Position numbers and translations under genes: made by a program. The notes under the pieces are model-generated. The model did no database searches. It saw only the letters and a program-made list of their open reading frames with translations, and was not told the DNA's origin. From IMG/VR virus record IMGVR_UViG_3300036792_000226, positions 1 through 50,512 of that record: a stretch of 50,512 nucleotides of DNA. One strand, given 5' to 3'. Below, piece by piece: positions 1-50,512 of the stretch; position 1 is the stretch's first letter, and every line of letters starts with the position of its first letter. The DNA comes from a virus.

Positions 1-153
1 GGACGGAAAACCGATGTATTCAAGCTGGTACGCCTAATGTCGCCACTCTTGGCACTCCCCTTACTCTTCCTGGTCGCGCGCGCGCTGTACCTGGTGCGCA
101 CGCGGCCAACTCCAACCGTCCACCACTACCACTCGCCAGAGTGCAAACACTAA
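1..153 (+). CDS. C-terminal end of a membrane protein (partial)
   Basis: Frame 1 is open from the first base to a TAA at 151-153 and gives the last 50 residues of a protein whose start lies outside the window. A hydrophobic stretch (residues about 13-33, rich in Leu, Pro and Ala) followed by Arg-rich sequence looks like one membrane helix with a short cytoplasmic tail ending in a His/Tyr/Cys-containing peptide. Family unknown. It is the first of three consecutive plus-strand genes that look more like host or moron genes than phage core genes. Confidence 0.45.
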   Translation, partial: GRKTDVFKLVRLMSPLLALPLLFLVARALYLVRTRPTPTVHHYHSPECKH

Positions 154-195
154 CGGAGTACCAGTCCGCCGCAAGGCGAGAGACGGAGCAAAGCA

Positions 196-732
196 ATGGC
201 AAAAGCAATGAAAGGCAAAGCGGCTCTACTGCCGTTCCCAGCTCGGACGGATGAGGCGGAAAAGCTAATGTGTGCGGCAGTAGATCGGCTGGAAGCTGGC
301 GACACGGAAGCCGAGATAGACCTACTCAGAGCGGCGCTCAACCTTGACCCGCAATGCACCTCGGCGCTTATCAACCTGGGCACGGCAATGTACAACCGTC
401 GCGCGTATCTGGAGGCGCTGTCACTCTATGAGCGGGCCACCAAGGCCGATCCATCGTATGCGCTGGCGTTCTTCAACTATGCCAACGCGCTTGATGAGCT
501 GGAGCGCCTACCAGAGGCCATCGCAGCCTACCGGCAGGCTCTAGCCATCGCGCCACGCTATGCAGACGCGCATTACAACCTCGCCCTGGCTTACCAGCGT
601 AGCGGAGAGAAGCGCAAGGCCATTCCGCACTGGAGCCGGTACATCAAGCTGGACCCGTCCACAGTATGGACAGCGCACGCGCACCGGGAGTTGCGCCGGG
701 CGCTGAAGGCCGATCCGTTGCAGCTCGTGTGA
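196..732 (+). CDS. tetratricopeptide repeat protein
   Basis: A 178-residue protein with four consecutive 34-residue TPR units (about residues 21-156), each with the typical pattern of a small residue at positions 8 and 20 and Pro at position 32 (NLDP, KADP, AIAP, KLDP). TPRs form a helical scaffold for protein-protein contact, so the partner rather than a reaction is the question. A GGAG box lies upstream of the ATG. There is no signal peptide or catalytic domain. Free-standing TPR proteins of this style are frequent in Acidobacteriota genomes and unusual in phage cores, so I infer a cargo (moron) or host gene. Confidence 0.85.
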   Translation: MAKAMKGKAALLPFPARTDEAEKLMCAAVDRLEAGDTEAEIDLLRAALNLDPQCTSALINLGTAMYNRRAYLEALSLYERATKADPSYALAFFNYANALDELERLPEAIAAYRQALAIAPRYADAHYNLALAYQRSGEKRKAIPHWSRYIKLDPSTVWTAHAHRELRRALKADPLQLV

Positions 733-778
733 GAGCCGCTCGCGGAGTAGCCACCACCTTATTGGGATTGACCTAACA

Positions 779-811
779 CGGCGCGCGTTTTCAATCTAGG
801 ATCGCGCGCCG
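779..811. repeat. 9-bp inverted repeat between the TPR and secreted-protein genes
   Basis: CGGCGCGCG at 779-787 is matched perfectly by CGCGCGCCG at 803-811 around a 15-nt loop. No T-run follows, so it is not a textbook intrinsic terminator. It could be a Rho-linked stem, an mRNA-stabilising stem or an operator. It separates the two leftmost complete genes. Confidence 0.5.
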
Positions 812-862
812 TTCCACTCAAAATGCAGCACCAATCGCCGCAAGGCCAACTACGGAGAAACC

Positions 863-1324
863 ATGAACTACGCAAAGCACCTACTGTTACCTATCGCCTT
901 GGTCTGTTCCCTCATGCCCTTTCACGCTGCACACTCACAGGAAAGTGTGAGTCACAAAACCCTTTTCGTCGCCGCCGATCCTAGCTTTCAAACTGCTCTC
1001 GCTGCCGCGATGGTCAAAAAGGACGTTCCCGTGTCCATCGTGTCGGAACCGGCAAATGCTGTCTTCACCCTGAGAGCTGCCGCAGTCGATTCCAAAGCGG
1101 AATCTACAGGCTCAAAGATTGCTCGCTGCGCCCTGGCCTATTGCGTCGGCATGAATGGATCGTCAAGTGTGTCCGTGGAGCTGATCGACAACGCGAACGG
1201 TTCTGTCGTCTGGGCTTACCAGGTGCGCAAGGGAAACGCCGGGCCTATCGGCGTTCAGTCGCTCTCTGAAGCCGTTGCAAAACACCTGAAGAATGACTAT
1301 CTGAAGAAGCTGGCCGCGCAGTAG
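863..1324 (+). CDS. secreted (periplasmic) protein of unknown function
   Basis: The 153-residue product starts with a clear Sec signal peptide: Lys at position 5, a hydrophobic core (residues about 7-17) and a likely cleavage after HAAHSQ near residue 26. The mature part has a Walker-free alpha/beta pattern: a strand FVAADPSF, a helix, then strands around SVSVELID and GSVVWAY. The fold recalls small periplasmic proteins that pair a nucleotide-like sensor strand pattern with a single disulfide candidate (CALAYC). A GGAG box is placed well before ATG. The gene has no phage-specific relative that I recognise; probably host-derived cargo. Confidence 0.75.
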   Translation: MNYAKHLLLPIALVCSLMPFHAAHSQESVSHKTLFVAADPSFQTALAAAMVKKDVPVSIVSEPANAVFTLRAAAVDSKAESTGSKIARCALAYCVGMNGSSSVSVELIDNANGSVVWAYQVRKGNAGPIGVQSLSEAVAKHLKNDYLKKLAAQ

Positions 1325-1492
1325 CTTGCGGCGGTGGCCAGTCCTGGCGGATGGGCCACTGTCGGAAGTTACTCTAACCCCGAAAGGAAACACCGCCAAC
1401 CTAACGGGCGAGTCTATTTGAATAGACAGTCCACGGTTCCACCACTTAGAATGCGCCACAGTGTCAGTCCGCCTGTAGGAGGGCGAGCGACG

Positions 1493-2029
1493 ATGCAAAC
1501 CACTTCCACATCCGATCAAATCACTTACGGCATCCAGCTCTGGAAGCTGAACTGTCTCTATTGGGACGGCCACAACTACCGCTGGGCGCGCCATCATCGC
1601 GCGGTCGCGCCGGAGCTACAGGGTAAAATCGCGGTCGCTGTCAATCGGCCGCTCAAGCACTGTTTCGCCGGGCCTGATGAAGTCTCGGAAGCTGGCCGCC
1701 GCGAAGGGAAACCACACCGCATGTCTCCGTCGTCTCTTAACGATCTGCAGGCGCTTCTGCCGCGCAACGCTACCGTCTCCACCTTTGTTGTCAACGAAAC
1801 CCGTACCGGCAACGCCTGCCGCCTCTTGGTCTTCGCTGTCCTGCAAGGGGAAATTGTCCTGGTTACAAAGGCCGTGGCCGCCGCCCTGGCTCTGGAGCTG
1901 TATCACGCGCAGCTGATCTTTCCTGCATCGCGCGAGAATGCCGGCGCCTGCTTGGTCGCGCAGCTCGGGCGCGCACTGCATGGGGATGATGCGGCCTTTG
2001 GTCATCAGTCCATCGGAGAGGGAAAATAA
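1493..2029 (+). CDS. hypothetical protein, first gene of small-gene chain
   Basis: A 178-residue product beginning at the ATG at 1493, chosen because AGGAGG lies about ten bases upstream; an in-frame start at 1334 has no ribosome site. The N-terminal half is Trp/Tyr-rich (LWKLNCLYWDGHNYRW) and the C-terminal half is hydrophobic and helical. No recognised domain. It stands at the head of a run of co-directional genes separated by a few bases or overlapping, so it probably shares their mRNA. Confidence 0.6.
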   Translation: MQTTSTSDQITYGIQLWKLNCLYWDGHNYRWARHHRAVAPELQGKIAVAVNRPLKHCFAGPDEVSEAGRREGKPHRMSPSSLNDLQALLPRNATVSTFVVNETRTGNACRLLVFAVLQGEIVLVTKAVAAALALELYHAQLIFPASRENAGACLVAQLGRALHGDDAAFGHQSIGEGK

Positions 2030-2030
2030 A

Positions 2031-2375
2031 ATGCCGCACACACCTGGACCGTACCATCTCGTCACTCTCGATGCGCCGCTCTCTGACTGGACGGGCGCGC
2101 GTTACATCATTCGCAGCAAAAAGCACGCGCCTGGCGGGGTCGCTGTCATCATCGGCGGCACGGGCGCAGAAGAGGAAGCGGCGACCGCTCGCCTCTTCGA
2201 GTGGGCTCCGGAGCTGCTCGCAGCCTGCCAAGCCCAGCACAAAGCCATGGATGCTTTGCTGGCGCGGCTGATCGAGCTGGATAAGACGTTCTTTCCCTCA
2301 AAGAGCGGCCACATCTGGGACGCGCTGGTGCAGGGGCACACGGCCATCACCAAGGCCACGGCGGTGACGGAATGA
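2031..2375 (+). CDS. phage accessory protein, HTPGP / APELL type
   Basis: 114 residues starting at the ATG one base after the preceding TAA, with a GGAGAGGG box. The N-terminus HTPGPYHL and the later sequence with an APELLAAC block match a widespread group of small phage proteins (Ea22-like in arrangement) whose function is unknown. The middle is a beta-rich segment ending in GGTGAEEE. It overlaps the next gene by four bases (ATGA). Confidence 0.7.
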   Translation: MPHTPGPYHLVTLDAPLSDWTGARYIIRSKKHAPGGVAVIIGGTGAEEEAATARLFEWAPELLAACQAQHKAMDALLARLIELDKTFFPSKSGHIWDALVQGHTAITKATAVTE

Positions 2376-2608
2376 ACAGCGCGCAGGCACAACAGGAAGC
2401 AGTCCGCCGCTGGGGTCCGCTGGGTGCGGTGGTGCAGTTCTTCCAGGGCGTGGCGCATCCTTTCTGCGTGGGGACGGCGCTCAATCACGGCGCTAGTTTC
2501 TCCTTCCATCCATTCGGCCGCGGCGAGTCCTGGGAAGCTGCGTTCGCCGATGCCGCAACCAAACAACCGGAGTTCTTTCATCACACCAAGGTGAGGGCCA
2601 TGCGATGA
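2372..2608 (+). CDS. small hypothetical phage protein
   Basis: 78 residues, translationally coupled by ATGA overlaps at both ends. An N-terminal helix (AQQEAVRRWG) is followed by a hydrophobic strand pair (AVVQFF, PFCVGT) and an aromatic GRGESWEAAF helix start. No known domain. The overlap pattern on both sides is the best evidence that it is translated. Confidence 0.65.
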   Translation: MNSAQAQQEAVRRWGPLGAVVQFFQGVAHPFCVGTALNHGASFSFHPFGRGESWEAAFADAATKQPEFFHHTKVRAMR

Positions 2609-2850
2609 GGGACTCAGCGATAGATCGCTACATCACTGGCAATTGGGGTGAGGATCAGTTTCGCAATTGCCCGGAACCTTCCCAGCTCGAAGAGGACGTG
2701 CTTGGACTGCTCGAAGCCGCCGGGATGTCTCTGGCGGTGAGTGACTCCATCATGAAACTAATCTCCGATTGGCAACATAAGCGCGAGATGGAAGAGATTG
2801 CCAAGGAAGATGCCGCGATGGCTGGCAGCGGAGAGGACTGGCCCCGATGA
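2605..2850 (+). CDS. small acidic hypothetical protein
   Basis: 81 residues, acidic (runs such as EEDVLGLLEAA and REMEEIAKEDAA), mostly helical, without Cys clusters or membrane segments. Coupled by ATGA at both ends. Function unknown. Confidence 0.65.
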   Translation: MRDSAIDRYITGNWGEDQFRNCPEPSQLEEDVLGLLEAAGMSLAVSDSIMKLISDWQHKREMEEIAKEDAAMAGSGEDWPR

Positions 2851-3134
2851 GCAACACAGTCCTCCAGCTCGGCTTGGCGCTCAACCTCGATGAGAAACCG
2901 GCCCCAGCTCCCGCGGTCTGGGAGCGCGTGCTTGGTTCGCTCGGCAAGATCGACACGGTTCACATCCACAAACCAACCGGCTGGACCGTCCGCCACTGCG
3001 GCCATCCCACAGCGAATTTCCCTTACTACATCGAGACGCCGGACGGTCGGCGTGTTCTAGCGCCAAACGGGCGCGGCTTTCAACGGCTGGAACTGGCCAA
3101 GAAACACACGGAGGAAAACAATGCACGCAGATGA
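2847..3134 (+). CDS. small hypothetical protein
   Basis: 95 residues. The second half (PTGWTVRHCGHPTANFPYYIETPDG) resembles the sequence style of small phage proteins in which W-x-V-x-H-C-G-H-P precedes a Y-x-x-x-P-DG turn; I know this pattern only as uncharacterised. Starts inside the previous stop (ATGA). Confidence 0.65.
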   Translation: MSNTVLQLGLALNLDEKPAPAPAVWERVLGSLGKIDTVHIHKPTGWTVRHCGHPTANFPYYIETPDGRRVLAPNGRGFQRLELAKKHTEENNARR

Positions 3135-3300
3135 CTACCGGCGGTGTGACTGCGAGATTCAAGAGGTCCGCGGCGAGATACGCAGCGCAGTGGAGGAGTC
3201 GAAGACTTTGCAAATGGTGGCCGCGTGGATCATTGCACGCGCCATCCTAGTGCGGGCGAATGTCCTGCTCCAAGCATCCGGCATCGAAGGCCAAACCTAA
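3121..3300 (+). CDS. 59-residue helical protein overlapping the previous gene
   Basis: Hand-translated ORF with ATG at 3121 and TAA at 3298-3300, preceded by GGAGG at the right distance inside the end of the upstream gene (14-nt overlap). The product starts MHADDYRRCDCEIQ and is otherwise amphipathic helix. Function unknown. The strong ribosome site and tight packing argue for a real gene. Confidence 0.55.
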   Translation: MHADDYRRCDCEIQEVRGEIRSAVEESKTLQMVAAWIIARAILVRANVLLQASGIEGQT

Positions 3301-3389
3301 CGCGAACCATCGTTTTCAAACCGCGATGCACCATTCCCCCACTGCATCGCGGAGTAGCATGGAACACATTCTGTTGTCGGGGTGTCACG

Positions 3390-3611
3390 ATGAAAACCTT
3401 TGATCCAAAGTGCCTGGAACTGGCGCGCGCATTCCTGGAAGATGAGCCGGCATTGCTCGCTGTTCCTGGCAAAGCCGATGAGCTGGCCGGCGAGATACAG
3501 GCCTGCATTGAAACTTGGATCGGCGACCAGGTGCAGGCGGCCGGTACTTTCGCGGAAGAGGGATTCTTGCGCAGGGCGGAAAACGCCGACTGGAAGGGCC
3601 CCATCGCATGA
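3390..3611 (+). CDS. small hypothetical protein
   Basis: 73 residues from the ATG at 3390; a longer in-frame start at 3225 lacks a ribosome site and runs through the 3121 gene. Mostly helical and acidic (AFLEDEPALLAV, AGEIQACIETWIGDQV), consistent with a small helical bundle. The 89-bp gap upstream holds no other gene. ATGA overlap with the next gene. Confidence 0.6.
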   Translation: MKTFDPKCLELARAFLEDEPALLAVPGKADELAGEIQACIETWIGDQVQAAGTFAEEGFLRRAENADWKGPIA

Positions 3612-3877
3612 AAGCACACATCACCGCGCGCATCTTCGTCGCCGGCGAGCTGCTTGGGGAAGAGTCTCTCGAACTGGACGAGGCGCAAATCGAAACCCTG
3701 TTGCCGGAGATCGCCAGGCAACATGCCAAGCTGGTGGGAGATCGTCCGTTCATGGTCGAGATTGAATTTCTCGATGAGCATGACCCACAGCAACGCTACT
3801 TCCGTTTCGGCAGCGATCCTGCCGGCATGGTCACACCTATCGCCGTCTCTCTGGGAGGCTTCGCGCGTGAAAACTGA
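3608..3877 (+). CDS. small hypothetical protein
   Basis: 89 residues from the ATG at 3608, which overlaps the previous stop. Beta strand (HITARIFVAGEL) - helix (EAQIETLLPEIARQHAKL) - strand (FMVEIEFLDE) - strand pattern. No recognised family. Confidence 0.6.
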   Translation: MKAHITARIFVAGELLGEESLELDEAQIETLLPEIARQHAKLVGDRPFMVEIEFLDEHDPQQRYFRFGSDPAGMVTPIAVSLGGFAREN

Positions 3878-4106
3878 AGAGAAACTCGGCTGGAGTCTTT
3901 CGCCGGCCGGCAATATCGTTATCACCATGACGCGCGACGATTACGATTCGCTGCTTCTTCAGCTCGGCTATGCCGCCGGCTGCGCAGGACAAAACGATGA
4001 TCCTGTTTTTCGCCGCAATAACATCTTGCTGCTGAATCGCCTGAATGCCGGCAATCCCCACTATCGGCCTTACATCGTACCGGAGGAGATCGCACGTGAA
4101 CGCTAA
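3867..4106 (+). CDS. phage protein of the 'LLLQLGYAAG' family
   Basis: 79 residues using a GTG start at 3867 that follows GGGAGG and overlaps the previous gene by 11 nt. The segment TRDDYDSLLLQLGYAAGCA and the closing NAGNPHYRPYIVPEE match a common small phage family of unknown function in which the C-terminus describes a short Asn/Gly/Pro-rich tail. Family recognised by pattern only. Confidence 0.6.
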   Translation: MKTEEKLGWSLSPAGNIVITMTRDDYDSLLLQLGYAAGCAGQNDDPVFRRNNILLLNRLNAGNPHYRPYIVPEEIARER

Positions 4107-4341
4107 CGATAACGGCGCCGCCGCCGTCGCTCATCTGGATGCGGTCAATTCGAATCCCTTTCCCGCTGGAATCGCTCGGAGTGACATCTTGGTGGGCCGT
4201 CTCCGCGAGCACCAGGACTGCCCTTTCCCTGCCTGCCAGCTCTCGCGAGGCCATGCGCTGCCGCATTGTTGCACCGATCCTCGCAACCCATCACACTATG
4301 CGATGTGTGACGATAGCGGCCTCATACTACGGAGGATATGA
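4096..4341 (+). CDS. small Cys/His-containing protein
   Basis: 81 residues with a GTG start at 4096 preceded by GGAGGAG. It has CPFPAC, then HALPHCC and later a MC, so a zinc site of C-x4-C ... H-x3-H-C type is possible. Such C-P-x-x-x-C ... GH motifs appear in many tiny phage proteins. Function unknown. Confidence 0.55.
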   Translation: MNANDNGAAAVAHLDAVNSNPFPAGIARSDILVGRLREHQDCPFPACQLSRGHALPHCCTDPRNPSHYAMCDDSGLILRRI

Positions 4342-4344
4342 AGC

Positions 4345-4605
4345 GTGCGCAAAATCCAAGTCCCACTCAAGCGGTACGCCGCTCCAGAATATCTGCGAGA
4401 TCTGTGTAACCGCATCGAGCGGTGTTACTTCTCCCATGATCGCGACTGGAGCTGCATCGAAGCCATCTTCCTCGCGGACATCAAAGCGATGGAAGCCCGC
4501 GAGCCGAAAGCTCTGCCGACACCGGCAATCAAACGGCCGCCCAAGAAACTCATCCGCGCGCTATCGCGCGTTGCCGATCAGCTCGCCAAGGATGGCCGGC
4601 GATGA
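4345..4605 (+). CDS. small basic hypothetical protein
   Basis: 86 residues with a GTG start three bases after the previous stop and a GGAGG box. Helical, with a Lys/Arg/Pro-rich C-terminal half (KRPPKKLIRALSRV). Ends with the ATGA that starts the next gene. Confidence 0.6.
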   Translation: MRKIQVPLKRYAAPEYLRDLCNRIERCYFSHDRDWSCIEAIFLADIKAMEAREPKALPTPAIKRPPKKLIRALSRVADQLAKDGRR

Positions 4606-4838
4606 GCACTGCCGCGGTCGCCGTCGTCGAGCCTTGCCCCAATGCCAAGCGCAAGAAGCAAACCAACCGGGGCAAGGTCATCCGTTTGGTGTACGAGTGC
4701 AAAATGACTTGCATGATCTGCCGCGGCCAGGCGATGGTGTCACGCTGCCCGGTGTGCGAAGGATGCGGCCTGGTGCGCGGAGCGAAGTGCGACCGCTGCC
4801 AAGCCTCCGGCCGGCTGCCAGCATCGGTGGCCAAATGA
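4602..4838 (+). CDS. DnaJ-type zinc-ribbon micro-protein
   Basis: 78 residues with three CxxC pairs (CMIC, CPVCEGC, CDRC) in a tandem arrangement like the central zinc domain of DnaJ: C-x2-C-x-G ... C-x2-C-x-G-x-G. This predicts two zinc sites and a protein- or nucleic-acid-binding role, not catalysis. A Lys/Arg-rich N-terminal part precedes it. Last gene of the plus-strand chain; it converges with minus-strand genes only nine bases away and no terminator stem is visible between them. Confidence 0.7.
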   Translation: MSTAAVAVVEPCPNAKRKKQTNRGKVIRLVYECKMTCMICRGQAMVSRCPVCEGCGLVRGAKCDRCQASGRLPASVAK

Positions 4839-4847
4839 CGCCTGAAC

Positions 4848-5081
4848 CTAACGCAGTATCGCGAAGATGCCCAGCACAGCGCGCAGGTCGCGCCCTAGTC
4901 TTAAATCCTCGTATTGGCGCTGCTCTGCGGTGAGGAGATGGCGGCGCGCCCTTTCGTTCTCACTGCGCCGCTGCTCCGCCTCGTAGGCCTCGCGCAGCTC
5001 GCGCGCGCGACGCTCGCACTTCGTTTCAACGCCGGCAGCTCGTTGCTCCCGGCGCAGCCGCTTTGCCGCCTTGTTGCTCAC
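4848..5081 (-). CDS. charged coiled-coil micro-protein
   Basis: 77 residues, GTG start at 5081 inside the upstream stop (GTGA). Almost entirely Arg/Glu-rich helix (KRLRREQRAA, RELREAYEAEQRR), typical of a short coiled coil or RNA/DNA-binding helix. Terminal gene of the leftmost minus-strand operon. Function unknown. Confidence 0.6.
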   Translation of the reverse strand: MSNKAAKRLRREQRAAGVETKCERRARELREAYEAEQRRSENERARRHLLTAEQRQYEDLRLGRDLRAVLGIFAILR

Positions 5082-5236
5082 GCCTCGCCCACTTGCTCTT
5101 TCGGGATGATGTAGCCGTTCGCCAGCGCGATCCGCTGCACCTCACCCACAGGGATGCTCGTGTCCCAAAACAGTTTTTCGTATTCGGCGTGGTTCACGAT
5201 GAGATAGGTCCGCTCGTCGCATACCTTGCGGGTCAT
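5078..5236 (-). CDS. 52-residue hypothetical protein
   Basis: Hand-translated ORF: ATG at 5236, TGA at 5078-5080. The product begins MTRKVCDERTYLIVNHAEYEKLF and continues with IPVGEVQRIALANGYIIPKEQ, a strand-helix-strand pattern with good codon choice. It begins three bases after the Acb2-like gene and overlaps the next gene by GTGA, so the three are probably co-translated. Confidence 0.6.
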   Translation of the reverse strand: MTRKVCDERTYLIVNHAEYEKLFWDTSIPVGEVQRIALANGYIIPKEQVGEA

Positions 5237-5239
5237 TGC

Positions 5240-5449
5240 TCATGGCTCGCAGGCAATGCCTTGGTTGGCAGTCATCACCGCTTCGCGCAGCTTGCGGATG
5301 GCCGCGGTCTGGTCTGCGCTGGCCGTGGTGTTCGCCAGCACCACGCGCGCGAAAACCAGCGCCGCCTCGCGGATGCGCTGATAGCGTTCTGTCTGATCGC
5401 CTTTCGGCGCGTGGTACGTGAAATAGTTCACCAGCTCTGCATCGGTCAT
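5240..5449 (-). CDS. Acb2/Tad1 hairpin-domain protein (predicted anti-CBASS / anti-Thoeris sponge)
   Basis: 69 residues matching the pattern I know for phage Acb2 proteins: an N-terminal F-x-YHxP ... DQ segment (FTYHAPKGDQ, about residues 10-19), Y..IREAA (24-31), and a C-terminal helix KLREAVMTAN..IA (about 53-66). Acb2 oligomers bind cyclic di- and trinucleotides and related cADPR signals, so that CBASS or Thoeris effectors are not switched on; the protein acts in the cytoplasm by sequestration. Length is shorter than typical Acb2 (about 90 residues), lacking some N-terminal sequence. AAAGGAG lies six bases before ATG. It sits in a run of tiny accessory genes, a normal place for anti-defence genes. 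Assignment is by sequence pattern only. Confidence 0.75.
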   Translation of the reverse strand: MTDAELVNYFTYHAPKGDQTERYQRIREAALVFARVVLANTTASADQTAAIRKLREAVMTANQGIACEP

Positions 5450-5529
5450 CGCATCTCCTTTGTCATTTCGGCCGTGATTCGATTACAGCGGCGGGTAATT
5501 TTATTAGGGATTTATATACCTGGGTCCCT

Positions 5530-5712
5530 TTAGCTCCGATTTGCTAAATCCAGCGCCGCAGAAGACAGTCGAAACCAGTAATTACGTGCGGCGAGATCGC
5601 CTAGGACGCCCTCAACAGACTGAGCTAGTCCAGCAGCCTGCCCCAGAACCGCTTTTTGAAGGTCTGCCAGCGGAATAGTGGCTATTTCTGCGTTGCTCAT
5701 CGGTCTCAGCAT
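5530..5712 (-). CDS. 60-residue hypothetical protein
   Basis: An ORF is open from 5781, but the first well-supported starts are the ATGs at 5712 and 5700, behind purine-rich sequence (GAGAGGAAGCAGGAAAAGGA). The product is mainly helical (LADLQKAVLGQAAGLAQSVEGV) and ends with an aromatic RNYWFRLSS segment. Function unknown. The 80 bp between its stop and the Acb2-like gene hold an AT-rich patch (TATATAAATC on the minus strand) that could be a promoter. Confidence 0.5.
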   Translation of the reverse strand: MLRPMSNAEIATIPLADLQKAVLGQAAGLAQSVEGVLGDLAARNYWFRLSSAALDLANRS

Positions 5713-5765
5713 TTCCTTTTCCTGCTTCCTCTCCCGTAAGGAGTTAAGTATGTAATTCCCTTTTA

Positions 5766-5864
5766 TTACCCCATCTGGCACGGCGGCCGGCTCTGCATCG
5801 CCTGGGAGCTGATAAGTCCGGTGCCGCGCCGTTGGGGGTCATTCGCCGCGGCTGTCGGGGCCAT
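5766..5864 (-). CDS. possible 32-residue peptide
   Basis: Hand-translated ORF from ATG at 5864 to TAA at 5766-5768, with GGGG eight bases upstream. The product is Ala/Gln/Arg/Pro-rich and low in information, so I am unsure it is used; it fills an otherwise empty 115-bp gap. Confidence 0.3.
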   Translation of the reverse strand: MAPTAAANDPQRRGTGLISSQAMQSRPPCQMG

Positions 5865-5897
5865 GAGCGTAACCCCTGGGCGCGCCGGCGAAACTTG

Positions 5898-6113
5898 TTA
5901 GGTCAGTCCGGCCCACTTCTTAAAGCGGCCGGCGATGAAGCTCTCAGGCACCAGCCTGGGCTTCTTGAGGATGGTGGCTGTCAGCATTCCATCCTGATAA
6001 CTCCAATGCGCCTTCACGCCTTGCTGCTCCACCATGCCGCTGGTTTCTTCAGCGGGGATGCCGGCACGCTGCTGCAGGGTGGCGAACTGTTGGGGTGTCA
6101 TCGGGAACTGCAT
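5898..6113 (-). CDS. small hypothetical protein
   Basis: 71 residues from ATG at 6113. The in-frame ATG at 6122 sits directly against GAGGAG and is less likely, while the 6113 start has the box at nine bases. Sequence MQFPMTPQQFATLQQRAG, then SYQDGMLTATILKKPR and a basic Phe/Trp tail. No known family. Confidence 0.6.
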   Translation of the reverse strand: MQFPMTPQQFATLQQRAGIPAEETSGMVEQQGVKAHWSYQDGMLTATILKKPRLVPESFIAGRFKKWAGLT

Positions 6114-6126
6114 CGTGGGCATCTCC

Positions 6127-6525
6127 TCACACGGAACCTATGACCGATCCGTTCTGTACGGTTCTGGCGTCAATCTCATCGCGAAACTCATGCACGGTGT
6201 AAGGATCTTCACCTGGTCCGTGGAGGGGCGCGAATGGGCGGTGGCCGTCGATCTTGAACCACTCACCTAACTCGTGGTTCTCCACGCCGCGGCAGCGCTC
6301 GAAGATCCAGCGCCGCCAAGTCTTTTCGTTGTACGTGGCATCCGGAACCGGGAAGAAATGGCGCACCGTGAGCTTGTATTCCGGGTCGTAAGAATCCGGT
6401 CCCGGTACCGTGATCGCCAGCCGCACAGCGCCGTCTGCCTCGCGCACCAGGTCGAACTTCCAGCCCGGTTTGCACGTCGCCTTACTAACAAGAGCGGCGA
6501 GGATGTCGTGAGTATTGTCAGGCAT
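6127..6525 (-). CDS. hypothetical protein with beta-rich core
   Basis: 132 residues. Regular strand pattern (WKFDLVREADGAVRLAITVPG, YKLTVRHFFPVPDATY) followed by a W..W helix (EKTWRRWIFERCRGVE) and a flexible end. I recognise it as the kind of conserved phage protein that is still uncharacterised. Start supported by AGGAACGG eleven bases upstream. Confidence 0.65.
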   Translation of the reverse strand: MPDNTHDILAALVSKATCKPGWKFDLVREADGAVRLAITVPGPDSYDPEYKLTVRHFFPVPDATYNEKTWRRWIFERCRGVENHELGEWFKIDGHRPFAPLHGPGEDPYTVHEFRDEIDARTVQNGSVIGSV

Positions 6526-6537
6526 TGGGTCCGTTCC

Positions 6538-6636
6538 TCAGGCTGCGAGCTCGTCCTGGTCGCAGGAGCGGCAGCGGTGGCCTAACTGGCGCCACCAGCC
6601 GCAGACAGTGCAGAAAACCAGCTTGCGCACTCGCAT
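6538..6636 (-). CDS. 32-residue zinc-ribbon micro-protein
   Basis: Hand-translated ORF from ATG at 6636 to TGA at 6538-6540. Its 32 residues contain C-T-V-C-G and, after eleven residues, H-R-C-x2-C, i.e. the four ligands of a treble-clef or ribbon zinc site with nothing else attached. The ribosome site is weak (AGCGGG), so translation may depend on the upstream gene, whose stop lies twelve bases away. Confidence 0.5.
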   Translation of the reverse strand: MRVRKLVFCTVCGWWRQLGHRCRSCDQDELAA

Positions 6637-6648
6637 ACACGCCCGCTG

Positions 6649-7011
6649 CTAAACCGCGGGGATGTCGGTAAGGGTAGAGGGGTCCACATTCGCCTGCGCC
6701 GCTGTATCGGCCGCCAGGGCCTTCTGCGCGGCATTGTCGATGGACTCCACCCATGCCAGGGTTGTCGGGCTCAAGCTGGTGTTCTGGGCGGCCTCTTTGG
6801 CCACGGTCTGGATGGATACCAGCGCCGCGGTCACCTCGGCCGTCTTGGTGCCGCCTGACTTCAGTGCGGCCCAAAGCGTGGGGAGCTGGGTGAGAATCTC
6901 CTCCACCAGGGTGATGATGCCCGTCTCCATGCTGGAAAGGTTGAGCTGGGGAACTAGGCCTGCGAGTACCTGAGCCAGGATCGAGATGAGAGCAACTAAG
7001 GCTGGGGTCAT
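6649..7011 (-). CDS. hydrophobic, helical hypothetical protein
   Basis: 120 residues with a hydrophobic N-terminal helix (ALVALISILAQVLAGLVPQL) followed by Ala/Thr-rich amphipathic helices. It may associate with the membrane or be a helical bundle. Coupled to the preceding micro-ORF by ATGA. It lies directly downstream of the lipoprotein gene, so the pair may act at the envelope (inference). Confidence 0.6.
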   Translation of the reverse strand: MTPALVALISILAQVLAGLVPQLNLSSMETGIITLVEEILTQLPTLWAALKSGGTKTAEVTAALVSIQTVAKEAAQNTSLSPTTLAWVESIDNAAQKALAADTAAQANVDPSTLTDIPAV

Positions 7012-7112
7012 AAGTGCCTCTTGTGTGTCTTTGGTAGCGGCGGCGGCTGGTACTTAGCCCGTCCCGCTGGTTTGCTTGTCATCGGCATCCAGTAGCCGCT
7101 GAAGAACGGCAT
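7008..7112 (-). CDS. 34-residue peptide coupled at both ends
   Basis: Hand-translated ORF: ATG at 7112 formed by a TAATG junction with the lipoprotein stop, TGA at 7008-7010 in an ATGA junction with the next gene. Product MPFFSGYWMPMTSKPAG followed by a Pro/Lys-rich tail. Both junctions are the usual signature of translational coupling, which is the main support. Function unknown. Confidence 0.5.
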   Translation of the reverse strand: MPFFSGYWMPMTSKPAGRAKYQPPPLPKTHKRHL

Positions 7113-7543
7113 TACTTCGCCGCGGCCGGCGCGGGGAACGCGGTGGAGAGCGCGGCCAGGTCCCCCACCACTTGCTGGATAGCCTGGCTCAGCGCCGTGG
7201 TGTCGCCGGCGCCGTTCGCGTGGTAGAGCTTGTACAGGTGATCGGCCGCGTTCACGTCGGTGATCGCCTTATTCAGCACCGTGCGTTCGGTATCGCCCAG
7301 CGTCACCTTGCCGGCACTCACATCCTGCTGGATGCTCTGGATGGCTGCGTGCCCATCGCTCAGCGTGCGGTAGCTGTCCGCGTCAAAGGTGTTCAGCGCG
7401 CCGGGTGGCAGCGGCGCGGCCGCCTGGTGGGCGCAGCCGGCCAGTAGCAGCGCACCGGTGATGACAATCATGCAAATCCACAACAGCGGTTCGTGAAAGA
7501 GATCGTGCAGGTAAGTGTTCCGTTGGGAGCGCATGGATGCCAT
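7112..7543 (-). CDS. predicted lipoprotein
   Basis: 143 residues from ATG at 7543 (or the ATG three codons later). A positively charged start, a hydrophobic helix (LLWICMIVITGALLLAG) and a lipobox with Cys near residue 37 (LLAGC) predict lipid modification and export. The mature part is helical (TLSDGHAAIQSIQQDV ... SQAIQQVVGDLAAL), without recognised domain. It could be a superinfection-exclusion type or Rz1-like product; length and lack of Pro-richness argue against Rz1. An 18-bp repeated motif lies 35 bp upstream of the start. Confidence 0.7.
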   Translation of the reverse strand: MASMRSQRNTYLHDLFHEPLLWICMIVITGALLLAGCAHQAAAPLPPGALNTFDADSYRTLSDGHAAIQSIQQDVSAGKVTLGDTERTVLNKAITDVNAADHLYKLYHANGAGDTTALSQAIQQVVGDLAALSTAFPAPAAAK

Positions 7544-7577
7544 TCTGCGGCCGCGCGCACACAATTTGTGTTTTTTG

Positions 7578-7595
7578 CTAGAAGCGTGCGTGCCG
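7578..7595 (-). promoter_or_regulatory. 18-bp repeated box, copy A
   Basis: On the minus strand this reads CGGCACGCACGCTTCTAG. The same 18 bases occur at 30296-30313, and with one mismatch at 27682-27699. All three lie 35-45 bp upstream of a minus-strand start codon, here that of the lipoprotein gene. Candidate phage-specific promoter or recombination box. Confidence 0.45.
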
Positions 7596-7880
7596 GGAGA
7601 GTTCTTCGAGCAACTTTTCCCGGCGGGCGGCCGCGCGGCATCCGTGGCTGCAATGCAGATAGCGCGTGGGTTTCCTGCAGACCGGGCATGGATGCTCATC
7701 GAATATCTTGCGTGTGTATGGCTTCCGCGGCCGCCGGCGAGATCGCGCAGCGCACTCCATCCCGCAGTAGCACGGCCGCCCTCTCTTCATTTTCCAGCGG
7801 TATCCGCGCACCTGGTCCGGTGTTTTCTCGCTCATGTCGATGAAGCGGCGGCAGCTCGCGCACGGGATAATCGGGAGCAC
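7578..7880 (-). CDS. zinc-finger protein with four Cys clusters
   Basis: 100 residues with PCASC near the start, CYCGMEC, CPVC and CSHGC: at least two zinc sites, the second pair resembling C-x2-C ... C-x3-C fingers of HNH-flanking or DNA-binding proteins. The first CxxC supports the GTG start at 7880 rather than the internal ATG at 7835, though no clear ribosome site precedes either. Strongly basic (RSRRRPRKPYTRK), so nucleic-acid binding is likely. It ends in RHARF, exactly like the zinc protein at 30296. Confidence 0.6.
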   Translation of the reverse strand: MLPIIPCASCRRFIDMSEKTPDQVRGYRWKMKRGRPCYCGMECAARSRRRPRKPYTRKIFDEHPCPVCRKPTRYLHCSHGCRAAARREKLLEELSRHARF

Positions 7881-7941
7881 CGGTTTACACTACCGCACAT
7901 GGGCGGTGCAGTTATGGCCGTCCAGCTCCCCGGAGGCCGTT

Positions 7942-8361
7942 ATGGACAACACCTTATCCGCGCAGGCCGATCAGAAGCCGATTTATTTCGAGTTAAGCCG
8001 CCGCCATCCGCTCAACGTGACCAAACAGCAGGTGCTTGAAACCGTTCCCATCGAATACCACCACAAGATCGAGGCGATTTTCGTCGGGACGATGGGCGCC
8101 ATCAAAGATGCAATTGGGCACTCTAAGGACATCGGAGCTGAAGACGGTTTGGAAGAGTGCTTGGCCTATGCAAAGGTGGCGGAAACGCCCCTGCTTACGG
8201 CCAGGGAGTCGGTATACGAAACCGTCCCTGAGGTATACCATCCAGCCCTCCGGGAGATATTCAACTCCCTTCTAGAGTGGTCACTTGGGTGTTCGGTCAA
8301 GACATTTAGACAAATCCAACAGACACTACCTGAATTGAATGGAGCGTCCGCACATGCCTAG
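7942..8361 (+). CDS. hypothetical protein with an internal duplication
   Basis: 139 residues from the ATG at 7942, eight bases after CGGAGG. Two segments of about 24 residues are related: one with LETVPIEYHHKIEAIF and, about 70 residues later, one with YETVPEVYHPALREIF. The repeat suggests a duplicated helical module. Plus-strand gene in a minus-strand region, transcribed divergently from the zinc-finger gene at 7880. Function unknown. Confidence 0.65.
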   Translation: MDNTLSAQADQKPIYFELSRRHPLNVTKQQVLETVPIEYHHKIEAIFVGTMGAIKDAIGHSKDIGAEDGLEECLAYAKVAETPLLTARESVYETVPEVYHPALREIFNSLLEWSLGCSVKTFRQIQQTLPELNGASAHA

Positions 8362-8527
8362 CAGCGAGGTAATGGACAAGTTCAAGCGTGGAACCCTGCG
8401 CAGTGGATCCAAACATGGCCGGAAAGTGCGCAGCAAAAAGCAGGCTAAAGCGATTCAGATTTCTGAGGCGCGGGAGGAAGGCCATCGCATCCCTAAGCGC
8501 CACTCGCGCCGGCGGAGCCGCCGCTAA
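8354..8527 (+). CDS. DUF6496-type small basic protein
   Basis: 57 residues starting at ATG 8354, eight bases inside the previous gene. The sequence SSEVMDKFKRGTLRSGS followed by KVRSKKQAKAIQIS is the signature of a small phage and bacterial family (DUF6496: M-x-K-F-x-x-G-x-L-x-SGS ... KQA-x-AI) of unknown role. The tail is an Arg/His-rich string, so nucleic-acid binding is possible. Its last 35 bases overlap the converging gene at 8493. Confidence 0.75.
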   Translation: MPSSEVMDKFKRGTLRSGSKHGRKVRSKKQAKAIQISEAREEGHRIPKRHSRRRSRR

Positions 8528-8744
8528 CCTGGTCGAGCAAGCGCAGAGCTTCCGCCAGCTCCGCCCGCGTGAATCGCTCGATGCTCGGCGGCCCATCCAC
8601 GGCGAGGATCGGAACGGGGAAGTTCACTGGCAGTTTAAGATCCAACACATCGGCCAGGTTGAACTGGTTGGCGTCGATGATCAGGATGCTGCCCGGCTTC
8701 AGCTCTAACGCCTTGATGTACTCCACCACATCTGTTTTCTTCAT
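8493..8744 (-). CDS. phage protein, paralogue of the 29826 gene
   Basis: 83 residues. Compared by eye with the product at 29826-30056, the two share the frame L-x-x-G/P-x-S-x-L-x-x-x ... L-x-L-P ... P-V/I ... V-D/G-GPP ... TRAELxEALRxLD. The body looks like a short Rossmann-like strand-helix-strand, the end like an amphipathic helix. No function known. Coupled to the upstream gene by ATGA. Confidence 0.65.
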   Translation of the reverse strand: MKKTDVVEYIKALELKPGSILIIDANQFNLADVLDLKLPVNFPVPILAVDGPPSIERFTRAELAEALRLLDQVSGGSAGASGA

Positions 8745-8977
8745 CGCACCCTATAAAACGTGCCTGGATGTCCTGTCAGGCATACGCCATCAGGAACGGT
8801 GTCCCGGCCGTCCTTTCCTTTGCTCGCGATCCACACGCGCACCGGTCCCGGCGGAACCTGCGCGTGACCAGGCCAGTATCGCTGCCTAAATTCATCCCAC
8901 GTCTTTGCGTTCATGTAGACATCGCCGCCGGGCTGCTGAATCATTCGCGCGATTTGGTCAAACGTGATGTCATTCAT
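8741..8977 (-). CDS. small hypothetical protein
   Basis: 78 residues from ATG at 8977, which has AGGTGG at good distance; the GTG at 8986 lies on top of that box. Sequence NDITFDQIARMIQQPGGDVYM, a Trp-rich middle (FRQRYWPGH) and a beta-rich end. Function unknown. Confidence 0.6.
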   Translation of the reverse strand: MNDITFDQIARMIQQPGGDVYMNAKTWDEFRQRYWPGHAQVPPGPVRVWIASKGKDGRDTVPDGVCLTGHPGTFYRVR

Positions 8978-9069
8978 AGCTTCCACCTACGATGGCAATC
9001 TCGGCACGTCACGTATTTGGAGTCAGGGCGCCGCCGGCGGATGCGTCGCGAGCCGCATCGACATTTCAT
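8974..9069 (-). CDS. 31-residue zinc-ribbon micro-protein
   Basis: Hand-translated ORF from ATG 9069 to TGA 8974-8976, with ATGA junctions at both ends. It begins MKCRCGSRRI and continues with a C-x2-C-H-R-R-W motif, so four Cys form a complete zinc site; the rest is Arg/Lys. This is the second zinc micro-protein in this operon. The double coupling and the intact ligand set make chance unlikely. Confidence 0.6.
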   Translation of the reverse strand: MKCRCGSRRIRRRRPDSKYVTCRDCHRRWKL

Positions 9070-9278
9070 GCGCGCCGCCTCTTGAGATATCCCGGCACCG
9101 GAAAACCGAAGTAGGCCGCCACCTTGGGGCCAGGATCGCGCTCGCCGCGCAGGATCGAGCCCACCAGTGTGCCACTCACGCCGATCCGCCGGCCGTATGT
9201 CTTCAGTCCCTCTTTGCCTTTGTCACGTCGCAGCATCTTCACCAGCTCGTCACGGGTCACGTAGGCTTTCGGCTTCAT
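9066..9278 (-). CDS. XRE-like helix-turn-helix regulator
   Basis: 70 residues from ATG at 9278. The sequence RDELVKMLRRDKGKEGLKTYGRRIGVSGTLVGSILRGERDPG has the XRE layout: helix, helix 2 (TYGRRIGVS), turn, recognition helix 3 (GTLVGSILRGER). Such small proteins bind operators as dimers, but this one lacks a separate dimerisation domain. It is the first gene after two terminators, so it heads its own operon and could repress or activate the 5-9 kb genes. Which site it recognises is not evident. Confidence 0.7.
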   Translation of the reverse strand: MKPKAYVTRDELVKMLRRDKGKEGLKTYGRRIGVSGTLVGSILRGERDPGPKVAAYFGFPVPGYLKRRRA

Positions 9279-9308
9279 GGCTTTAATCAATATCACGCGC
9301 CGCAAAAT

Positions 9309-9342
9309 AGAAAAGCCCTGAGCTGGGGGCCAGGGCTTTTCT
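9309..9342 (-). terminator. intrinsic terminator (bidirectional-looking)
   Basis: A 12-bp perfect inverted repeat, AGAAAAGCCCTG / CAGGGCTTTTCT, around a 10-nt loop. On the minus strand the stem is followed by TTTTCTATTTT. It lies between the late operon end and the XRE gene. Confidence 0.8.
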
Positions 9343-9395
9343 ACGGGTGCCACGTCACGATGCTACGAGTGTATGCGGAAACTGTAGCACAAAAC

Positions 9396-9421
9396 AAAAC
9401 CCCCGCGGCAGCGGGGGTTTT
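9396..9421 (-). terminator. intrinsic terminator of the late operon
   Basis: An 11-bp perfect inverted repeat AAAACCCCCGC / GCGGGGGTTTT with a four-base loop; on the minus strand it is followed by TTTTGTTTT. Placed 70 bp after the last late gene. Together with the next stem it is a tandem terminator. Confidence 0.85.
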
Positions 9422-9491
9422 GATCGTCGCTGGTTCGATCATTGGCGATGTCCGAAGACGTGCACTAGATTCGACCGTTTGACGTTTGCAG

Positions 9492-10280
9492 CTATCTTAC
9501 ATGCGCGTCGGGCTGCGGCACCTTGGTGACCGCGCCGACCGGCACCGCCTCTTCCTCGTCTGCCTGTTCCTGCGCCGTCTTCGGAACAGGATCGCCGTGC
9601 AGCTCGCGCACCGCGGCCGCGCGCTCGCGGTTGGCCGGGGTGTTGCCGGTGACGGCGCCGCCGCTGCCCACGTTGAGATGCGCGTCCGAAGTCGGCTTCG
9701 AGAAGGTCACAGGCGTATCACCGGTGAAGACTTTCAGCCCATTACGCGCGCGCACCGCTGCCTGCTGCACGTCGCTGTCGGCGAGCATCTCTTCCGGCGT
9801 CTCGGCGTCGCAGTCGTGCATCGCGTTGAGGAACGCATTGACGTCGTTGATGGCTTGACCCACCGGGCCGGCCTTCGCATCGTTGAAAGCCTGCCGGCGC
9901 CGCTCGTGCCGCTGCCATGCTTCCATGCCGGTGGCGTGCTCGACGCCATGCTCCATGCGGTCGAGTAATCCGGTGTGCTGAGCTGCGCTCTTGTTGGGGT
10001 TGTTGGGATCGTAGGCCGGGTCCCGTTGCTTCAGTGCGTTCGCGTCGCGCGCCGCATTCTCTGCGTTGGGATCGTAAGCCGCGCCGGCGCCCTGTTGCCT
10101 CGCGGCTTCCTGGTTTCTCTTCAGTTCTTCGTCGGTGAGCTGGCGCTGGTTGCCGGCGCCGGTTGTTAGCTCTGCCTGCTGTCTGTTGGGATCGCCTTGG
10201 TTGGCGTGGTCCGCTTGCGCGTTGTTGCCTTGCGCATTGGGGTCGCTGCCTGGCTGCTGATACTGCTGCTGTTCGTCCAT
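9492..10280 (-). CDS. Gln/Asn-rich hypothetical protein
   Basis: 262 residues from ATG at 10280, with GAGGTGA upstream. The N-terminal 90 residues are of low complexity (DEQQQYQQPG, NAQGNNAQADHAN), the middle is helical (ERRRQAFNDAKAG ... DVNAFLNAMHDCD) and the end is extended and acidic. No family recognised. It is the last gene of the late operon, downstream of lysis genes, with double terminators behind it. It may be a minor virion or post-lysis protein (weak inference). Confidence 0.6.
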   Translation of the reverse strand: MDEQQQYQQPGSDPNAQGNNAQADHANQGDPNRQQAELTTGAGNQRQLTDEELKRNQEAARQQGAGAAYDPNAENAARDANALKQRDPAYDPNNPNKSAAQHTGLLDRMEHGVEHATGMEAWQRHERRRQAFNDAKAGPVGQAINDVNAFLNAMHDCDAETPEEMLADSDVQQAAVRARNGLKVFTGDTPVTFSKPTSDAHLNVGSGGAVTGNTPANRERAAAVRELHGDPVPKTAQEQADEEEAVPVGAVTKVPQPDAHVR

Positions 10281-10355
10281 TTCGTCACCTCGCGAGTGTG
10301 TGAGACAGGGGAGCTGCCAGGCCAGCTCCGCGGTTCCCACTCTACTGGATGCCGA

Positions 10356-10460
10356 TTATTCTCCGCCACGCGAAAGGAATACGGCGCCGGCGATTGCCTG
10401 AACCGGAATCATCGCTATCTGGCCGGCGCGTTTCAGTGCTGCTTTCAGCTTCTTTTTCAT
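10356..10460 (-). CDS. 34-residue cationic amphipathic peptide
   Basis: Hand-translated ORF with an AGGAGA ribosome site, ATG at 10460 and TAA at 10356-10358. It begins MKKKLKAALKRAG and continues with a hydrophobic IAMIPVQAIAGAVFL stretch. The combination of Lys-rich helix and membrane-active segment resembles amphipathic membrane-disrupting peptides. It starts inside the endolysin stop and so belongs to the lysis cassette. A direct part in lysis is inferred from position and sequence character only. Confidence 0.6.
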   Translation of the reverse strand: MKKKLKAALKRAGQIAMIPVQAIAGAVFLSRGGE

Positions 10461-10942
10461 TGCTTGTCTCCTGTGGTGAATAGGTCACGGTGGCTGTTGT
10501 AGATCGCGAGCGCCGCGGCTGCGCGCTCGGTCCAGGTACTCCATTTGCGCGAAACCAGGATGATGAAGTCCTGGCCTGTCTTCGCATCGAGCGCGGCGCC
10601 ATACGTGGCCGGATATTGCGGCGCCAGGCGTCGCAACAGCGCAATGCGCGCGTTGTAACTGTCGGTCCAGGTCGCGAAGATCGGCCACGCTACGCCGTGC
10701 TCGGTGTACCAGTGGCCGTGCGCTCCCTCTTCCTTGGTGTCGCAGTAGATACATTTCCCGCCGGCAGTCGAGCCGCCGGATTTCTGGCCGAAAAGGTTGT
10801 TGCCCTTCACCGCCAGCTCATCGGTGCCCCATGCCGATTCCAGCGCCGTTTCCGCGGCCGCGAAGCCGGGCCACGGATGCTGCGAGGCCACTCCTGCGGT
10901 ATATGACTTGCGGAGGAAGTCCGCCTGCGCCGCGGTAATCAC
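10457..10942 (-). CDS. endolysin, glucosaminidase (FlgJ/GH73-like)
   Basis: 161 residues from a GTG at 10942 coupled to the holin gene by GTGA; the ORF continues further upstream, but only in the shadow of that gene. The block ALESAWG ... VKGNNLFGQK (about residues 33-52) is the catalytic core of the glucosaminidase family, with Glu35 (in LESAWG) as the likely acid. A central C-x2-C and Trp/Tyr-rich motifs follow (KCIYCD, HGHWYTEHG). It would cleave the glycan strands of peptidoglycan. No signal peptide, so it depends on the neighbouring holin. Confidence 0.85.
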   Translation of the reverse strand: MITAAQADFLRKSYTAGVASQHPWPGFAAAETALESAWGTDELAVKGNNLFGQKSGGSTAGGKCIYCDTKEEGAHGHWYTEHGVAWPIFATWTDSYNARIALLRRLAPQYPATYGAALDAKTGQDFIILVSRKWSTWTERAAAALAIYNSHRDLFTTGDKQ

Positions 10943-11181
10943 TGCGCACCCGCCTCGCTGGCCAGCGTCTTCTGCGCGAGCTTCCAGATGGGAACCGCGA
11001 ATGTTAATACCACGCTGAGTCCCTGAACCCAATGCGGCAACAGCGCCGCTTCCTTGGTGACGGCGGTACGGAATGCCTGACTCGACGCCCAAGTTGTTCC
11101 GATGGCGCCGGCGACCGCCACCAGGACGTGCGCCTCTTTCTTCCGATTCAGAAACATCCACTGCATCGCTTTCTTAAACAC
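10939..11181 (-). CDS. holin-like membrane protein
   Basis: 80 residues with two hydrophobic helices, about residues 18-34 (VLVAVAGAIGTTWASS) and 52-68 (WVQGLSVVLTFAVPIWKLA), a basic N-terminus and a short tail. Size, two membrane spans and the position directly before the endolysin fit a class II holin that forms the lesion through which the endolysin leaves. Identification by topology and context. Confidence 0.7.
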   Translation of the reverse strand: MFKKAMQWMFLNRKKEAHVLVAVAGAIGTTWASSQAFRTAVTKEAALLPHWVQGLSVVLTFAVPIWKLAQKTLASEAGAQ

Positions 11182-11213
11182 GTTCCATCTCCTGTAACGC
11201 GGAATTTTGCTCG

Positions 11214-11522
11214 TTACCGGCGACCCATCAAGGACTGGACAAACTGCTGCTGCAAGGCCGCGAGCTGCGCGGCTAAAGTTGCATCGGTGCTCTCCTGGGC
11301 TTTGCGTGGAATCATTTCCTCGCGGATGATCCGATCCGTGTTCGCCAGGTGGGTATCAATCTGCTCGATCTTTTCGGTGTTGCGCTCCACCTGCGCCTTG
11401 ACGTTGAACTGGTAATTGGCCATCGTGAGCACCAGGCTGCCCATCACCAGAACATCGCGCAATGAAATTTTGCCCAGCCGGGTAGCAAGCAACGCCGTCT
11501 CCGGTACTTCCACTGTCTCCAT
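11214..11522 (-). CDS. membrane-anchored coiled-coil protein, possible spanin or tail-lysis accessory
   Basis: 102 residues from ATG at 11522, with GGGAGACGGG upstream. One hydrophobic helix (about residues 20-38, VLVMGSLVLTMANYQF) then a long charged coiled coil (QVERNTEKIEQIDTHLANTDRII ... LAAQLAALQQQFV). This topology is like i-spanins (Rz) or other lysis-associated proteins. No Rz1 partner was found nested in it. The 150 bp between it and the tail-spike stop holds no gene; a GTTGTAAC direct repeat (about 11591 and 11609) is all I see there. Confidence 0.6.
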   Translation of the reverse strand: METVEVPETALLATRLGKISLRDVLVMGSLVLTMANYQFNVKAQVERNTEKIEQIDTHLANTDRIIREEMIPRKAQESTDATLAAQLAALQQQFVQSLMGRR

Positions 11523-11670
11523 TGCCCGTCTCCCTTCCACCACTGAAGACACTGTGCGCCAGGCGGCCGAAAGCCGGTAGAGCCCCGAAGTTGTAACGGA
11601 GTGCAGGTTGTAACTTTTACGCTGCGATTCGTGTGCTTTTTACGTATGGCACATGCGGGTTAGTTCACCC

Positions 11671-14349
11671 TCAGAAAGCGTTCGCGCCGGCGTTGTACAG
11701 TGCCGCCATCTCCGCGGCGGATAGCACGCGTCCAAACTGGCGCACCCGGCCAATCGCGCCTGGGAAGTTCGATCCAGCCAGCGCGGCGTGGGCGCCGATG
11801 GTCATGGGATGGCCGCCGGCGATGGTCCCGGTCAGAGTATTGGAGCCGGTACTCAGGGTCTGGTCCACGCCGTTCACGTTGATGTGCACGCCGGAAACAT
11901 TCTTCGAGCCGTCATAGGTGAAGCACGCGAGGTTCGGGCTGCTGGCGGTGATGACGTTGAACGGCGAGCGCGTCTGGATCATGTTGGTGCCCACGGTGTT
12001 GATGAGCCATACGATGATCGAGCCCAGTCCGCCCTGGTTAAAGAGATCCATCTCGAAACCCGTCGACGGCGATGCGCCGGACATATCTCCGACGATGGTG
12101 GGGTTGGTGCTTGCGATCAGGCTGCTGGGCGCGATCCAGGCGCACTGGCTGAATGGCGCGGTGCCGTCGAAAGTGTTATTCAGCGTCGCCGTGCTCGCGG
12201 AGCTGGTCCCGTTGTAGATCGCTACCTTGCCGGCAAAGCCGGCGGCGGTGCTCCATGTCACATTGCTGGTCGTCGCATTGTTGGCGGTGCCGTTCGATCC
12301 GGTGTTGAGCAGCGTCGTGCCCGCGCCCTCCTGCGAGGGCCAGTTGTCGATCAGCGATGCAGTGGAGATGGGCACGCCGGACGGCCCGCTCCCGCCCGCG
12401 CAACCTTGCGAGACGTTGGGATAACTCAGGTTATAGAGACAAAGATTCGCCGCGCCGTTCACGCTGGGATTGGTCGGGGTCACGGCGTTTGCCGGCAACG
12501 GCACCAGGTAGTTCACCTTGCCGCTTATCAGTCCGGTGGGGTCGTTGAAGCCGTATCCGGTGATCGATTCGATGTCCATCGTATCGATCTGCACGGTCGC
12601 CGGATTCAGGCCGGAAGACAGCATGTTGGTGCACACCTGGCACCACCAGTAGCCCACGTGGATGGTGTTGTGGCCGGCGGTGTTGCCCAGCGGCCCGGAG
12701 TCCGGAATCAGGCCGTTGATGTCGTTCGCCTCGTACAGTCCGTCGATATCCGCGTGTTCATAGGCCCAGACCGCATTTGCGTAGCCCGCGATCGCGAGAT
12801 CGCGCGCACTCAGATTCACGTTGTTGCCCAGCACGGGGAAGTACAGGCATCCACTGTTGGTGTTGGTGGGCAGCGGACCATCGCCCAAGGTCCCGCTATC
12901 GCAGCGCACATGTTCGATCCTCGCTCCCACCGCGTTGTACAGGTTCATCAGGACCATGCTCGGATTGTGCGGTGTGCGGAAGTTGATGTTCTCGATATCC
13001 ACCCAGTAGTTGGTGAAGCCGACAAACTGCGCCGGGCTGCCGGGGTTATATGCTCCGATCACGTTTCCGCTGGCGATCGAGCTATATAGAAACGTGCCTT
13101 TTGCCGTAAGCGTCGACGGCTTGGTGAAGCCGCGTATATCGATGATCGGCGAAGGACTCGCCCCGGCGCCGTAATTCAGATTCGGCAGGTCGATCACCGC
13201 GTTGGCATGGCTCGGATCCTGCAGCGGACCGTTGAGCATGTAAAAGCCGTCCGGCACATAGATGGTGATGCCGGTCAGTGCGCCGGCCGTCACCGCCGCC
13301 TGGAAGGCCGCTGACTCGTCATGCTGCACCGCCGCGCCGCTGCCCACGCTGGTGGACGTCGCCGGGGTCACGGTCAGCAGGTTGCCCACGCAGGAGACGA
13401 TGGTGCCCACATAGTTCGCGCCGCCCGCGCCGGCCGCGCCGATCAGGATGCCTTCTTTCGGCAGGAAGGTCGCGCAGGTCGAAACTTGCCCGCTGGTGCC
13501 GGCGGCAAAGGTCGCCGTGGTGGTGGCATTCTCTCCGAAGATCACGATGCTGCCAATCGGCACGCTGGTCGATGTGGCTGGGCTGACATTCAGCGTGGTG
13601 CCGCTGCAGCTCGCCACTGCGCCTAGATAATCCGCTCCGCCGGCGCCGGCTTCCGCGATGATGATGCCCTCGCCCGCGATTGTGCCGGCGCATGAAGCAA
13701 CTTGAGTCGATGTGCCCGGACTGAAGGCGCTGGCTAATGCAGTCGTCTTTCCGCCATATCCGTAGTAGGGCGGCGCGGTAATGCAGATGTGCTGCGCATC
13801 GGTCAGCACGGTCGAGCATTGCGCGGTGCTCGCGCTGTAGATCTGGCCAGGGCCATTCGCGGTCAGCATCTGGCCGGCATAGCTGGCAGTGGGCAGCGTG
13901 CCGCCGGGCGGCACCGGCGCGTTGGAGAAGGCTCCGGAGACGTCCAGCGTGCCGTTCACGCACAGGCCGGTGGTGCAGGTGATGGTGATGGTGACGGGAT
14001 AGCAGGGCTGCGACGGATTACCTGCTTTTGCGCAGAGGATCAGCGTCCATTGCGAGGGCGTGGGCTGGATGATGCCATTGTCGGCCAGCGCGAAGGTGAA
14101 GCGGCCGGCATAGTCCAGGTTGGTCACGCCGGTGGTGGGGAAGACGGAGCCATTCAACAGCGGGAGTTGCGGCGACGTGCTTTGGTTCTGGAAGCTGGCC
14201 GAGATCTGCCCGCCGGGGTAATTGGGAATCGTCGCCGTCACGTTTACATAGCCGTTGGACTGCGCGTGCACCGCCGGCGGCAAGCTCATCACCGAGAGCA
14301 CTACAAACAGCGCCAGTTCGAGATAGAAAATCGCTTTCAGTTTTGTCAT
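11671..14349 (-). CDS. tail spike: signal peptide, pectate-lyase fold, LamG-like domain
   Basis: 892 residues. The start MTKLKAIFYLELALFVVLSVMS is a Sec signal peptide with cleavage near AVHAQS (about 29), unusual for a virion protein. Beta-rich sequence follows, including two imperfect repeats of about 60 residues with EGI-x-I-x-x-AGAGGA-x-Y and PATSTSV (about 215-345). Then a Pectate_lyase_3 type start (DESAAFQAAV ... GITIYVPDGFYML, about 350-385) leads into a parallel beta-helix to about 640. The last 190 residues are a concanavalin-like LamG domain (GTAPFSQCAWI, FTYDGS, GAIGRVRQFGRVL). The enzyme presumably cuts or binds surface polysaccharide. Coupled by ATGA to the protease gene. Confidence 0.8.
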   Translation of the reverse strand: MTKLKAIFYLELALFVVLSVMSLPPAVHAQSNGYVNVTATIPNYPGGQISASFQNQSTSPQLPLLNGSVFPTTGVTNLDYAGRFTFALADNGIIQPTPSQWTLILCAKAGNPSQPCYPVTITITCTTGLCVNGTLDVSGAFSNAPVPPGGTLPTASYAGQMLTANGPGQIYSASTAQCSTVLTDAQHICITAPPYYGYGGKTTALASAFSPGTSTQVASCAGTIAGEGIIIAEAGAGGADYLGAVASCSGTTLNVSPATSTSVPIGSIVIFGENATTTATFAAGTSGQVSTCATFLPKEGILIGAAGAGGANYVGTIVSCVGNLLTVTPATSTSVGSGAAVQHDESAAFQAAVTAGALTGITIYVPDGFYMLNGPLQDPSHANAVIDLPNLNYGAGASPSPIIDIRGFTKPSTLTAKGTFLYSSIASGNVIGAYNPGSPAQFVGFTNYWVDIENINFRTPHNPSMVLMNLYNAVGARIEHVRCDSGTLGDGPLPTNTNSGCLYFPVLGNNVNLSARDLAIAGYANAVWAYEHADIDGLYEANDINGLIPDSGPLGNTAGHNTIHVGYWWCQVCTNMLSSGLNPATVQIDTMDIESITGYGFNDPTGLISGKVNYLVPLPANAVTPTNPSVNGAANLCLYNLSYPNVSQGCAGGSGPSGVPISTASLIDNWPSQEGAGTTLLNTGSNGTANNATTSNVTWSTAAGFAGKVAIYNGTSSASTATLNNTFDGTAPFSQCAWIAPSSLIASTNPTIVGDMSGASPSTGFEMDLFNQGGLGSIIVWLINTVGTNMIQTRSPFNVITASSPNLACFTYDGSKNVSGVHINVNGVDQTLSTGSNTLTGTIAGGHPMTIGAHAALAGSNFPGAIGRVRQFGRVLSAAEMAALYNAGANAF

Positions 14350-15080
14350 GGAGCGGAGGCCTCAAGCAGTGGGTCCGGCCGGTCGGGGAGTCCCGCGGTT
14401 CCGTAACCCGGTAGTCCGGGAGCCCGCGGCGCCGCCGGAGCCTCCGGGAGAGTGACACCAATGAGCGTCGCCAGCGCCCGCTTCAGGCTGTACTGCGGCA
14501 CGTCGGCAAGCTGCTGGACGAAAGGATGATAGGCGGCATAGACGCGCCGCATCAGGGCAGCATCCTGCGGCGTGGTTTTGCCGGCGCGCGCCTTCTCCAT
14601 GTAGTCGCGTTGCATCTCCTGGTAGTCGGCCACCATATCCGCCTGCTGTTCTTGGTTGAAATCGGCAACCGTCTTTCCCGCTTGGCGCGCGGCCAACAGG
14701 CCATCCACGCCACCGTAGCGATAGCCGCTCATCTTTCCGCCGGCACTGCCGGTGTAGGGCTTCACCTGGCCGGGCAGGTCGAGCACGTAGCCGCCGGGCA
14801 GCTTGACGCCGCCCACGTCGTTTACTTGCTGGAGTTGGTGCGTCATCTCGTGGTTGCGCACTTCCGGCGTGTACTCGCCGGGGGAAAAGACGGAAATCTT
14901 TCCCGGCGTGGACTCGGCAATGGTGTGATAGCCGGCGGCGGCGGGTAGCTGGATCTTCGACCGCGGCTGTCCTGACTGCTCGACCGCGCCCACGTTGACG
15001 TGCCGCTTGATGAAATCTGCAACCGTGGACGTGTCGAGTGCCGCCGGGTCCAGTTGATAGCCCTGCGGAGGAGTGGCCAC
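14346..15080 (-). CDS. HExxH metallopeptidase of DUF4157 type in the internal-virion module
   Basis: 244 residues with a GTG start that shares a base with the upstream stop. H-E-M-T-H at residues 77-81 followed by QLQQ, and E-Q-Q-A-D at 144-148 in a helix, match the DUF4157 zinc-peptidase layout (HELTH-x-x-QQ ... E-x-x-AD). His77, His81 and Glu144 would bind zinc and Glu78 would be the base. The N-terminal half carries a GYHTIAES ... GEYTPEV segment, the C-terminus is Pro/Leu-rich. It is positioned after the two largest internal virion proteins and before the tail spike, so it is probably packaged and delivered with the DNA, perhaps to open the envelope or process host or virion proteins. Target unknown. 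Confidence 0.7.
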   Translation of the reverse strand: MATPPQGYQLDPAALDTSTVADFIKRHVNVGAVEQSGQPRSKIQLPAAAGYHTIAESTPGKISVFSPGEYTPEVRNHEMTHQLQQVNDVGGVKLPGGYVLDLPGQVKPYTGSAGGKMSGYRYGGVDGLLAARQAGKTVADFNQEQQADMVADYQEMQRDYMEKARAGKTTPQDAALMRRVYAAYHPFVQQLADVPQYSLKRALATLIGVTLPEAPAAPRAPGLPGYGTAGLPDRPDPLLEASAP

Positions 15081-16765
15081 TATTGCACCGCCGCGCCGGT
15101 TTCAGCGTCCACCCAATGCTGGCCATCGTGCGAGCCTACGCGGTGCCCGGTCGCGGGATGGGTTGCGGTGTGTGGGTAGTTGGGCGGCGTGTAGTCGGCT
15201 GGATTGATGGCGAGAGCATCCACGCCGTAGGGGATCGAGCGCGCGCCGGTAACGGTAATGCCGCGCAAAATCTTCAGCATCATGGCGCTGGTTTCCGGGT
15301 GCGCGAGCGCCAGCGAAATCATGCGCATGGCGGCGGTGGGGCCGGCTACCGCGGCCGCGCCCGCGGCGGCATGACCGCTGAAGGCCAGGGCGCTGCCCGC
15401 CACGGCGCCGGCTTCAATCAGCATCCGCATGGCGTGCATCTTGCCCAGGCCTCCGGTTTGGTTGCTCGCCATCGGCGCGATCTTGTTCAACAGTGCGGAG
15501 CCTTCGTTGAGTGCCTTCCACTGATTCCCGAAGATGATCTCGCCGCGCTGCGTTCCCAGCCGCTTGAGTGCTTTGGCCAAGACGCGCTGGTCGAGCACTC
15601 CGCTCTGCGGGTCCGATGATTCACTCAGCATCTTTTCGAGGAGATTGGCTTGCACCTGGCGCCGCGCCGGTTCGGGGACAACCTGGTTAAACTCGCGGAG
15701 CTGTGCGAGCGTCATCTTGCGCTGCACCGTCGAAACCACTTCCTCCGGCGGCGTCTTCAGCAGTCTTTCTGCCATCGCGGATTTTGGCGACGCGGCCGCG
15801 CGCCGCGCCTCCGCAAGTGCCTGCACAACCTTCGGGGAGCCGCCGCCCATATCCTTGTAAAACTTCACTTTCTTGGCCACTGCTTCGTCAATCTGCTCCG
15901 GCGTCATGTAGGTTTTCGGGTCCACGCCTAGCAGCTTCTTCACCTCGTCATACTTGGTGTTGATATCGGCGGTGCGGCCGCCGGCTGTCTTCTGCAAGGC
16001 TTGGTGAACCGTTTGGCCGGCCTGTTCGTCGGCGAGCCGGGTGGGCGAGAGTTGTTCGAGCTGCCCCGTCATCATGCGTTCCGCGTCGGCGATCTGTGCC
16101 GCACGGAAATGTTCCATCGGTCCGGTGGCACCGGGCATGTGGCCCAGCAGTTCTTCAATGCGCTTCATCGTCGAGCTGCCGGCCGCTTCGCCTGGTGTCA
16201 TGCGCACACCCACGCCGGCCTTGGCTGCCTTCACCGTCGGCGCCGCTTCCGCGAATGGTTTGAGCACCTTGCCGATGACTTTGCCGGAGCCGCGCGCGCC
16301 AAACTCGCTCGCGCCTCCGAGTGCGGCTTGCTCGCCCACGTTGGTGGCCTCTTCTTTCACGCCCGGTAGGTCCTCGCCAAAGATCGCGTGATTAAGCTGC
16401 TCGCGTAGCAGCTCGCCGGTCCCAGCTCCGGCCGCCGCCGCGGGCACGGATGCGACGAATCCGGTTTCTGGTCCCGCGGCCAGGCCGCCGATGGTGGCGC
16501 CCGCTGCCGGCAGAAACGGCAATGCGCGGTCAATCGCGGTGTATACCGCGCTTTTGATTCCCTTTCCGCTGGAGAGCTTCGGCTTTGCGCTGATCGTGTC
16601 GTGCGTTTGTGCACCAGATGGTGCACCGAACGTCACCTGTTTCGCGTACTGCGGGTATTTCTTGACCATCGCCTGTGCGAGCTGGTCATCCGGCACCTTG
16701 GCGTACTGCGGGTATTTCTTCTTGATCTCCTGCGCAAACTGTGCGGCCGTCACCTGGTCTGCCAT
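15080..16765 (-). CDS. internal virion protein with YPQYA repeats
   Basis: 561 residues. The N-terminus has two copies of a motif K-K-Y-P-Q-Y-A-K (about residues 15-45), often seen at the start of very large phage internal virion proteins, then Gly/Ala-rich membrane-active sequence (AAGATIGGLAAG), then long coiled-coil helices and a second Ala-rich hydrophobic zone (AGAVAGSALAFSGHAAAGAAAVAG). Such proteins are ejected and form a channel across the envelope. It is the counterpart by order of T7 gp16, without a visible transglycosylase motif. Confidence 0.65.
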   Translation of the reverse strand: MADQVTAAQFAQEIKKKYPQYAKVPDDQLAQAMVKKYPQYAKQVTFGAPSGAQTHDTISAKPKLSSGKGIKSAVYTAIDRALPFLPAAGATIGGLAAGPETGFVASVPAAAAGAGTGELLREQLNHAIFGEDLPGVKEEATNVGEQAALGGASEFGARGSGKVIGKVLKPFAEAAPTVKAAKAGVGVRMTPGEAAGSSTMKRIEELLGHMPGATGPMEHFRAAQIADAERMMTGQLEQLSPTRLADEQAGQTVHQALQKTAGGRTADINTKYDEVKKLLGVDPKTYMTPEQIDEAVAKKVKFYKDMGGGSPKVVQALAEARRAAASPKSAMAERLLKTPPEEVVSTVQRKMTLAQLREFNQVVPEPARRQVQANLLEKMLSESSDPQSGVLDQRVLAKALKRLGTQRGEIIFGNQWKALNEGSALLNKIAPMASNQTGGLGKMHAMRMLIEAGAVAGSALAFSGHAAAGAAAVAGPTAAMRMISLALAHPETSAMMLKILRGITVTGARSIPYGVDALAINPADYTPPNYPHTATHPATGHRVGSHDGQHWVDAETGAAVQ

Positions 16766-16768
16766 GCG

Positions 16769-18256
16769 TCATCGCCCCTTCGGCAGGTCGAGGCCGAGTG
16801 GATTGTCGTTCGCGCCGGGCGCGGACGCGTTTGGCGCCGCGCTGTCGGGCAGGAAGTAGCCCAGCCGCTTGATGATGGACAGCTCGGTGCGCAGCCGGCC
16901 GATTTTGTAGAGCGCATCTTGCGAGTTCGTGGTGTTGGAGAAATTCGGCAGCTCGGCCAAAAGCCGGTCCGCGGTCGCGTTGGAGTTGTTCGCGCCGGTG
17001 AAAGAGCGAATGCCGGTGATGACGCCGCGCAGCCGGGTGAGATCGTCTATAAACTGCGCCGCCTGCGGGCTAAGCGTTCCGCGATTCACTGCGGCCGTGA
17101 GCGATTTCATGCCGCCCTCGGTCGATGGATCGAGCGGCAGGAGCGACATACGCAACCGCGTGGGGGTGGAGTCGAACAGCTTCAGGTAGGCAGGCTGGCT
17201 GATCGTCGCCAGCGCGTTGTCTACCTGCTCCACCTGCATCTGTTGCGCCGGCGTGAGCGAGCCTTGGCCCTTCCAGCCGTAGGCCCTCGCGATACGTTCA
17301 CCCAGAAAACGCACCTTGGTGGGAATCTTGCTGGTGTCCTTGCCGTCCAGGATGTCCTGCGCCGCCTGCTGGACGGACTCCGTGACTCCGGGCCGCGGTG
17401 GAATGATCGTGCGGCCGTCTTCGGTGAGCTGGATGCCTTTGTACGGTCCAACCGCGATTGTTCCCTGTGTTGCCGGCGCGGTTGGGGTGTTTGCCGGGTT
17501 TCTTGGGGTTGCGGCCGGCCGTGAAACGGTGCCGCCCTGCGGCGCTGGCTGCCCGCCCTGCGGCGCTGCCGCCACGGGTAGGCCTACGGCACCCCGAACC
17601 GCTCCTAGCGTCCCCTGTGGCGTTCCCGCGCCGGGGGCTCCGGGGAAAATCGGCCGGCGGAGCGATCTGCTGTGGGTGGTCAGCCCGGTTACCGGGTCCG
17701 TCGTGTCCCGGACGGTTTCCTGCTCTCCGGCCTGGCGCGGCGGGATCACGCTCGTGCGCCACAGCTCTGAGCCATCGGCCGAGTCGAAATACACTGCGCT
17801 GAATCCGGTGGGGCTGTTGGCGTCGGCTACGATTTCGCGCTTTTGCGTGGTTTTGCCGGTGAGTTTCTTCACCACCGCGGCGGAGGCCGATTCCTCGGTC
17901 ATGCCGGGAATGTGCATCAATCCGCGAAACAACTCCTGTTCCGGCGTCTCCGGCAGTCCCCCGGGCAACTCCTTCACGGAAAATGCTCCGCTGAGCGGGT
18001 CCTGGTATCGCTGGTAGAGCTTCCCGTTGGCCACGTAGGGTGTTCCCAGCGCAAGCGGCTGCTTGGCGATCTGCATGTTCTGCGAGCCTTGCTCGATCTG
18101 CTGCTTGATGCGCTGCTGATTGAGCGTCGCCGTCTGCTTGGCCTGTTCTGTCGCGAGCCTGCGCACGATCTCGTCATGCGCGAGCTGGCCGCCCTCGGCT
18201 GCCTGGCCGCCGATGTCGCCGATTGCTCCGAGTGCTCCAAACAGTCCCGCTGCCAT
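16769..18256 (-). CDS. internal virion protein
   Basis: 495 residues. Helical N-terminus (ATEQAKQTATLNQQRIKQQIEQG), a compact middle, a Pro/Ala/Gln-rich linker (about 215-265), and a C-terminal helical domain (SVQQAAQDILDGKD ... RTELSIIKRLGYFLPD). Together with the 15080 gene it occupies the place of T7 gp15/gp16. Function as channel or core protein is inferred from order, size and Ala/Gln-rich composition. Confidence 0.6.
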   Translation of the reverse strand: MAAGLFGALGAIGDIGGQAAEGGQLAHDEIVRRLATEQAKQTATLNQQRIKQQIEQGSQNMQIAKQPLALGTPYVANGKLYQRYQDPLSGAFSVKELPGGLPETPEQELFRGLMHIPGMTEESASAAVVKKLTGKTTQKREIVADANSPTGFSAVYFDSADGSELWRTSVIPPRQAGEQETVRDTTDPVTGLTTHSRSLRRPIFPGAPGAGTPQGTLGAVRGAVGLPVAAAPQGGQPAPQGGTVSRPAATPRNPANTPTAPATQGTIAVGPYKGIQLTEDGRTIIPPRPGVTESVQQAAQDILDGKDTSKIPTKVRFLGERIARAYGWKGQGSLTPAQQMQVEQVDNALATISQPAYLKLFDSTPTRLRMSLLPLDPSTEGGMKSLTAAVNRGTLSPQAAQFIDDLTRLRGVITGIRSFTGANNSNATADRLLAELPNFSNTTNSQDALYKIGRLRTELSIIKRLGYFLPDSAAPNASAPGANDNPLGLDLPKGR

Positions 18257-18276
18257 CTCAGTAATCCCCTTGAAAT

Positions 18277-18354
18277 CCCCTTAAAAGGGGGTGCTACTTC
18301 CCATTTTTCTCCCTCATTTGAGGTGGCAAAACCGGAAGTCGTGCCGGTTTTGCC
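18277..18354. repeat. two adjacent inverted repeats in a 140-bp gap
   Basis: CCCCTTAAAAGGGG at 18277-18290 is a 14-bp palindrome. GGCAAAACCGG (18325-18335) pairs perfectly with CCGGTTTTGCC (18344-18354). No T-run follows on either strand, so strong termination is unlikely; mRNA processing or a stability element between structural genes is possible. This is the only sizeable gap inside the structural operon between the nozzle and the spike. Confidence 0.5.
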
Positions 18355-18397
18355 CCTCGCTCTGGCGATTCTCCGCGACCCTCCTTTCCTCTCCGAA

Positions 18398-18982
18398 TTA
18401 CGCCGCCATGGACATCCCTAGATCCCCAAAGTCCGTACTGAGATCGATTGGCTGTGTGCTCTGGGTATCGCCGAAACCGGTCTGCGCCATCGCGCTGGTC
18501 GGGTCGCTGCTCGATCCGCTCGGCATCTTGAGGGCCGCCATGAGCTTCGAGAGATCGACGCTCGGAAGCGCCTGCGGCCGCGCCGATCCGCCCGCGTTGA
18601 GCATTTGCATCATCGCGTTCAGCCCGGTCTGCTGGTTCTGCTGGATGTACGGCGCCAGGGCTTGCGCAAGGGTGGATTGCATAGCTGCCGGCGATCCGCC
18701 TAGGCCGCGCTCTGCAAGCGATGCTTGCACCTGGTTGGTCACCGAATCGGTGAGGCCGGCGCTCAGCGGCTGGGTGTACGCGGCCGCGGCCTTCTGCGCC
18801 GCCGCCGGGTTCTTCATCAGGTTTTGAATGTAGCTCTGGGTGCTGTTGTACGCGCTCGTGTTCTGCGCGTTCTTGATGCCGCTGTAGAGATTCGCGCCGG
18901 CGCCGGCCGTCGTCGCCAGTGCGGTGAGCGGCTTCGCATACTGCGAAACCATTGATCCTATCGAGGTCATGAGCTGGGACAT
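18398..18982 (-). CDS. internal core protein (gp14-like position)
   Basis: 194 residues, Ala/Gln/Ser/Met-rich and helical, with a N-terminal hydrophobic helix and a Gly-loop (TALATTAGAGANLYSGIK). Sequence AERGLGGSPAAMQSTLAQALAP is typical of the small internal or ejection proteins of short-tailed phages. Starts two bases after the preceding stop. Confidence 0.6.
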   Translation of the reverse strand: MSQLMTSIGSMVSQYAKPLTALATTAGAGANLYSGIKNAQNTSAYNSTQSYIQNLMKNPAAAQKAAAAYTQPLSAGLTDSVTNQVQASLAERGLGGSPAAMQSTLAQALAPYIQQNQQTGLNAMMQMLNAGGSARPQALPSVDLSKLMAALKMPSGSSSDPTSAMAQTGFGDTQSTQPIDLSTDFGDLGMSMAA

Positions 18983-18984
18983 AG

Positions 18985-19407
18985 TTAGGCCGCCTTCAGA
19001 AGATCGCTGAGCGTTTGCAGATTGTTGTCTTGCGGCTGGCTGCTGTTAGGCGTAGTCGTGCCGCCCGAGATCGGCGCGCTCGACGCTGATCCGCCGCCGC
19101 CCAAATATTGCATGATCGAGTTGAGATCGGACGGAGCCCCCGCGTTCTTCGCGCTCGTCGTCGTGAACGCGGTCGGTGTCAGACTGCCGCCGGTCGAGGC
19201 CTGCGTGTTCCCCTGCTGCGCGAGCACCGCCGCCTGCTGCTGCGCCTTCAGCGCCGCTGCCTGCTGCGCCGCTGTGTTGGTCCCGCTCGCGCTCGGCGTC
19301 GATCCGCCGCCCTGTGTCAGTTGGTAGGCCGTCGTGCCCAGGCCTGCCGCTGCGCTCGTCGCCGTTAACAGCGGTACTAGCCACGGGACTGCTAAAAGTG
19401 CCGGCAT
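18985..19407 (-). CDS. internal virion / ejection protein
   Basis: 140 residues with GGGAGATGG before the ATG. Hydrophobic N-terminal helix (LLAVPWLVPLLTATSAAAGLG) and a long Ala/Gln/Thr-rich tail (AAQQAAALKAQQQAAV). Its first half overlaps in another frame with the open 3' part of the acetyltransferase-like gene at 19046. A role in DNA ejection is inferred from composition and neighbours. Confidence 0.6.
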   Translation of the reverse strand: MPALLAVPWLVPLLTATSAAAGLGTTAYQLTQGGGSTPSASGTNTAAQQAAALKAQQQAAVLAQQGNTQASTGGSLTPTAFTTTSAKNAGAPSDLNSIMQYLGGGGSASSAPISGGTTTPNSSQPQDNNLQTLSDLLKAA

Positions 19408-19837
19408 AATTCCATCTCCCTGCGAAAAGAATCGTGCTGCGTTCTTCGCTTCGCGATTCGTTCAAATCTCGTGGTAACAACTTCAGTAGCTTGCGTTCGG
19501 CCTCGTTTTGATTCTCCGCAACCATCCACACTCCGGCAATCGAACGCTGGAAACATACGTGCCGGATAAAACGCCACAGTGGACGGACCCATTCCCCGCC
19601 GGAGCCAAGCATCCGCATCAAAAACAGGGTGCCGTGTACCTCGGCCGCAACGATGAGGCCACAGGGCCGGCCCTCCTGCTCGGCCACAAACACCGTCTCC
19701 GGCGTGAGCTGCGCCACATGCCAGCCAATCTCTTCCGTGGTCCACGGCAGCACTTCGCCGGGGTGCATAAGCCGGGTGCGGACGCGGCGCCGCTGCTCCA
19801 CTCGATTCACCGCGTTTTCGATGTCTTCCATACGCAT
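19046..19837 (-). CDS. GNAT-like virion assembly protein (T7 gp13-like position), with a long open 3' extension
   Basis: 263 codons, of which the first about 135 look genuine: MRMEDIENAVNRVEQRR, then VFVAEQEGRPCGLIVAAEVHG and a strand-helix ending WMVAENQNEAERKLLKLL, the secondary-structure order of an acetyltransferase-like fold. Short GNAT-like proteins sit after the nozzle gene in many T7-type phages. The last about 120 codons overlap the next gene in another frame and are Arg/Gly/Asp-rich, as expected from a GC-rich shadow. Either the stop is simply reached late, or a frameshift or sequence error hides an earlier stop near 19410. Confidence 0.6.
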   Translation of the reverse strand: MRMEDIENAVNRVEQRRRVRTRLMHPGEVLPWTTEEIGWHVAQLTPETVFVAEQEGRPCGLIVAAEVHGTLFLMRMLGSGGEWVRPLWRFIRHVCFQRSIAGVWMVAENQNEAERKLLKLLPRDLNESRSEERSTILFAGRWNYAGTFSSPVASTAVNGDERSGRPGHDGLPTDTGRRIDAERERDQHSGAAGSGAEGAAAGGGARAAGEHAGLDRRQSDTDRVHDDEREERGGSVRSQLDHAIFGRRRISVERADLGRHDYA

Positions 19838-19843
19838 AGCTGC

Positions 19844-22636
19844 TCACTTCTGAATGCTCGGCGGCGCGCCGGCCGGCTTTGGCTTTACTTGCCAGTCGAT
19901 AGAGTCAATCGAGATCGGGCCTGCTCCTGATGCGGTTACGTTTGCGTTGTAGCCGTCTTGCATGATGTCCACGCGGAACATCCACTGATTGGTGCCTAAG
20001 TTGTCCTGCTGCGCGGTCACGGCCGGCGGCGTTTTGCCGCCGATGGTGACTTGCACTTTGATACTCGCGTTCAACGTCTCCTGGCCGCGGATGGTGATGC
20101 GGCGATAGAACACCTTGCCGCTGCCGCCTTCCTGGAATACCTCCGCCGTGGTCAGCTTCCACTGGACGGCATCGCCGGTGTCCCATGTGGTGTCGCCGGC
20201 AAACAGGCGGCGCATCTCGCCATCGGCAAAGCCGCCGGCCACAGTCAGCGGGATGGTCCCCGGCGCGCGCACCTGTTTGATCGCGGAGATCTCGAAAGGC
20301 ATATCGATGATGGCCCACGTCTTCTGCACCAGGTCATAACAAATCAACCGCTGCAGGGAGCCGTTGCCGATGGAGGGCGCGCCCGGCGTCATGCCGGCAT
20401 AAATCGCGCCGAAGTTGGTAAAGCTGCTTGCCTGGACATACCTGTTTTCGCTGCCCGGCGCTAAGCCAAGATAAATTCGATAGTTGATGCTCGCACTGGT
20501 ATTCGCCGGCGTGTTCACCAGCACGGATTCGTCGCCGCATTGAATCGCCTGCTCCGGCGTGATGTTGGTTTCCACCCACGCGCCATTGATTAGCGCGAGC
20601 TGCGAGACGCGCGCATACATCGTGATATCCGCGCCCGCGGCCGGCGGGATGCGCGCCGCGATGGTGATGCCGGCCACGGTGTTGGCCAGGATGGGCACCG
20701 CCACCATGTACATTGGCGGGTTCGCGGACTGCGCGCCCTTCGCGAAGTAGATGTAATTCCAGTCCACCGGCTGGATATCGGAGACGCCGCCAAACAGGTA
20801 CGGCCGTATCTCCTCCGAAACCAGCTTGTCTCCCACGCCGTTGAAATAAGCGATGCCCAGATGGGTGAAGCGCATGATGCCATAGCCGGGCGAGAATTGA
20901 ATGGAGCGCGGCGCGATGCAACCAAGATCGGTCTGCGCCTGCTGGATAGAAAAATCGCTGGCGCCGAAAACGCCGGTCACCTGGTAGGTGGAAAAATTCT
21001 TGAATACCACCAGTGATCCGGTCGGCGAGATGCCGGACTCAGCGATGGTGAAGGTCGCCAGTCCCATGATCTGGTCGCCGTCATCCTTCGCAATGAATGC
21101 GATGTTGATGGGGTTCCAGCTCTGGAGATTGTTTACGTCACACATCTTGATACAGTTCGGCCCGTCCAGTTGGTCGCTGGTAGTTGTCGGCCAGGTGTTC
21201 GCGAGCCAGAGTGATCCGGCATAGACCTGCGCGTGTGCGGCGCCGCGCAATTGCGTGCCGGTAAAGCTGGTCGCGGTGCAGGTCCAGGCCACGGTGTTGT
21301 CTGCGGTCACAGCACCCACCACGTTGTTAAAAGTCGGCGACGCGGAGCCGGAGATGCCGCCCTGCGTTGCGGTAAAGAGGCCTCCCGAGGTCGCATCGTG
21401 AATCTGGTCACCTTGGTTCCAGGCCACGCTGGGCTGCCAGTTCGGATACTGCGCAGTGAACGTGTTGCCGATGGGAGCAAAACCGGTCGAGTCTATACTC
21501 GGGTCGGTGTACTGCTCCGGCCGGTAGCCATTGCCCAGCGCAAACACCAGCCGGCCGGTGAACTGCGTGATCTGCGGCAACGGACTCAAGCTGCCGGGCA
21601 CGCCGCCTACGGCCGAAGGCCCGGCGCCGGCGCTCAGCGTTCCTGAAGAACTACCGCCGCCGCTCGCGCCGCCGATCCCGCCGATGATGGGCAACAGATA
21701 TGGCGGCAGCGTAGCCAGTTGCACCGTGTAGCTCGGTACATCCATTCGCCACACCGCGCAAGTCTGCGTGGTGTTAGTGCTCGGCGGAAACTGCCCGGCA
21801 ATGGAGAGCAGACCGATATCCACGTAGGTGGTTCCGTTAATGCTCTGGATCGCACCTGGTCCGGGATTCAGCCGGCCGCGACGCGCGGCCGCGGTGCCGT
21901 AGACGGAATAGTTCACATCCAGCGCGCCCGCCGTCCAGGTGATAATCACTGCATTGTTTGGCGAGGTCAGGGTAAGGGTGCCCGGCGTTCCCGTGGCCGG
22001 CGTCTCGCCGCCCGCGCCGTCACAGGCGGTCACGTCATAGCTGTACGTCCCTGGTGCCAGTTGCGTGCCCAATGTGCCGCCACTCGATGACGCATTGGGT
22101 CCGTTTTGCACGAAATTGATGCTGTTCGTGTTGACGATTGCAATCTGGTTGTAGGGCACTACAGCGTCAAAGCTCGCATCCGTCACTCCCGCCACCACCA
22201 GGTTGCCGGGGCTGAAGGGCAGGCCGGTCAGCGCGGAGATCGCCGCCAGGTTGTGACCGCCGGAGATGGTCAGCGTCACCACGCCGTTGCTGCGCACAAT
22301 GCCAGAGATCGTGCCTCCTACCTTCACCTGCGAAACCGTCACGCCGGAGGGTGGCGACTGCTGCTGCAGAAAGCCTTTCTGGATGCCCACGTAGTAGGCG
22401 TTCACGGTCGGCGGCGAATATAGGGAAAACTCCGCAATCGGTCCGTCGCCCGGCTGGATCACGCCATTGCGCCGGGTGAAGACCAGCGATCCGTCCGTGG
22501 TGCGCAGCGAACCACGCTTGTCATAAACCAGATTGCTCAGCCGGGTCAGGATGCCGGAAGGCTGCGAAAACAGGCCGAAGGTCGCCTGCAGTCCTTTCAG
22601 CCAGTTCCGCTGCGAGATGGTCTTCCATTGCGGCAT
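19844..22636 (-). CDS. tail nozzle / tail tubular protein B-like
   Basis: 930 residues, start just after the preceding TAG. The N-terminus QRNWLKGLQATFGLFSQPSG ... LSNLVYDKRGSLRTTDG is the pattern of nozzle and stabilisation proteins (P22 gp10, T7 gp12 type) that begin with a description of a polypeptide entering a beta-propeller. An inserted Ig-like segment with ATGTPGTLTLTSPNNAVI (about 215-245) and a Gly/Ser-rich loop follow. The later part includes propeller-like strands (SLVVFKNFSTYQVTG, GIMRFTHLGIAYF). It would close the portal-adaptor channel at the tip of the short tail. Size exceeds the family norm because of the insertions. Confidence 0.7.
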   Translation of the reverse strand: MPQWKTISQRNWLKGLQATFGLFSQPSGILTRLSNLVYDKRGSLRTTDGSLVFTRRNGVIQPGDGPIAEFSLYSPPTVNAYYVGIQKGFLQQQSPPSGVTVSQVKVGGTISGIVRSNGVVTLTISGGHNLAAISALTGLPFSPGNLVVAGVTDASFDAVVPYNQIAIVNTNSINFVQNGPNASSSGGTLGTQLAPGTYSYDVTACDGAGGETPATGTPGTLTLTSPNNAVIITWTAGALDVNYSVYGTAAARRGRLNPGPGAIQSINGTTYVDIGLLSIAGQFPPSTNTTQTCAVWRMDVPSYTVQLATLPPYLLPIIGGIGGASGGGSSSGTLSAGAGPSAVGGVPGSLSPLPQITQFTGRLVFALGNGYRPEQYTDPSIDSTGFAPIGNTFTAQYPNWQPSVAWNQGDQIHDATSGGLFTATQGGISGSASPTFNNVVGAVTADNTVAWTCTATSFTGTQLRGAAHAQVYAGSLWLANTWPTTTSDQLDGPNCIKMCDVNNLQSWNPINIAFIAKDDGDQIMGLATFTIAESGISPTGSLVVFKNFSTYQVTGVFGASDFSIQQAQTDLGCIAPRSIQFSPGYGIMRFTHLGIAYFNGVGDKLVSEEIRPYLFGGVSDIQPVDWNYIYFAKGAQSANPPMYMVAVPILANTVAGITIAARIPPAAGADITMYARVSQLALINGAWVETNITPEQAIQCGDESVLVNTPANTSASINYRIYLGLAPGSENRYVQASSFTNFGAIYAGMTPGAPSIGNGSLQRLICYDLVQKTWAIIDMPFEISAIKQVRAPGTIPLTVAGGFADGEMRRLFAGDTTWDTGDAVQWKLTTAEVFQEGGSGKVFYRRITIRGQETLNASIKVQVTIGGKTPPAVTAQQDNLGTNQWMFRVDIMQDGYNANVTASGAGPISIDSIDWQVKPKPAGAPPSIQK

Positions 22637-22846
22637 CTACTTTTTGCGCCCGCGCGCCTTCGAGAAAGCGGCCCTTATCTGTTCTGCAGTTCCGCTTTTG
22701 ACTGCCTTTTCCAACTCGTGATCGTGGGCCATGCAGAGAAACGCAAACAATTCGCCGCGGCCGTCATAGTGCGGCTCGGTCGGCGGCAGCTCGCAGCGCC
22801 GGCCGCTTTCAAACCAGGTGCAACGCACTCTCCCGCCGGGCGCCAT
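22637..22846 (-). CDS. small Cys/His protein in the tail module
   Basis: 69 residues with MAPGGRVRC, C-E-L near residue 18, and FLCMAHDHE, giving possible zinc ligands (three Cys, several His). The start MAPGGR is shared with the small protein at 39264, though the rest differs. Between the adaptor and nozzle genes. Function unknown. Confidence 0.6.
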   Translation of the reverse strand: MAPGGRVRCTWFESGRRCELPPTEPHYDGRGELFAFLCMAHDHELEKAVKSGTAEQIRAAFSKARGRKK

Positions 22847-22847
22847 G

Positions 22848-24122
22848 TCACGGAATCAAAATCCCTCCAAACGTGCGTGAGAGACCCTCGCGGACATCCA
22901 AGCCCTGATCCGACTGCGGAACTATCTGGCGATCTCCCACGATGGGCTTGCGGCGCGAAAGGCCTTTCAGGTACGCCTCAAAATCCTTCATCAGCGAGTC
23001 GGCTTCCTGCTGCTGCTGTTCAATCGCGCGATAGCGCGAAAGCAGGTAGATGTGAACCTTGGGCGTCCACTCCAGCGGCAGACGGATGCTGTTCGCCGCC
23101 TGACCGACGTTGTATTGCTGCGGCGAGCGGAGCCCGGTGAAATACACATTCAGCTCGGACACGGCCGTGCCGCTCGGCCAGCTCTGCGCATTGGTGCCGC
23201 CTAGGCCGCGGATGAGGTTCGCCAGGCCTGGCAGCATCCCGGAATAGCTCACGATTTCGTAAGTCGGCGGCGTGCCCAGCATGGCCAGGCCCAGCGGCAG
23301 CACAAACCCGCCGTTGCCGTTGGTCGCTACGGATGTATCGCCGGCGCCCATCGCCGCGCTGGTTGTCGTCGCGCCGGCGGTGCGCTGCGGTTGGGGGTAG
23401 AGTTCCACCACCAGGTTGTCCGCAACCTGCACGTAGCTCACTTGTTCGGAGAGGCCATTCAGCACGTTGCGGCGGAACACGCCGGTGGAGCTGCCGGCGC
23501 TCATCGGGTAGCCGTCATACCAGCAATTGTCGAGAGAGCGCCACTCGCCAATCACCTGGTAGTTCTGCTTTTGCACGATGGTTCCAAAACCGGAGACATC
23601 GGGGATGCCGCCATTGGCTGCGGAGAGCGCGCGGAGCGCATCGGTCAGCCAGCGGAAAATCTGCTGCGCGCCGGCCACGGGTCCGCCGGAATCAAGCAGA
23701 AACGCGCTGTTGCCTTGCGGCGGCGTGGCAATGCCGAAAGTGCCCGGCTGATTCGTCACTGTCAGCGTGGCATGAATGCCGGATACCATGGGGAAGATGC
23801 TGCGCACGATCTCCCCACCGGAGACGGTGCTGGTATACACACTGATCGCGCTGATTACATCCACGTAGGGGCTGAAGCCGGTGGCGATCTGGATGGCATT
23901 GGTGCCCGCCGGCATCGCCACCGTGATTTCCGGCGAGGGCGCGCTCTCCCCCCACGGCGTCGAATAGGTCACGACGAGGTAGTAGTTCACACTCGCCGTG
24001 AGCGCGCCCAGCGGTGTGTTGATGGGGGTAAAAACGAGATCGCTTGGAACAGGCGCGGGGAGCGTGCCAGGAAGGTCCGGGACCGCTTCGCGCGCCGAGA
24101 GCAGAATGTCGCCCACCAGCAT
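22848..24122 (-). CDS. head-tail adaptor (tail tubular A-like) with an Ig/FN3-like insertion
   Basis: 424 residues, start preceded by GGAGGG. The first 15 residues (LVGDILLSAREAVPD) and the late helices (LPLEWTPKVHIYLLSRYRAIEQQQQEADSLMKDF) agree with adaptor proteins that dock under the portal. Residues about 30-130 form an extra beta-rich domain (LTASVNYYLVVTYSTPWGES) of fibronectin type. Position between capsid genes and nozzle supports the assignment. Twice the usual length of gp11-type adaptors (about 190) because of the inserted domain. Confidence 0.65.
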   Translation of the reverse strand: MLVGDILLSAREAVPDLPGTLPAPVPSDLVFTPINTPLGALTASVNYYLVVTYSTPWGESAPSPEITVAMPAGTNAIQIATGFSPYVDVISAISVYTSTVSGGEIVRSIFPMVSGIHATLTVTNQPGTFGIATPPQGNSAFLLDSGGPVAGAQQIFRWLTDALRALSAANGGIPDVSGFGTIVQKQNYQVIGEWRSLDNCWYDGYPMSAGSSTGVFRRNVLNGLSEQVSYVQVADNLVVELYPQPQRTAGATTTSAAMGAGDTSVATNGNGGFVLPLGLAMLGTPPTYEIVSYSGMLPGLANLIRGLGGTNAQSWPSGTAVSELNVYFTGLRSPQQYNVGQAANSIRLPLEWTPKVHIYLLSRYRAIEQQQQEADSLMKDFEAYLKGLSRRKPIVGDRQIVPQSDQGLDVREGLSRTFGGILIP

Positions 24123-24150
24123 TGGCGGTCCCTCCTCGGTGGATCAGGTC

Positions 24151-24558
24151 CTATGGATTGCCGAACACTTCCGTGTTGATGGTGGCCGTGGTGGTGCCGC
24201 CGCCCAGCGTGACCGGGAAGCTGATCGAGGTCGCCTGCAGGTCGGTGTAGATATCGAAGTTCTCATCGAAGTTCGCACCGCCCGCGGTCGCCGCGGCGCG
24301 CGCTGGCTCTACCACTGTGGTGTTCGTGCCATCGGTCAGGGTGATCTGGCCGCGCAGGATCGTCGTCGCGCCGTTCACCGCCGACGATTTAATCCGCATC
24401 TGGATCTTGGTGCACGGCGTGGGCAGCGGGATGGTGATGGTGGTCGGTCCCACCGCGGTGAGCGCCGTCACGTCGAAGGCTTGCGCTATCGGCAGGCCGA
24501 GACCGAGCATCGCCGCCGCGCTGGTGTTCGTGAATGGGGTGGTGGCCTGCGCTGTCAT
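24151..24558 (-). CDS. probable capsid decoration or head protein
   Basis: 135 residues from ATG at 24558, with AAAGGAA at good distance. All-beta and Thr-rich (VGPTTITIPLPTPCTKIQMRIK ... SISFPVTLGGGTTTATINTEVF), with no charged helices. Small beta proteins next to the capsid gene are often trimeric decoration proteins. The assignment is by position and composition. Confidence 0.55.
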   Translation of the reverse strand: MTAQATTPFTNTSAAAMLGLGLPIAQAFDVTALTAVGPTTITIPLPTPCTKIQMRIKSSAVNGATTILRGQITLTDGTNTTVVEPARAAATAGGANFDENFDIYTDLQATSISFPVTLGGGTTTATINTEVFGNP

Positions 24559-24650
24559 AAAGTTCCTTTCAAAATTTGGTGAGGAAGGTCTGGGCAATGA
24601 ACCTTCCCCACCATGGTTGCGTTGCTATCCCCACAAGGGAGTGGAGGTCT

Positions 24651-25634
24651 TTAGTTGACGTTGTAATAGCTATCGTTCATGCGCGGCGAGATGCACGAAA
24701 CCTGCCAGGTCACATACAGGTTCGACACCAAAACGCGCTGGTTCGACGGCTGGATAAATGGGTCGCAGACAAAGTAATCGCCCTTATGCCACACCGGGAA
24801 AATGTACTTGCTATTCAGCAGGTAGCTCTTGCCGGTGGGAACGAACGGATCCGGGAAAACCAAGGCGGTGTTGAAAATGAAATGGCTTCTGAAACCTGCC
24901 TGCATCGCGCCGTCATCCTGGATGTTGTTCGTGTACCGGATGAGCTGCGTGAAATTGTTCTGGAAGTTGTAGAAGCTCTGCACCGGCATGGCCATGATGT
25001 CCGGCAGGTCATAGCCGAACTGCCCGGTCAGGCCAAAGCCCTGGTTCGCCACCGCCGCGGTGAGCGCGGTCGAGCCGGCGTTGATGGGAGCCTGCGCCTT
25101 GAACCAGCTGTTCGCCGCCACGCTGCGATCAATGCCAGCAATGACGTTGTTCTGCTGGTACACCCAGGAGTCGATGTCATCCACGTCCTGCGAAGTGTTC
25201 TGCGGCGCAATGTGGAACATGGCGCGCGAGAGCTTCATCAGGATGGATCCGGTGGCCTCGACCCATTTGGTGTTGATGATGCTGAGCGCAGAGTTGCGGT
25301 TCAACACGATATCCGTCACCGGGATGGCTACATTCTGGTAGTACGGCTTCCACCGCTGGTCAAGCGGCTGCACGGTGTCGACAACCGTGGGAGTGAGCAG
25401 CTCGGTGCCGTAGTACGCACCGCCGGCCAGATTTTCCTGATACATCGCCGGATAGATCAGCTCGCCCATGCCGAACTTTTTCCCTTGGCGCTGCATCGCC
25501 CAGAACATGATGGACGGTTGAAATACGTTGTCAGCGATAACCGGATAAATGTACTTCTCCGTGATCGCGTTCATGGTCCCCACTAGGGCGGCGGTGGGGG
25601 AGTTGATTCCGGTTCCGATTGCGCCGAATGCCAT
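24651..25634 (-). CDS. major capsid protein
   Basis: 327 residues with an AAAAGGA box. Sequence ATEKYIYPVIADNVFQPSIMFWAMQRQG and a central IPVTDIVLNRNSALSIINTKWVE then MKLSRAMFHI are the hallmarks of a small HK97-fold coat protein of short-tailed phages. Placed directly after a scaffold-like gene and before the adaptor. About the right length (300-350) with no obvious N-terminal delta domain. Confidence 0.8.
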   Translation of the reverse strand: MAFGAIGTGINSPTAALVGTMNAITEKYIYPVIADNVFQPSIMFWAMQRQGKKFGMGELIYPAMYQENLAGGAYYGTELLTPTVVDTVQPLDQRWKPYYQNVAIPVTDIVLNRNSALSIINTKWVEATGSILMKLSRAMFHIAPQNTSQDVDDIDSWVYQQNNVIAGIDRSVAANSWFKAQAPINAGSTALTAAVANQGFGLTGQFGYDLPDIMAMPVQSFYNFQNNFTQLIRYTNNIQDDGAMQAGFRSHFIFNTALVFPDPFVPTGKSYLLNSKYIFPVWHKGDYFVCDPFIQPSNQRVLVSNLYVTWQVSCISPRMNDSYYNVN

Positions 25635-25674
25635 TTCGTCAGTCCTTTTGCAACAGAGATCGTTACAGCTTTCG

Positions 25675-26538
25675 TTACTGCACCAAGTTGCTCATCACCT
25701 TGGGGTCACTGAATGCCGCGTTCAACTGCTCCTGAATCGACTTCGGGTGATTGTTGGTGGAGTCCGGCTTTCCGGAGAAGTCCACGCCGGCGGCGGCGGT
25801 CGATATGGGTTCGCCGCCCCATGTGGGCTGGCCTTGCCGCGCCGCAAACTCGGCCGCCGCAAGGCGCCGGCCTTCCTCGATACCCTGTTGGCGGGTTTCC
25901 TCTTGCGTCTTCTGCGCGACCGTCGGCCCTACCAGCTCATCCAGCGCGCGCGGCACATCGGCCCAGCCTTCGCGGTTTTTGTAGCCCTTGTTCACCGCGT
26001 GCTGTAGCGCCTGGTCAAGCGAAATGCTCACGTCTGCGTCCTTGGGCTTTTTGAACGTGTGCCATTCCATGTAATCCAGCCGTGCGCGGTCGTTTTGATA
26101 CACGCCCAGCGCCTGGCCCAGTCCGTTGCTCACTGCGCTGAGTCGGCCGCGGATGGGCTCCAGCTCGGCGACGATGGGCGCATAGAGCGGGTCATCCTTG
26201 AGCGCAACGCCGGCGGCGGTCCGCGTCTCGCGTGCGGCGGTCGCGACGGTTTCACGCAGGTTCGCCGGAATGCGGCCGGCCACGATGTCGTCAACGCTCA
26301 GCCCTGTCACTTGCTGCACGTTCTCAACAATGCGCGCGAGGTTCGCGGTTGCGGAGTCCTGGTTGCGCGCGATGGTGTCGAGCTGCGATTGCCGCTCATT
26401 CAGCTTGCGTTCGATGTCGCCTTGCGAGGCTGCATTCTGCGTGCGGATGGCGCCGAGGGTGACTTCCTGGCCGTTGATCGTGATTTTCAAATCGTCGGGA
26501 TACCCCGCTTTGTCGCCCAGAACCTTTGTCCAATCCAT
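25675..26538 (-). CDS. scaffolding protein
   Basis: About 287 residues (second Met preferred, since GTG and ATG are adjacent). The product is highly charged and helical: a Q/E/N-rich coiled coil (LNERQSQLDTIARNQDSATANLARIVENVQQV, about 45-75), another helical block (VAQKTQEETRQQGIEEGRRLAAAEFAAR) and a flexible end. Position just before the capsid gene and composition are typical of internal scaffolds that leave the procapsid. Confidence 0.65.
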   Translation of the reverse strand: MDWTKVLGDKAGYPDDLKITINGQEVTLGAIRTQNAASQGDIERKLNERQSQLDTIARNQDSATANLARIVENVQQVTGLSVDDIVAGRIPANLRETVATAARETRTAAGVALKDDPLYAPIVAELEPIRGRLSAVSNGLGQALGVYQNDRARLDYMEWHTFKKPKDADVSISLDQALQHAVNKGYKNREGWADVPRALDELVGPTVAQKTQEETRQQGIEEGRRLAAAEFAARQGQPTWGGEPISTAAAGVDFSGKPDSTNNHPKSIQEQLNAAFSDPKVMSNLVQ

Positions 26539-26552
26539 CACTGCTCACGCTT

Positions 26553-27008
26553 TCAGCCCAAGAGGGCGGCTATGTCGGGTTGTTGCCCACCCGCGGGAAG
26601 TCCGGGGCCTACGCCCGCGGTGTTTGCAATCGGCCGCACCTGGCCAACAACCTGGGCGGCTTTCTGTACTTCCTGGATGGCTTTCGCGATGGCCTCGCGG
26701 GCCTTCGCAATCGGTGGCGCCGCGGCCGGCAGCCGCATGGCGGTGGTGAGGTAGGCTTTCGCGAGATCGCTATTCATGCTCGTGAGCATATCGGCGATGC
26801 CTTGCGGGTTCGCTCCGTCGAGCTGATCCACTGCGCCGCCCAGCGCCATCGCTTCCGGGGTTGGTGGTCCTGGCGCTGCTCCGCCGGGTCCACCAGGTGC
26901 GCCGCCTGGCGCCGCGCCGGGGGGCGCTGTGGGTGGTCCGCCGCCGTTGGCGAGCATCTGGATCAGACCATTCGCCTGGGCGGCTTGAGCTGGGAGCATC
27001 GGCGGCAT
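26553..27008 (-). CDS. Gly/Pro-rich structural accessory protein
   Basis: 151 residues. After a short helix (AAQANGLIQMLANG) comes a Gly/Ala/Pro-rich linker (about 22-50), then Ala-rich helices (LTTAMRLPAAAPPIAKAREAIAKAIQEVQKAAQVV). Possibly a head-completion or scaffold-related protein by position; I do not recognise the family. Confidence 0.6.
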   Translation of the reverse strand: MPPMLPAQAAQANGLIQMLANGGGPPTAPPGAAPGGAPGGPGGAAPGPPTPEAMALGGAVDQLDGANPQGIADMLTSMNSDLAKAYLTTAMRLPAAAPPIAKAREAIAKAIQEVQKAAQVVGQVRPIANTAGVGPGLPAGGQQPDIAALLG

Positions 27009-27011
27009 TGC

Positions 27012-27179
27012 TTAGTCCCGGTCTCCGCCGCGTTCCTTGGTGTATCCGAGTGGATCGGAGGGCCGCGGGAATGTCGGGTTTGCCGGCGTCCAGCCTTCCT
27101 GCCCTTTGGACGGTCCTACGTGGATCGGTGAGATGAGATCGTCCTTGTTCGGTCCTTCGCCAAACTTATCTTTCGCCAT
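27012..27179 (-). CDS. 55-residue hydrophilic protein
   Basis: Hand-translated ORF with GGGGAGGAA before the ATG at 27179 and TAA at 27012-27014, four bases before the next gene. Begins MAKDKFGEGPNKDDLISP and is Gly/Asp/Pro-rich throughout, with no hydrophobic core. Such short disordered proteins are common before the head genes. Translation is well supported by the ribosome site. Confidence 0.6.
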   Translation of the reverse strand: MAKDKFGEGPNKDDLISPIHVGPSKGQEGWTPANPTFPRPSDPLGYTKERGGDRD

Positions 27180-27292
27180 GATTCCTCCCCATGTTGCCCT
27201 CTCTCTGGTACTGCGGGTGCGGCGTCGATGGGTCGCACCGCACCCCGTTTACTGCCAAGGTTCGCTACCGTTCGATCCGGTCGGGGCTATAA

Positions 27293-27346
27293 CTAGCCCC
27301 GGCGGCTACGACGGCGGCCGCCCCTGTGATGTCTACGCTTTGCCAT
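27293..27346 (-). CDS. possible 17-residue Arg/His-rich peptide
   Basis: ATG at 27346 follows a very strong AAGGAGG site; the ORF stops at TAG (27293-27295). The 17 residues MAKRRHHRGGRRRSRRG are almost all Arg, Lys, His and Gly. Either a tiny nucleic-acid-binding peptide or a leader whose translation matters more than its product. The remaining 113 bp to the next gene contain nothing else visible. Confidence 0.4.
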   Translation of the reverse strand: MAKRRHHRGGRRRSRRG

Positions 27347-27371
27347 GGTTGTTGTCCTCCTTTCCGTGATC

Positions 27372-27638
27372 TCACGCGCAAACACCGTTTGCCCGCTCCA
27401 TCACTTCTTGATCGGATAAAACACGCCCATCGCGCGCGTCTCCAAAAATGTCGAGTAAGCCTTGTGCCTGCCGCTTGAGAAACTCGATCTGCTCCGCTTC
27501 ATTGGGCCAGTTGTAAAAGCCTTCCGCGTCTACAGTCATCGGCACGCACAGCTTGTCTCGTAGAGCTAACTGAATCGTGACCATCCCGTTGTGGTCGTCA
27601 CGCGAAACGCATTCCAGGTCCCGATCAATCCGGCTCAC
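27372..27638 (-). CDS. small hypothetical protein
   Basis: 88 residues when started at the GTG at 27638 (alternatively ATG at 27584 for 70 residues). The reading frame is open up to 27833, but that part crosses a terminator stem and is not expected to be coding. The product is strand-helix: MVTIQLALRDKLCVPMTVD, then EAEQIEFLKRQAQGLLDIFG. No family recognised. Confidence 0.55.
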   Translation of the reverse strand: MSRIDRDLECVSRDDHNGMVTIQLALRDKLCVPMTVDAEGFYNWPNEAEQIEFLKRQAQGLLDIFGDARDGRVLSDQEVMERANGVCA

Positions 27639-27681
27639 AAGTCCTGATATACCGGGAAATTGGCGCGAACGGGCAGAATCG

Positions 27682-27699
27682 CTAGAAGGGTGCGTGCCG
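27682..27699 (-). promoter_or_regulatory. 18-bp repeated box, copy C
   Basis: Minus-strand sequence CGGCACGCACCCTTCTAG, one mismatch from copies A and B. It stands 50 bp after an intrinsic terminator and 44 bp before the next start codon, so it lies exactly where a promoter for the head genes is needed. Confidence 0.45.
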
Positions 27700-27750
27700 A
27701 GGTGACGCGAAGGTGGGAGAGTTTTGCGCTTGGTAACCGCGCTGGCGACG

Positions 27751-27781
27751 AAAAAAGGGCCGGCCGTGTTTGCGGCCGGCC
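27751..27781 (-). terminator. intrinsic terminator after the RyR-domain gene
   Basis: On the minus strand GGCCGGCCG / CGGCCGGCC pair perfectly (9 bp, 6-nt loop) and are followed by CTTTTTTC. This is a textbook Rho-independent terminator and separates the 28-31 kb operon from the head genes. Confidence 0.85.
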
Positions 27782-27857
27782 AGTCTGGATGATGGTTGTC
27801 TCGCCTTGGATCGCTGGTACGAACCAAGGCCACTATGCGGGGGATCGAGATGCAACG

Positions 27858-28268
27858 CTATGCCGCTTCTGCGCTATCGTCCTCGATCTCGATGCCGGAG
27901 TCGAAATAGGCTTTCACCACCGCGCCGAAAAGATAATCCTTCAATCGCTGTTCCGCCGGCAGCTCATCGTAAGGCCGGAAGCAGGGATGCTCTTTCAGGT
28001 CCGGCCGCTTCACCGGTCCATAGCGCCAGCCCTCGCGCTTCTTTTCTTCCAGCCAGGACTCATGCGACGCGGACGGCGCCGGCGTCGCGCCGCCGCGCAG
28101 TGTATCGAGGTGGAACCGCACGCCTTTGATGTTGGTTTGGCGCTGCCATGCCGGTGCCGTTTCCCACGTCTGGTGTGAGTAGTCGCCGATGGTCGCGCAG
28201 TAGGCGCGGTTGGCTTCATACGCCACGCGCGCGATGTCTTTGATGGTCGATGCTGTCTCTTGCTTCAT
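27858..28268 (-). CDS. RyR-domain protein
   Basis: 136 residues. The pattern HESWLEEKKREGWRYGPVKRPDLKEHPCFRPYDELPAEQRLKDYLF, here given only in outline as H-x2-W ... GW-x-YG ... K-x-HP ... PY-x-LP ... KDY, covers residues about 70-118 and is that of the ryanodine-receptor repeat domain (RyR, PF02026), known from several phages and from bacterial CARF/TIR-linked defence proteins, where it can bind nucleotide-like ligands. The N-terminal part is helical (TIKDIARVAYEANRAY). A counter-defence or ligand-sensing role is possible but not shown. Confidence 0.75.
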   Translation of the reverse strand: MKQETASTIKDIARVAYEANRAYCATIGDYSHQTWETAPAWQRQTNIKGVRFHLDTLRGGATPAPSASHESWLEEKKREGWRYGPVKRPDLKEHPCFRPYDELPAEQRLKDYLFGAVVKAYFDSGIEIEDDSAEAA

Positions 28269-28311
28269 TGTGCTTTTGTGCTCCTGTTCGGTTACTTTCT
28301 TATCCAGAGTT

Positions 28312-29820
28312 TTATTGAAGGCGGTCTACTACTACATCCAGGCCGTATTGCGGCGTGCCTGTTACGCCAGAGAAATTAACTGCGTATGTAAGATTTGATC
28401 CCGCAGCTATATGCGTCGTAGTTATCGCATTTGACTGATTTGTAGCAGTTAGTCCTACTGCGCCCGGACCTAATCCCGGTGATGACGTTCCATTGGGACA
28501 AGTGAACACAACCTGCGCTGTTCCTGCTGTACCTATTGCTTGTACCCATATCATTGCAGATATGCGATACGTGCCTGCTGGTGCAGACGCTACTAGGTTG
28601 GTCGTAGTAATAGCTGCCGTTTGTCCTGTCAGGGAGATCTTCGCAACATTACAGGGATACTGTGCGCATCCGCTCTGTAGGCCGGGACCGGTGATCGTAT
28701 AAGGCGTTTGAATCCCCGTCGCAGATGCAGGAAAGAAAAACTGCGGCGTGCTGTAGTTGCCCTCATAAGTGGCCAGCGTCGCGCTGATGGCATGAGCCAG
28801 CATCCCGTACCCGGGATTGATCAGATGTTCAGTGTCGCCGCTGTAATAGAACGTCGTATCGTAGTTATTCGGCAGAAACAGCGCGGTGTCGATCAGTCGA
28901 TTCCATACCGAAGACTGCGAGCGGATCCAGGTGTTTACCTGCTGCCACACCGTCTCCTGCGCAGCCGTGAACGGCGCCGGCAGGATCGTCTCTGGAATCA
29001 GTACCCAGCCGTCCTGAATTGCAAACTGATAATACTGAGTTAGTAGCGATTCGATGGTCGCAGCCGATGAGTTGCTCACGTTGATATCGTTCACGCCCAT
29101 CATGACGAAGAGATAGCCTGGCTTGCCGGTCACTGCCGGCGAGAGCGGGTGAACGCTCCCGAAGTAATCGTTCAGGTTAAGCTGGATCGTCCAGCCCGCC
29201 ACGCCTAAGTTGTAACCAGTACCGTGACTTTTGAAATTCGGCAGCGTCATCAGCTGCGCGGGATAGTCGGCATTGTTGAAAGAGCAAGTGGTGCCCGATG
29301 GAATCGCCTGCCAGGTATTCAGGCTTAGCGTTACTGTAGTTCCGGAAAGGCCGCTGACCATCGAGCCTGGCTGCGTTCCTACGCACGTCACGAACTGGCC
29401 GACTTGAACGTTCGTCGCAGATGCAATGGTGAGCGTAGGGCTGTTGTTCGCCGCGGATCCCGTGGTGATCGCCGCATAGCCGGTGGAGGGAGTCACCTGC
29501 GGATGACCTGGAACATTGCCCGTGCTGGACTGCAGGCCGCCGGTCAATGAGTCGCCGACAAACACAAAGTTTGCACCCTGGACGCCGGCGCCGGGATTGC
29601 ACGGCGTCCACGGCCCGGTGGGCGGATTCACTTCGCAGTACATGCCGGCGGGCGGCGGAATGAAGCTGACCGCGCCCAAGCCGGATCCTGCCGTCCACGG
29701 ATTCCAATTGACTCCATCCGCGCTCGCATACGCGCCGACCGGCGGTGGCGTGAAATTCTGCGCCGCGGCGAAGGGCGCCAACAGCAGGAGTGAACACAGT
29801 AGTCCAGCGAGTCTCTTCAC
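28312..29820 (-). CDS. secreted SGNH/GDSL-type esterase
   Basis: 502 residues with a Sec signal peptide (MKRLAGLLCSLLLLAPFAAAQ). The catalytic blocks are easy to see: GDSL at 89-92 (Ser91), a Gly in GYNLGVAGW (201-209), GVND at 241-244 (Asn243) and D-T-E-H at 328-331 (Asp328, His331). This is a complete SGNH set, so carbohydrate or lipid de-esterification (for instance deacetylation of polysaccharide) is expected. A beta-rich C-terminal domain (about 380-502) may bind sugar. An insertion (about 100-185) separates block I from II. Together with the spike it is one of two large exported proteins. Confidence 0.8.
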   Translation of the reverse strand: MKRLAGLLCSLLLLAPFAAAQNFTPPPVGAYASADGVNWNPWTAGSGLGAVSFIPPPAGMYCEVNPPTGPWTPCNPGAGVQGANFVFVGDSLTGGLQSSTGNVPGHPQVTPSTGYAAITTGSAANNSPTLTIASATNVQVGQFVTCVGTQPGSMVSGLSGTTVTLSLNTWQAIPSGTTCSFNNADYPAQLMTLPNFKSHGTGYNLGVAGWTIQLNLNDYFGSVHPLSPAVTGKPGYLFVMMGVNDINVSNSSAATIESLLTQYYQFAIQDGWVLIPETILPAPFTAAQETVWQQVNTWIRSQSSVWNRLIDTALFLPNNYDTTFYYSGDTEHLINPGYGMLAHAISATLATYEGNYSTPQFFFPASATGIQTPYTITGPGLQSGCAQYPCNVAKISLTGQTAAITTTNLVASAPAGTYRISAMIWVQAIGTAGTAQVVFTCPNGTSSPGLGPGAVGLTATNQSNAITTTHIAAGSNLTYAVNFSGVTGTPQYGLDVVVDRLQ

Positions 29821-29825
29821 CTTCG

Positions 29826-30056
29826 TTATCTCCTCTGATCGTTGTCGAGCCGCCGCAAGGCCTCCACCAGCTCCGCGCGTGTGAGCAGGTTCACTTCCGG
29901 CGGTCCTACGGTAAACACCACTGGCACGGAGAGTCCGATGTATGGAAGGCGCAACGGAATAAGTTGGTCCTTGTCCACTTTCTCGACATTCACAAACAGC
30001 ACTGAGTTCGGCCCGATGTCGAGTTTTTTGATGTGCTCTGCAAGGCCCTGATCCAT
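29826..30056 (-). CDS. phage protein, paralogue of the 8493 gene
   Basis: 76 residues from ATG at 30056 (AAAGGGGAG upstream); the longer open frame to 30392 is shadow of other genes. It shares with the 8493 product the pattern S-V/I-L ... D/V ... LPY/LP ... VP-V/I ... V-GPP, then LLTRAELVEALRRLD. Two diverged copies in one phage are unusual for such a short gene. Located before the secreted esterase. Confidence 0.6.
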   Translation of the reverse strand: MDQGLAEHIKKLDIGPNSVLFVNVEKVDKDQLIPLRLPYIGLSVPVVFTVGPPEVNLLTRAELVEALRRLDNDQRR

Positions 30057-30060
30057 GGCC

Positions 30061-30252
30061 CTACTCCCCTTTGAGATCGCGCAGCCGCTCGTCCTGCTTC
30101 GCCTGGTCCTCCGCTGTCTTGGGGAGTCCAGTTTTGTCATCCATCGGCTTGCCGGTGGTTTCGATGGGCACGCCGCGGGGGTCGGATTTTTGTCCTTTGG
30201 GATCGTCGGCCACGTTGGGCTGATGCTGTACGGGTTCGTTTGGGTCGGCCAT
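30061..30252 (-). CDS. small hydrophilic disordered protein
   Basis: 63 residues, rich in Asp, Pro, Lys and Gln (MADPNEPVQHQPNVADD, ending DERLRDLKGE). Low complexity and no hydrophobic core. Stop lies four bases before the next start. Function unknown. Confidence 0.55.
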   Translation of the reverse strand: MADPNEPVQHQPNVADDPKGQKSDPRGVPIETTGKPMDDKTGLPKTAEDQAKQDERLRDLKGE

Positions 30253-30295
30253 GCTTCGGAGTGTAGGCCGCGGCGGCGTGGATCGCGCGCACTCC

Positions 30296-30313
30296 CTAGA
30301 AGCGTGCGTGCCG
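30296..30313 (-). promoter_or_regulatory. 18-bp repeated box, copy B
   Basis: Identical to copy A on the minus strand. Here it also forms the last codons and stop of the zinc-ribbon gene, as copy A does for the 7578 gene, and stands 44 bp before the start at 30252. Confidence 0.45.
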
Positions 30314-30469
30314 TCTTTTCGGCGGCAATTTCGGAAGCAGCGGTGATGGCTTCAGCGCGCGCTGGAGAAACTCGTCCGTGAGGTTGGGACATCTCCAGTA
30401 ATGTCCTTTCTCGCGCGTGATCTCGCTACCGCAGAATGGGCAGAACACGATAGCGGCCAGGTCGATCAT
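30296..30469 (-). CDS. zinc-ribbon micro-protein
   Basis: 57 residues from ATG at 30469, which overlaps the stop of a 39-codon ORF (ATGA). It has CPFCGSEI and a later Cys (YWRCPN), so one zinc knuckle with a possible His. The Pro/Lys-rich end finishes in RHARF as in the 7578 protein. A frame open to 30577 would add an Ala/Ser-rich stretch; the coupled start is preferred. Confidence 0.5.
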   Translation of the reverse strand: MIDLAAIVFCPFCGSEITREKGHYWRCPNLTDEFLQRALKPSPLLPKLPPKRRHARF

Positions 30470-30585
30470 AGCGGCCGCCGGCGATGCTTCAGCTCGCGGG
30501 ATCTGCGCAGTAGCGGCAGAGCTGGCGCGCGCAGCCGACGCTGAAACGGTGTCGGCCGAAAGATGGCGGCCGCCCATCGCTTCAT
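30466..30585 (-). CDS. possible 39-residue basic peptide
   Basis: Hand-translated ORF with ATG at 30585 in an ATGA overlap with the gene before it and TGA at 30466-30468 in an ATGA overlap with the zinc ribbon after it. Product MKRWAAAIFRPTPFQRR with an Arg/Leu-rich end. High Arg content could mean a shadow frame, but the two coupled junctions favour translation. Confidence 0.35.
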   Translation of the reverse strand: MKRWAAAIFRPTPFQRRLRAPALPLLRRSRELKHRRRPL

Positions 30586-31100
30586 TGCTTTGTCTCTACG
30601 CTCTGCTGCTGTGAGTCGGTGCGTTCCCATGCTTGTGGCCTCGCAAGATTTTTTATCTGCGCGAATATCTCGCCGGCGCTGTTGTGGACCGTCACCAGCT
30701 CATCCTGGATGTACTTGTGTTCGAGGATCGGCACGCCCCAGGCGCGGTACCGTCGCCAGTTTGGATCTTGCGTGATCGCACTCACCGCGGCGTGGCTCAA
30801 AATCCAGTCGTACTGCCGCGGGCTCAGCATCGCCGCGGCGTCGCCCAGCTCGCAGCCGGAGTCCCGCGCGGCATTCATGCCCTGCACCCATGCCATCAGT
30901 AGCATCTGGCCCGTCAGGCAGCTACCGTTGGCGTCGATGATCGCGATCCGCGCGTGCGCTGTCTCAGTCATCACCAAATCCGCCTTTTTTATCTGCACCC
31001 TTTGGAACCGCCGGCCGCTTCGCACCCATCCGTGGAGATGGCCCAGCCAATACAGTGCAGCTCCCACGCAAATCATCGTTAAAACGCATTTTGTTGTCAT
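30582..31100 (-). CDS. membrane-anchored hypothetical protein
   Basis: 172 residues from ATG at 31100. One N-terminal membrane helix (TMICVGAALYWLGHLHGW, about residues 8-25) followed by basic sequence and a soluble domain with ARIAIIDANGSCLTGQMLL and QYDWILSHAAVSAI. A start at 30971 would give a soluble form. The frame also stays open to 31253, into the structured region, without support. Its 5' end lies opposite the proposed start of the plus-strand RNA. Confidence 0.55.
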   Translation of the reverse strand: MTTKCVLTMICVGAALYWLGHLHGWVRSGRRFQRVQIKKADLVMTETAHARIAIIDANGSCLTGQMLLMAWVQGMNAARDSGCELGDAAAMLSPRQYDWILSHAAVSAITQDPNWRRYRAWGVPILEHKYIQDELVTVHNSAGEIFAQIKNLARPQAWERTDSQQQSVETKQ

Positions 31101-31199
31101 AGCCCCGGTCCCTGGCGCAACATGACGCAATTTCCAGCGTTTTCGCTTTTTTTTTGCTTCCCTACTAAACCATGCTTTTTCAGCCCTGTAGACGCACGA

Positions 31200-32120
31200 G
31201 GGGCATCCCCCCCAGGGGATACAGAGGTTCCCGTTGTTGTAAGCTGAGAGCAATTGCGTCGCGTCCCCCTTGGTGTGTGGCGGGGTGAAGTGGAGCGGGC
31301 AAACTCTACTTCGGTACTTCAGCCTCTCAGCTCATCACGGTTGACCTCTGTACCCCACCTTTTTTGGGTGGGTCTTGCACTACACGCTGTCAGCACCTCG
31401 CTTTGGGCTCCGAGACGCGGTGATTGGTAATAAAAAAACCAAAAAAACCGCGCGTTTTGGAGCCTCGGGCATTTCAGAGCGGCCGTCGCTAGTACAAGCT
31501 TTTTTTAGCCTTGCGGCTTCCCTCCCCGTAGGGATTGGACCAGGACGCTGTGCCCCTCGGTGTGCGATCCACTACGCACCTCGTTGCCTGGAAAACCTGC
31601 GTAGGTTCTTAACGCAGGAAGCTCTTTGCTCTCTCGGCAGTTGACGCCAACCTAATGGCGCCCCGTGCCTACTGGTGCCCCGCCCCCGGACGCTTCCGCG
31701 CCGATGACCGGATACCTGCCGGGTCCATTCCCCCCTAGTCCCAGACCATGAAACGCGCCGGAGAAGCCGCGGCCACACATCGGGATTTCGATTCAATGGA
31801 CTCTACTCTGGACCCGCCAGTTCTATGTCCCGGCGGGCTGCCTGTTTTCACCGTTTTTTTCCGGTCCGTGCTCGAGCTTTAACCTTGCGGGCCGATCTCG
31901 AGAAATACTCGAGTCCGGTACGATCACGGGCAGGGTGGAGGTATCCACTCTGCAAGCTGGTGGCGATGCAACCGTGTCTTGCAGTCGGGAGCCATGTTTT
32001 GCTAGGCTCTACCGCAGACAGAGGGTGCTGACTCGCTGACCCGGATTAGCCTCCTTTCTCCTGGCAAGGGCAAAGTCTCAGAACTGGCCGCTGTGGTTCT
32101 TAACCACACGCGGCCTTTTC
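31200..32120 (+). ncRNA. putative giant structured RNA (about 0.9 kb, GOLLD/ROOL-like in character)
   Basis: Between the membrane-protein gene and the HTH gene no credible ORF exists on either strand, but perfect stems follow one another. Main helices seen by eye: 31215-31228 with 31344-31356 (13 bp, one bulge) enclosing 31242-31250/31324-31332 and 31287-31295/31304-31312; 31406-31411/31459-31464 enclosing 31416-31421/31447-31452 and 31424-31428/31438-31442; 31540-31544/31587-31591 enclosing 31562-31566/31575-31579; 31596-31602/31612-31618; 31706-31711/31719-31725; 31813-31818/31832-31837; 31864-31870/31925-31931 enclosing 31897-31902/31908-31913; 31933-31939/31944-31950; 31950-31956/31978-31984; 31988-31993/32005-32010. 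Five of the stems contain or are extended by G-U pairs that work only in the plus-strand RNA. It ends at a strong plus-strand terminator. Size, phage location and nested long-range pairing recall GOLLD and ROOL RNAs; identity with either class is not established. Confidence 0.6.
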
Positions 32121-32244
32121 TAGTTCTATACACGGATATGCCAACCTCTTCCAGTAGTCCATCGTGAATGAGTTGGTACACCCGCTGCGGAGACTTACCC
32201 AGGAAAGCAGCAAAATCGCTCACGCTCATCAGGACGATAATCAT
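32002..32244 (-). CDS. helix-turn-helix DNA-binding protein (MerR/excisionase-like)
   Basis: 80 residues from ATG at 32244 (ATGA overlap with the gene before). SVSDFAAFLGKSPQRVYQLI is a helix-turn-helix (helix 2 DFAAFLG, helix 3 SPQRVYQLI) of the type found in excisionases and small MerR-like proteins, followed by a wing (GISVYRTRKGRVWLR). The C-terminal 30 residues are Ser/Pro/Arg-rich. Its last third lies opposite the plus-strand terminator, and its stop lies inside the proposed structured RNA. A regulator of the late operon or of the RNA is possible. Confidence 0.7.
   Translation of the reverse strand: MIIVLMSVSDFAAFLGKSPQRVYQLIHDGLLEEVGISVYRTRKGRVWLRTTAASSETLPLPGERRLIRVSESAPSVCGRA
32086..32119 (+). 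terminator. plus-strand intrinsic terminator of the structured RNA
   Basis: GGCCGCTGTGGTT (32086-32098) pairs with AACCACA-C-GCGGCC (32102-32115): 13 pairs, one bulged C, a three-base loop, then TTTTCTAGTTCT. On the minus strand there is no T-run, so the signal is directional. No plus-strand protein gene exists upstream that would need it, which supports a plus-strand RNA. Confidence 0.85.
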
Positions 32245-32462
32245 GCCGCCAGGCCTCCTGAGAGCCAAAATCGTTCAACGCTGGATGAAAGAAAAACCGC
32301 GTCAGATAAGGACGCGGCGCATGTTCGCGCACTCACCAGGTCCGCCGCCGGCTCATCGCCCGCGAGGAAGGTTGCAAACACCTGGTCCTGTGCGCTGACC
32401 ACAAAATGTGTTCGTCCGGCGGCCGGCTGACAATCCACAACCGCTGAACCAAAGGGTGTCAT
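32241..32462 (-). CDS. small hypothetical protein after the portal
   Basis: 73 residues, coupled by ATGA at both ends. Sequence FGSAVVDCQPAAGRTHFVVSAQDQVFATFLAG is beta-like, the rest Ala/Ser-rich. Function unknown. Confidence 0.55.
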   Translation of the reverse strand: MTPFGSAVVDCQPAAGRTHFVVSAQDQVFATFLAGDEPAADLVSARTCAASLSDAVFLSSSVERFWLSGGLAA

Positions 32463-34123
32463 TTCTTCCCTTTCGGGTCGCTGACAGAAGCCACAGCTTT
32501 CAGTGCCAGCTCTTGCTGGATGCGCTCGCCGATCTCGGCCGCGTTCGGATATCCCAAGATGGCCAGGCCTTCGCCAATCGGCATGGCACCTTTGCCCATC
32601 AATCCCTCGGCGATCCGCGCCACAATCGCTTGGCTCTTGACGTGGAAGCTGCCGTCATCTATACCCATCAACAGCTCGTCGACGCTTTCATCCGGCTTCT
32701 TGAAATCGACGATCTCAAATTTTCCACGGATGGTGCGCAGCGGCATCTTCTGTGCCGGCATGTACTCCACCATCGCGTAGGCAATGCACTTCGCCAACTC
32801 CAGGACACTCGCCGAGGCCAGGCGCCCGCGGAGCTGCGTCATGCCCTGGCCGCGGAGGACTGCCGCGTCAAACAACTCCGGCGATAGGTTGCCATCACCC
32901 GGGTTGCCCTGCCGCGCCTGGGTGAATCCGTGGATGTCGCGCTGCTTCTGCAGCAGGGTTTCCGGGATCTTGGTCGAGCTATCGGGGAACGCCGGCGGCG
33001 TCACGCAATTGGGCGGCTTCTCGCCCTTGTACGTCTGCTTCTCACCCGGCACGCCACCGAACTGGTTCTGGTTGATCTCGGCCGTTTCCGGGATGAACCA
33101 GATGCCGTTATTCAGGCGCCAGAAATTCTCGTAGGTCTGCGCGTAAAACTTCTCCGCCAGGCTTTGCAGGTTTTGCGTGTAGCGGGTCGGCGGCACTGCC
33201 CACGGTCCAAACAGCGGCGGCGTCCCCCACACCGGCACCAGGTTGAATCTTCCCTGCGGCCAGGGGATCTGGCCATCCGCGATAATCACGTTTTCGCATT
33301 CCACCAACATGCGGCCGTTGGGATAGTCCCACTTGTATTTGGCCGGCGAGCTCGGCGACGTCGATGGGATGAGCGATCGCGTGTAGTCCTTGCATAAGCA
33401 CCAGCGCACGCGCGTGGCGTATCCGCGCGGCGTCGATACCGCATCGAGCGCCGGCATAGATTGAAACGGTCCCGGTGGCAAAACAAAACCGTTGCCGCCG
33501 TCCGGTGCGCGGAGATCGCGCGTCGCGGTTCCGGGATACCGCGGGAGTTTGTGCGCCGACTCGGGGAAGCGCGCTTTCACCTCGTCCAGGTGGATCCAAT
33601 CTTCCAGGATGATCCAGCTCCAGTTGAGCGTGTAATCGGTGTTCGGGTCCATGCTCACCGTGCGCGGGTCGCGGCACTTGGTCCACATGCGGCCGAGTCC
33701 GTTGTTGGCGCGCGGGTCGATGCCCACCTGGAGAAAAGCGGTTCCGGCGAACTGTGCGAGGAGAAACGCATACAGCAAGTGATAAGGCACAAACATCTGG
33801 CCCCACTGCGAGCTGAAGGCCTTCTCTATCTCATCCAGTCGTGCTGATTTTTTCTGACTGTAGATGTACGCCTGCGGTTGAAACTCGGAAAGGTCATTCG
33901 CTTCACGCATCATGAGCACTTGCAGCTCGGGGATGCTGATACTCGGCCGATAGCGCGGTGAAGGCGCGCTCTGGCCCATCTCAAAGAATGCTTTTACATC
34001 GTCGAAGTAGTTGACGCCCAGCGCGTCCTCTTGCTTGGCCTTCGAGATCCGCTGCCACTCGTCCATGTGACGGATGCGCGGATCTATGTCCGGCGCACTG
34101 CGGCGAGCGGTGAGGACGATCAT
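32459..34123 (-). CDS. portal protein
   Basis: 554 residues. Features that fit portal proteins of short-tailed phages: an N-terminal helix (DEWQRISKAKQEDALGVNYFDDVKAFF), a block with PELQVLMMREANDLSEFQPQAYIY, the stem/clip region FVPYHLLYAFLLAQFAGTAFLQVG, a RDPRTVSMDPNTDYTLNWSWI beta domain, and C-terminal helices with GMTQLRGRLASAS and a Lys-rich end. Located downstream of the terminase in the usual order terminase - portal - scaffold - capsid. It would form the dodecameric DNA gate and docking point for the packaging motor. Confidence 0.8.
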   Translation of the reverse strand: MIVLTARRSAPDIDPRIRHMDEWQRISKAKQEDALGVNYFDDVKAFFEMGQSAPSPRYRPSISIPELQVLMMREANDLSEFQPQAYIYSQKKSARLDEIEKAFSSQWGQMFVPYHLLYAFLLAQFAGTAFLQVGIDPRANNGLGRMWTKCRDPRTVSMDPNTDYTLNWSWIILEDWIHLDEVKARFPESAHKLPRYPGTATRDLRAPDGGNGFVLPPGPFQSMPALDAVSTPRGYATRVRWCLCKDYTRSLIPSTSPSSPAKYKWDYPNGRMLVECENVIIADGQIPWPQGRFNLVPVWGTPPLFGPWAVPPTRYTQNLQSLAEKFYAQTYENFWRLNNGIWFIPETAEINQNQFGGVPGEKQTYKGEKPPNCVTPPAFPDSSTKIPETLLQKQRDIHGFTQARQGNPGDGNLSPELFDAAVLRGQGMTQLRGRLASASVLELAKCIAYAMVEYMPAQKMPLRTIRGKFEIVDFKKPDESVDELLMGIDDGSFHVKSQAIVARIAEGLMGKGAMPIGEGLAILGYPNAAEIGERIQQELALKAVASVSDPKGKK

Positions 34124-34353
34124 TGCAAGCGGCCTTTCGCGGCCAACGCCGGCTGCTCCACGTCGTCTCCGCGGAGGAAACGTTGCAGCTTCACTTCGGC
34201 GGACTCTGCATCGTCACCGTCTTTGTTCGGCGTCTCAAGGCTCTGAATCATGCCCACCAGCTCTTTCAAACCAACCAAACCAAACTGAATCAAATCCGGC
34301 GCATTTTCTGCGAGCTTGCCCTGTAGCACGCGCAGCGGGTTTCCATTTGTCAT
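34120..34353 (-). CDS. small protein between terminase and portal
   Basis: 77 residues from the ATG at 34353; ends in an ATGA with the portal start. Product MTNGNPLRVLQGKLAENAPDLI then GLVGLKELVGMIQSLETPN, helical and acidic. The frame is open to 34866, but that region is coded in another frame by the 34446 gene. About 90 bases directly upstream of the start also translate plausibly in this frame, so the true start may be non-standard or produced by a frameshift from the upstream gene. Confidence 0.5.
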   Translation of the reverse strand: MTNGNPLRVLQGKLAENAPDLIQFGLVGLKELVGMIQSLETPNKDGDDAESAEVKLQRFLRGDDVEQPALAAKGRLQ

Positions 34354-34445
34354 TCCGCATTCCGTGCGAAAGGCCTTAAAAATGGCTTCGATTACCGGGC
34401 GGCCTTCGGTGGCGGCTTTCTGCCGCGCCTCTTCCTTCTGCTGCG

Positions 34446-35276
34446 CTACGCTTGGCTTTCCACTCGCGCGGCCGCTGCCGCTTCCTCCTGCGCTATCTCG
34501 TGATCCTTCTTCAGCAACCGGTTCTGGATGTCCGAGAGGCTCACTTCCTTCGCATCCTGCGGACTCGACCCCACCTGGAACGGAAACACTTTCTCCGGCC
34601 CCTGCTTCGCCGGCATCTCCACGATCCGGTTCGGCTGCGGACTCTGCGGCTCTGGCTGCGGCTGCGCGCCATCCCCGCTGGCCGCGGGGGATAGGCCCTG
34701 CTGGCGCCAGCTCTCGACGATATTCAACGCTTCCTGTCGTCGCTGCTCCGCTTCGTCCACGGGCGGGAGTGGCGGCGGACTGTACTGCGTCGCGAGTGAG
34801 AGCGGCTGATTTGCGCCTGGCTGGGGCGCCAGGATGGCCTGCTGGTGCGGATTTGGTTGAGCCCATGCCGTCGCCTCGGGGGATCGGATGATGCCGCTCT
34901 GCCGGCTGACAACAAACACCTCAAGTGCCTTGTTGTCGAGCGAAAGAGCGAAGCAAATGTTATGGCGCTCATCGTCCGCGGCGTCCAGGTCCGCTTGCGA
35001 GAGTGTCACCTTGCCGTTCTCGCGCATCAGCAGCACGAGCAACAGCTCGAAGTTCATCTTGGGGATATTCGCGATGATCGCGGGATCAATTTCCAGGTCC
35101 GGTGGTGGCTCGCGCCGGGGCCGCGGCCCGTACTTACGCGGGGAAGCCCGCTTTTGCGGGGGTTGGTCGGGTGATATCACAGTGCTATCACTCTGCAACA
35201 GAGAAGGTTGTTCTGTGTTTTCTGTGTGTGAGGTAACTGCGGGCCGCTTACTACTTTGCTTCTTAGCCTTGGCCAC
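34446..35276 (-). CDS. hypothetical protein between terminase and portal
   Basis: 276 residues from a GTG at 35276 with AGGGAG in front, overlapping the terminase stop. Lys/Pro/Arg-rich start, a compact helical segment (MNFELLLVLLMRENGKVTLSQADLD, about 75-100) with a strand pair (RHNICFALSLDNKALEVFVVSRQ), a long Gln/Pro-rich linker and a charged helical end (LLKKDHEIAQEEAAAAARV). A pair of the 35.2-50.5 kb operator palindromes lies in its 5' coding part. Function unknown; perhaps a packaging accessory. Confidence 0.6.
   Translation of the reverse strand: MAKAKKQSSKRPAVTSHTENTEQPSLLQSDSTVISPDQPPQKRASPRKYGPRPRREPPPDLEIDPAIIANIPKMNFELLLVLLMRENGKVTLSQADLDAADDERHNICFALSLDNKALEVFVVSRQSGIIRSPEATAWAQPNPHQQAILAPQPGANQPLSLATQYSPPPLPPVDEAEQRRQEALNIVESWRQQGLSPAASGDGAQPQPEPQSPQPNRIVEMPAKQGPEKVFPFQVGSSPQDAKEVSLSDIQNRLLKKDHEIAQEEAAAAARVESQA
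35171..35192. promoter_or_regulatory. operator pair 1 (GTGATATCAC and AGTGCTATCACT)
   Basis: Perfect palindrome at 35171-35180 followed directly by a second imperfect one at 35181-35192. Located inside the coding sequence of the 34446 gene near its 5' end. Leftmost member of a family of nine clusters. Confidence 0.6.
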
Positions 35277-37008
35277 TCGCCAACTCCCTAGCACGCATCC
35301 GTTCTTCAGGGGTGCGTAATCGCATGGCCACTATACCCGATAGAGTCACGAAAGGACTCTTTTGGTGTGGAAACCTCGCGAGCCCGTCTTCAAAACTGCC
35401 ATCATCTTGGGTACCAGAGTAACTACTACAGGGGGTGGGGTGCCACTGGTCCTTGGCGATCCATCCCACCAGTCCGGCGTACAGGATTTCATCGAAATTC
35501 GATATGGCCTCAAAGCGGAAACCACCCTCCCATTGGGCGGCACTCATCTGGTCCGCAAACTCCTGATCCGAAACGATTACCTCGCCACGGCGCAGGCAGG
35601 TTTGGAACGTCGTGAGCATGTTCGCGCGGCTGTAATCGTTGAGCGTGAAACCCAGGCTTTTACTGCTCTGTTCCATATTTACCTTATCGTTACGTCCCTT
35701 CCAGCGATATTGATTGTGGTAGCGCCAGCGGTCGCGTAGCTCCTGAAAGATCCTGGAGCTGTATCCGCCGCTCCCGTCCTCGCAGGCGATCTTTGCCTGG
35801 TTGTAATACTTGCCCAGCTTGTACATCTGCTCGCTGGCCTTTTCGAGCCTCAGCACATCGTGGTAGCGCGCGGCCTGTTTGCCCGTCTCTCCGTTCCACA
35901 CCACGGCGGCCAGCGTGTCATCCCAGGCCGATGGGTCCGGGTCCTGGCGGTCGCCGTGGCCCACCATCACGCCGATGAAGTAGTGCGCAGCGGGGTCCGG
36001 TTTCTCAAACATCGCAATGCGGCCGTTGCGGTCATCGAGCGCGCGCACACTCTTTTCGCCGTCCGTGCTCATCTCCAGCTCGATCAAATGAAAGTTCGTG
36101 AGCGCGCGGCTCTGCTTTTTCGCGATGTTCAAATCCTCGAAGTTGAAAACGGGATCTCCGGAGACGCTGAACGCCTCTTCAGGATCGCTCGGATAGTCGC
36201 GCCGCCACTTGTCCAGGTCGCTGCCGCACTTCGAGTGGAGTGTCTCGCGGAAAAATGCGATGCGCTCGCGCGGCAATTTGAGATCCCGCATCAGGTACTT
36301 TTCGTAGTCGTCACGCGGCGCATCTTTCACGCGCGAGGGATGGCGCACGTAATCCGGGTCTTCATGCCAGGGGAGAAAAATCGGCAGAAATTCCGTGTCG
36401 CCGCGCACCGTCGCTTCCCACAGCTCGTAGTAGGCCTGGCCCGGTCCCTCCTTGCCGTTCGGCGTGGTTTCAATCACGCCCATGTTCTCCGGGTCATCGG
36501 AGAGGGTGGAGAGCACCGCGGGGAACACGTCCGGGTTCTGGTAGTACGCGGCCTCGGATGCGTGTAGGAACGTGAACCCCAAACCGCGCGTGCCCACCAC
36601 GTTGCCGGCCGTCTGGTAGGTCGCGCTGGAATGGATGTTCCAAAAGTTGATCCCTGCCTGGGTGTACTTCCAGGAGTCTTTTCTCAGCGGGAGTTGCTTG
36701 ACGTCTTTGTGAAAGTCTTCGTACAGTGCGCGCGCGGTGGGCTTCTGCTGCGCCATAATCAGGCCTTCGGCATACTCTTTCTCGATCAGGTGCGCGAGCA
36801 TGAGCCGGCGCGTCCAGGTGGAGACGCCCAGCCGGCGGCCTTTGAGAAAGATGATGAACAGGCGGCGCTTTTTCTTGGTATGCGCGCGGCATTGGTCCAT
36901 GATCCGCCGTTGCGATGGATTCAGACGGAACGGCACCGGCCGGTTGGTCTGCCGGTTCTTCACCGTGAGCCGCTCGAAGAATTGCTCAGCTCTGTTGAGG
37001 TCGAGCAT
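35263..37008 (-). CDS. terminase large subunit
   Basis: 581 residues. ATPase: LKGRRLGVST (about 55-64) is a deviant Walker A typical of TerL, FTFLHASEAA (145-154) is Walker B with catalytic Glu152, and a coupling motif ETTPNGKEG follows near 185. Nuclease: RNase H-like core with AHYFIGVMVGHGDRQDPD (about 340-358), AKIACEDGSGGY (about 405-416) and a C-terminal Asp/Glu-rich strand. It cuts and pumps DNA into the procapsid through the portal. Starts inside the preceding small gene. Confidence 0.85.
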   Translation of the reverse strand: MLDLNRAEQFFERLTVKNRQTNRPVPFRLNPSQRRIMDQCRAHTKKKRRLFIIFLKGRRLGVSTWTRRLMLAHLIEKEYAEGLIMAQQKPTARALYEDFHKDVKQLPLRKDSWKYTQAGINFWNIHSSATYQTAGNVVGTRGLGFTFLHASEAAYYQNPDVFPAVLSTLSDDPENMGVIETTPNGKEGPGQAYYELWEATVRGDTEFLPIFLPWHEDPDYVRHPSRVKDAPRDDYEKYLMRDLKLPRERIAFFRETLHSKCGSDLDKWRRDYPSDPEEAFSVSGDPVFNFEDLNIAKKQSRALTNFHLIELEMSTDGEKSVRALDDRNGRIAMFEKPDPAAHYFIGVMVGHGDRQDPDPSAWDDTLAAVVWNGETGKQAARYHDVLRLEKASEQMYKLGKYYNQAKIACEDGSGGYSSRIFQELRDRWRYHNQYRWKGRNDKVNMEQSSKSLGFTLNDYSRANMLTTFQTCLRRGEVIVSDQEFADQMSAAQWEGGFRFEAISNFDEILYAGLVGWIAKDQWHPTPCSSYSGTQDDGSFEDGLARFPHQKSPFVTLSGIVAMRLRTPEERMRARELASGQG

Positions 37009-37246
37009 CGGGGGATGTCTCCAGGCCCAGCAAAGTTTCTATTGGCTTGTCGCCTTCTTCGGCGAGTCCAAACATCCGGTCTGCAATGGCCTGGATGTCT
37101 TTGGTGCGGATAAGTGCTGTCGGACCGTTAATCATCGCCTGCGATCCCAGGTCTTCCAAGGTTTCCAAACTCTCGATGGCTCTCTTGCAGGCCTGCATAT
37201 CCTCTTCACTGTCACACTCGACTACCAACACGATGCGATGACTCAT
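36986..37246 (-). CDS. small protein upstream of terminase
   Basis: 86 residues with AAAAAAGGAATGGGAG before the ATG. Alpha/beta start (RIVLVVECDSEEDMQACKRAIESL) then TALIRTKDIQAIADRMFGL. Overlaps the terminase start by 23 nt. A role as small terminase subunit is conceivable by position but the sequence lacks the typical HTH. Confidence 0.6.
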   Translation of the reverse strand: MSHRIVLVVECDSEEDMQACKRAIESLETLEDLGSQAMINGPTALIRTKDIQAIADRMFGLAEEGDKPIETLLGLETSPDARPQQS

Positions 37247-37617
37247 CCGTTACTCCCATTCCTTTTTTGCAGGTCGCGCTTGAAAGCCGCGACACATGCG
37301 GGAGTACTGCAAACATTCGACACGAACCAAGAGCACGGTTCCTCGTCTTCGTTAACGCAGGCTTGAACCTCTGTGCAACGGCAAAAGATGCACACGCCGG
37401 CGGGCGCCGGTCCACCAGTGAGCGCAGTGTACAAGCGGTCTAGCAGCTCATTGCTGTGCGCAATGGCCGCGGCCGTTTCCTTGTTCGCGGTCGTTAGGTC
37501 ATACTCGCGGGTGCCGCATTCAATGACATTGCGGATGTCGCTGCGTATGTATTCCGCGGCGTCGGAGAGTGCATCTTCAAGCGTTTTGATCCGCCGGCCG
37601 GCGATTGTCTTTGCCAT
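37243..37617 (-). CDS. phage Cys-cluster protein
   Basis: 124 residues from ATG at 37617; the open frame to 37770 covers other genes. The C-terminal half has C-x2-C-x-C-TEVQAC ... PCSWF ... CSTPAC, a pattern (C-x2-C-G/R-CT ... C-x-W ... CS-x-C) that recurs in many small phage proteins of unknown function and probably binds zinc. The N-terminal half is helical (IKTLEDALSDAAEYIRSD). Confidence 0.7.
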   Translation of the reverse strand: MAKTIAGRRIKTLEDALSDAAEYIRSDIRNVIECGTREYDLTTANKETAAAIAHSNELLDRLYTALTGGPAPAGVCIFCRCTEVQACVNEDEEPCSWFVSNVCSTPACVAAFKRDLQKRNGSNG

Positions 37618-37639
37618 TTCGATGTGTGCCCTTCTCGGT

Positions 37640-37990
37640 TTATGCGTCCGCCAGCTTCCGTGGCTCCAGCCAGGCATAGAGCAGCGTGCTGTCGGCGTTG
37701 CGCGAAGTGGAGAGAATGCGGCCGTTCTTCTTGGCCATGCTGCGCAACTGTGTGCGGCCGTAGGTGGCATCCTTGGCGTTCGGGCAGGGGATTTCCAGTG
37801 CCATCCTCGGCTTTAGAGCTGCGACCTTGCCGTAGATCGCCGTCCAGCGGCCGCTGCGCGAACCCACTGGCGGATCCGGAACCTGATCCATGGGAACTTC
37901 GCGCGCCAGCGCACAGCGGTCCTCGCGGTTGAATTGCGTGAGTGGCCCGTTCACTACACTCTTTTGCGAGGTTGCCGCTGTCGTTTTCAT
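37640..37990 (-). CDS. hypothetical protein
   Basis: 116 residues from ATG at 37990 (ATGA overlap). Sequence with FNREDRCALAREVPMDQVPDPP, a basic middle SGRWTAIYGKVAALKPRMALEIP and YGRTQLRSMAKKNGRILSTSR; that resembles a small wHTH/beta nucleic-acid-binding protein, but no family is recognised. Confidence 0.6.
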   Translation of the reverse strand: MKTTAATSQKSVVNGPLTQFNREDRCALAREVPMDQVPDPPVGSRSGRWTAIYGKVAALKPRMALEIPCPNAKDATYGRTQLRSMAKKNGRILSTSRNADSTLLYAWLEPRKLADA

Positions 37991-38262
37991 CTCACCGTTG
38001 CTCCGTGCCGTCCGAGTCCCTTCCAATACTCCCGGCGCTTGGTTAGATCCTTCTGCGCCTGGGCGGCGAGGGTATCGCGCGCATGATCCTGCATAAAGGG
38101 GTTGTCGAGCCGAAAGCGGCAAATGCTGCGCTCAGTCAGCCCTTCGTTGGCGGCCTGCTCAAAGCGCGCGACGGTCCGCGCCATCACCTGGTCCCAGGTC
38201 AGCCCGCAGCGCCGGCGCAGCTCATCGAATCGGTCATCCAGATACCGCTTCGGCCTCATCAT
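37987..38262 (-). CDS. small basic helical protein
   Basis: 91 residues, strongly basic and helical (PKRYLDDRFDELRRRCGLTW, TERSICRFRLDNPFMQDHA, KDLTKRREYWKGLG). DNA binding is plausible. The region GLTWDQVMARTVARFEQA could be the start of a helix-turn-helix. It is a candidate small terminase subunit by position (1 kb before terminase), without firm evidence. Confidence 0.5.
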   Translation of the reverse strand: MMRPKRYLDDRFDELRRRCGLTWDQVMARTVARFEQAANEGLTERSICRFRLDNPFMQDHARDTLAAQAQKDLTKRREYWKGLGRHGATVR

Positions 38263-38561
38263 AGGTTCTGCCGCTCCACGCGCAGGCGGTGGCGTAGCAG
38301 CTCGCCGGGGAAAACTACGTGCAAGTCAAAGCAGAGCTGCTGAATCCAGTAACAGCACTCGGCGAGCTGCTCCGCGTGCTCGCGCTCGAAGTCGCCGCCG
38401 GCCAGCTCCGTGAACTGCTGCACCAGCTTGGCCAGCTTGGTTGACGATACCTCTCTGTTGCGCCGGAGCTGGAGCGCCTCGACGCGCCAGCCTGGTGGCT
38501 CTACGCCCGCCGGCGCCGGCGTCGATACGCGCCGGCGTGCGATCTCCGCGGCGTTGGTCAC
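38259..38561 (-). CDS. small hypothetical protein
   Basis: 100 residues from a GTG at 38561 overlapping the previous stop (GTGA). The middle (SSTKLAKLVQQFTELAGGDFEREHAEQLAECCYWIQQLCFDLHVVF) is a helical bundle with three Cys; the start is Arg/Pro-rich. No family recognised. Confidence 0.6.
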   Translation of the reverse strand: MTNAAEIARRRVSTPAPAGVEPPGWRVEALQLRRNREVSSTKLAKLVQQFTELAGGDFEREHAEQLAECCYWIQQLCFDLHVVFPGELLRHRLRVERQNL

Positions 38562-38713
38562 GGATGCACCCGCGCTCCACCAAACAACAGGTAGAGCACG
38601 CACAGCGCCAGGCGAAGCGCGACCAGATTGATGCGCGGCCACAACGCCGGCGCGAAGGTTGCGATGAGGAAACAGACAAGCGCCAGGATAAGCAGAATCA
38701 TCCCGATGGACAT
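38558..38713 (-). CDS. 51-residue two-helix membrane protein
   Basis: Hand-translated ORF with a perfect AGGAGG and ATG at 38713, TGA at 38558-38560. Two hydrophobic helices: MILLILALVCFLIATFAPAL (about 5-24) and LVALRLALCVLYLLFGG (about 30-46), with a short basic turn. Small membrane proteins of this topology occur in many phage early operons; holin-like or superinfection functions are possible. Not part of the lysis cassette. Confidence 0.7.
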   Translation of the reverse strand: MSIGMILLILALVCFLIATFAPALWPRINLVALRLALCVLYLLFGGARVHP

Positions 38714-38734
38714 AGCGGAGTACCTCCTAACGGT

Positions 38735-39349
38735 TCACTGCGGCCGCGGTTGAAAGTTGGGGTTGCGCACGTCGGTGATGGGCGCCTCGCGCGGCTTGGT
38801 GCCCGGTGCATTGATGGCGACCGCGCAACCTGGCGAGCACGCAAACACGTTGTAAAGCCGTCCGGTCGCTGAGTCTTTCTGCGAATAGCGCAGATACCAG
38901 GGATTGTTGCGGTCAAACCTTTTGGCATCGCCTTTTGGCCCGCCGGTGCAATGCGGATTCGAGCACTTTTCCTGATCCTGCCGTTCGGCCTGCAGACGGA
39001 CATCCAGCTCCTTGCCGGCCATCTCGTAAATCTTCCGCACCTGGGCGTAGGACTCCGTGGCTTCGTCCAGGTCGGCCGTTTTGAAATACAGCTCGGCCTC
39101 GGCGTAGCCGTGCTCGCTGGTGGCCCAGCGGTGCAGCGCCATGCCGCGCGCGTTCTCGCTGCGGTCCTCGGCCGGCACCTTGGCCCAGCGTTTGCGCGCG
39201 CGCTCCGCCTGAGCGGTGTTTTTGCTGGCCTTGGCCGGTGGTTTCTTCCGGCTCCGCGCTGGATTAGCGGAAACTGGTGATGTTGCCTTTTGCGTCACGG
39301 TCAATGTGCGCCGCCTTTCGGGTGTTTTTGTAGATTTTTCGGCCGCCAT
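38735..39349 (-). CDS. basic phage protein with two Cys pairs
   Basis: 204 residues. The first 50 are Lys/Arg/Pro/Thr-rich and disordered; QAERARKRWAKVPAEDRSENARGMALHRW (about 47-75) is a basic DNA-binding-like helix pair; then a helical segment (DEATESYAQVRKIYEMAGKELD) and two Cys-containing loops (CSNPHC, CSPGC) likely to bind zinc. The N-terminal 28 codons overlap the next gene in another frame, so the start may be further in. Confidence 0.55.
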   Translation of the reverse strand: MAAEKSTKTPERRRTLTVTQKATSPVSANPARSRKKPPAKASKNTAQAERARKRWAKVPAEDRSENARGMALHRWATSEHGYAEAELYFKTADLDEATESYAQVRKIYEMAGKELDVRLQAERQDQEKCSNPHCTGGPKGDAKRFDRNNPWYLRYSQKDSATGRLYNVFACSPGCAVAINAPGTKPREAPITDVRNPNFQPRPQ

Positions 39350-39533
39350 GCGTCGCGGCCACTACGTGCAATTGCGGTTGCTGGTTGATCTCCGTACACA
39401 CTCGGCACCCGAAGACGAAAAACCCGTTCTGCTCTTGCAGGAAACACATCGTGTCGCGGGTCATGTGCCCTGGATGACTCGGACTGCCACAGTGCAGCCG
39501 CCCGCCAGGCGCCATTTCGCTCATCCGCGCCAT
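39264..39533 (-). CDS. small Cys/His protein
   Basis: 89 residues with GGAGG before the ATG. CGSPSHPGH ... MCFLQ ... FGCRVC supplies enough Cys and His for a zinc site. The start MAPGGR is shared with the 22637 protein. Its last 86 nt overlap the start of the 38735 gene. Confidence 0.6.
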   Translation of the reverse strand: MARMSEMAPGGRLHCGSPSHPGHMTRDTMCFLQEQNGFFVFGCRVCTEINQQPQLHVVAATHGGRKIYKNTRKAAHIDRDAKGNITSFR

Positions 39534-39552
39534 GCCAAAACCTCCGCTAACT

Positions 39553-39574
39553 CTGATATCACAGTGATAGCACT
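39553..39574. promoter_or_regulatory. operator pair 2
   Basis: CTGATATCAC at 39553-39562 followed by AGTGATAGCACT at 39563-39574, the same arrangement as pair 1 in inverted order. Located in the 46-bp gap between the 39264 and 39580 genes, next to the ribosome site. Confidence 0.65.
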
Positions 39575-39579
39575 ATGCA

Positions 39580-40020
39580 TCATAAAGGAAGCCTCTTGCC
39601 CCTCGTTCCACGGTCCATACAATCCGCCGCGTCCGGCAGCATTCCCGGCGCTTTCAGCGGCGGCGGGCTCGTGATCTTGTCGTAGAGCGCCGATCTCGTC
39701 TCCGGCGGCTTCTGGTTACCGGTCCAGATAAGTTTGCCGGTCCGCCACAGCCACTTGGGGTTGAAAAACTTGCGGCCGCTCGATCCGCTGGCGCAACTCT
39801 CGAACATATCGAGCGCGATGGGCGCGAGTTCTCCTGGTTGGTTGACGAATAGCTTGCGGAGCCATGTATCAGCGTCGAGTGTCCGTACCAGGCGCCAGCC
39901 CAGCGTGGTGGCCATCCGCTTCTTGAGCCACATCGGCGTCCAGTGCAGCATCTTTGGCGTGAATGACTCGTACATCACTCGGTAAAGCGTCTCGATGCGC
40001 TGCTGTCTCGTCACCGTCAT
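39580..40020 (-). CDS. hypothetical protein
   Basis: 146 residues with Trp/Lys-rich helices (TPKMLHWTPMWLKKRMATTLGWRLV) and KFFNPKWLWRTGKLIWTG, a basic aromatic protein that could contact nucleic acid or membrane. Begins inside the preceding gene's stop. No family recognised. Confidence 0.6.
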   Translation of the reverse strand: MTVTRQQRIETLYRVMYESFTPKMLHWTPMWLKKRMATTLGWRLVRTLDADTWLRKLFVNQPGELAPIALDMFESCASGSSGRKFFNPKWLWRTGKLIWTGNQKPPETRSALYDKITSPPPLKAPGMLPDAADCMDRGTRGKRLPL

Positions 40021-40451
40021 ACGGCGGCCGCCTCCGGTGTGCGCTTATTCCACGGTACGAATGTGCGCAACGTCTCGATATCGGGCCAGGTTCCCTCAAA
40101 GCAGATTGCTCGGTCGTCGATGGTGAGCCATGCGGCCGGCTTCTCGTGCGCGAAAGTAAACCAGGTGAGCATGTCCTGGATGGCATTTTCAGAATCGGCT
40201 TTGCCGCTTCCGTAGATGCGTGCATATTCGCACTCAAGCCAGGTTTCCATCGCCTCGATACCGCCTGGCTCTTTAGATCGAGAGGAGTAAATAACTAGCG
40301 AAAACGACTCCCGCGCTTTCCTGGCCCACTCGAAGAATCCGGGCACCACCTGATCTGCAATGACAGTGGGACCTTGCCATCCGCTCGTGTAAGCGTGGAT
40401 GACGCCATCGAAGTCTAAGCAAAGCGTAGGCTTGCCGTTCATCGCGGTCAC
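40017..40451 (-). CDS. HAD-like phosphatase-type protein
   Basis: 144 residues, GTG start at 40451 favoured by GGAGAG spacing (ATG at 40442 possible). LCLDFDGVIHAYTSGWQG carries HAD motif I with the nucleophile Asp (DFDG), a Ser in VIYSSRSKE fits motif II, and LTIDDRAICFEG the motif IV Asp pair. Small phage HAD-like proteins of this type are frequent; substrates are unknown, and a role in nucleotide or nucleic-acid end repair is possible. Confidence 0.75.
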   Translation of the reverse strand: MTAMNGKPTLCLDFDGVIHAYTSGWQGPTVIADQVVPGFFEWARKARESFSLVIYSSRSKEPGGIEAMETWLECEYARIYGSGKADSENAIQDMLTWFTFAHEKPAAWLTIDDRAICFEGTWPDIETLRTFVPWNKRTPEAAAV

Positions 40452-40783
40452 AGGACGCTCTCCTCTTCCTCTTCTGCATCCCCGCTATGGAGCTGTCGGC
40501 CTCTTAGCCGTTCAACCTCGCGCTCCAAAACCCACTCCGAGATTGGCGCCGCGTTGATGCTACCGGCCATGCGCGTTGCGGTTGCCTCGTCTACCGGCGT
40601 AATCCCATAGATGGCCTTAACGTTGTAATACTTCGTGAGCGGCGCGCGGTCTTTGACTGCCGGCACGTCCACGCGGATAAGATCGCCCGATCCGATCTCC
40701 GCTTGTGTCACTTTGCCGGCGATGCGTTGATGGCCGAATAGCTCGACCAGTGCCCACATCTCTTTTTGCTCTGTGTCGCTCAC
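40448..40783 (-). CDS. hypothetical protein with beta core
   Basis: 111 residues from a GTG at 40783 overlapping the previous stop, with GGGAAAGGGG upstream. MWALVELFGHQRIAGKVTQAEIGSGDLIRVDVP is a beta-barrel-like core known from many phages ('WALVELFGH-x-R-x-AG'), followed by a PISEWVLEREVERLRGR coil. That family is widespread but uncharacterised. Confidence 0.7.
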   Translation of the reverse strand: MSDTEQKEMWALVELFGHQRIAGKVTQAEIGSGDLIRVDVPAVKDRAPLTKYYNVKAIYGITPVDEATATRMAGSINAAPISEWVLEREVERLRGRQLHSGDAEEEEESVL

Positions 40784-41226
40784 CGCGTCACCCCTTTCCC
40801 GTTGCAAACCGGGCATGTGACGCCGCGGCTGGTCTTGCCGGTCCCGCCACACCTGGTGCATGTGCCGGCCGTGCTCTGCGGCGCCGTGGCGTTACTCCTG
40901 GCCGGCGGGAGCTGATCCGCCTGCAGAATCGGTTGCTGTGGCGCCTGGCCGTTCGCTGGAGCCATCGCCGGCTGCATCAGGCTGGGATGGACTACCCCGT
41001 TCGACGGAGAGGCCAGAATCGTCCGCGGCGGATTGTCCACCACCACCATCATTCGCCCGATCTTCTCCACCAAGGCCTGTGCCAGTGGCAGGTACGCTTC
41101 CGTCTCCACGCGAATCATCTGCGGCGGGTTCCCGAACACTGTCAATATCGGGGACTGGTCGCCGTACTGCGTCTTTGCCCGTCTGCCGTTCGTACTCGCC
41201 TGCGACCCGCGCGTGATACTCGCCAT
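40780..41226 (-). CDS. protein with DnaJ-type zinc motif
   Basis: 148 residues. An alpha/beta half (PQMIRVETEAYLPLAQALVEKIGRMMVVVDNPPRTI) is followed by a linker and CTRCGGTGKTSRGVTCPVCNGKG, i.e. two C-x2-C-x-G-x-G halves of a DnaJ-like zinc ribbon. The first part of the gene overlaps the 40892 frame. Function unknown; probably nucleic-acid or protein binding. Confidence 0.65.
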   Translation of the reverse strand: MASITRGSQASTNGRRAKTQYGDQSPILTVFGNPPQMIRVETEAYLPLAQALVEKIGRMMVVVDNPPRTILASPSNGVVHPSLMQPAMAPANGQAPQQPILQADQLPPARSNATAPQSTAGTCTRCGGTGKTSRGVTCPVCNGKGVTR

Positions 41227-41644
41227 AGCTCTCGCCTTCTCTGATTTCGGGGTGGGGTGATTCGCGGTAGATGCCCGGCGCCATGAACGTCGCCGCTTCG
41301 GTGATGATCTCGTCCAGCTCGTCCAGGTCCGCGGCCACGGTGGGGTCCGCCGGCTCTACGGTGAAGGACGGTTTGAATCCGCGAGCGGACGGCGGCACTC
41401 GGCTTTCATCGCGAATCTTGCCGGTCTGGAACGGTCCACCCAGCGCCGTCACCTTGGGCTTGCCGTCTTTGTCGAGCAGGGGGTTGCCTTCGGCGTCGGT
41501 GTGCTCGATGGTGGAGGCGGTGGGGCACTCGTTCTCCTCGATCCACCTGGCGCGCGCCTCGCGCAGCCGTTTGCGCTGCGCCATAAAGTCTTCAGCGGCA
41601 TAGGTGTGGCTGAGTCGAGCGAGATCGTCAAAAGGGCCGGGCAT
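40892..41644 (-). CDS. hypothetical protein with long open 3' extension
   Basis: 250 codons. The first about 140 residues look coded: FDDLARLSHTYAAEDFMAQRKRLREARARW (helical), then DKDGKPKVTALGGPF and a helical EIREGESYGEYHARVAGEYERQTG. From about residue 145 the frame runs for 335 bp over the 40780 gene and becomes Gly/Ser/Asp-rich, as in a shadow. The true stop may be near 41220 if a frameshift or sequence error is present. Confidence 0.5.
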   Translation of the reverse strand: MPGPFDDLARLSHTYAAEDFMAQRKRLREARARWIEENECPTASTIEHTDAEGNPLLDKDGKPKVTALGGPFQTGKIRDESRVPPSARGFKPSFTVEPADPTVAADLDELDEIITEAATFMAPGIYRESPHPEIREGESYGEYHARVAGEYERQTGKDAVRRPVPDIDSVREPAADDSRGDGSVPATGTGLGGEDRANDGGGGQSAADDSGLSVERGSPSQPDAAGDGSSERPGATATDSAGGSAPAGQE

Positions 41645-41654
41645 TAGGGAAACC

Positions 41655-41697
41655 GTGACATAACTGTGATATCACTTCGGTGCGATTGTTATATCAC
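41655..41697. promoter_or_regulatory. operator cluster 3
   Basis: GTGACATAAC at 41655, GTGATATCAC at 41666-41675 and GTTATATCAC at 41688-41697: one perfect palindrome flanked by two relatives. They lie in the 65-bp gap between the 41710 and 40892 genes. Confidence 0.7.
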
Positions 41698-41709
41698 TCG
41701 GCCGCGCGG

Positions 41710-42048
41710 TTACGCAGAGTGTTTGCCAAAGTCCTTGAGGTTGGCGGCGTTTTTCAGCCCGTCCACTTCCGGCCGCCACTGCCGGTTCTTCTCCAGGTAA
41801 CGCAGGAGTTCGACGGGATCGGCCTTCGATCTGCGGGCGATCTCGTAAAACTCCGTGCTGTCTTCGAGGTAGGCAATCAGGATGCTTAGGCGTTGCCAAT
41901 AAGCCGGCGCTGGCAGCACTCCGCCAAAGTTGACTGATTCCAGTGTGGCGGGGTCCCCTTGCTTCATCCGCTCCAGATTGTCCTTCTCCAGCACGATTGC
42001 CAGCACCGTGCGCTGTTCGTCATGAACGTTGATAGAAAACACAATCAC
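41710..42048 (-). CDS. hypothetical protein
   Basis: 112 residues from a GTG at 42048 with GGAGG at good distance; the open frame to 42396 is not supported. VIVFSINVHDEQRTVLAIVLEKDNLERMK (beta-beta-alpha) then ADPVELLRYLEKNRQWRPE. It looks like a small alpha/beta protein. GTGA overlap with the previous gene. Confidence 0.6.
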   Translation of the reverse strand: MIVFSINVHDEQRTVLAIVLEKDNLERMKQGDPATLESVNFGGVLPAPAYWQRLSILIAYLEDSTEFYEIARRSKADPVELLRYLEKNRQWRPEVDGLKNAANLKDFGKHSA

Positions 42049-42299
42049 GGCAATTCCTCCATGTTGGTGCGCGTAGAAAACTCGACCATCCGCACCGGGT
42101 AGCCGCTGGCTTTGCGGGTGATTGCCGCGTGGTCCCGTAGCGATTCGATGCGCTCGCGGTCCGCGCCCACCAGCGGCACCAGGCCGCCCAGCTCGGGGAC
42201 GTAAGCGCCGCACACACCTTCGCCGCCGTCCGGTTCGGTAGCCACCCACGCATACAGCCTCTCTATCTTCTGCCCCGTGCGGGGCTTCCATTGGCTCAT
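42045..42299 (-). CDS. small hypothetical protein
   Basis: 84 residues from the ATG at 42299, ATGA-coupled. Beta-rich (RLYAWVATEPDGGEGVCGAYVPELGGLVPLVGADRERI), a pattern of small phage proteins that pair an EPDG turn with a hydrophobic strand. Unknown function. Confidence 0.6.
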   Translation of the reverse strand: MSQWKPRTGQKIERLYAWVATEPDGGEGVCGAYVPELGGLVPLVGADRERIESLRDHAAITRKASGYPVRMVEFSTRTNMEELP

Positions 42300-42517
42300 A
42301 TCCAAACCTCTCGAATCGCGGGATCGTCGGTGTCGTAGCGGCCGAGATTGTGGGCACCAACGGGGATTGCAGCGCGCGCCTCTTCAAACACGTCACAGAC
42401 GATAAGCGGCACCCAATCTGGCTGAAAAGTAAGGCCCTCCATGTGCCATCTGCGCACTACGAACTTGTGGGGGAAATCCCGCGGGTTGTCGTAGATGACA
42501 AACATGATCATTCTCAT
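42296..42517 (-). CDS. small hypothetical protein
   Basis: 73 residues with MFVIYDNPRDFPHKFVVRRWHMEG, a motif of small phage proteins of beta type, and DPAIREVWI at the end, which also recurs in phage small proteins. No function known. ATGA at both ends. Confidence 0.6.
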   Translation of the reverse strand: MRMIMFVIYDNPRDFPHKFVVRRWHMEGLTFQPDWVPLIVCDVFEEARAAIPVGAHNLGRYDTDDPAIREVWI

Positions 42518-42741
42518 AGCGGCTCTCCCACGCGAAACGTAGGTTCGCGCTTCTTCATTCGCTCGATGGCTGCGATGGCTTCGTCCAGGTCATCGCTTCC
42601 AATCACTACATCGGCATCTTCAAAGCCGGGGTTGCGCACCACCACAGTGATCTTTGCGCCAGCTTTGAACAGTCGCAGCATGGCGTCCATGTGGTTGCTC
42701 ATCTCGTACTGGACAGCAATGAGTTTTTTACTCGGGCTCAT
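42514..42741 (-). CDS. small alpha/beta hypothetical protein
   Basis: 75 residues from ATG at 42741 (ATGA overlap with the RusA gene). KKLIAVQYEMSNHMDAMLRLFKAGAKITVVVRNP gives a strand-helix-strand and DADVVIGSDDLDEAIAAIERM a second one. Resembles a compact ferredoxin-like domain. Function unknown. Confidence 0.55.
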   Translation of the reverse strand: MSPSKKLIAVQYEMSNHMDAMLRLFKAGAKITVVVRNPGFEDADVVIGSDDLDEAIAAIERMKKREPTFRVGEPL

Positions 42742-43139
42742 AGCGTGCTGATCTCCACAACCGTGCGCGGATTCGCGCGGTCCCGCGCCACGTCGATATG
42801 CCACTTGGTCACGGCCGCGTCGGAATGGATTACGCCGGATTCCACCAGGCCGTCCGCCAGGCACTTCCAAAAGTTGTCACCGTCGCCGCGCTGTTTGTGT
42901 CCGAGGTAGACGGTCGCCTGAAGCATGTATTTGGTTTTGCGGCGCTCGCTCTCCGTCGTCGGCGCCAGCGTTTCCCCGCGGGCAAAGATGGCAACGGCCG
43001 CCTTGTACGCGATGGCCTGTTTGGTGAGCACCATACCGCGCACCGGCGGACCTCCGCGGCGCCGCGGGAAAAGCGCCGGCTTTTTGTAGTGGTTCACCGT
43101 GGGCGGCACCAGCGGGATTTCAATGCGCAGGCGGTTCAT
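42738..43139 (-). CDS. rusA: RusA-type Holliday junction resolvase
   Basis: 133 residues. The start IEIPLVPPTVNHYKKP and the core GDGDNFWKCLADGLVESGVIHSDAAVTKWHID match the RusA family; Asp86, Asp88, Asp96 and Asp107 are the acidic candidates for the metal site, as in RusA. The enzyme nicks four-way junctions during recombination or replication. Between two small genes in the early operon, ATGA at both ends. Family assigned by sequence pattern. Confidence 0.8.
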   Translation of the reverse strand: MNRLRIEIPLVPPTVNHYKKPALFPRRRGGPPVRGMVLTKQAIAYKAAVAIFARGETLAPTTESERRKTKYMLQATVYLGHKQRGDGDNFWKCLADGLVESGVIHSDAAVTKWHIDVARDRANPRTVVEISTL

Positions 43140-43504
43140 CTGCGACGCTCGTGTAGCCTAACCAGGCCGTCCCTTGCTAGCTGTTCGCAGTCTGGCGATA
43201 GCGTCGTAAAGGTAGTCGCCAGCCCGCAGCTACAGACAATGGCTCCGGTTGACCCGAGACGATTGACGAACACTTCCATGTCGTGCCGCTCAGGCGCTCC
43301 ATTCCCCGTTGGTGGCTTTTGGTCGGACTCCTGCGCGAGCTGGGCGATGGCCTCGGCTTGTTCTTTTGTTTTGCAATAGATCGCTTCCCATCTGCCAGCG
43401 GGATGGTCAACCGCCACGACGTGCATATCAATCCGGTTGCCCTGTGGGTCCACCAGCGGTGCGCGGACTCCGACATAGCGGGCGCCTTTAAGTGCTTTGC
43501 TCAT
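43136..43504 (-). CDS. small hypothetical protein
   Basis: 122 residues from ATG at 43504. A beta-hairpin block (KGARYVGVRAPLVDPQGNRIDMHVVAV) followed by helix (YCKTKEQAEAIAQLAQES) and a short Cys pair CSC. Uncharacterised; recognised only as a phage small protein. Confidence 0.55.
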   Translation of the reverse strand: MSKALKGARYVGVRAPLVDPQGNRIDMHVVAVDHPAGRWEAIYCKTKEQAEAIAQLAQESDQKPPTGNGAPERHDMEVFVNRLGSTGAIVCSCGLATTFTTLSPDCEQLARDGLVRLHERRR

Positions 43505-43725
43505 GCTCCCTCGACCGGTCCCCACTGATAGCTCTCGTCCATCTTGCGGCCGCCGGCCTGCTCCAGCGCAAAGTTGAGCGTGCGGATGCGCTCCTGAAAT
43601 CGCACGCGCGCCGGACATCCCGAACTGTCCGTGTCGCAGCGATTTATTTCGCTGTGCTTCTCAAATTCAACCCAGGTGTGGCGCAGCTCGGCGTGCAGGG
43701 TGCGGCGCAGATGTTCGAGGGTCAT
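43501..43725 (-). CDS. small helical protein
   Basis: 74 residues, mainly helical (LEHLRRTLHAELRHTWVEFEKH) with two Cys (CDTDSSGC) in the middle and a strong helix (VRFQERIRTLNFALEQAG). Starts inside the HerA stop (ATGA). Confidence 0.55.
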   Translation of the reverse strand: MTLEHLRRTLHAELRHTWVEFEKHSEINRCDTDSSGCPARVRFQERIRTLNFALEQAGGRKMDESYQWGPVEGA

Positions 43726-45428
43726 CGCATCACGTCCGGTGTGAAGACGAACGGATTTGCCTTCACCTTGCCGTCGCCCCCAAGCTCGATGAGCTCCATT
43801 CCGCGCAAGGCGCTCATGTGCTCGCGATATGCCGATGAATTAACGCTCTGCTCGGAGGCTTCCGCGAGCCACTCCCGCGTCACCCACTCGCCACGCTTGG
43901 TGTTGGCCAGGGCCAGCATGATGCGATAGCGCGCCGGCTTAAACAGCTTCTCGAATGAGGCCAGCAAATCCGCCTGGCTGATGCGGCGCGCCGGAAACCG
44001 GCGCGCCAGTTCTCTGCCGGCTGCGGTGAGCCCAATTTCGCCAGGCACGGGATAACCGATGAGGCCGGCCTGCTCCAGTCGGCTGATGTGCTTGCGATAG
44101 TCGCTGCTCAAAGGGCTGATGCGCGCGGCCACCGCCAGCCAGGTCCGCGAGAGCGAAGCAAAGCCGGTGTCCTCGGCCGAGATGAGCGCGGCCAACAGCT
44201 TGTTCTGCGCGCGCTCCTCCGGCGTCTCGCGCGCCTCTTCCGCGGCCTTTGCTTTGGTGCCGTTGCTGGTCGAGGCTCGAATTGTGCCCGCGACGTCTGG
44301 GTGTTCGCGCTGGAAAGATTCAAGATTGTACGGCTCCGGCGATAGCACAGTGATAGCAGGCACAGTGATATCACTCTGCAATCCAGCCTCTTTGCGGAGC
44401 TGCTCCAGCGTATCCAGGGCAGACTGGACAACCGGGCTCATTGCGGCCGCGAAACACCGGAGCGACTCTATCGCTACATCGCGCAAGTGAGTGGCCTTCG
44501 CCAATTCGGTGCGAAGCGCCTGCAATTCCCCGCTGCTCGCGGAGCTGCTCGCGCCGGCCAGCTCCTTCGCTTCGCTGGCCAGGTTGGAGAGCAGCGGCAG
44601 GAAAGCCTTGATCTCCGCCGGCGCCGCGGGCTGCTGGATGTCCTGGAGATCGCCAGGCCGGAGATGCGTAGTCCGCGCCTCGATGGGACGCAGCAACGTC
44701 CGATCCGGAGAGATCGCAATTCCCTGCCCGTAAAAGGTGTGATCCTTGAGCACCTTGATTTCGTGATAGAAGGCGGCGCGCTCTTGCTTGCGCGTGGACA
44801 CGCCCAGCGTCTTCGCCGCGCGCTCCTGGTCGTTGGTCAGGGTGACGCGGCCCACCAGATAGTTCTGCATTTCGCTCGCGCAATTGTTCGCCAGCTTGGA
44901 AAGCCGTTGCGTGGCGAGGGTCACAAAGATGCCCCGCTTGCGGCCGCGTGAACACAGGTTCTTCATCGCGGTGAGCGCCTCGGAGACGCCCTCGCCCTTC
45001 TCCGGAGCCCACAGGTGCGCCTCATCCACCAAGCACGCAATAGGACTCCACAGCTCGCGCGGCGCAGACATCAGCGAATCGAGAAACAGGCGCATCCAGC
45101 GGTGCTGATCTTCCACGTCCAGGCCGGAGAGATCGAAGATGGCGGAGCGGCGCCATTCCAGCATCTTGCGCGCCAGCACCGCGGCCGTGCCTACCGACAT
45201 CGGCGCGTCGCCATTCTCGCCAAACAACAGGAACGGGAACTTCTTACGCAGCGTGAAATACTCCCCTTCCACGTCGAAGATCCACACCGGCATAACCGGC
45301 ACCAGTTCTTCAGCCAGGCAGCGGAGACGGTAGCTCTTGCCAGAGCCGGACACGCCGGTGATGAGTAGGTGGGTGCGGCGGAGAGCATCGGTATCAACCG
45401 GAAAGCTCTTGCCCATGAGGATGTTCAT
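43722..45428 (-). CDS. HerA/FtsK-like ATPase with C-terminal winged-helix domains
   Basis: 568 residues. Residues about 17-35 (THLLITGVSGSGKSYRLR) give a Walker A G-x4-GK-S/T, about 130-138 (IACLVDEAH) is Walker B with the Glu, and LVTLATQRL ... ASEMQNYLVGRV matches the sensor and arginine-finger zone of HerA/DUF87 ATPases. A coiled coil (about 310-345) follows, then two winged-helix-like units (about 420-460 and 510-550) for DNA contact. It could be a DNA translocase in replication, recombination or packaging. Its coding sequence contains operator-like palindromes near 44341-44374. First gene of the early minus-strand operon. Confidence 0.7.
   Translation of the reverse strand: MNILMGKSFPVDTDALRRTHLLITGVSGSGKSYRLRCLAEELVPVMPVWIFDVEGEYFTLRKKFPFLLFGENGDAPMSVGTAAVLARKMLEWRRSAIFDLSGLDVEDQHRWMRLFLDSLMSAPRELWSPIACLVDEAHLWAPEKGEGVSEALTAMKNLCSRGRKRGIFVTLATQRLSKLANNCASEMQNYLVGRVTLTNDQERAAKTLGVSTRKQERAAFYHEIKVLKDHTFYGQGIAISPDRTLLRPIEARTTHLRPGDLQDIQQPAAPAEIKAFLPLLSNLASEAKELAGASSSASSGELQALRTELAKATHLRDVAIESLRCFAAAMSPVVQSALDTLEQLRKEAGLQSDITVPAITVLSPEPYNLESFQREHPDVAGTIRASTSNGTKAKAAEEARETPEERAQNKLLAALISAEDTGFASLSRTWLAVAARISPLSSDYRKHISRLEQAGLIGYPVPGEIGLTAAGRELARRFPARRISQADLLASFEKLFKPARYRIMLALANTKRGEWVTREWLAEASEQSVNSSAYREHMSALRGMELIELGGDGKVKANPFVFTPDVMR
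44341..44374. promoter_or_regulatory. operator cluster 4 (inside the HerA gene)
   Basis: GATAGCAC at 44341, GTGATAGCAG at 44350 and GTGATATCAC at 44365-44374, evenly spaced. It lies in the coding part for a variable linker. Confidence 0.55.
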
Positions 45429-45452
45429 GGATGTACGCGCCTCGTTTTCAGT

Positions 45453-45493
45453 TTGATATCACACTATAACTCTGATATCAGAATAATATCACT
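45453..45493. promoter_or_regulatory. operator cluster 5
   Basis: TTGATATCAC (45453-45462), CTGATATCAG (45472-45481) and TAATATCACT (45484-45493), spaced 19 and 12 bp apart. It fills the gap between the HerA gene and its upstream neighbour and would control that operon. Confidence 0.7.
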
Positions 45494-45761
45494 GTGGGCG
45501 AATAAATCCGGCTTGCTGGTCTACACCAACGATTCCACTTTTCTGCGCGTTGGCTTGTTGGAGCAGGTAAATAGCACCTTCCAGGTTGCCTGCGGACTGA
45601 AGCAGGGAAGCCAGGAACGGATGGGCAACTTTCGCGCCGGCGGTGATGGAGATTTGAATAAGCCGATGCTCGATCTGCGACAACTGGCGCAACACTTCGA
45701 TGATGGCGGACTCCTTCATATCGTCGCGGAGCTGAATCAAAACCTCGTCTTTAGCCTGCAT
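45489..45761 (-). CDS. small hypothetical protein
   Basis: 90 residues with GAGGG before the ATG. Helical (DEVLIQLRDDMKESAIIEVLRQLSQIEHRLIQISITAG) with a second helical block (FLASLLQSAGNLEGAIYLLQQANAQ). Unknown. It is divergent from the plus-strand gene at 45793, with only 31 bp between them. Confidence 0.6.
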   Translation of the reverse strand: MQAKDEVLIQLRDDMKESAIIEVLRQLSQIEHRLIQISITAGAKVAHPFLASLLQSAGNLEGAIYLLQQANAQKSGIVGVDQQAGFIRPQ

Positions 45762-45792
45762 ACATGGAATCCCTCGTTAGGATGGTGCTACC

Positions 45793-46593
45793 GTGCCTGA
45801 TCGTACACAAAATGTGCTCATACCGCTGCCGTGCCCGTTCTGTGGCCGCGGCCCCGAAGTCATCGAACACGCAGGCCTCGCGCTCATCCAATGCGCGCAG
45901 TGGGACGATGTGCCTCCAGTGGTAGGTAATAGCGAAGGCCATAGCGTGAGTGTCCAGTGCCGCACGCTATCCGCGGCGCTCGCGATCTGGAACACGCGCG
46001 CGACGCCGGCGGCGCAGGCCTCGACCGACTATGACGCATGGAAACAGGCCTGGAATGACAACCGCGGTCCGCTGCCGCAGGCCACCAAGCTCACAGGGGA
46101 GCGGCTCGATAAGCTTCGCCGGCGCATCAAAGAAGGGCTCACACTCGAAGACTTCACGCGCGCAGCCTGGGCCTGCTCGCACACGGAATTTCTCTTGCGT
46201 GGGACACCAAAGCAGGAGTTTCATGCGACCTTCGATTGGCTGGTGAGCAACAGCGGCATAGTGGCCAAAGTGCTCGACGGAACCTATGGGCCAACCGGGA
46301 AGTCAGAGGCGGAGCTAAAGGCGGAGGCCGCGGAGAAGGAAAAGAGCGAAGCCTTTAAGACTCACGAAATGCTCGCGTACCTGTCGGTGCGACGACAGCA
46401 GGGGCATAAGCTCCCATGGGGCGGCAATCTGCTGCGGAACGTCGAGGAATGGGAGCAGGAGGCCCGCGAGTGTATCGCAAGGCTCGATGCAGGTAACACA
46501 ACAATCGCTCCGGAGCTGGTGACGATTGTACGCAACTGGCAGAAACGAATGGCAGAGGTAACTACAGACGCAACAGCGACATCGGGGAATTGA
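45793..46593 (+). CDS. Lar-like zinc finger fused to a replication-protein domain
   Basis: 266 residues from GTG at 45793. Residues about 12-70 have PCPFCG ... C ... AIWNTRA, the Lar (restriction alleviation) zinc-finger pattern. Residues about 100-175 (ERLDKLRRRIKEGLTLEDFTRAAWACSHTEFLLRGTPKQEFHATFDWLVSN) are like the C-terminal domain of phage replication initiators of the DnaT/O type, which use EFL ... FDWL. The combination in one chain is uncommon. Possible roles: helicase loading or restriction alleviation. First gene of the rightward operon. Confidence 0.65.
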   Translation: MPDRTQNVLIPLPCPFCGRGPEVIEHAGLALIQCAQWDDVPPVVGNSEGHSVSVQCRTLSAALAIWNTRATPAAQASTDYDAWKQAWNDNRGPLPQATKLTGERLDKLRRRIKEGLTLEDFTRAAWACSHTEFLLRGTPKQEFHATFDWLVSNSGIVAKVLDGTYGPTGKSEAELKAEAAEKEKSEAFKTHEMLAYLSVRRQQGHKLPWGGNLLRNVEEWEQEARECIARLDAGNTTIAPELVTIVRNWQKRMAEVTTDATATSGN

Positions 46594-46594
46594 G

Positions 46595-46625
46595 GTGATA
46601 TCGTTTTACTATCAGAGTGATATAT
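46595..46625. promoter_or_regulatory. operator cluster 6
   Basis: GTGATATCGT at 46595-46604 and an ACTATCAGAGTGATATA block at 46608-46625. Located between the replication-type gene and the Gp37/Gp68-type gene. Confidence 0.65.
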
Positions 46626-46655
46626 AGGCTGTTAGCTTTGCTGGGGAAAAACTAG

Positions 46656-47561
46656 ATGGGCGACCGATCCCGTATCGAAAGCGTGGATGCGAGCTGGAAC
46701 CCTACCTATGGGTGTTCGGCCGTAAGTAGTGGGTGCCGCAACTGTTACGCCCGGCGTATTGCTGCCAAGTCAGCAAAGCAGGGACAAGTGTACTACGGCA
46801 TCGCGAAGTATAGCCCGCTGGGGGCGCCGCGATGGACCGGCCGCCTGGTCCACGCCACGGAGAAAACCTTCGAGCCGCTCCGCTGGCAGGATAGCCGCAT
46901 GATCGCGGTGGATACCATGTCGGACCTGTTCCACGAGCGCATCCCGGACGCCTGGCGCGATGAGGCCTATGGGGTGATGGCGCTCTGTGGACAGCACACC
47001 TTCCAGGTGCTCACCAAGCGGCCGCAGGTGATGGAGCGGTATTTCTCCGCGCCGGAGATCTGGAGCCGAATTGAGGCGGAAGCCCGCCGCATCTATCGGG
47101 ACCGCCACGGCAAGCCCTATCCCAGCGACGGGCACCTGCAGGGGCCGCTGCCAAACGTGTGGCATGGCGTCTCGGTAGAGAATCAATCCGCGGCCAACTT
47201 CCGGGTGCCTGTGCTTCTTAAAGTGCCCTCTGCGCGTCATTACGTGGCCGCTGAGCCTCTCCTGGCACCGATCCGGCTATCCCACTGGCTTGGCGACGCC
47301 GGCGTGAGCTGGGTGGTTGTCTCCGGCGAGGGAGGACCGGAGGCCAGGCCTTGTGATGTGAAATGGATTGGCTCGCTGATAGAGCAGGGAAAAGCCGCCG
47401 GCGTGCCGATCTTCGTTAAGCAGCTCGGGACTGCAACCAACGTCTATGGGGCCACTCACGAAACCGGACATTCACCCACAGACACACGGACTCGCCGCGC
47501 CTCGGATATGGAAGAGTGGCCGGAAGCAATCCGGGTGCGAGAGATGCCGGATGCCGCTTAA
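46656..47561 (+). CDS. phage Gp37/Gp68 family protein (DUF5131)
   Basis: 301 residues starting MGDRSRIESVDASWNPTYGC. The hallmark S-x-GC-R-N-CYA (about residues 25-32) and the conserved LTKRP, W-x-GVSVE and SGEGGPEARP blocks define the mycobacteriophage gp37/gp68 family, whose Cys cluster and barrel strands suggest a radical-SAM-like enzyme. Substrate unknown, possibly a nucleic-acid modification. Positioned just upstream of ParA. Confidence 0.8.
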   Translation: MGDRSRIESVDASWNPTYGCSAVSSGCRNCYARRIAAKSAKQGQVYYGIAKYSPLGAPRWTGRLVHATEKTFEPLRWQDSRMIAVDTMSDLFHERIPDAWRDEAYGVMALCGQHTFQVLTKRPQVMERYFSAPEIWSRIEAEARRIYRDRHGKPYPSDGHLQGPLPNVWHGVSVENQSAANFRVPVLLKVPSARHYVAAEPLLAPIRLSHWLGDAGVSWVVVSGEGGPEARPCDVKWIGSLIEQGKAAGVPIFVKQLGTATNVYGATHETGHSPTDTRTRRASDMEEWPEAIRVREMPDAA

Positions 47562-47585
47562 ACACTTTCGTTCAAAAGGAGCACC

Positions 47586-48239
47586 ATGATTGTTGTGGTT
47601 GGAGGCCTGAAGGGTGGGGCTGGGAAGTCTACCGTTGCAACAAATTTGACGGTAATGCGGAGCAAATCAGGCGATGTTCTGCTAGTGGATGCAGATGAGC
47701 AAGAGACCTCAAAAGACTTTACCAATCTGCGGACGGAAGAATTAAAAGGCAGTGGCGGTGCAGGGTATACGTGCGTAGCTCTCTCGGGCCAGCTTGTAAG
47801 AACGCAGGTGATGCGCTTGGCGAACAAGTACGACGACATCATCATCGACGTGGGCGGCCGTGACACCACCAGCCAACGCGCCGCCCTGGTGATTGCGGAT
47901 ATCGTCCTGGTGCCATTCGTGCCGCGCTCATTCGATGTCTGGACTATCGAAGCCGTGGCCGATCTCATCACGGAAGTGCGGCCGGTGAATCCCAAACTCA
48001 GAGTCATGTGCTTTATCAACCGCGCCGATCCGCGCGGCCAGGACAATGCGGAGACGGCGGAGCTGCTGCGGGAAACCAAAGGCTGCGAGTTCATCGCGGC
48101 CTCGCTTGGCTCGCGCAAGAGCTTTGCCAATGCGTCCGCTCGCGGCCTGGCGGTGGTGGAGCTGAAGCCCGCCGATCCCAAGGCCATAGAAGAAATCGAA
48201 GGCCTGTACAACTACGTGTTTCGTCCAGCGAAACACTGA
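47586..48239 (+). CDS. parA: ParA-family partition ATPase
   Basis: 217 residues. KGGAGKST (9-16) is the deviant Walker A with the signature Lys, LVDADEQ is the A' motif (about 33-39), YDDIIIDVGGRD is Walker B (about 80-91). Short ParAs of this length without an N-terminal HTH belong to the Ib group, which work with small ribbon-helix-helix partners. It binds DNA non-specifically as an ATP dimer and positions DNA at cell division. AAAGGAG before the ATG. Its partner follows after an operator cluster. Confidence 0.85.
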   Translation: MIVVVGGLKGGAGKSTVATNLTVMRSKSGDVLLVDADEQETSKDFTNLRTEELKGSGGAGYTCVALSGQLVRTQVMRLANKYDDIIIDVGGRDTTSQRAALVIADIVLVPFVPRSFDVWTIEAVADLITEVRPVNPKLRVMCFINRADPRGQDNAETAELLRETKGCEFIAASLGSRKSFANASARGLAVVELKPADPKAIEEIEGLYNYVFRPAKH

Positions 48240-48243
48240 TATC

Positions 48244-48266
48244 GAACGCGGAACCTCTCCGCGTTC
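48244..48266 (+). terminator. stem-loop after parA
   Basis: GAACGCGGA / TCCGCGTTC (9 bp, 5-nt loop) directly after the ParA stop, followed by CCCCTTG instead of a T-run. A weak terminator or attenuation point between parA and the RHH gene. Confidence 0.5.
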
Positions 48267-48278
48267 CCCTTGTGCATA

Positions 48279-48308
48279 GTGATATAACTTGGATATCAGA
48301 GTTATACT
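48279..48308. promoter_or_regulatory. operator cluster 7 (between parA and the RHH gene)
   Basis: GTGATATAAC (48279-48288), GGATATCAGA (48291-48300) and GTTATACT (48301-48308). Located where autoregulation of a partition operon is expected. Confidence 0.7.
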
Positions 48309-48335
48309 CCGCCAGATAAGGGGAATCTCAGTTAC

Positions 48336-48614
48336 ATGCCGATTACTCGCCGCCCCAGCGCCAATGGCTCAGCCTCAGCGAAAGACATAAACGCAGTGAT
48401 CGGTCGCGGCGGGAGTCCTTCACGCTCCAGCGCGAGCGGAAAGAAGCCAGGACCTGTTGGACGCGGCCCTTTTGTCATGGTGATGCTGCGCATACCGGAA
48501 AACAATCTTGGCACCGTGGACCGCCTGGTCGGTCGCAGGGCAGTGAATATCTCCCGCAATATGTGGATTCTCGAAGCGATCAATGAGAAGATTCTGCGCG
48601 AGTCAAAACAGTAG
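48336..48614 (+). CDS. ribbon-helix-helix partner of ParA (ParB/omega-like)
   Basis: 92 residues. The first 45 are Ser/Arg/Gly-rich and flexible, like the N-terminal tails that stimulate ParA in ParG/omega proteins. Then a strand FVMVMLRIP (about 47-55), helix A (GTVDRLVGRRA) and helix B (SRNMWILEAINEKILRE) form an RHH fold. A dimer would bind palindromes with its strand. The match of WATCACW half-sites in the local operators to those of the omega repressor is discussed under findings. Confidence 0.7.
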   Translation: MPITRRPSANGSASAKDINAVIGRGGSPSRSSASGKKPGPVGRGPFVMVMLRIPENNLGTVDRLVGRRAVNISRNMWILEAINEKILRESKQ

Positions 48615-48617
48615 CAC

Positions 48618-48629
48618 AGTGATATCACT
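48618..48629. promoter_or_regulatory. operator 8, overlapping a start region
   Basis: AGTGATATCACT sits directly before the ATG at 48630 in the place of the ribosome-binding site. One perfect palindrome, no second copy. Confidence 0.65.
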
Positions 48630-48950
48630 ATGAAATCCGTCACCGAGGCAGAGTTTGATGAAGAGTTGCGACGCCAGGGAATCACACTCCATGAGCGCCG
48701 TCGCAGTATAGGTCGATCTTTCGGCATGAAAGATAACGAAGTGGCCGATAGCATCGAAGAGGCCTCTGCCGTTGTAGGGAGCGCTTGGCCGGGGCGGATT
48801 CGCGGGTGTGTGCGTGCAAAGTGCACGGAGTGCGAGGCGGTAGTCTCATTGTCGCCGCGCTCACAGAGAGCGCTGGCCACGCGCTCTGTACCTGTGCTCT
48901 GTATGCGTTGTGCGCTGCGCATTTTAGGAGAGCAGAGAGCCGATGCCTAG
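48630..48950 (+). CDS. zinc-binding hypothetical protein
   Basis: 106 residues. A helical charged start (TEAEFDEELRRQGITLHERRRS) and two Cys pairs, C-T-E-C and C-M-R-C, with hydrophobic strands between (AVVSLS, VPVLCM), fit a zinc ribbon. No Shine-Dalgarno sequence is visible because an operator palindrome fills the spot. Function unknown. Confidence 0.6.
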   Translation: MKSVTEAEFDEELRRQGITLHERRRSIGRSFGMKDNEVADSIEEASAVVGSAWPGRIRGCVRAKCTECEAVVSLSPRSQRALATRSVPVLCMRCALRILGEQRADA

Positions 48951-49233
48951 CGTGACGATGGACACCGAAACTCGATTCGAGAAGTCCTCACCATGCCCTG
49001 AATGCAAGTATGCGATAGACGCGGCAACGGCGGCATTTAGCCATGCGCGGCCTAAGCCGGGGGATGTGACGGTCTGTCTGAACTGCGCCGCGATCCTGGA
49101 ATTTGCCGATGACCTGACAGTGCAGCGCACCGATACAACAAAGCTCCCGCTGGATGTGTTGGAGCAGTTGGCAGAAGTGCAAGCGGCGGTTAGGAAGATG
49201 CACAAGCAACGTCCGCAGACGGCAAGCAAATGA
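48943..49233 (+). CDS. zinc-ribbon hypothetical protein
   Basis: 96 residues. CPECKYAID (about 18-26) and VCLNCAAIL (about 44-52) form a C-x2-C pair set, followed by a helical acid-rich segment (LDVLEQLAEVQAAVRKMHK). This pattern (PCPEC ... D-x-x-x-C-x-x-C-A-x-x-L-x-F) is widespread in phages and uncharacterised. Overlaps the preceding gene by 8 nt. Confidence 0.65.
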   Translation: MPSVTMDTETRFEKSSPCPECKYAIDAATAAFSHARPKPGDVTVCLNCAAILEFADDLTVQRTDTTKLPLDVLEQLAEVQAAVRKMHKQRPQTASK

Positions 49234-49448
49234 CGCGCGCGGAGCATCTCGCATGGGCAAAGCGCCGCGCGCTGGAGTACGTGGACGCTGGCGATCTGGA
49301 GCAGGCGGTTGCGTCGATGATCTCCGATCTGCAAAAGCATGATGATCTAAGCGACCATGCCGGCATCATGCTGGGCGGAATGCTGCTGTTCGGCGGCCAT
49401 ATGCGTGACGGCGAGGAAGTGCGCAAGTGGATCGAGGGGTTCAATTGA
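49230..49448 (+). CDS. widespread small phage protein
   Basis: 72 residues: MTRAEHLAWAKRRALEYVD ... AVASMISDLQKH ... GHMRDGEEVRKWIEGFN. This is a well-conserved phage family (in actinophages and others), function unknown. All-helical. Confidence 0.7.
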   Translation: MTRAEHLAWAKRRALEYVDAGDLEQAVASMISDLQKHDDLSDHAGIMLGGMLLFGGHMRDGEEVRKWIEGFN

Positions 49449-49675
49449 CGGTCCGCTATCGCATCAATGAAGCGCCGGAGTGTCCTGGCGGGCGCTCGAT
49501 AACGTGCCTGGTGTGCGGTAAGACGAGCTGCAACCCCAATGACGTGGACCAGCTATGGTGCGGGAACTGCAATCGCTTCCTGCGCGATCCTGGCGACGAT
49601 GATTCCGTGTATGAGTCGAGCGACAAAGTAAACGCGGCGCTGCGTCGCGCCGTGGATGAGGAGGGACTGTTTTGA
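49445..49675 (+). CDS. small zinc-ribbon phage protein
   Basis: 76 residues starting at a TTG (49445) that overlaps the previous stop and follows GAGGGG. C-L-V-C-GKTSCN ... W-C-G-N-C-x-R-F (about 19-42) is a four-Cys zinc ribbon, followed by an acidic tail. This arrangement (SITC-x-x-CGxxS-x-N-x-x-D) is common in phages. Confidence 0.65.
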   Translation: MTVRYRINEAPECPGGRSITCLVCGKTSCNPNDVDQLWCGNCNRFLRDPGDDDSVYESSDKVNAALRRAVDEEGLF

Positions 49676-50328
49676 GCACAGCGATTTCCTTTCGAGAGAT
49701 GCCCACCATTCCAGTGAATATGCGGCACCTGCCTATAGACAAGCGCGGTTTTGTCGTGCCGTGGTTCGTGAGATGGTTCGATGGCGAGCCAGAGTTTCGC
49801 GTTGCAGATATGGACAAGCTGATGGCGGCGATACGTCTAAAGCTCTGCTGGGTGTGCGGCAAGCAACTGCGCTCGAAGGTGCCGAATCCTTTTGTGATAG
49901 GTCCGATGTGCGCGATAAACCGCACCAGCTCAGAGCCGCCATCGCACATCGAGTGCGCGCGATTCTCTGCGAAGGCTTGCCCATTCCTCACCATGCCGAA
50001 GATGCGGAGGCGCGAGGATCATGTAACCGCGTCTGTGCCGTTTGGCGCGGGGGGCATGGGACTGAAGCGGAATCCCGGCGTGGCGCTGCTATGGTTCGCA
50101 CGTAGCTATGAAGTGCAGAGAGATGGCGCGGGCGGCTTCGTGCTGCGCATGGGCGATCCATCAGGCGTGGAGTGGTACTGCGAGGGACGGGAAGCGACGC
50201 GAGCGGAAGTGATGCAGTCGATTGAATCGGGACTGCCAGCGTTGCGCGCAGTGGCGGAGTTGCAAGAGGGCGGCGCAGCGCATCTGGAGTGGGAGATTGC
50301 GCGTGCGATGCGTTGGCTACCGCGATAG
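49672..50328 (+). CDS. conserved phage protein with Cys cluster
   Basis: 218 residues with TTG start at 49672 (TTGA overlap, GGAGGG upstream). The series RHLPIDKRGFVVPWFVRW, KLCWVCGKQLRSK, NPFVIGPMCAINRTSSEPPSH, ECARFSAKACPFL belongs to a conserved uncharacterised phage family of about 200-230 residues with a probable zinc site. C-terminal half (EWYCEGREATRAEVMQSIESGLPAL) helical. Confidence 0.75.
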   Translation: MSTAISFREMPTIPVNMRHLPIDKRGFVVPWFVRWFDGEPEFRVADMDKLMAAIRLKLCWVCGKQLRSKVPNPFVIGPMCAINRTSSEPPSHIECARFSAKACPFLTMPKMRRREDHVTASVPFGAGGMGLKRNPGVALLWFARSYEVQRDGAGGFVLRMGDPSGVEWYCEGREATRAEVMQSIESGLPALRAVAELQEGGAAHLEWEIARAMRWLPR

Positions 50329-50330
50329 AG

Positions 50331-50360
50331 ACGGACAGAAACGGACAAAAACGGACACGC
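50331..50360. repeat. three 10-bp tandem repeats (ACGGACA core)
   Basis: ACGGACAGAA, ACGGACAAAA and ACGGACACGC start at 50331, 50341 and 50351, in perfect helical phase. AT-rich sequence follows. Could be an iteron-like or regulator-binding array upstream of the right-end promoter. Confidence 0.5.
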
Positions 50361-50432
50361 GAAAAAATAGGAAACAACGAGAGTTACAAATAGCGCAGAA
50401 CAAGTAACAATGCGCGTGACGTATCCTCTACC

Positions 50433-50453
50433 GCGATATCAAAGTGATATCAC
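50433..50453. promoter_or_regulatory. operator pair 9
   Basis: GCGATATCAA (50433-50442) and GTGATATCAC (50444-50453), 24 bp upstream of a strong -35 box. This is the ninth cluster and the right-hand end of the series. Confidence 0.7.
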
Positions 50454-50476
50454 AGAAATGCAGGCGCGTTTTTCTC

Positions 50477-50506
50477 TTGACACCAGAGCTAATCTTCATG
50501 TAAAAG
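50477..50506 (+). promoter_or_regulatory. predicted rightward promoter
   Basis: TTGACA at 50477-50482, a spacer of 17-18 bases and TAAAAG/GTAAAA as a weak -10. The -35 is perfect, the -10 poor, so an activator (or the tandem repeats upstream) may help. Would transcribe genes beyond the window. The 184 bp after the last gene hold otherwise only the repeats and operators. Confidence 0.5.
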
Positions 50507-50512
50507 TACATA

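Follow-up and report, generated by a model that had tools for sequence, protein, structure and literature searches.

The locus considered here raises the question of whether it holds a large structured phage RNA and, if so, on which strand. The window, a virus record of 50.5 kb that represents a soil phage genome, carries its late region on the minus strand, with the large terminase (35263-37008), the portal, a small winged-helix ORF and the major head protein (24651-25634). The structured region of about 0.93 kb (31.19-32.13 kb) separates the winged-helix ORF from the following gene on the minus strand, whose start is near 31.1 kb. Elsewhere in the window we observed a 502-aa GDSL-lipase-like ORF (28312-29820, minus; PF13472) among the structural genes, a 568-aa HerA/FtsK-like ATPase ORF (43722-45428, minus) that carries the PHROG label 'terminase large subunit' despite the separate large terminase, and, on the strand opposite to the late genes, a 301-aa protein (46656-47561, plus) with a very strong match to DUF5131/phrog_2045.

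Relatives of the locus were identified by a portal search (L003, L002 and L004, with 91%, 84% and 57% portal identity respectively), by way of a conserved stretch of the portal (L010, L015, L016 and L017) and by a head-protein search (L024 and L025). The whole region is carried by L003 and L002, at 74-86% nucleotide identity and with many indels, and in L010, L024, L015/L016 and L004 the corresponding slot holds a structured gap of about 0.3-0.75 kb that does not code for protein. This slot, shared by eight loci including the window, is bounded by the small winged-helix gene, which adjoins the portal gene, and by a variable downstream gene that differs and is non-homologous among the groups of relatives. 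The element therein measures about 0.3-1 kb across relatives, compared with about 0.93 kb in the window, and its fold in L004 is weak (z -1.8). In L017, whose portal is 39% identical, the slot has no such gap. The genome L025 encodes a head protein 82% identical to that of the window, and the 21 kb of it examined include neither a portal nor a winged-helix relative, indicating a different gene order. Searches of phage and plasmid collections for similar DNA gave chance matches or none, no portal relatives were found among named phages, and bacterial genomes yielded one distant portal match only, in Paenibacillus.

Coding does not account for the region. The earlier note on this DNA had described about 0.9 kb without a credible gene, which is correct for 31.19-32.00 kb, where we found no credible or conserved ORF and where indels in L003 and L002 break every frame, but not for the 3′ 120 nt, which overlap the conserved winged-helix ORF. 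No ORF extending over the region is kept in the relatives. We found no tRNA genes in the window with ARAGORN, and neither strand showed a convincing promoter at the ends expected for the region. Just outside it, an 18-base stretch, TTTTCGCTTTTTTTTTGC, at 31137-31157 is shared without change by the window, L003 and L002; read on the minus strand, it could form Lys/Arg codons of the following gene in L003, and it precedes the start codon in L002.

The region folds far beyond expectation from shuffled DNA, with minimum free energies of -388 kcal/mol (z -7.1) for the plus strand and -401 kcal/mol (z -5.4) for the minus strand, and 0 of 20 shuffles was as good in either case. The dense packing of stems described previously is real, and the main stems listed at that time exist (Table 1). 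The helix reported as 13 bp comprises 13 Watson-Crick pairs when 31215-31218 and 31220-31228 are joined to 31344-31356 around one bulged A, and 12 pairs plus one A.C when it is read in register. The three-tier stem proposed for 31405-31465 is likewise present. Conserved A7 tracts in the loop of this stem (31430-31446) and a T7 tract just after it (31500-31507) could pair as a pseudoknot.

Table 1. Features of the region and its neighbours, in positions of the window (a dot marks features given without a strand).
Feature	Position	Strand	Evidence or remark
Conserved structured non-coding region	31190..32125	.	Fold z; consensus-fold z against shuffled alignments; alignments A1/A9
Long-range helix, 5′ arm	31197..31205	.	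Pairs with 31551-31559 (CGAGGGGCA/TGCCCCTCG); nearly invariant in three sequences
Domain closed by 31215-31228/31344-31356	31215..31356	.	Nested stems 31236-31250/31324-31338 and 31287-31295/31304-31312; compensatory changes in L003, L002
Three-tier stem with A7 apical tracts	31400..31470	.	Compensatory changes; wobbles favour plus
Hairpin AGCC-GCAA-GGCT (minus sense)	31507..31518	-	L003 GCCC-GAAA-GGGC, L002 GCCC-GAGA-GGGC: covarying stem, GNRA loop kept on minus
Long-range helix, 3′ arm	31551..31559	.	Pairs with 31197-31205
Hairpin CCTGCGT..ACGCAGG	31596..31618	.	L003 has CCTGCGC..GCGCAGG
Hairpin CCCGCC..GGCGGG	31813..31837	.	L003 and L002 have CTCGCC..GGCGAG
Short hairpin, GCAA loop on minus	31883..31890	-	GAAA in L002
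88-nt core	31955..32040	-	Common to L010 only among distant relatives; alignment A8: 20 pairs, 3 changed on both sides
Small winged-helix (excisionase/TerS-like) ORF adjoining the region	32002..32244	-	HTH_17 just below cut-off; phrog_57 terminase small subunit, E 4e-5; alignment A3
Terminator-like GGCCGC..GCGGCC hairpin, then TTTTC	32086..32119	+	Found at each of the eight loci; lies within the 3′ part of the winged-helix coding sequence
Terminator-like hairpin GCCGCGT..ACGCGG, then TTTTTC	32296..32318	-	Lies upstream of the winged-helix gene; L003 has it too
Portal protein	32459..34123	-	phrog_156, E 1e-5; anchor for finding relatives

Comparison of the relatives indicates that this structure is maintained rather than eroded by random mutation. 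When the three-way alignment was scanned in 150-column windows, many windows between 31.17 and 32.2 kb reached z scores of -3 to -5.7, compared with values near 0 in the portal and large-terminase coding sequence, and over the 5 kb scanned the signal was limited to the region except for a further peak at 32.28-32.43 kb that corresponds to the minus-direction hairpin of Table 1. Against locally column-shuffled alignments, the consensus energy of the whole region in three sequences gave z -7.0 on the plus and -11.7 on the minus strand, and the three sequence pairs gave -5.4 to -10.1. Values of -8.6 and -9.1 were obtained for L015/L016, and alignment A9 gave about -8.8 (plus) and -8.3 (minus) as taken from printed means. 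Twenty of the 116 pairs predicted on both strands carry compensatory change, an example being AGCC/GGCT to GCCC/GGGC. Compensatory pairs numbered 23 on the plus strand or 19 on the minus strand, compared with 12 expected after shuffling, the minus-strand excess being modest (19 versus 11.8, sd 3.6). Because the full-length alignment consists of three sequences only, significance of R-scape grade is out of reach. The structure is nevertheless kept in L003 and L002, with consensus z scores of about -7 to -12, and the region thus has the property of large structured phage non-coding RNAs, a non-coding sequence whose structure is conserved by compensatory change.

Among the more distant relatives, L010 shares the 88-nt core, which in minus-strand sense consists of a closing stem (UGUCUGCG..AAGACA) and a GAGC..GCUC hairpin. 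In the core alignment that includes L010, 97.5% of cells are paired, compared with 30-44% when the arms are slid. The score of model R2 for L010, 76.9 bits, is high by construction, since the model was trained with L010 included. The motif covers the last winged-helix codons (SVCGRA*) in the window, L003 and L002, whereas the L010 ORF stops earlier and the motif persists, from which it follows that the core is not kept for the protein. Homology of the window-type RNA to the regions of L024 and L015/L016/L004 is proposed from position and hairpin rather than from sequence; model R2 does not find these regions, and model R1 (3′ domain, plus strand) reaches the hairpin part alone in L010 and L016. 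A further short sequence, CCTCCTTTCT at 32047-32060, resembles the 16S rRNA 3′ end on the plus strand and a Shine-Dalgarno sequence on the minus strand, and recurs in L003, L002 and L010, with a similar one in L015/L016. We dropped it as a functional motif because it is not followed by a start codon on the minus strand and is able to base-pair within the 3′ domain.

Conserved secondary structure, the lack of conserved coding, the same slot in eight loci, plasticity of size and the absence of an Rfam match are each directly supported, and on these grounds we consider it probable that a large structured phage RNA of a new class is encoded here and acts as RNA rather than as message. Two versions of this proposal differ in strand, and since the indicators conflict we give them roughly equal weight; transcripts may also arise from both strands. 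In one version, which we hold tentatively and rate at somewhat under an even chance, a giant antisense RNA would be made from the plus strand, with its own promoter near 31.14-31.19 kb and an intrinsic terminator at 32086-32119 opposite the end of the winged-helix gene. In the other, to which we assign a similarly qualified likelihood, the RNA would be read from the minus strand in the sense of the late operon and either freed by processing or left in the mRNA, and only if freed does it count as a version of the proposed RNA class.

The plus strand is favoured by the hairpin at 32086-32119, which in 8 of 8 loci is followed on that strand by at least four T in eight bases. The earlier note had called this a strong terminator. 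A GC-rich hairpin with TTTTC does exist and recurs in all relatives, but the tract is short (only ATTTC in L002, a point against a plus-strand terminator) and the hairpin was not called by a terminator scan. Its T-run coincides with Lys/Asn/Arg codons. In the window the tract is encoded with two AGA codons, a codon seldom used by the genome (7 of 187 Arg codons), which counts in favour of the plus strand. The GCGGCC arm is read as T-A-A-S in the window and T-C-G-L in L015, and it falls in another codon frame in L015 and L004. The hairpin is therefore kept for the nucleic acid and is not explained by protein conservation, and its conserved plus orientation with a T-run argues against an RNA from the minus strand, at whose 3′ end no terminator was seen. 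Also consistent with a plus-strand transcript are the wobbles of the three-tier stem, mostly G-U on plus, and the minus-direction hairpin at 32296-32318, which lies inside a 73-aa ORF between the portal and winged-helix genes and would isolate the unit. The promoter that this transcript calls for was not found in our scan.

Tetraloops point to the minus strand. In Watson-Crick-only ensembles, GNRA loops numbered 7.0 on the minus and 1.0 on the plus strand, of 25.7, and the same method assigned 8.4 such loops to the true strand of E. coli 16S/23S rRNA and 0 to the opposite one. As several of the seven are homologous to one another, they amount to two independent hairpins in the window group plus at least one in L024. 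The two hairpins keep GNRA loops on the minus strand in the window, L003 and L002 despite base changes (GCAA/GAAA/GAGA and GCAA/GCAA/GAAA), and on that strand one pair of the core is G-C in L010 and G.U in the other three sequences. In the window group, wobble-type pairs next to strand-robust helices likewise favour minus (43 versus 26 on plus), but those of L015/L016 favour plus (12 versus 4), as does the single GNRA loop of L010. Consensus energies were better on the minus strand in all five alignments of one set and about equal in another (A9). The previous assertion that wobble pairs are G-U exclusively in plus-strand RNA is contradicted by the counts, which were 105 G.U and 88 A.C in strand-neutral stems of the eight loci and 5 and 7 in strand-robust pairs. 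The antisense orientation claimed previously is thus no more than a candidate; the terminator-like hairpin speaks for it, and the GNRA loops and the half-changes at the core wobble speak for the opposite strand. Two further tests, both made on Watson-Crick-only folds, were set aside. A count of 1x1 G.U versus A.C mismatches initially gave 7 versus 17, but was dropped because E. coli rRNA fails the same test and because ensemble sampling removed most of the excess; loop base composition was dropped as the A/T skew of unpaired bases follows overall composition and the strand bias of the late operon.

The structure might instead serve in cis within the late mRNA, as an attenuator, stability element or insulator between the packaging and head modules. 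The constant intergenic slot, the strong variation in length and the failure to find a promoter all fit this explanation, but a leader of 0.9 kb would be very long and the downstream gene is non-homologous between relatives; on balance we judge it unlikely. Less probable still is a site acting as DNA, such as a cos/pac packaging or replication site whose inverted repeats lie beside a TerS-like gene, since the weak match of the neighbouring protein to terminase small subunits (phrog_57) and the near balance of G-T and A-C mismatches in strand-robust helices are offset by a multi-branched nested fold with GNRA loops and long-range helices typical of RNA, and by relatives of that protein that match excisionases or regulators.

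If the region does encode a large structured RNA, we suggest that it would be made during late infection and would function in trans in the form of a folded RNA or RNP scaffold. Action in trans is favoured over a leader for a single gene because the next gene changes while the element stays with the portal and winged-helix genes. A plus-strand transcript would end at about 32119, at the conserved hairpin and T-run, and a minus-strand RNA would be co-oriented with the late transcript and perhaps processed from it. As the winged-helix protein is excisionase-like and only weakly small-terminase-like, a link of the RNA to packaging is a possibility only. In a bolder form of this idea, which seems to us quite improbable, a giant RNA encoded beside the portal and TerS-like genes would act with them in packaging DNA or assembling heads, as a much larger, unrelated counterpart of the phi29 pRNA, and each strand might give a functional transcript.

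We compared the element with known RNA families. At the gathering threshold of Rfam release 15 there was no match in the window or in seven relatives, and at E<=10 over 30900-32400 only chance-level matches of microRNA type and similar were obtained, none of them to GOLLD, ROOL, OLE or HEARO. Given this absence of a family match, we do not assign the element to any of these four classes, of which the earlier note had considered GOLLD and ROOL as possible homes, and regard this conserved, structured stretch of about 0.93 kb, large and non-coding, as a candidate for a new class. No paper describing it was found, as judged by titles and abstracts in a literature of which the subscription part was only partly covered. 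OLE and HEARO are likewise large structured RNAs, of bacteria, and membership in either was ruled out by the absent match. The phi29 pRNA is about 174 nt long. Like the present element it is encoded near packaging genes, a likeness by analogy only, but its structure is unrelated, and membership was rejected on the basis of size (about 0.93 kb) and the lack of an Rfam match.

The closest comparison is with GOLLD and ROOL, RNAs of phages and prophages that are often found near tRNA islands and whose functions are still unsolved (PMC12286853). With ROOL the element shares its nature as a large structured phage RNA without a protein product, but it is larger than the 659-nt ROOL solved in that study. 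In GOLLD the 3′ region is conserved and the 5′ region variable (PMC12286853), and the element resembles it in being phage-encoded, over 800 nt in length and extensively helical, with one conserved and one variable region. It differs from both in having neither an Rfam match nor a tRNA in the window, and from GOLLD in its location in the packaging/head region. Assembly into a homo-oligomeric nanocage is a further property of GOLLD. Very few phage RNAs of such size and complexity are known. The natural size variants of about 0.3-1 kb would help to find a minimal functional core, and a distinct class located elsewhere in the genome than GOLLD and ROOL, with relatives over this size range, would show that large ornate RNAs have originated repeatedly in phages.
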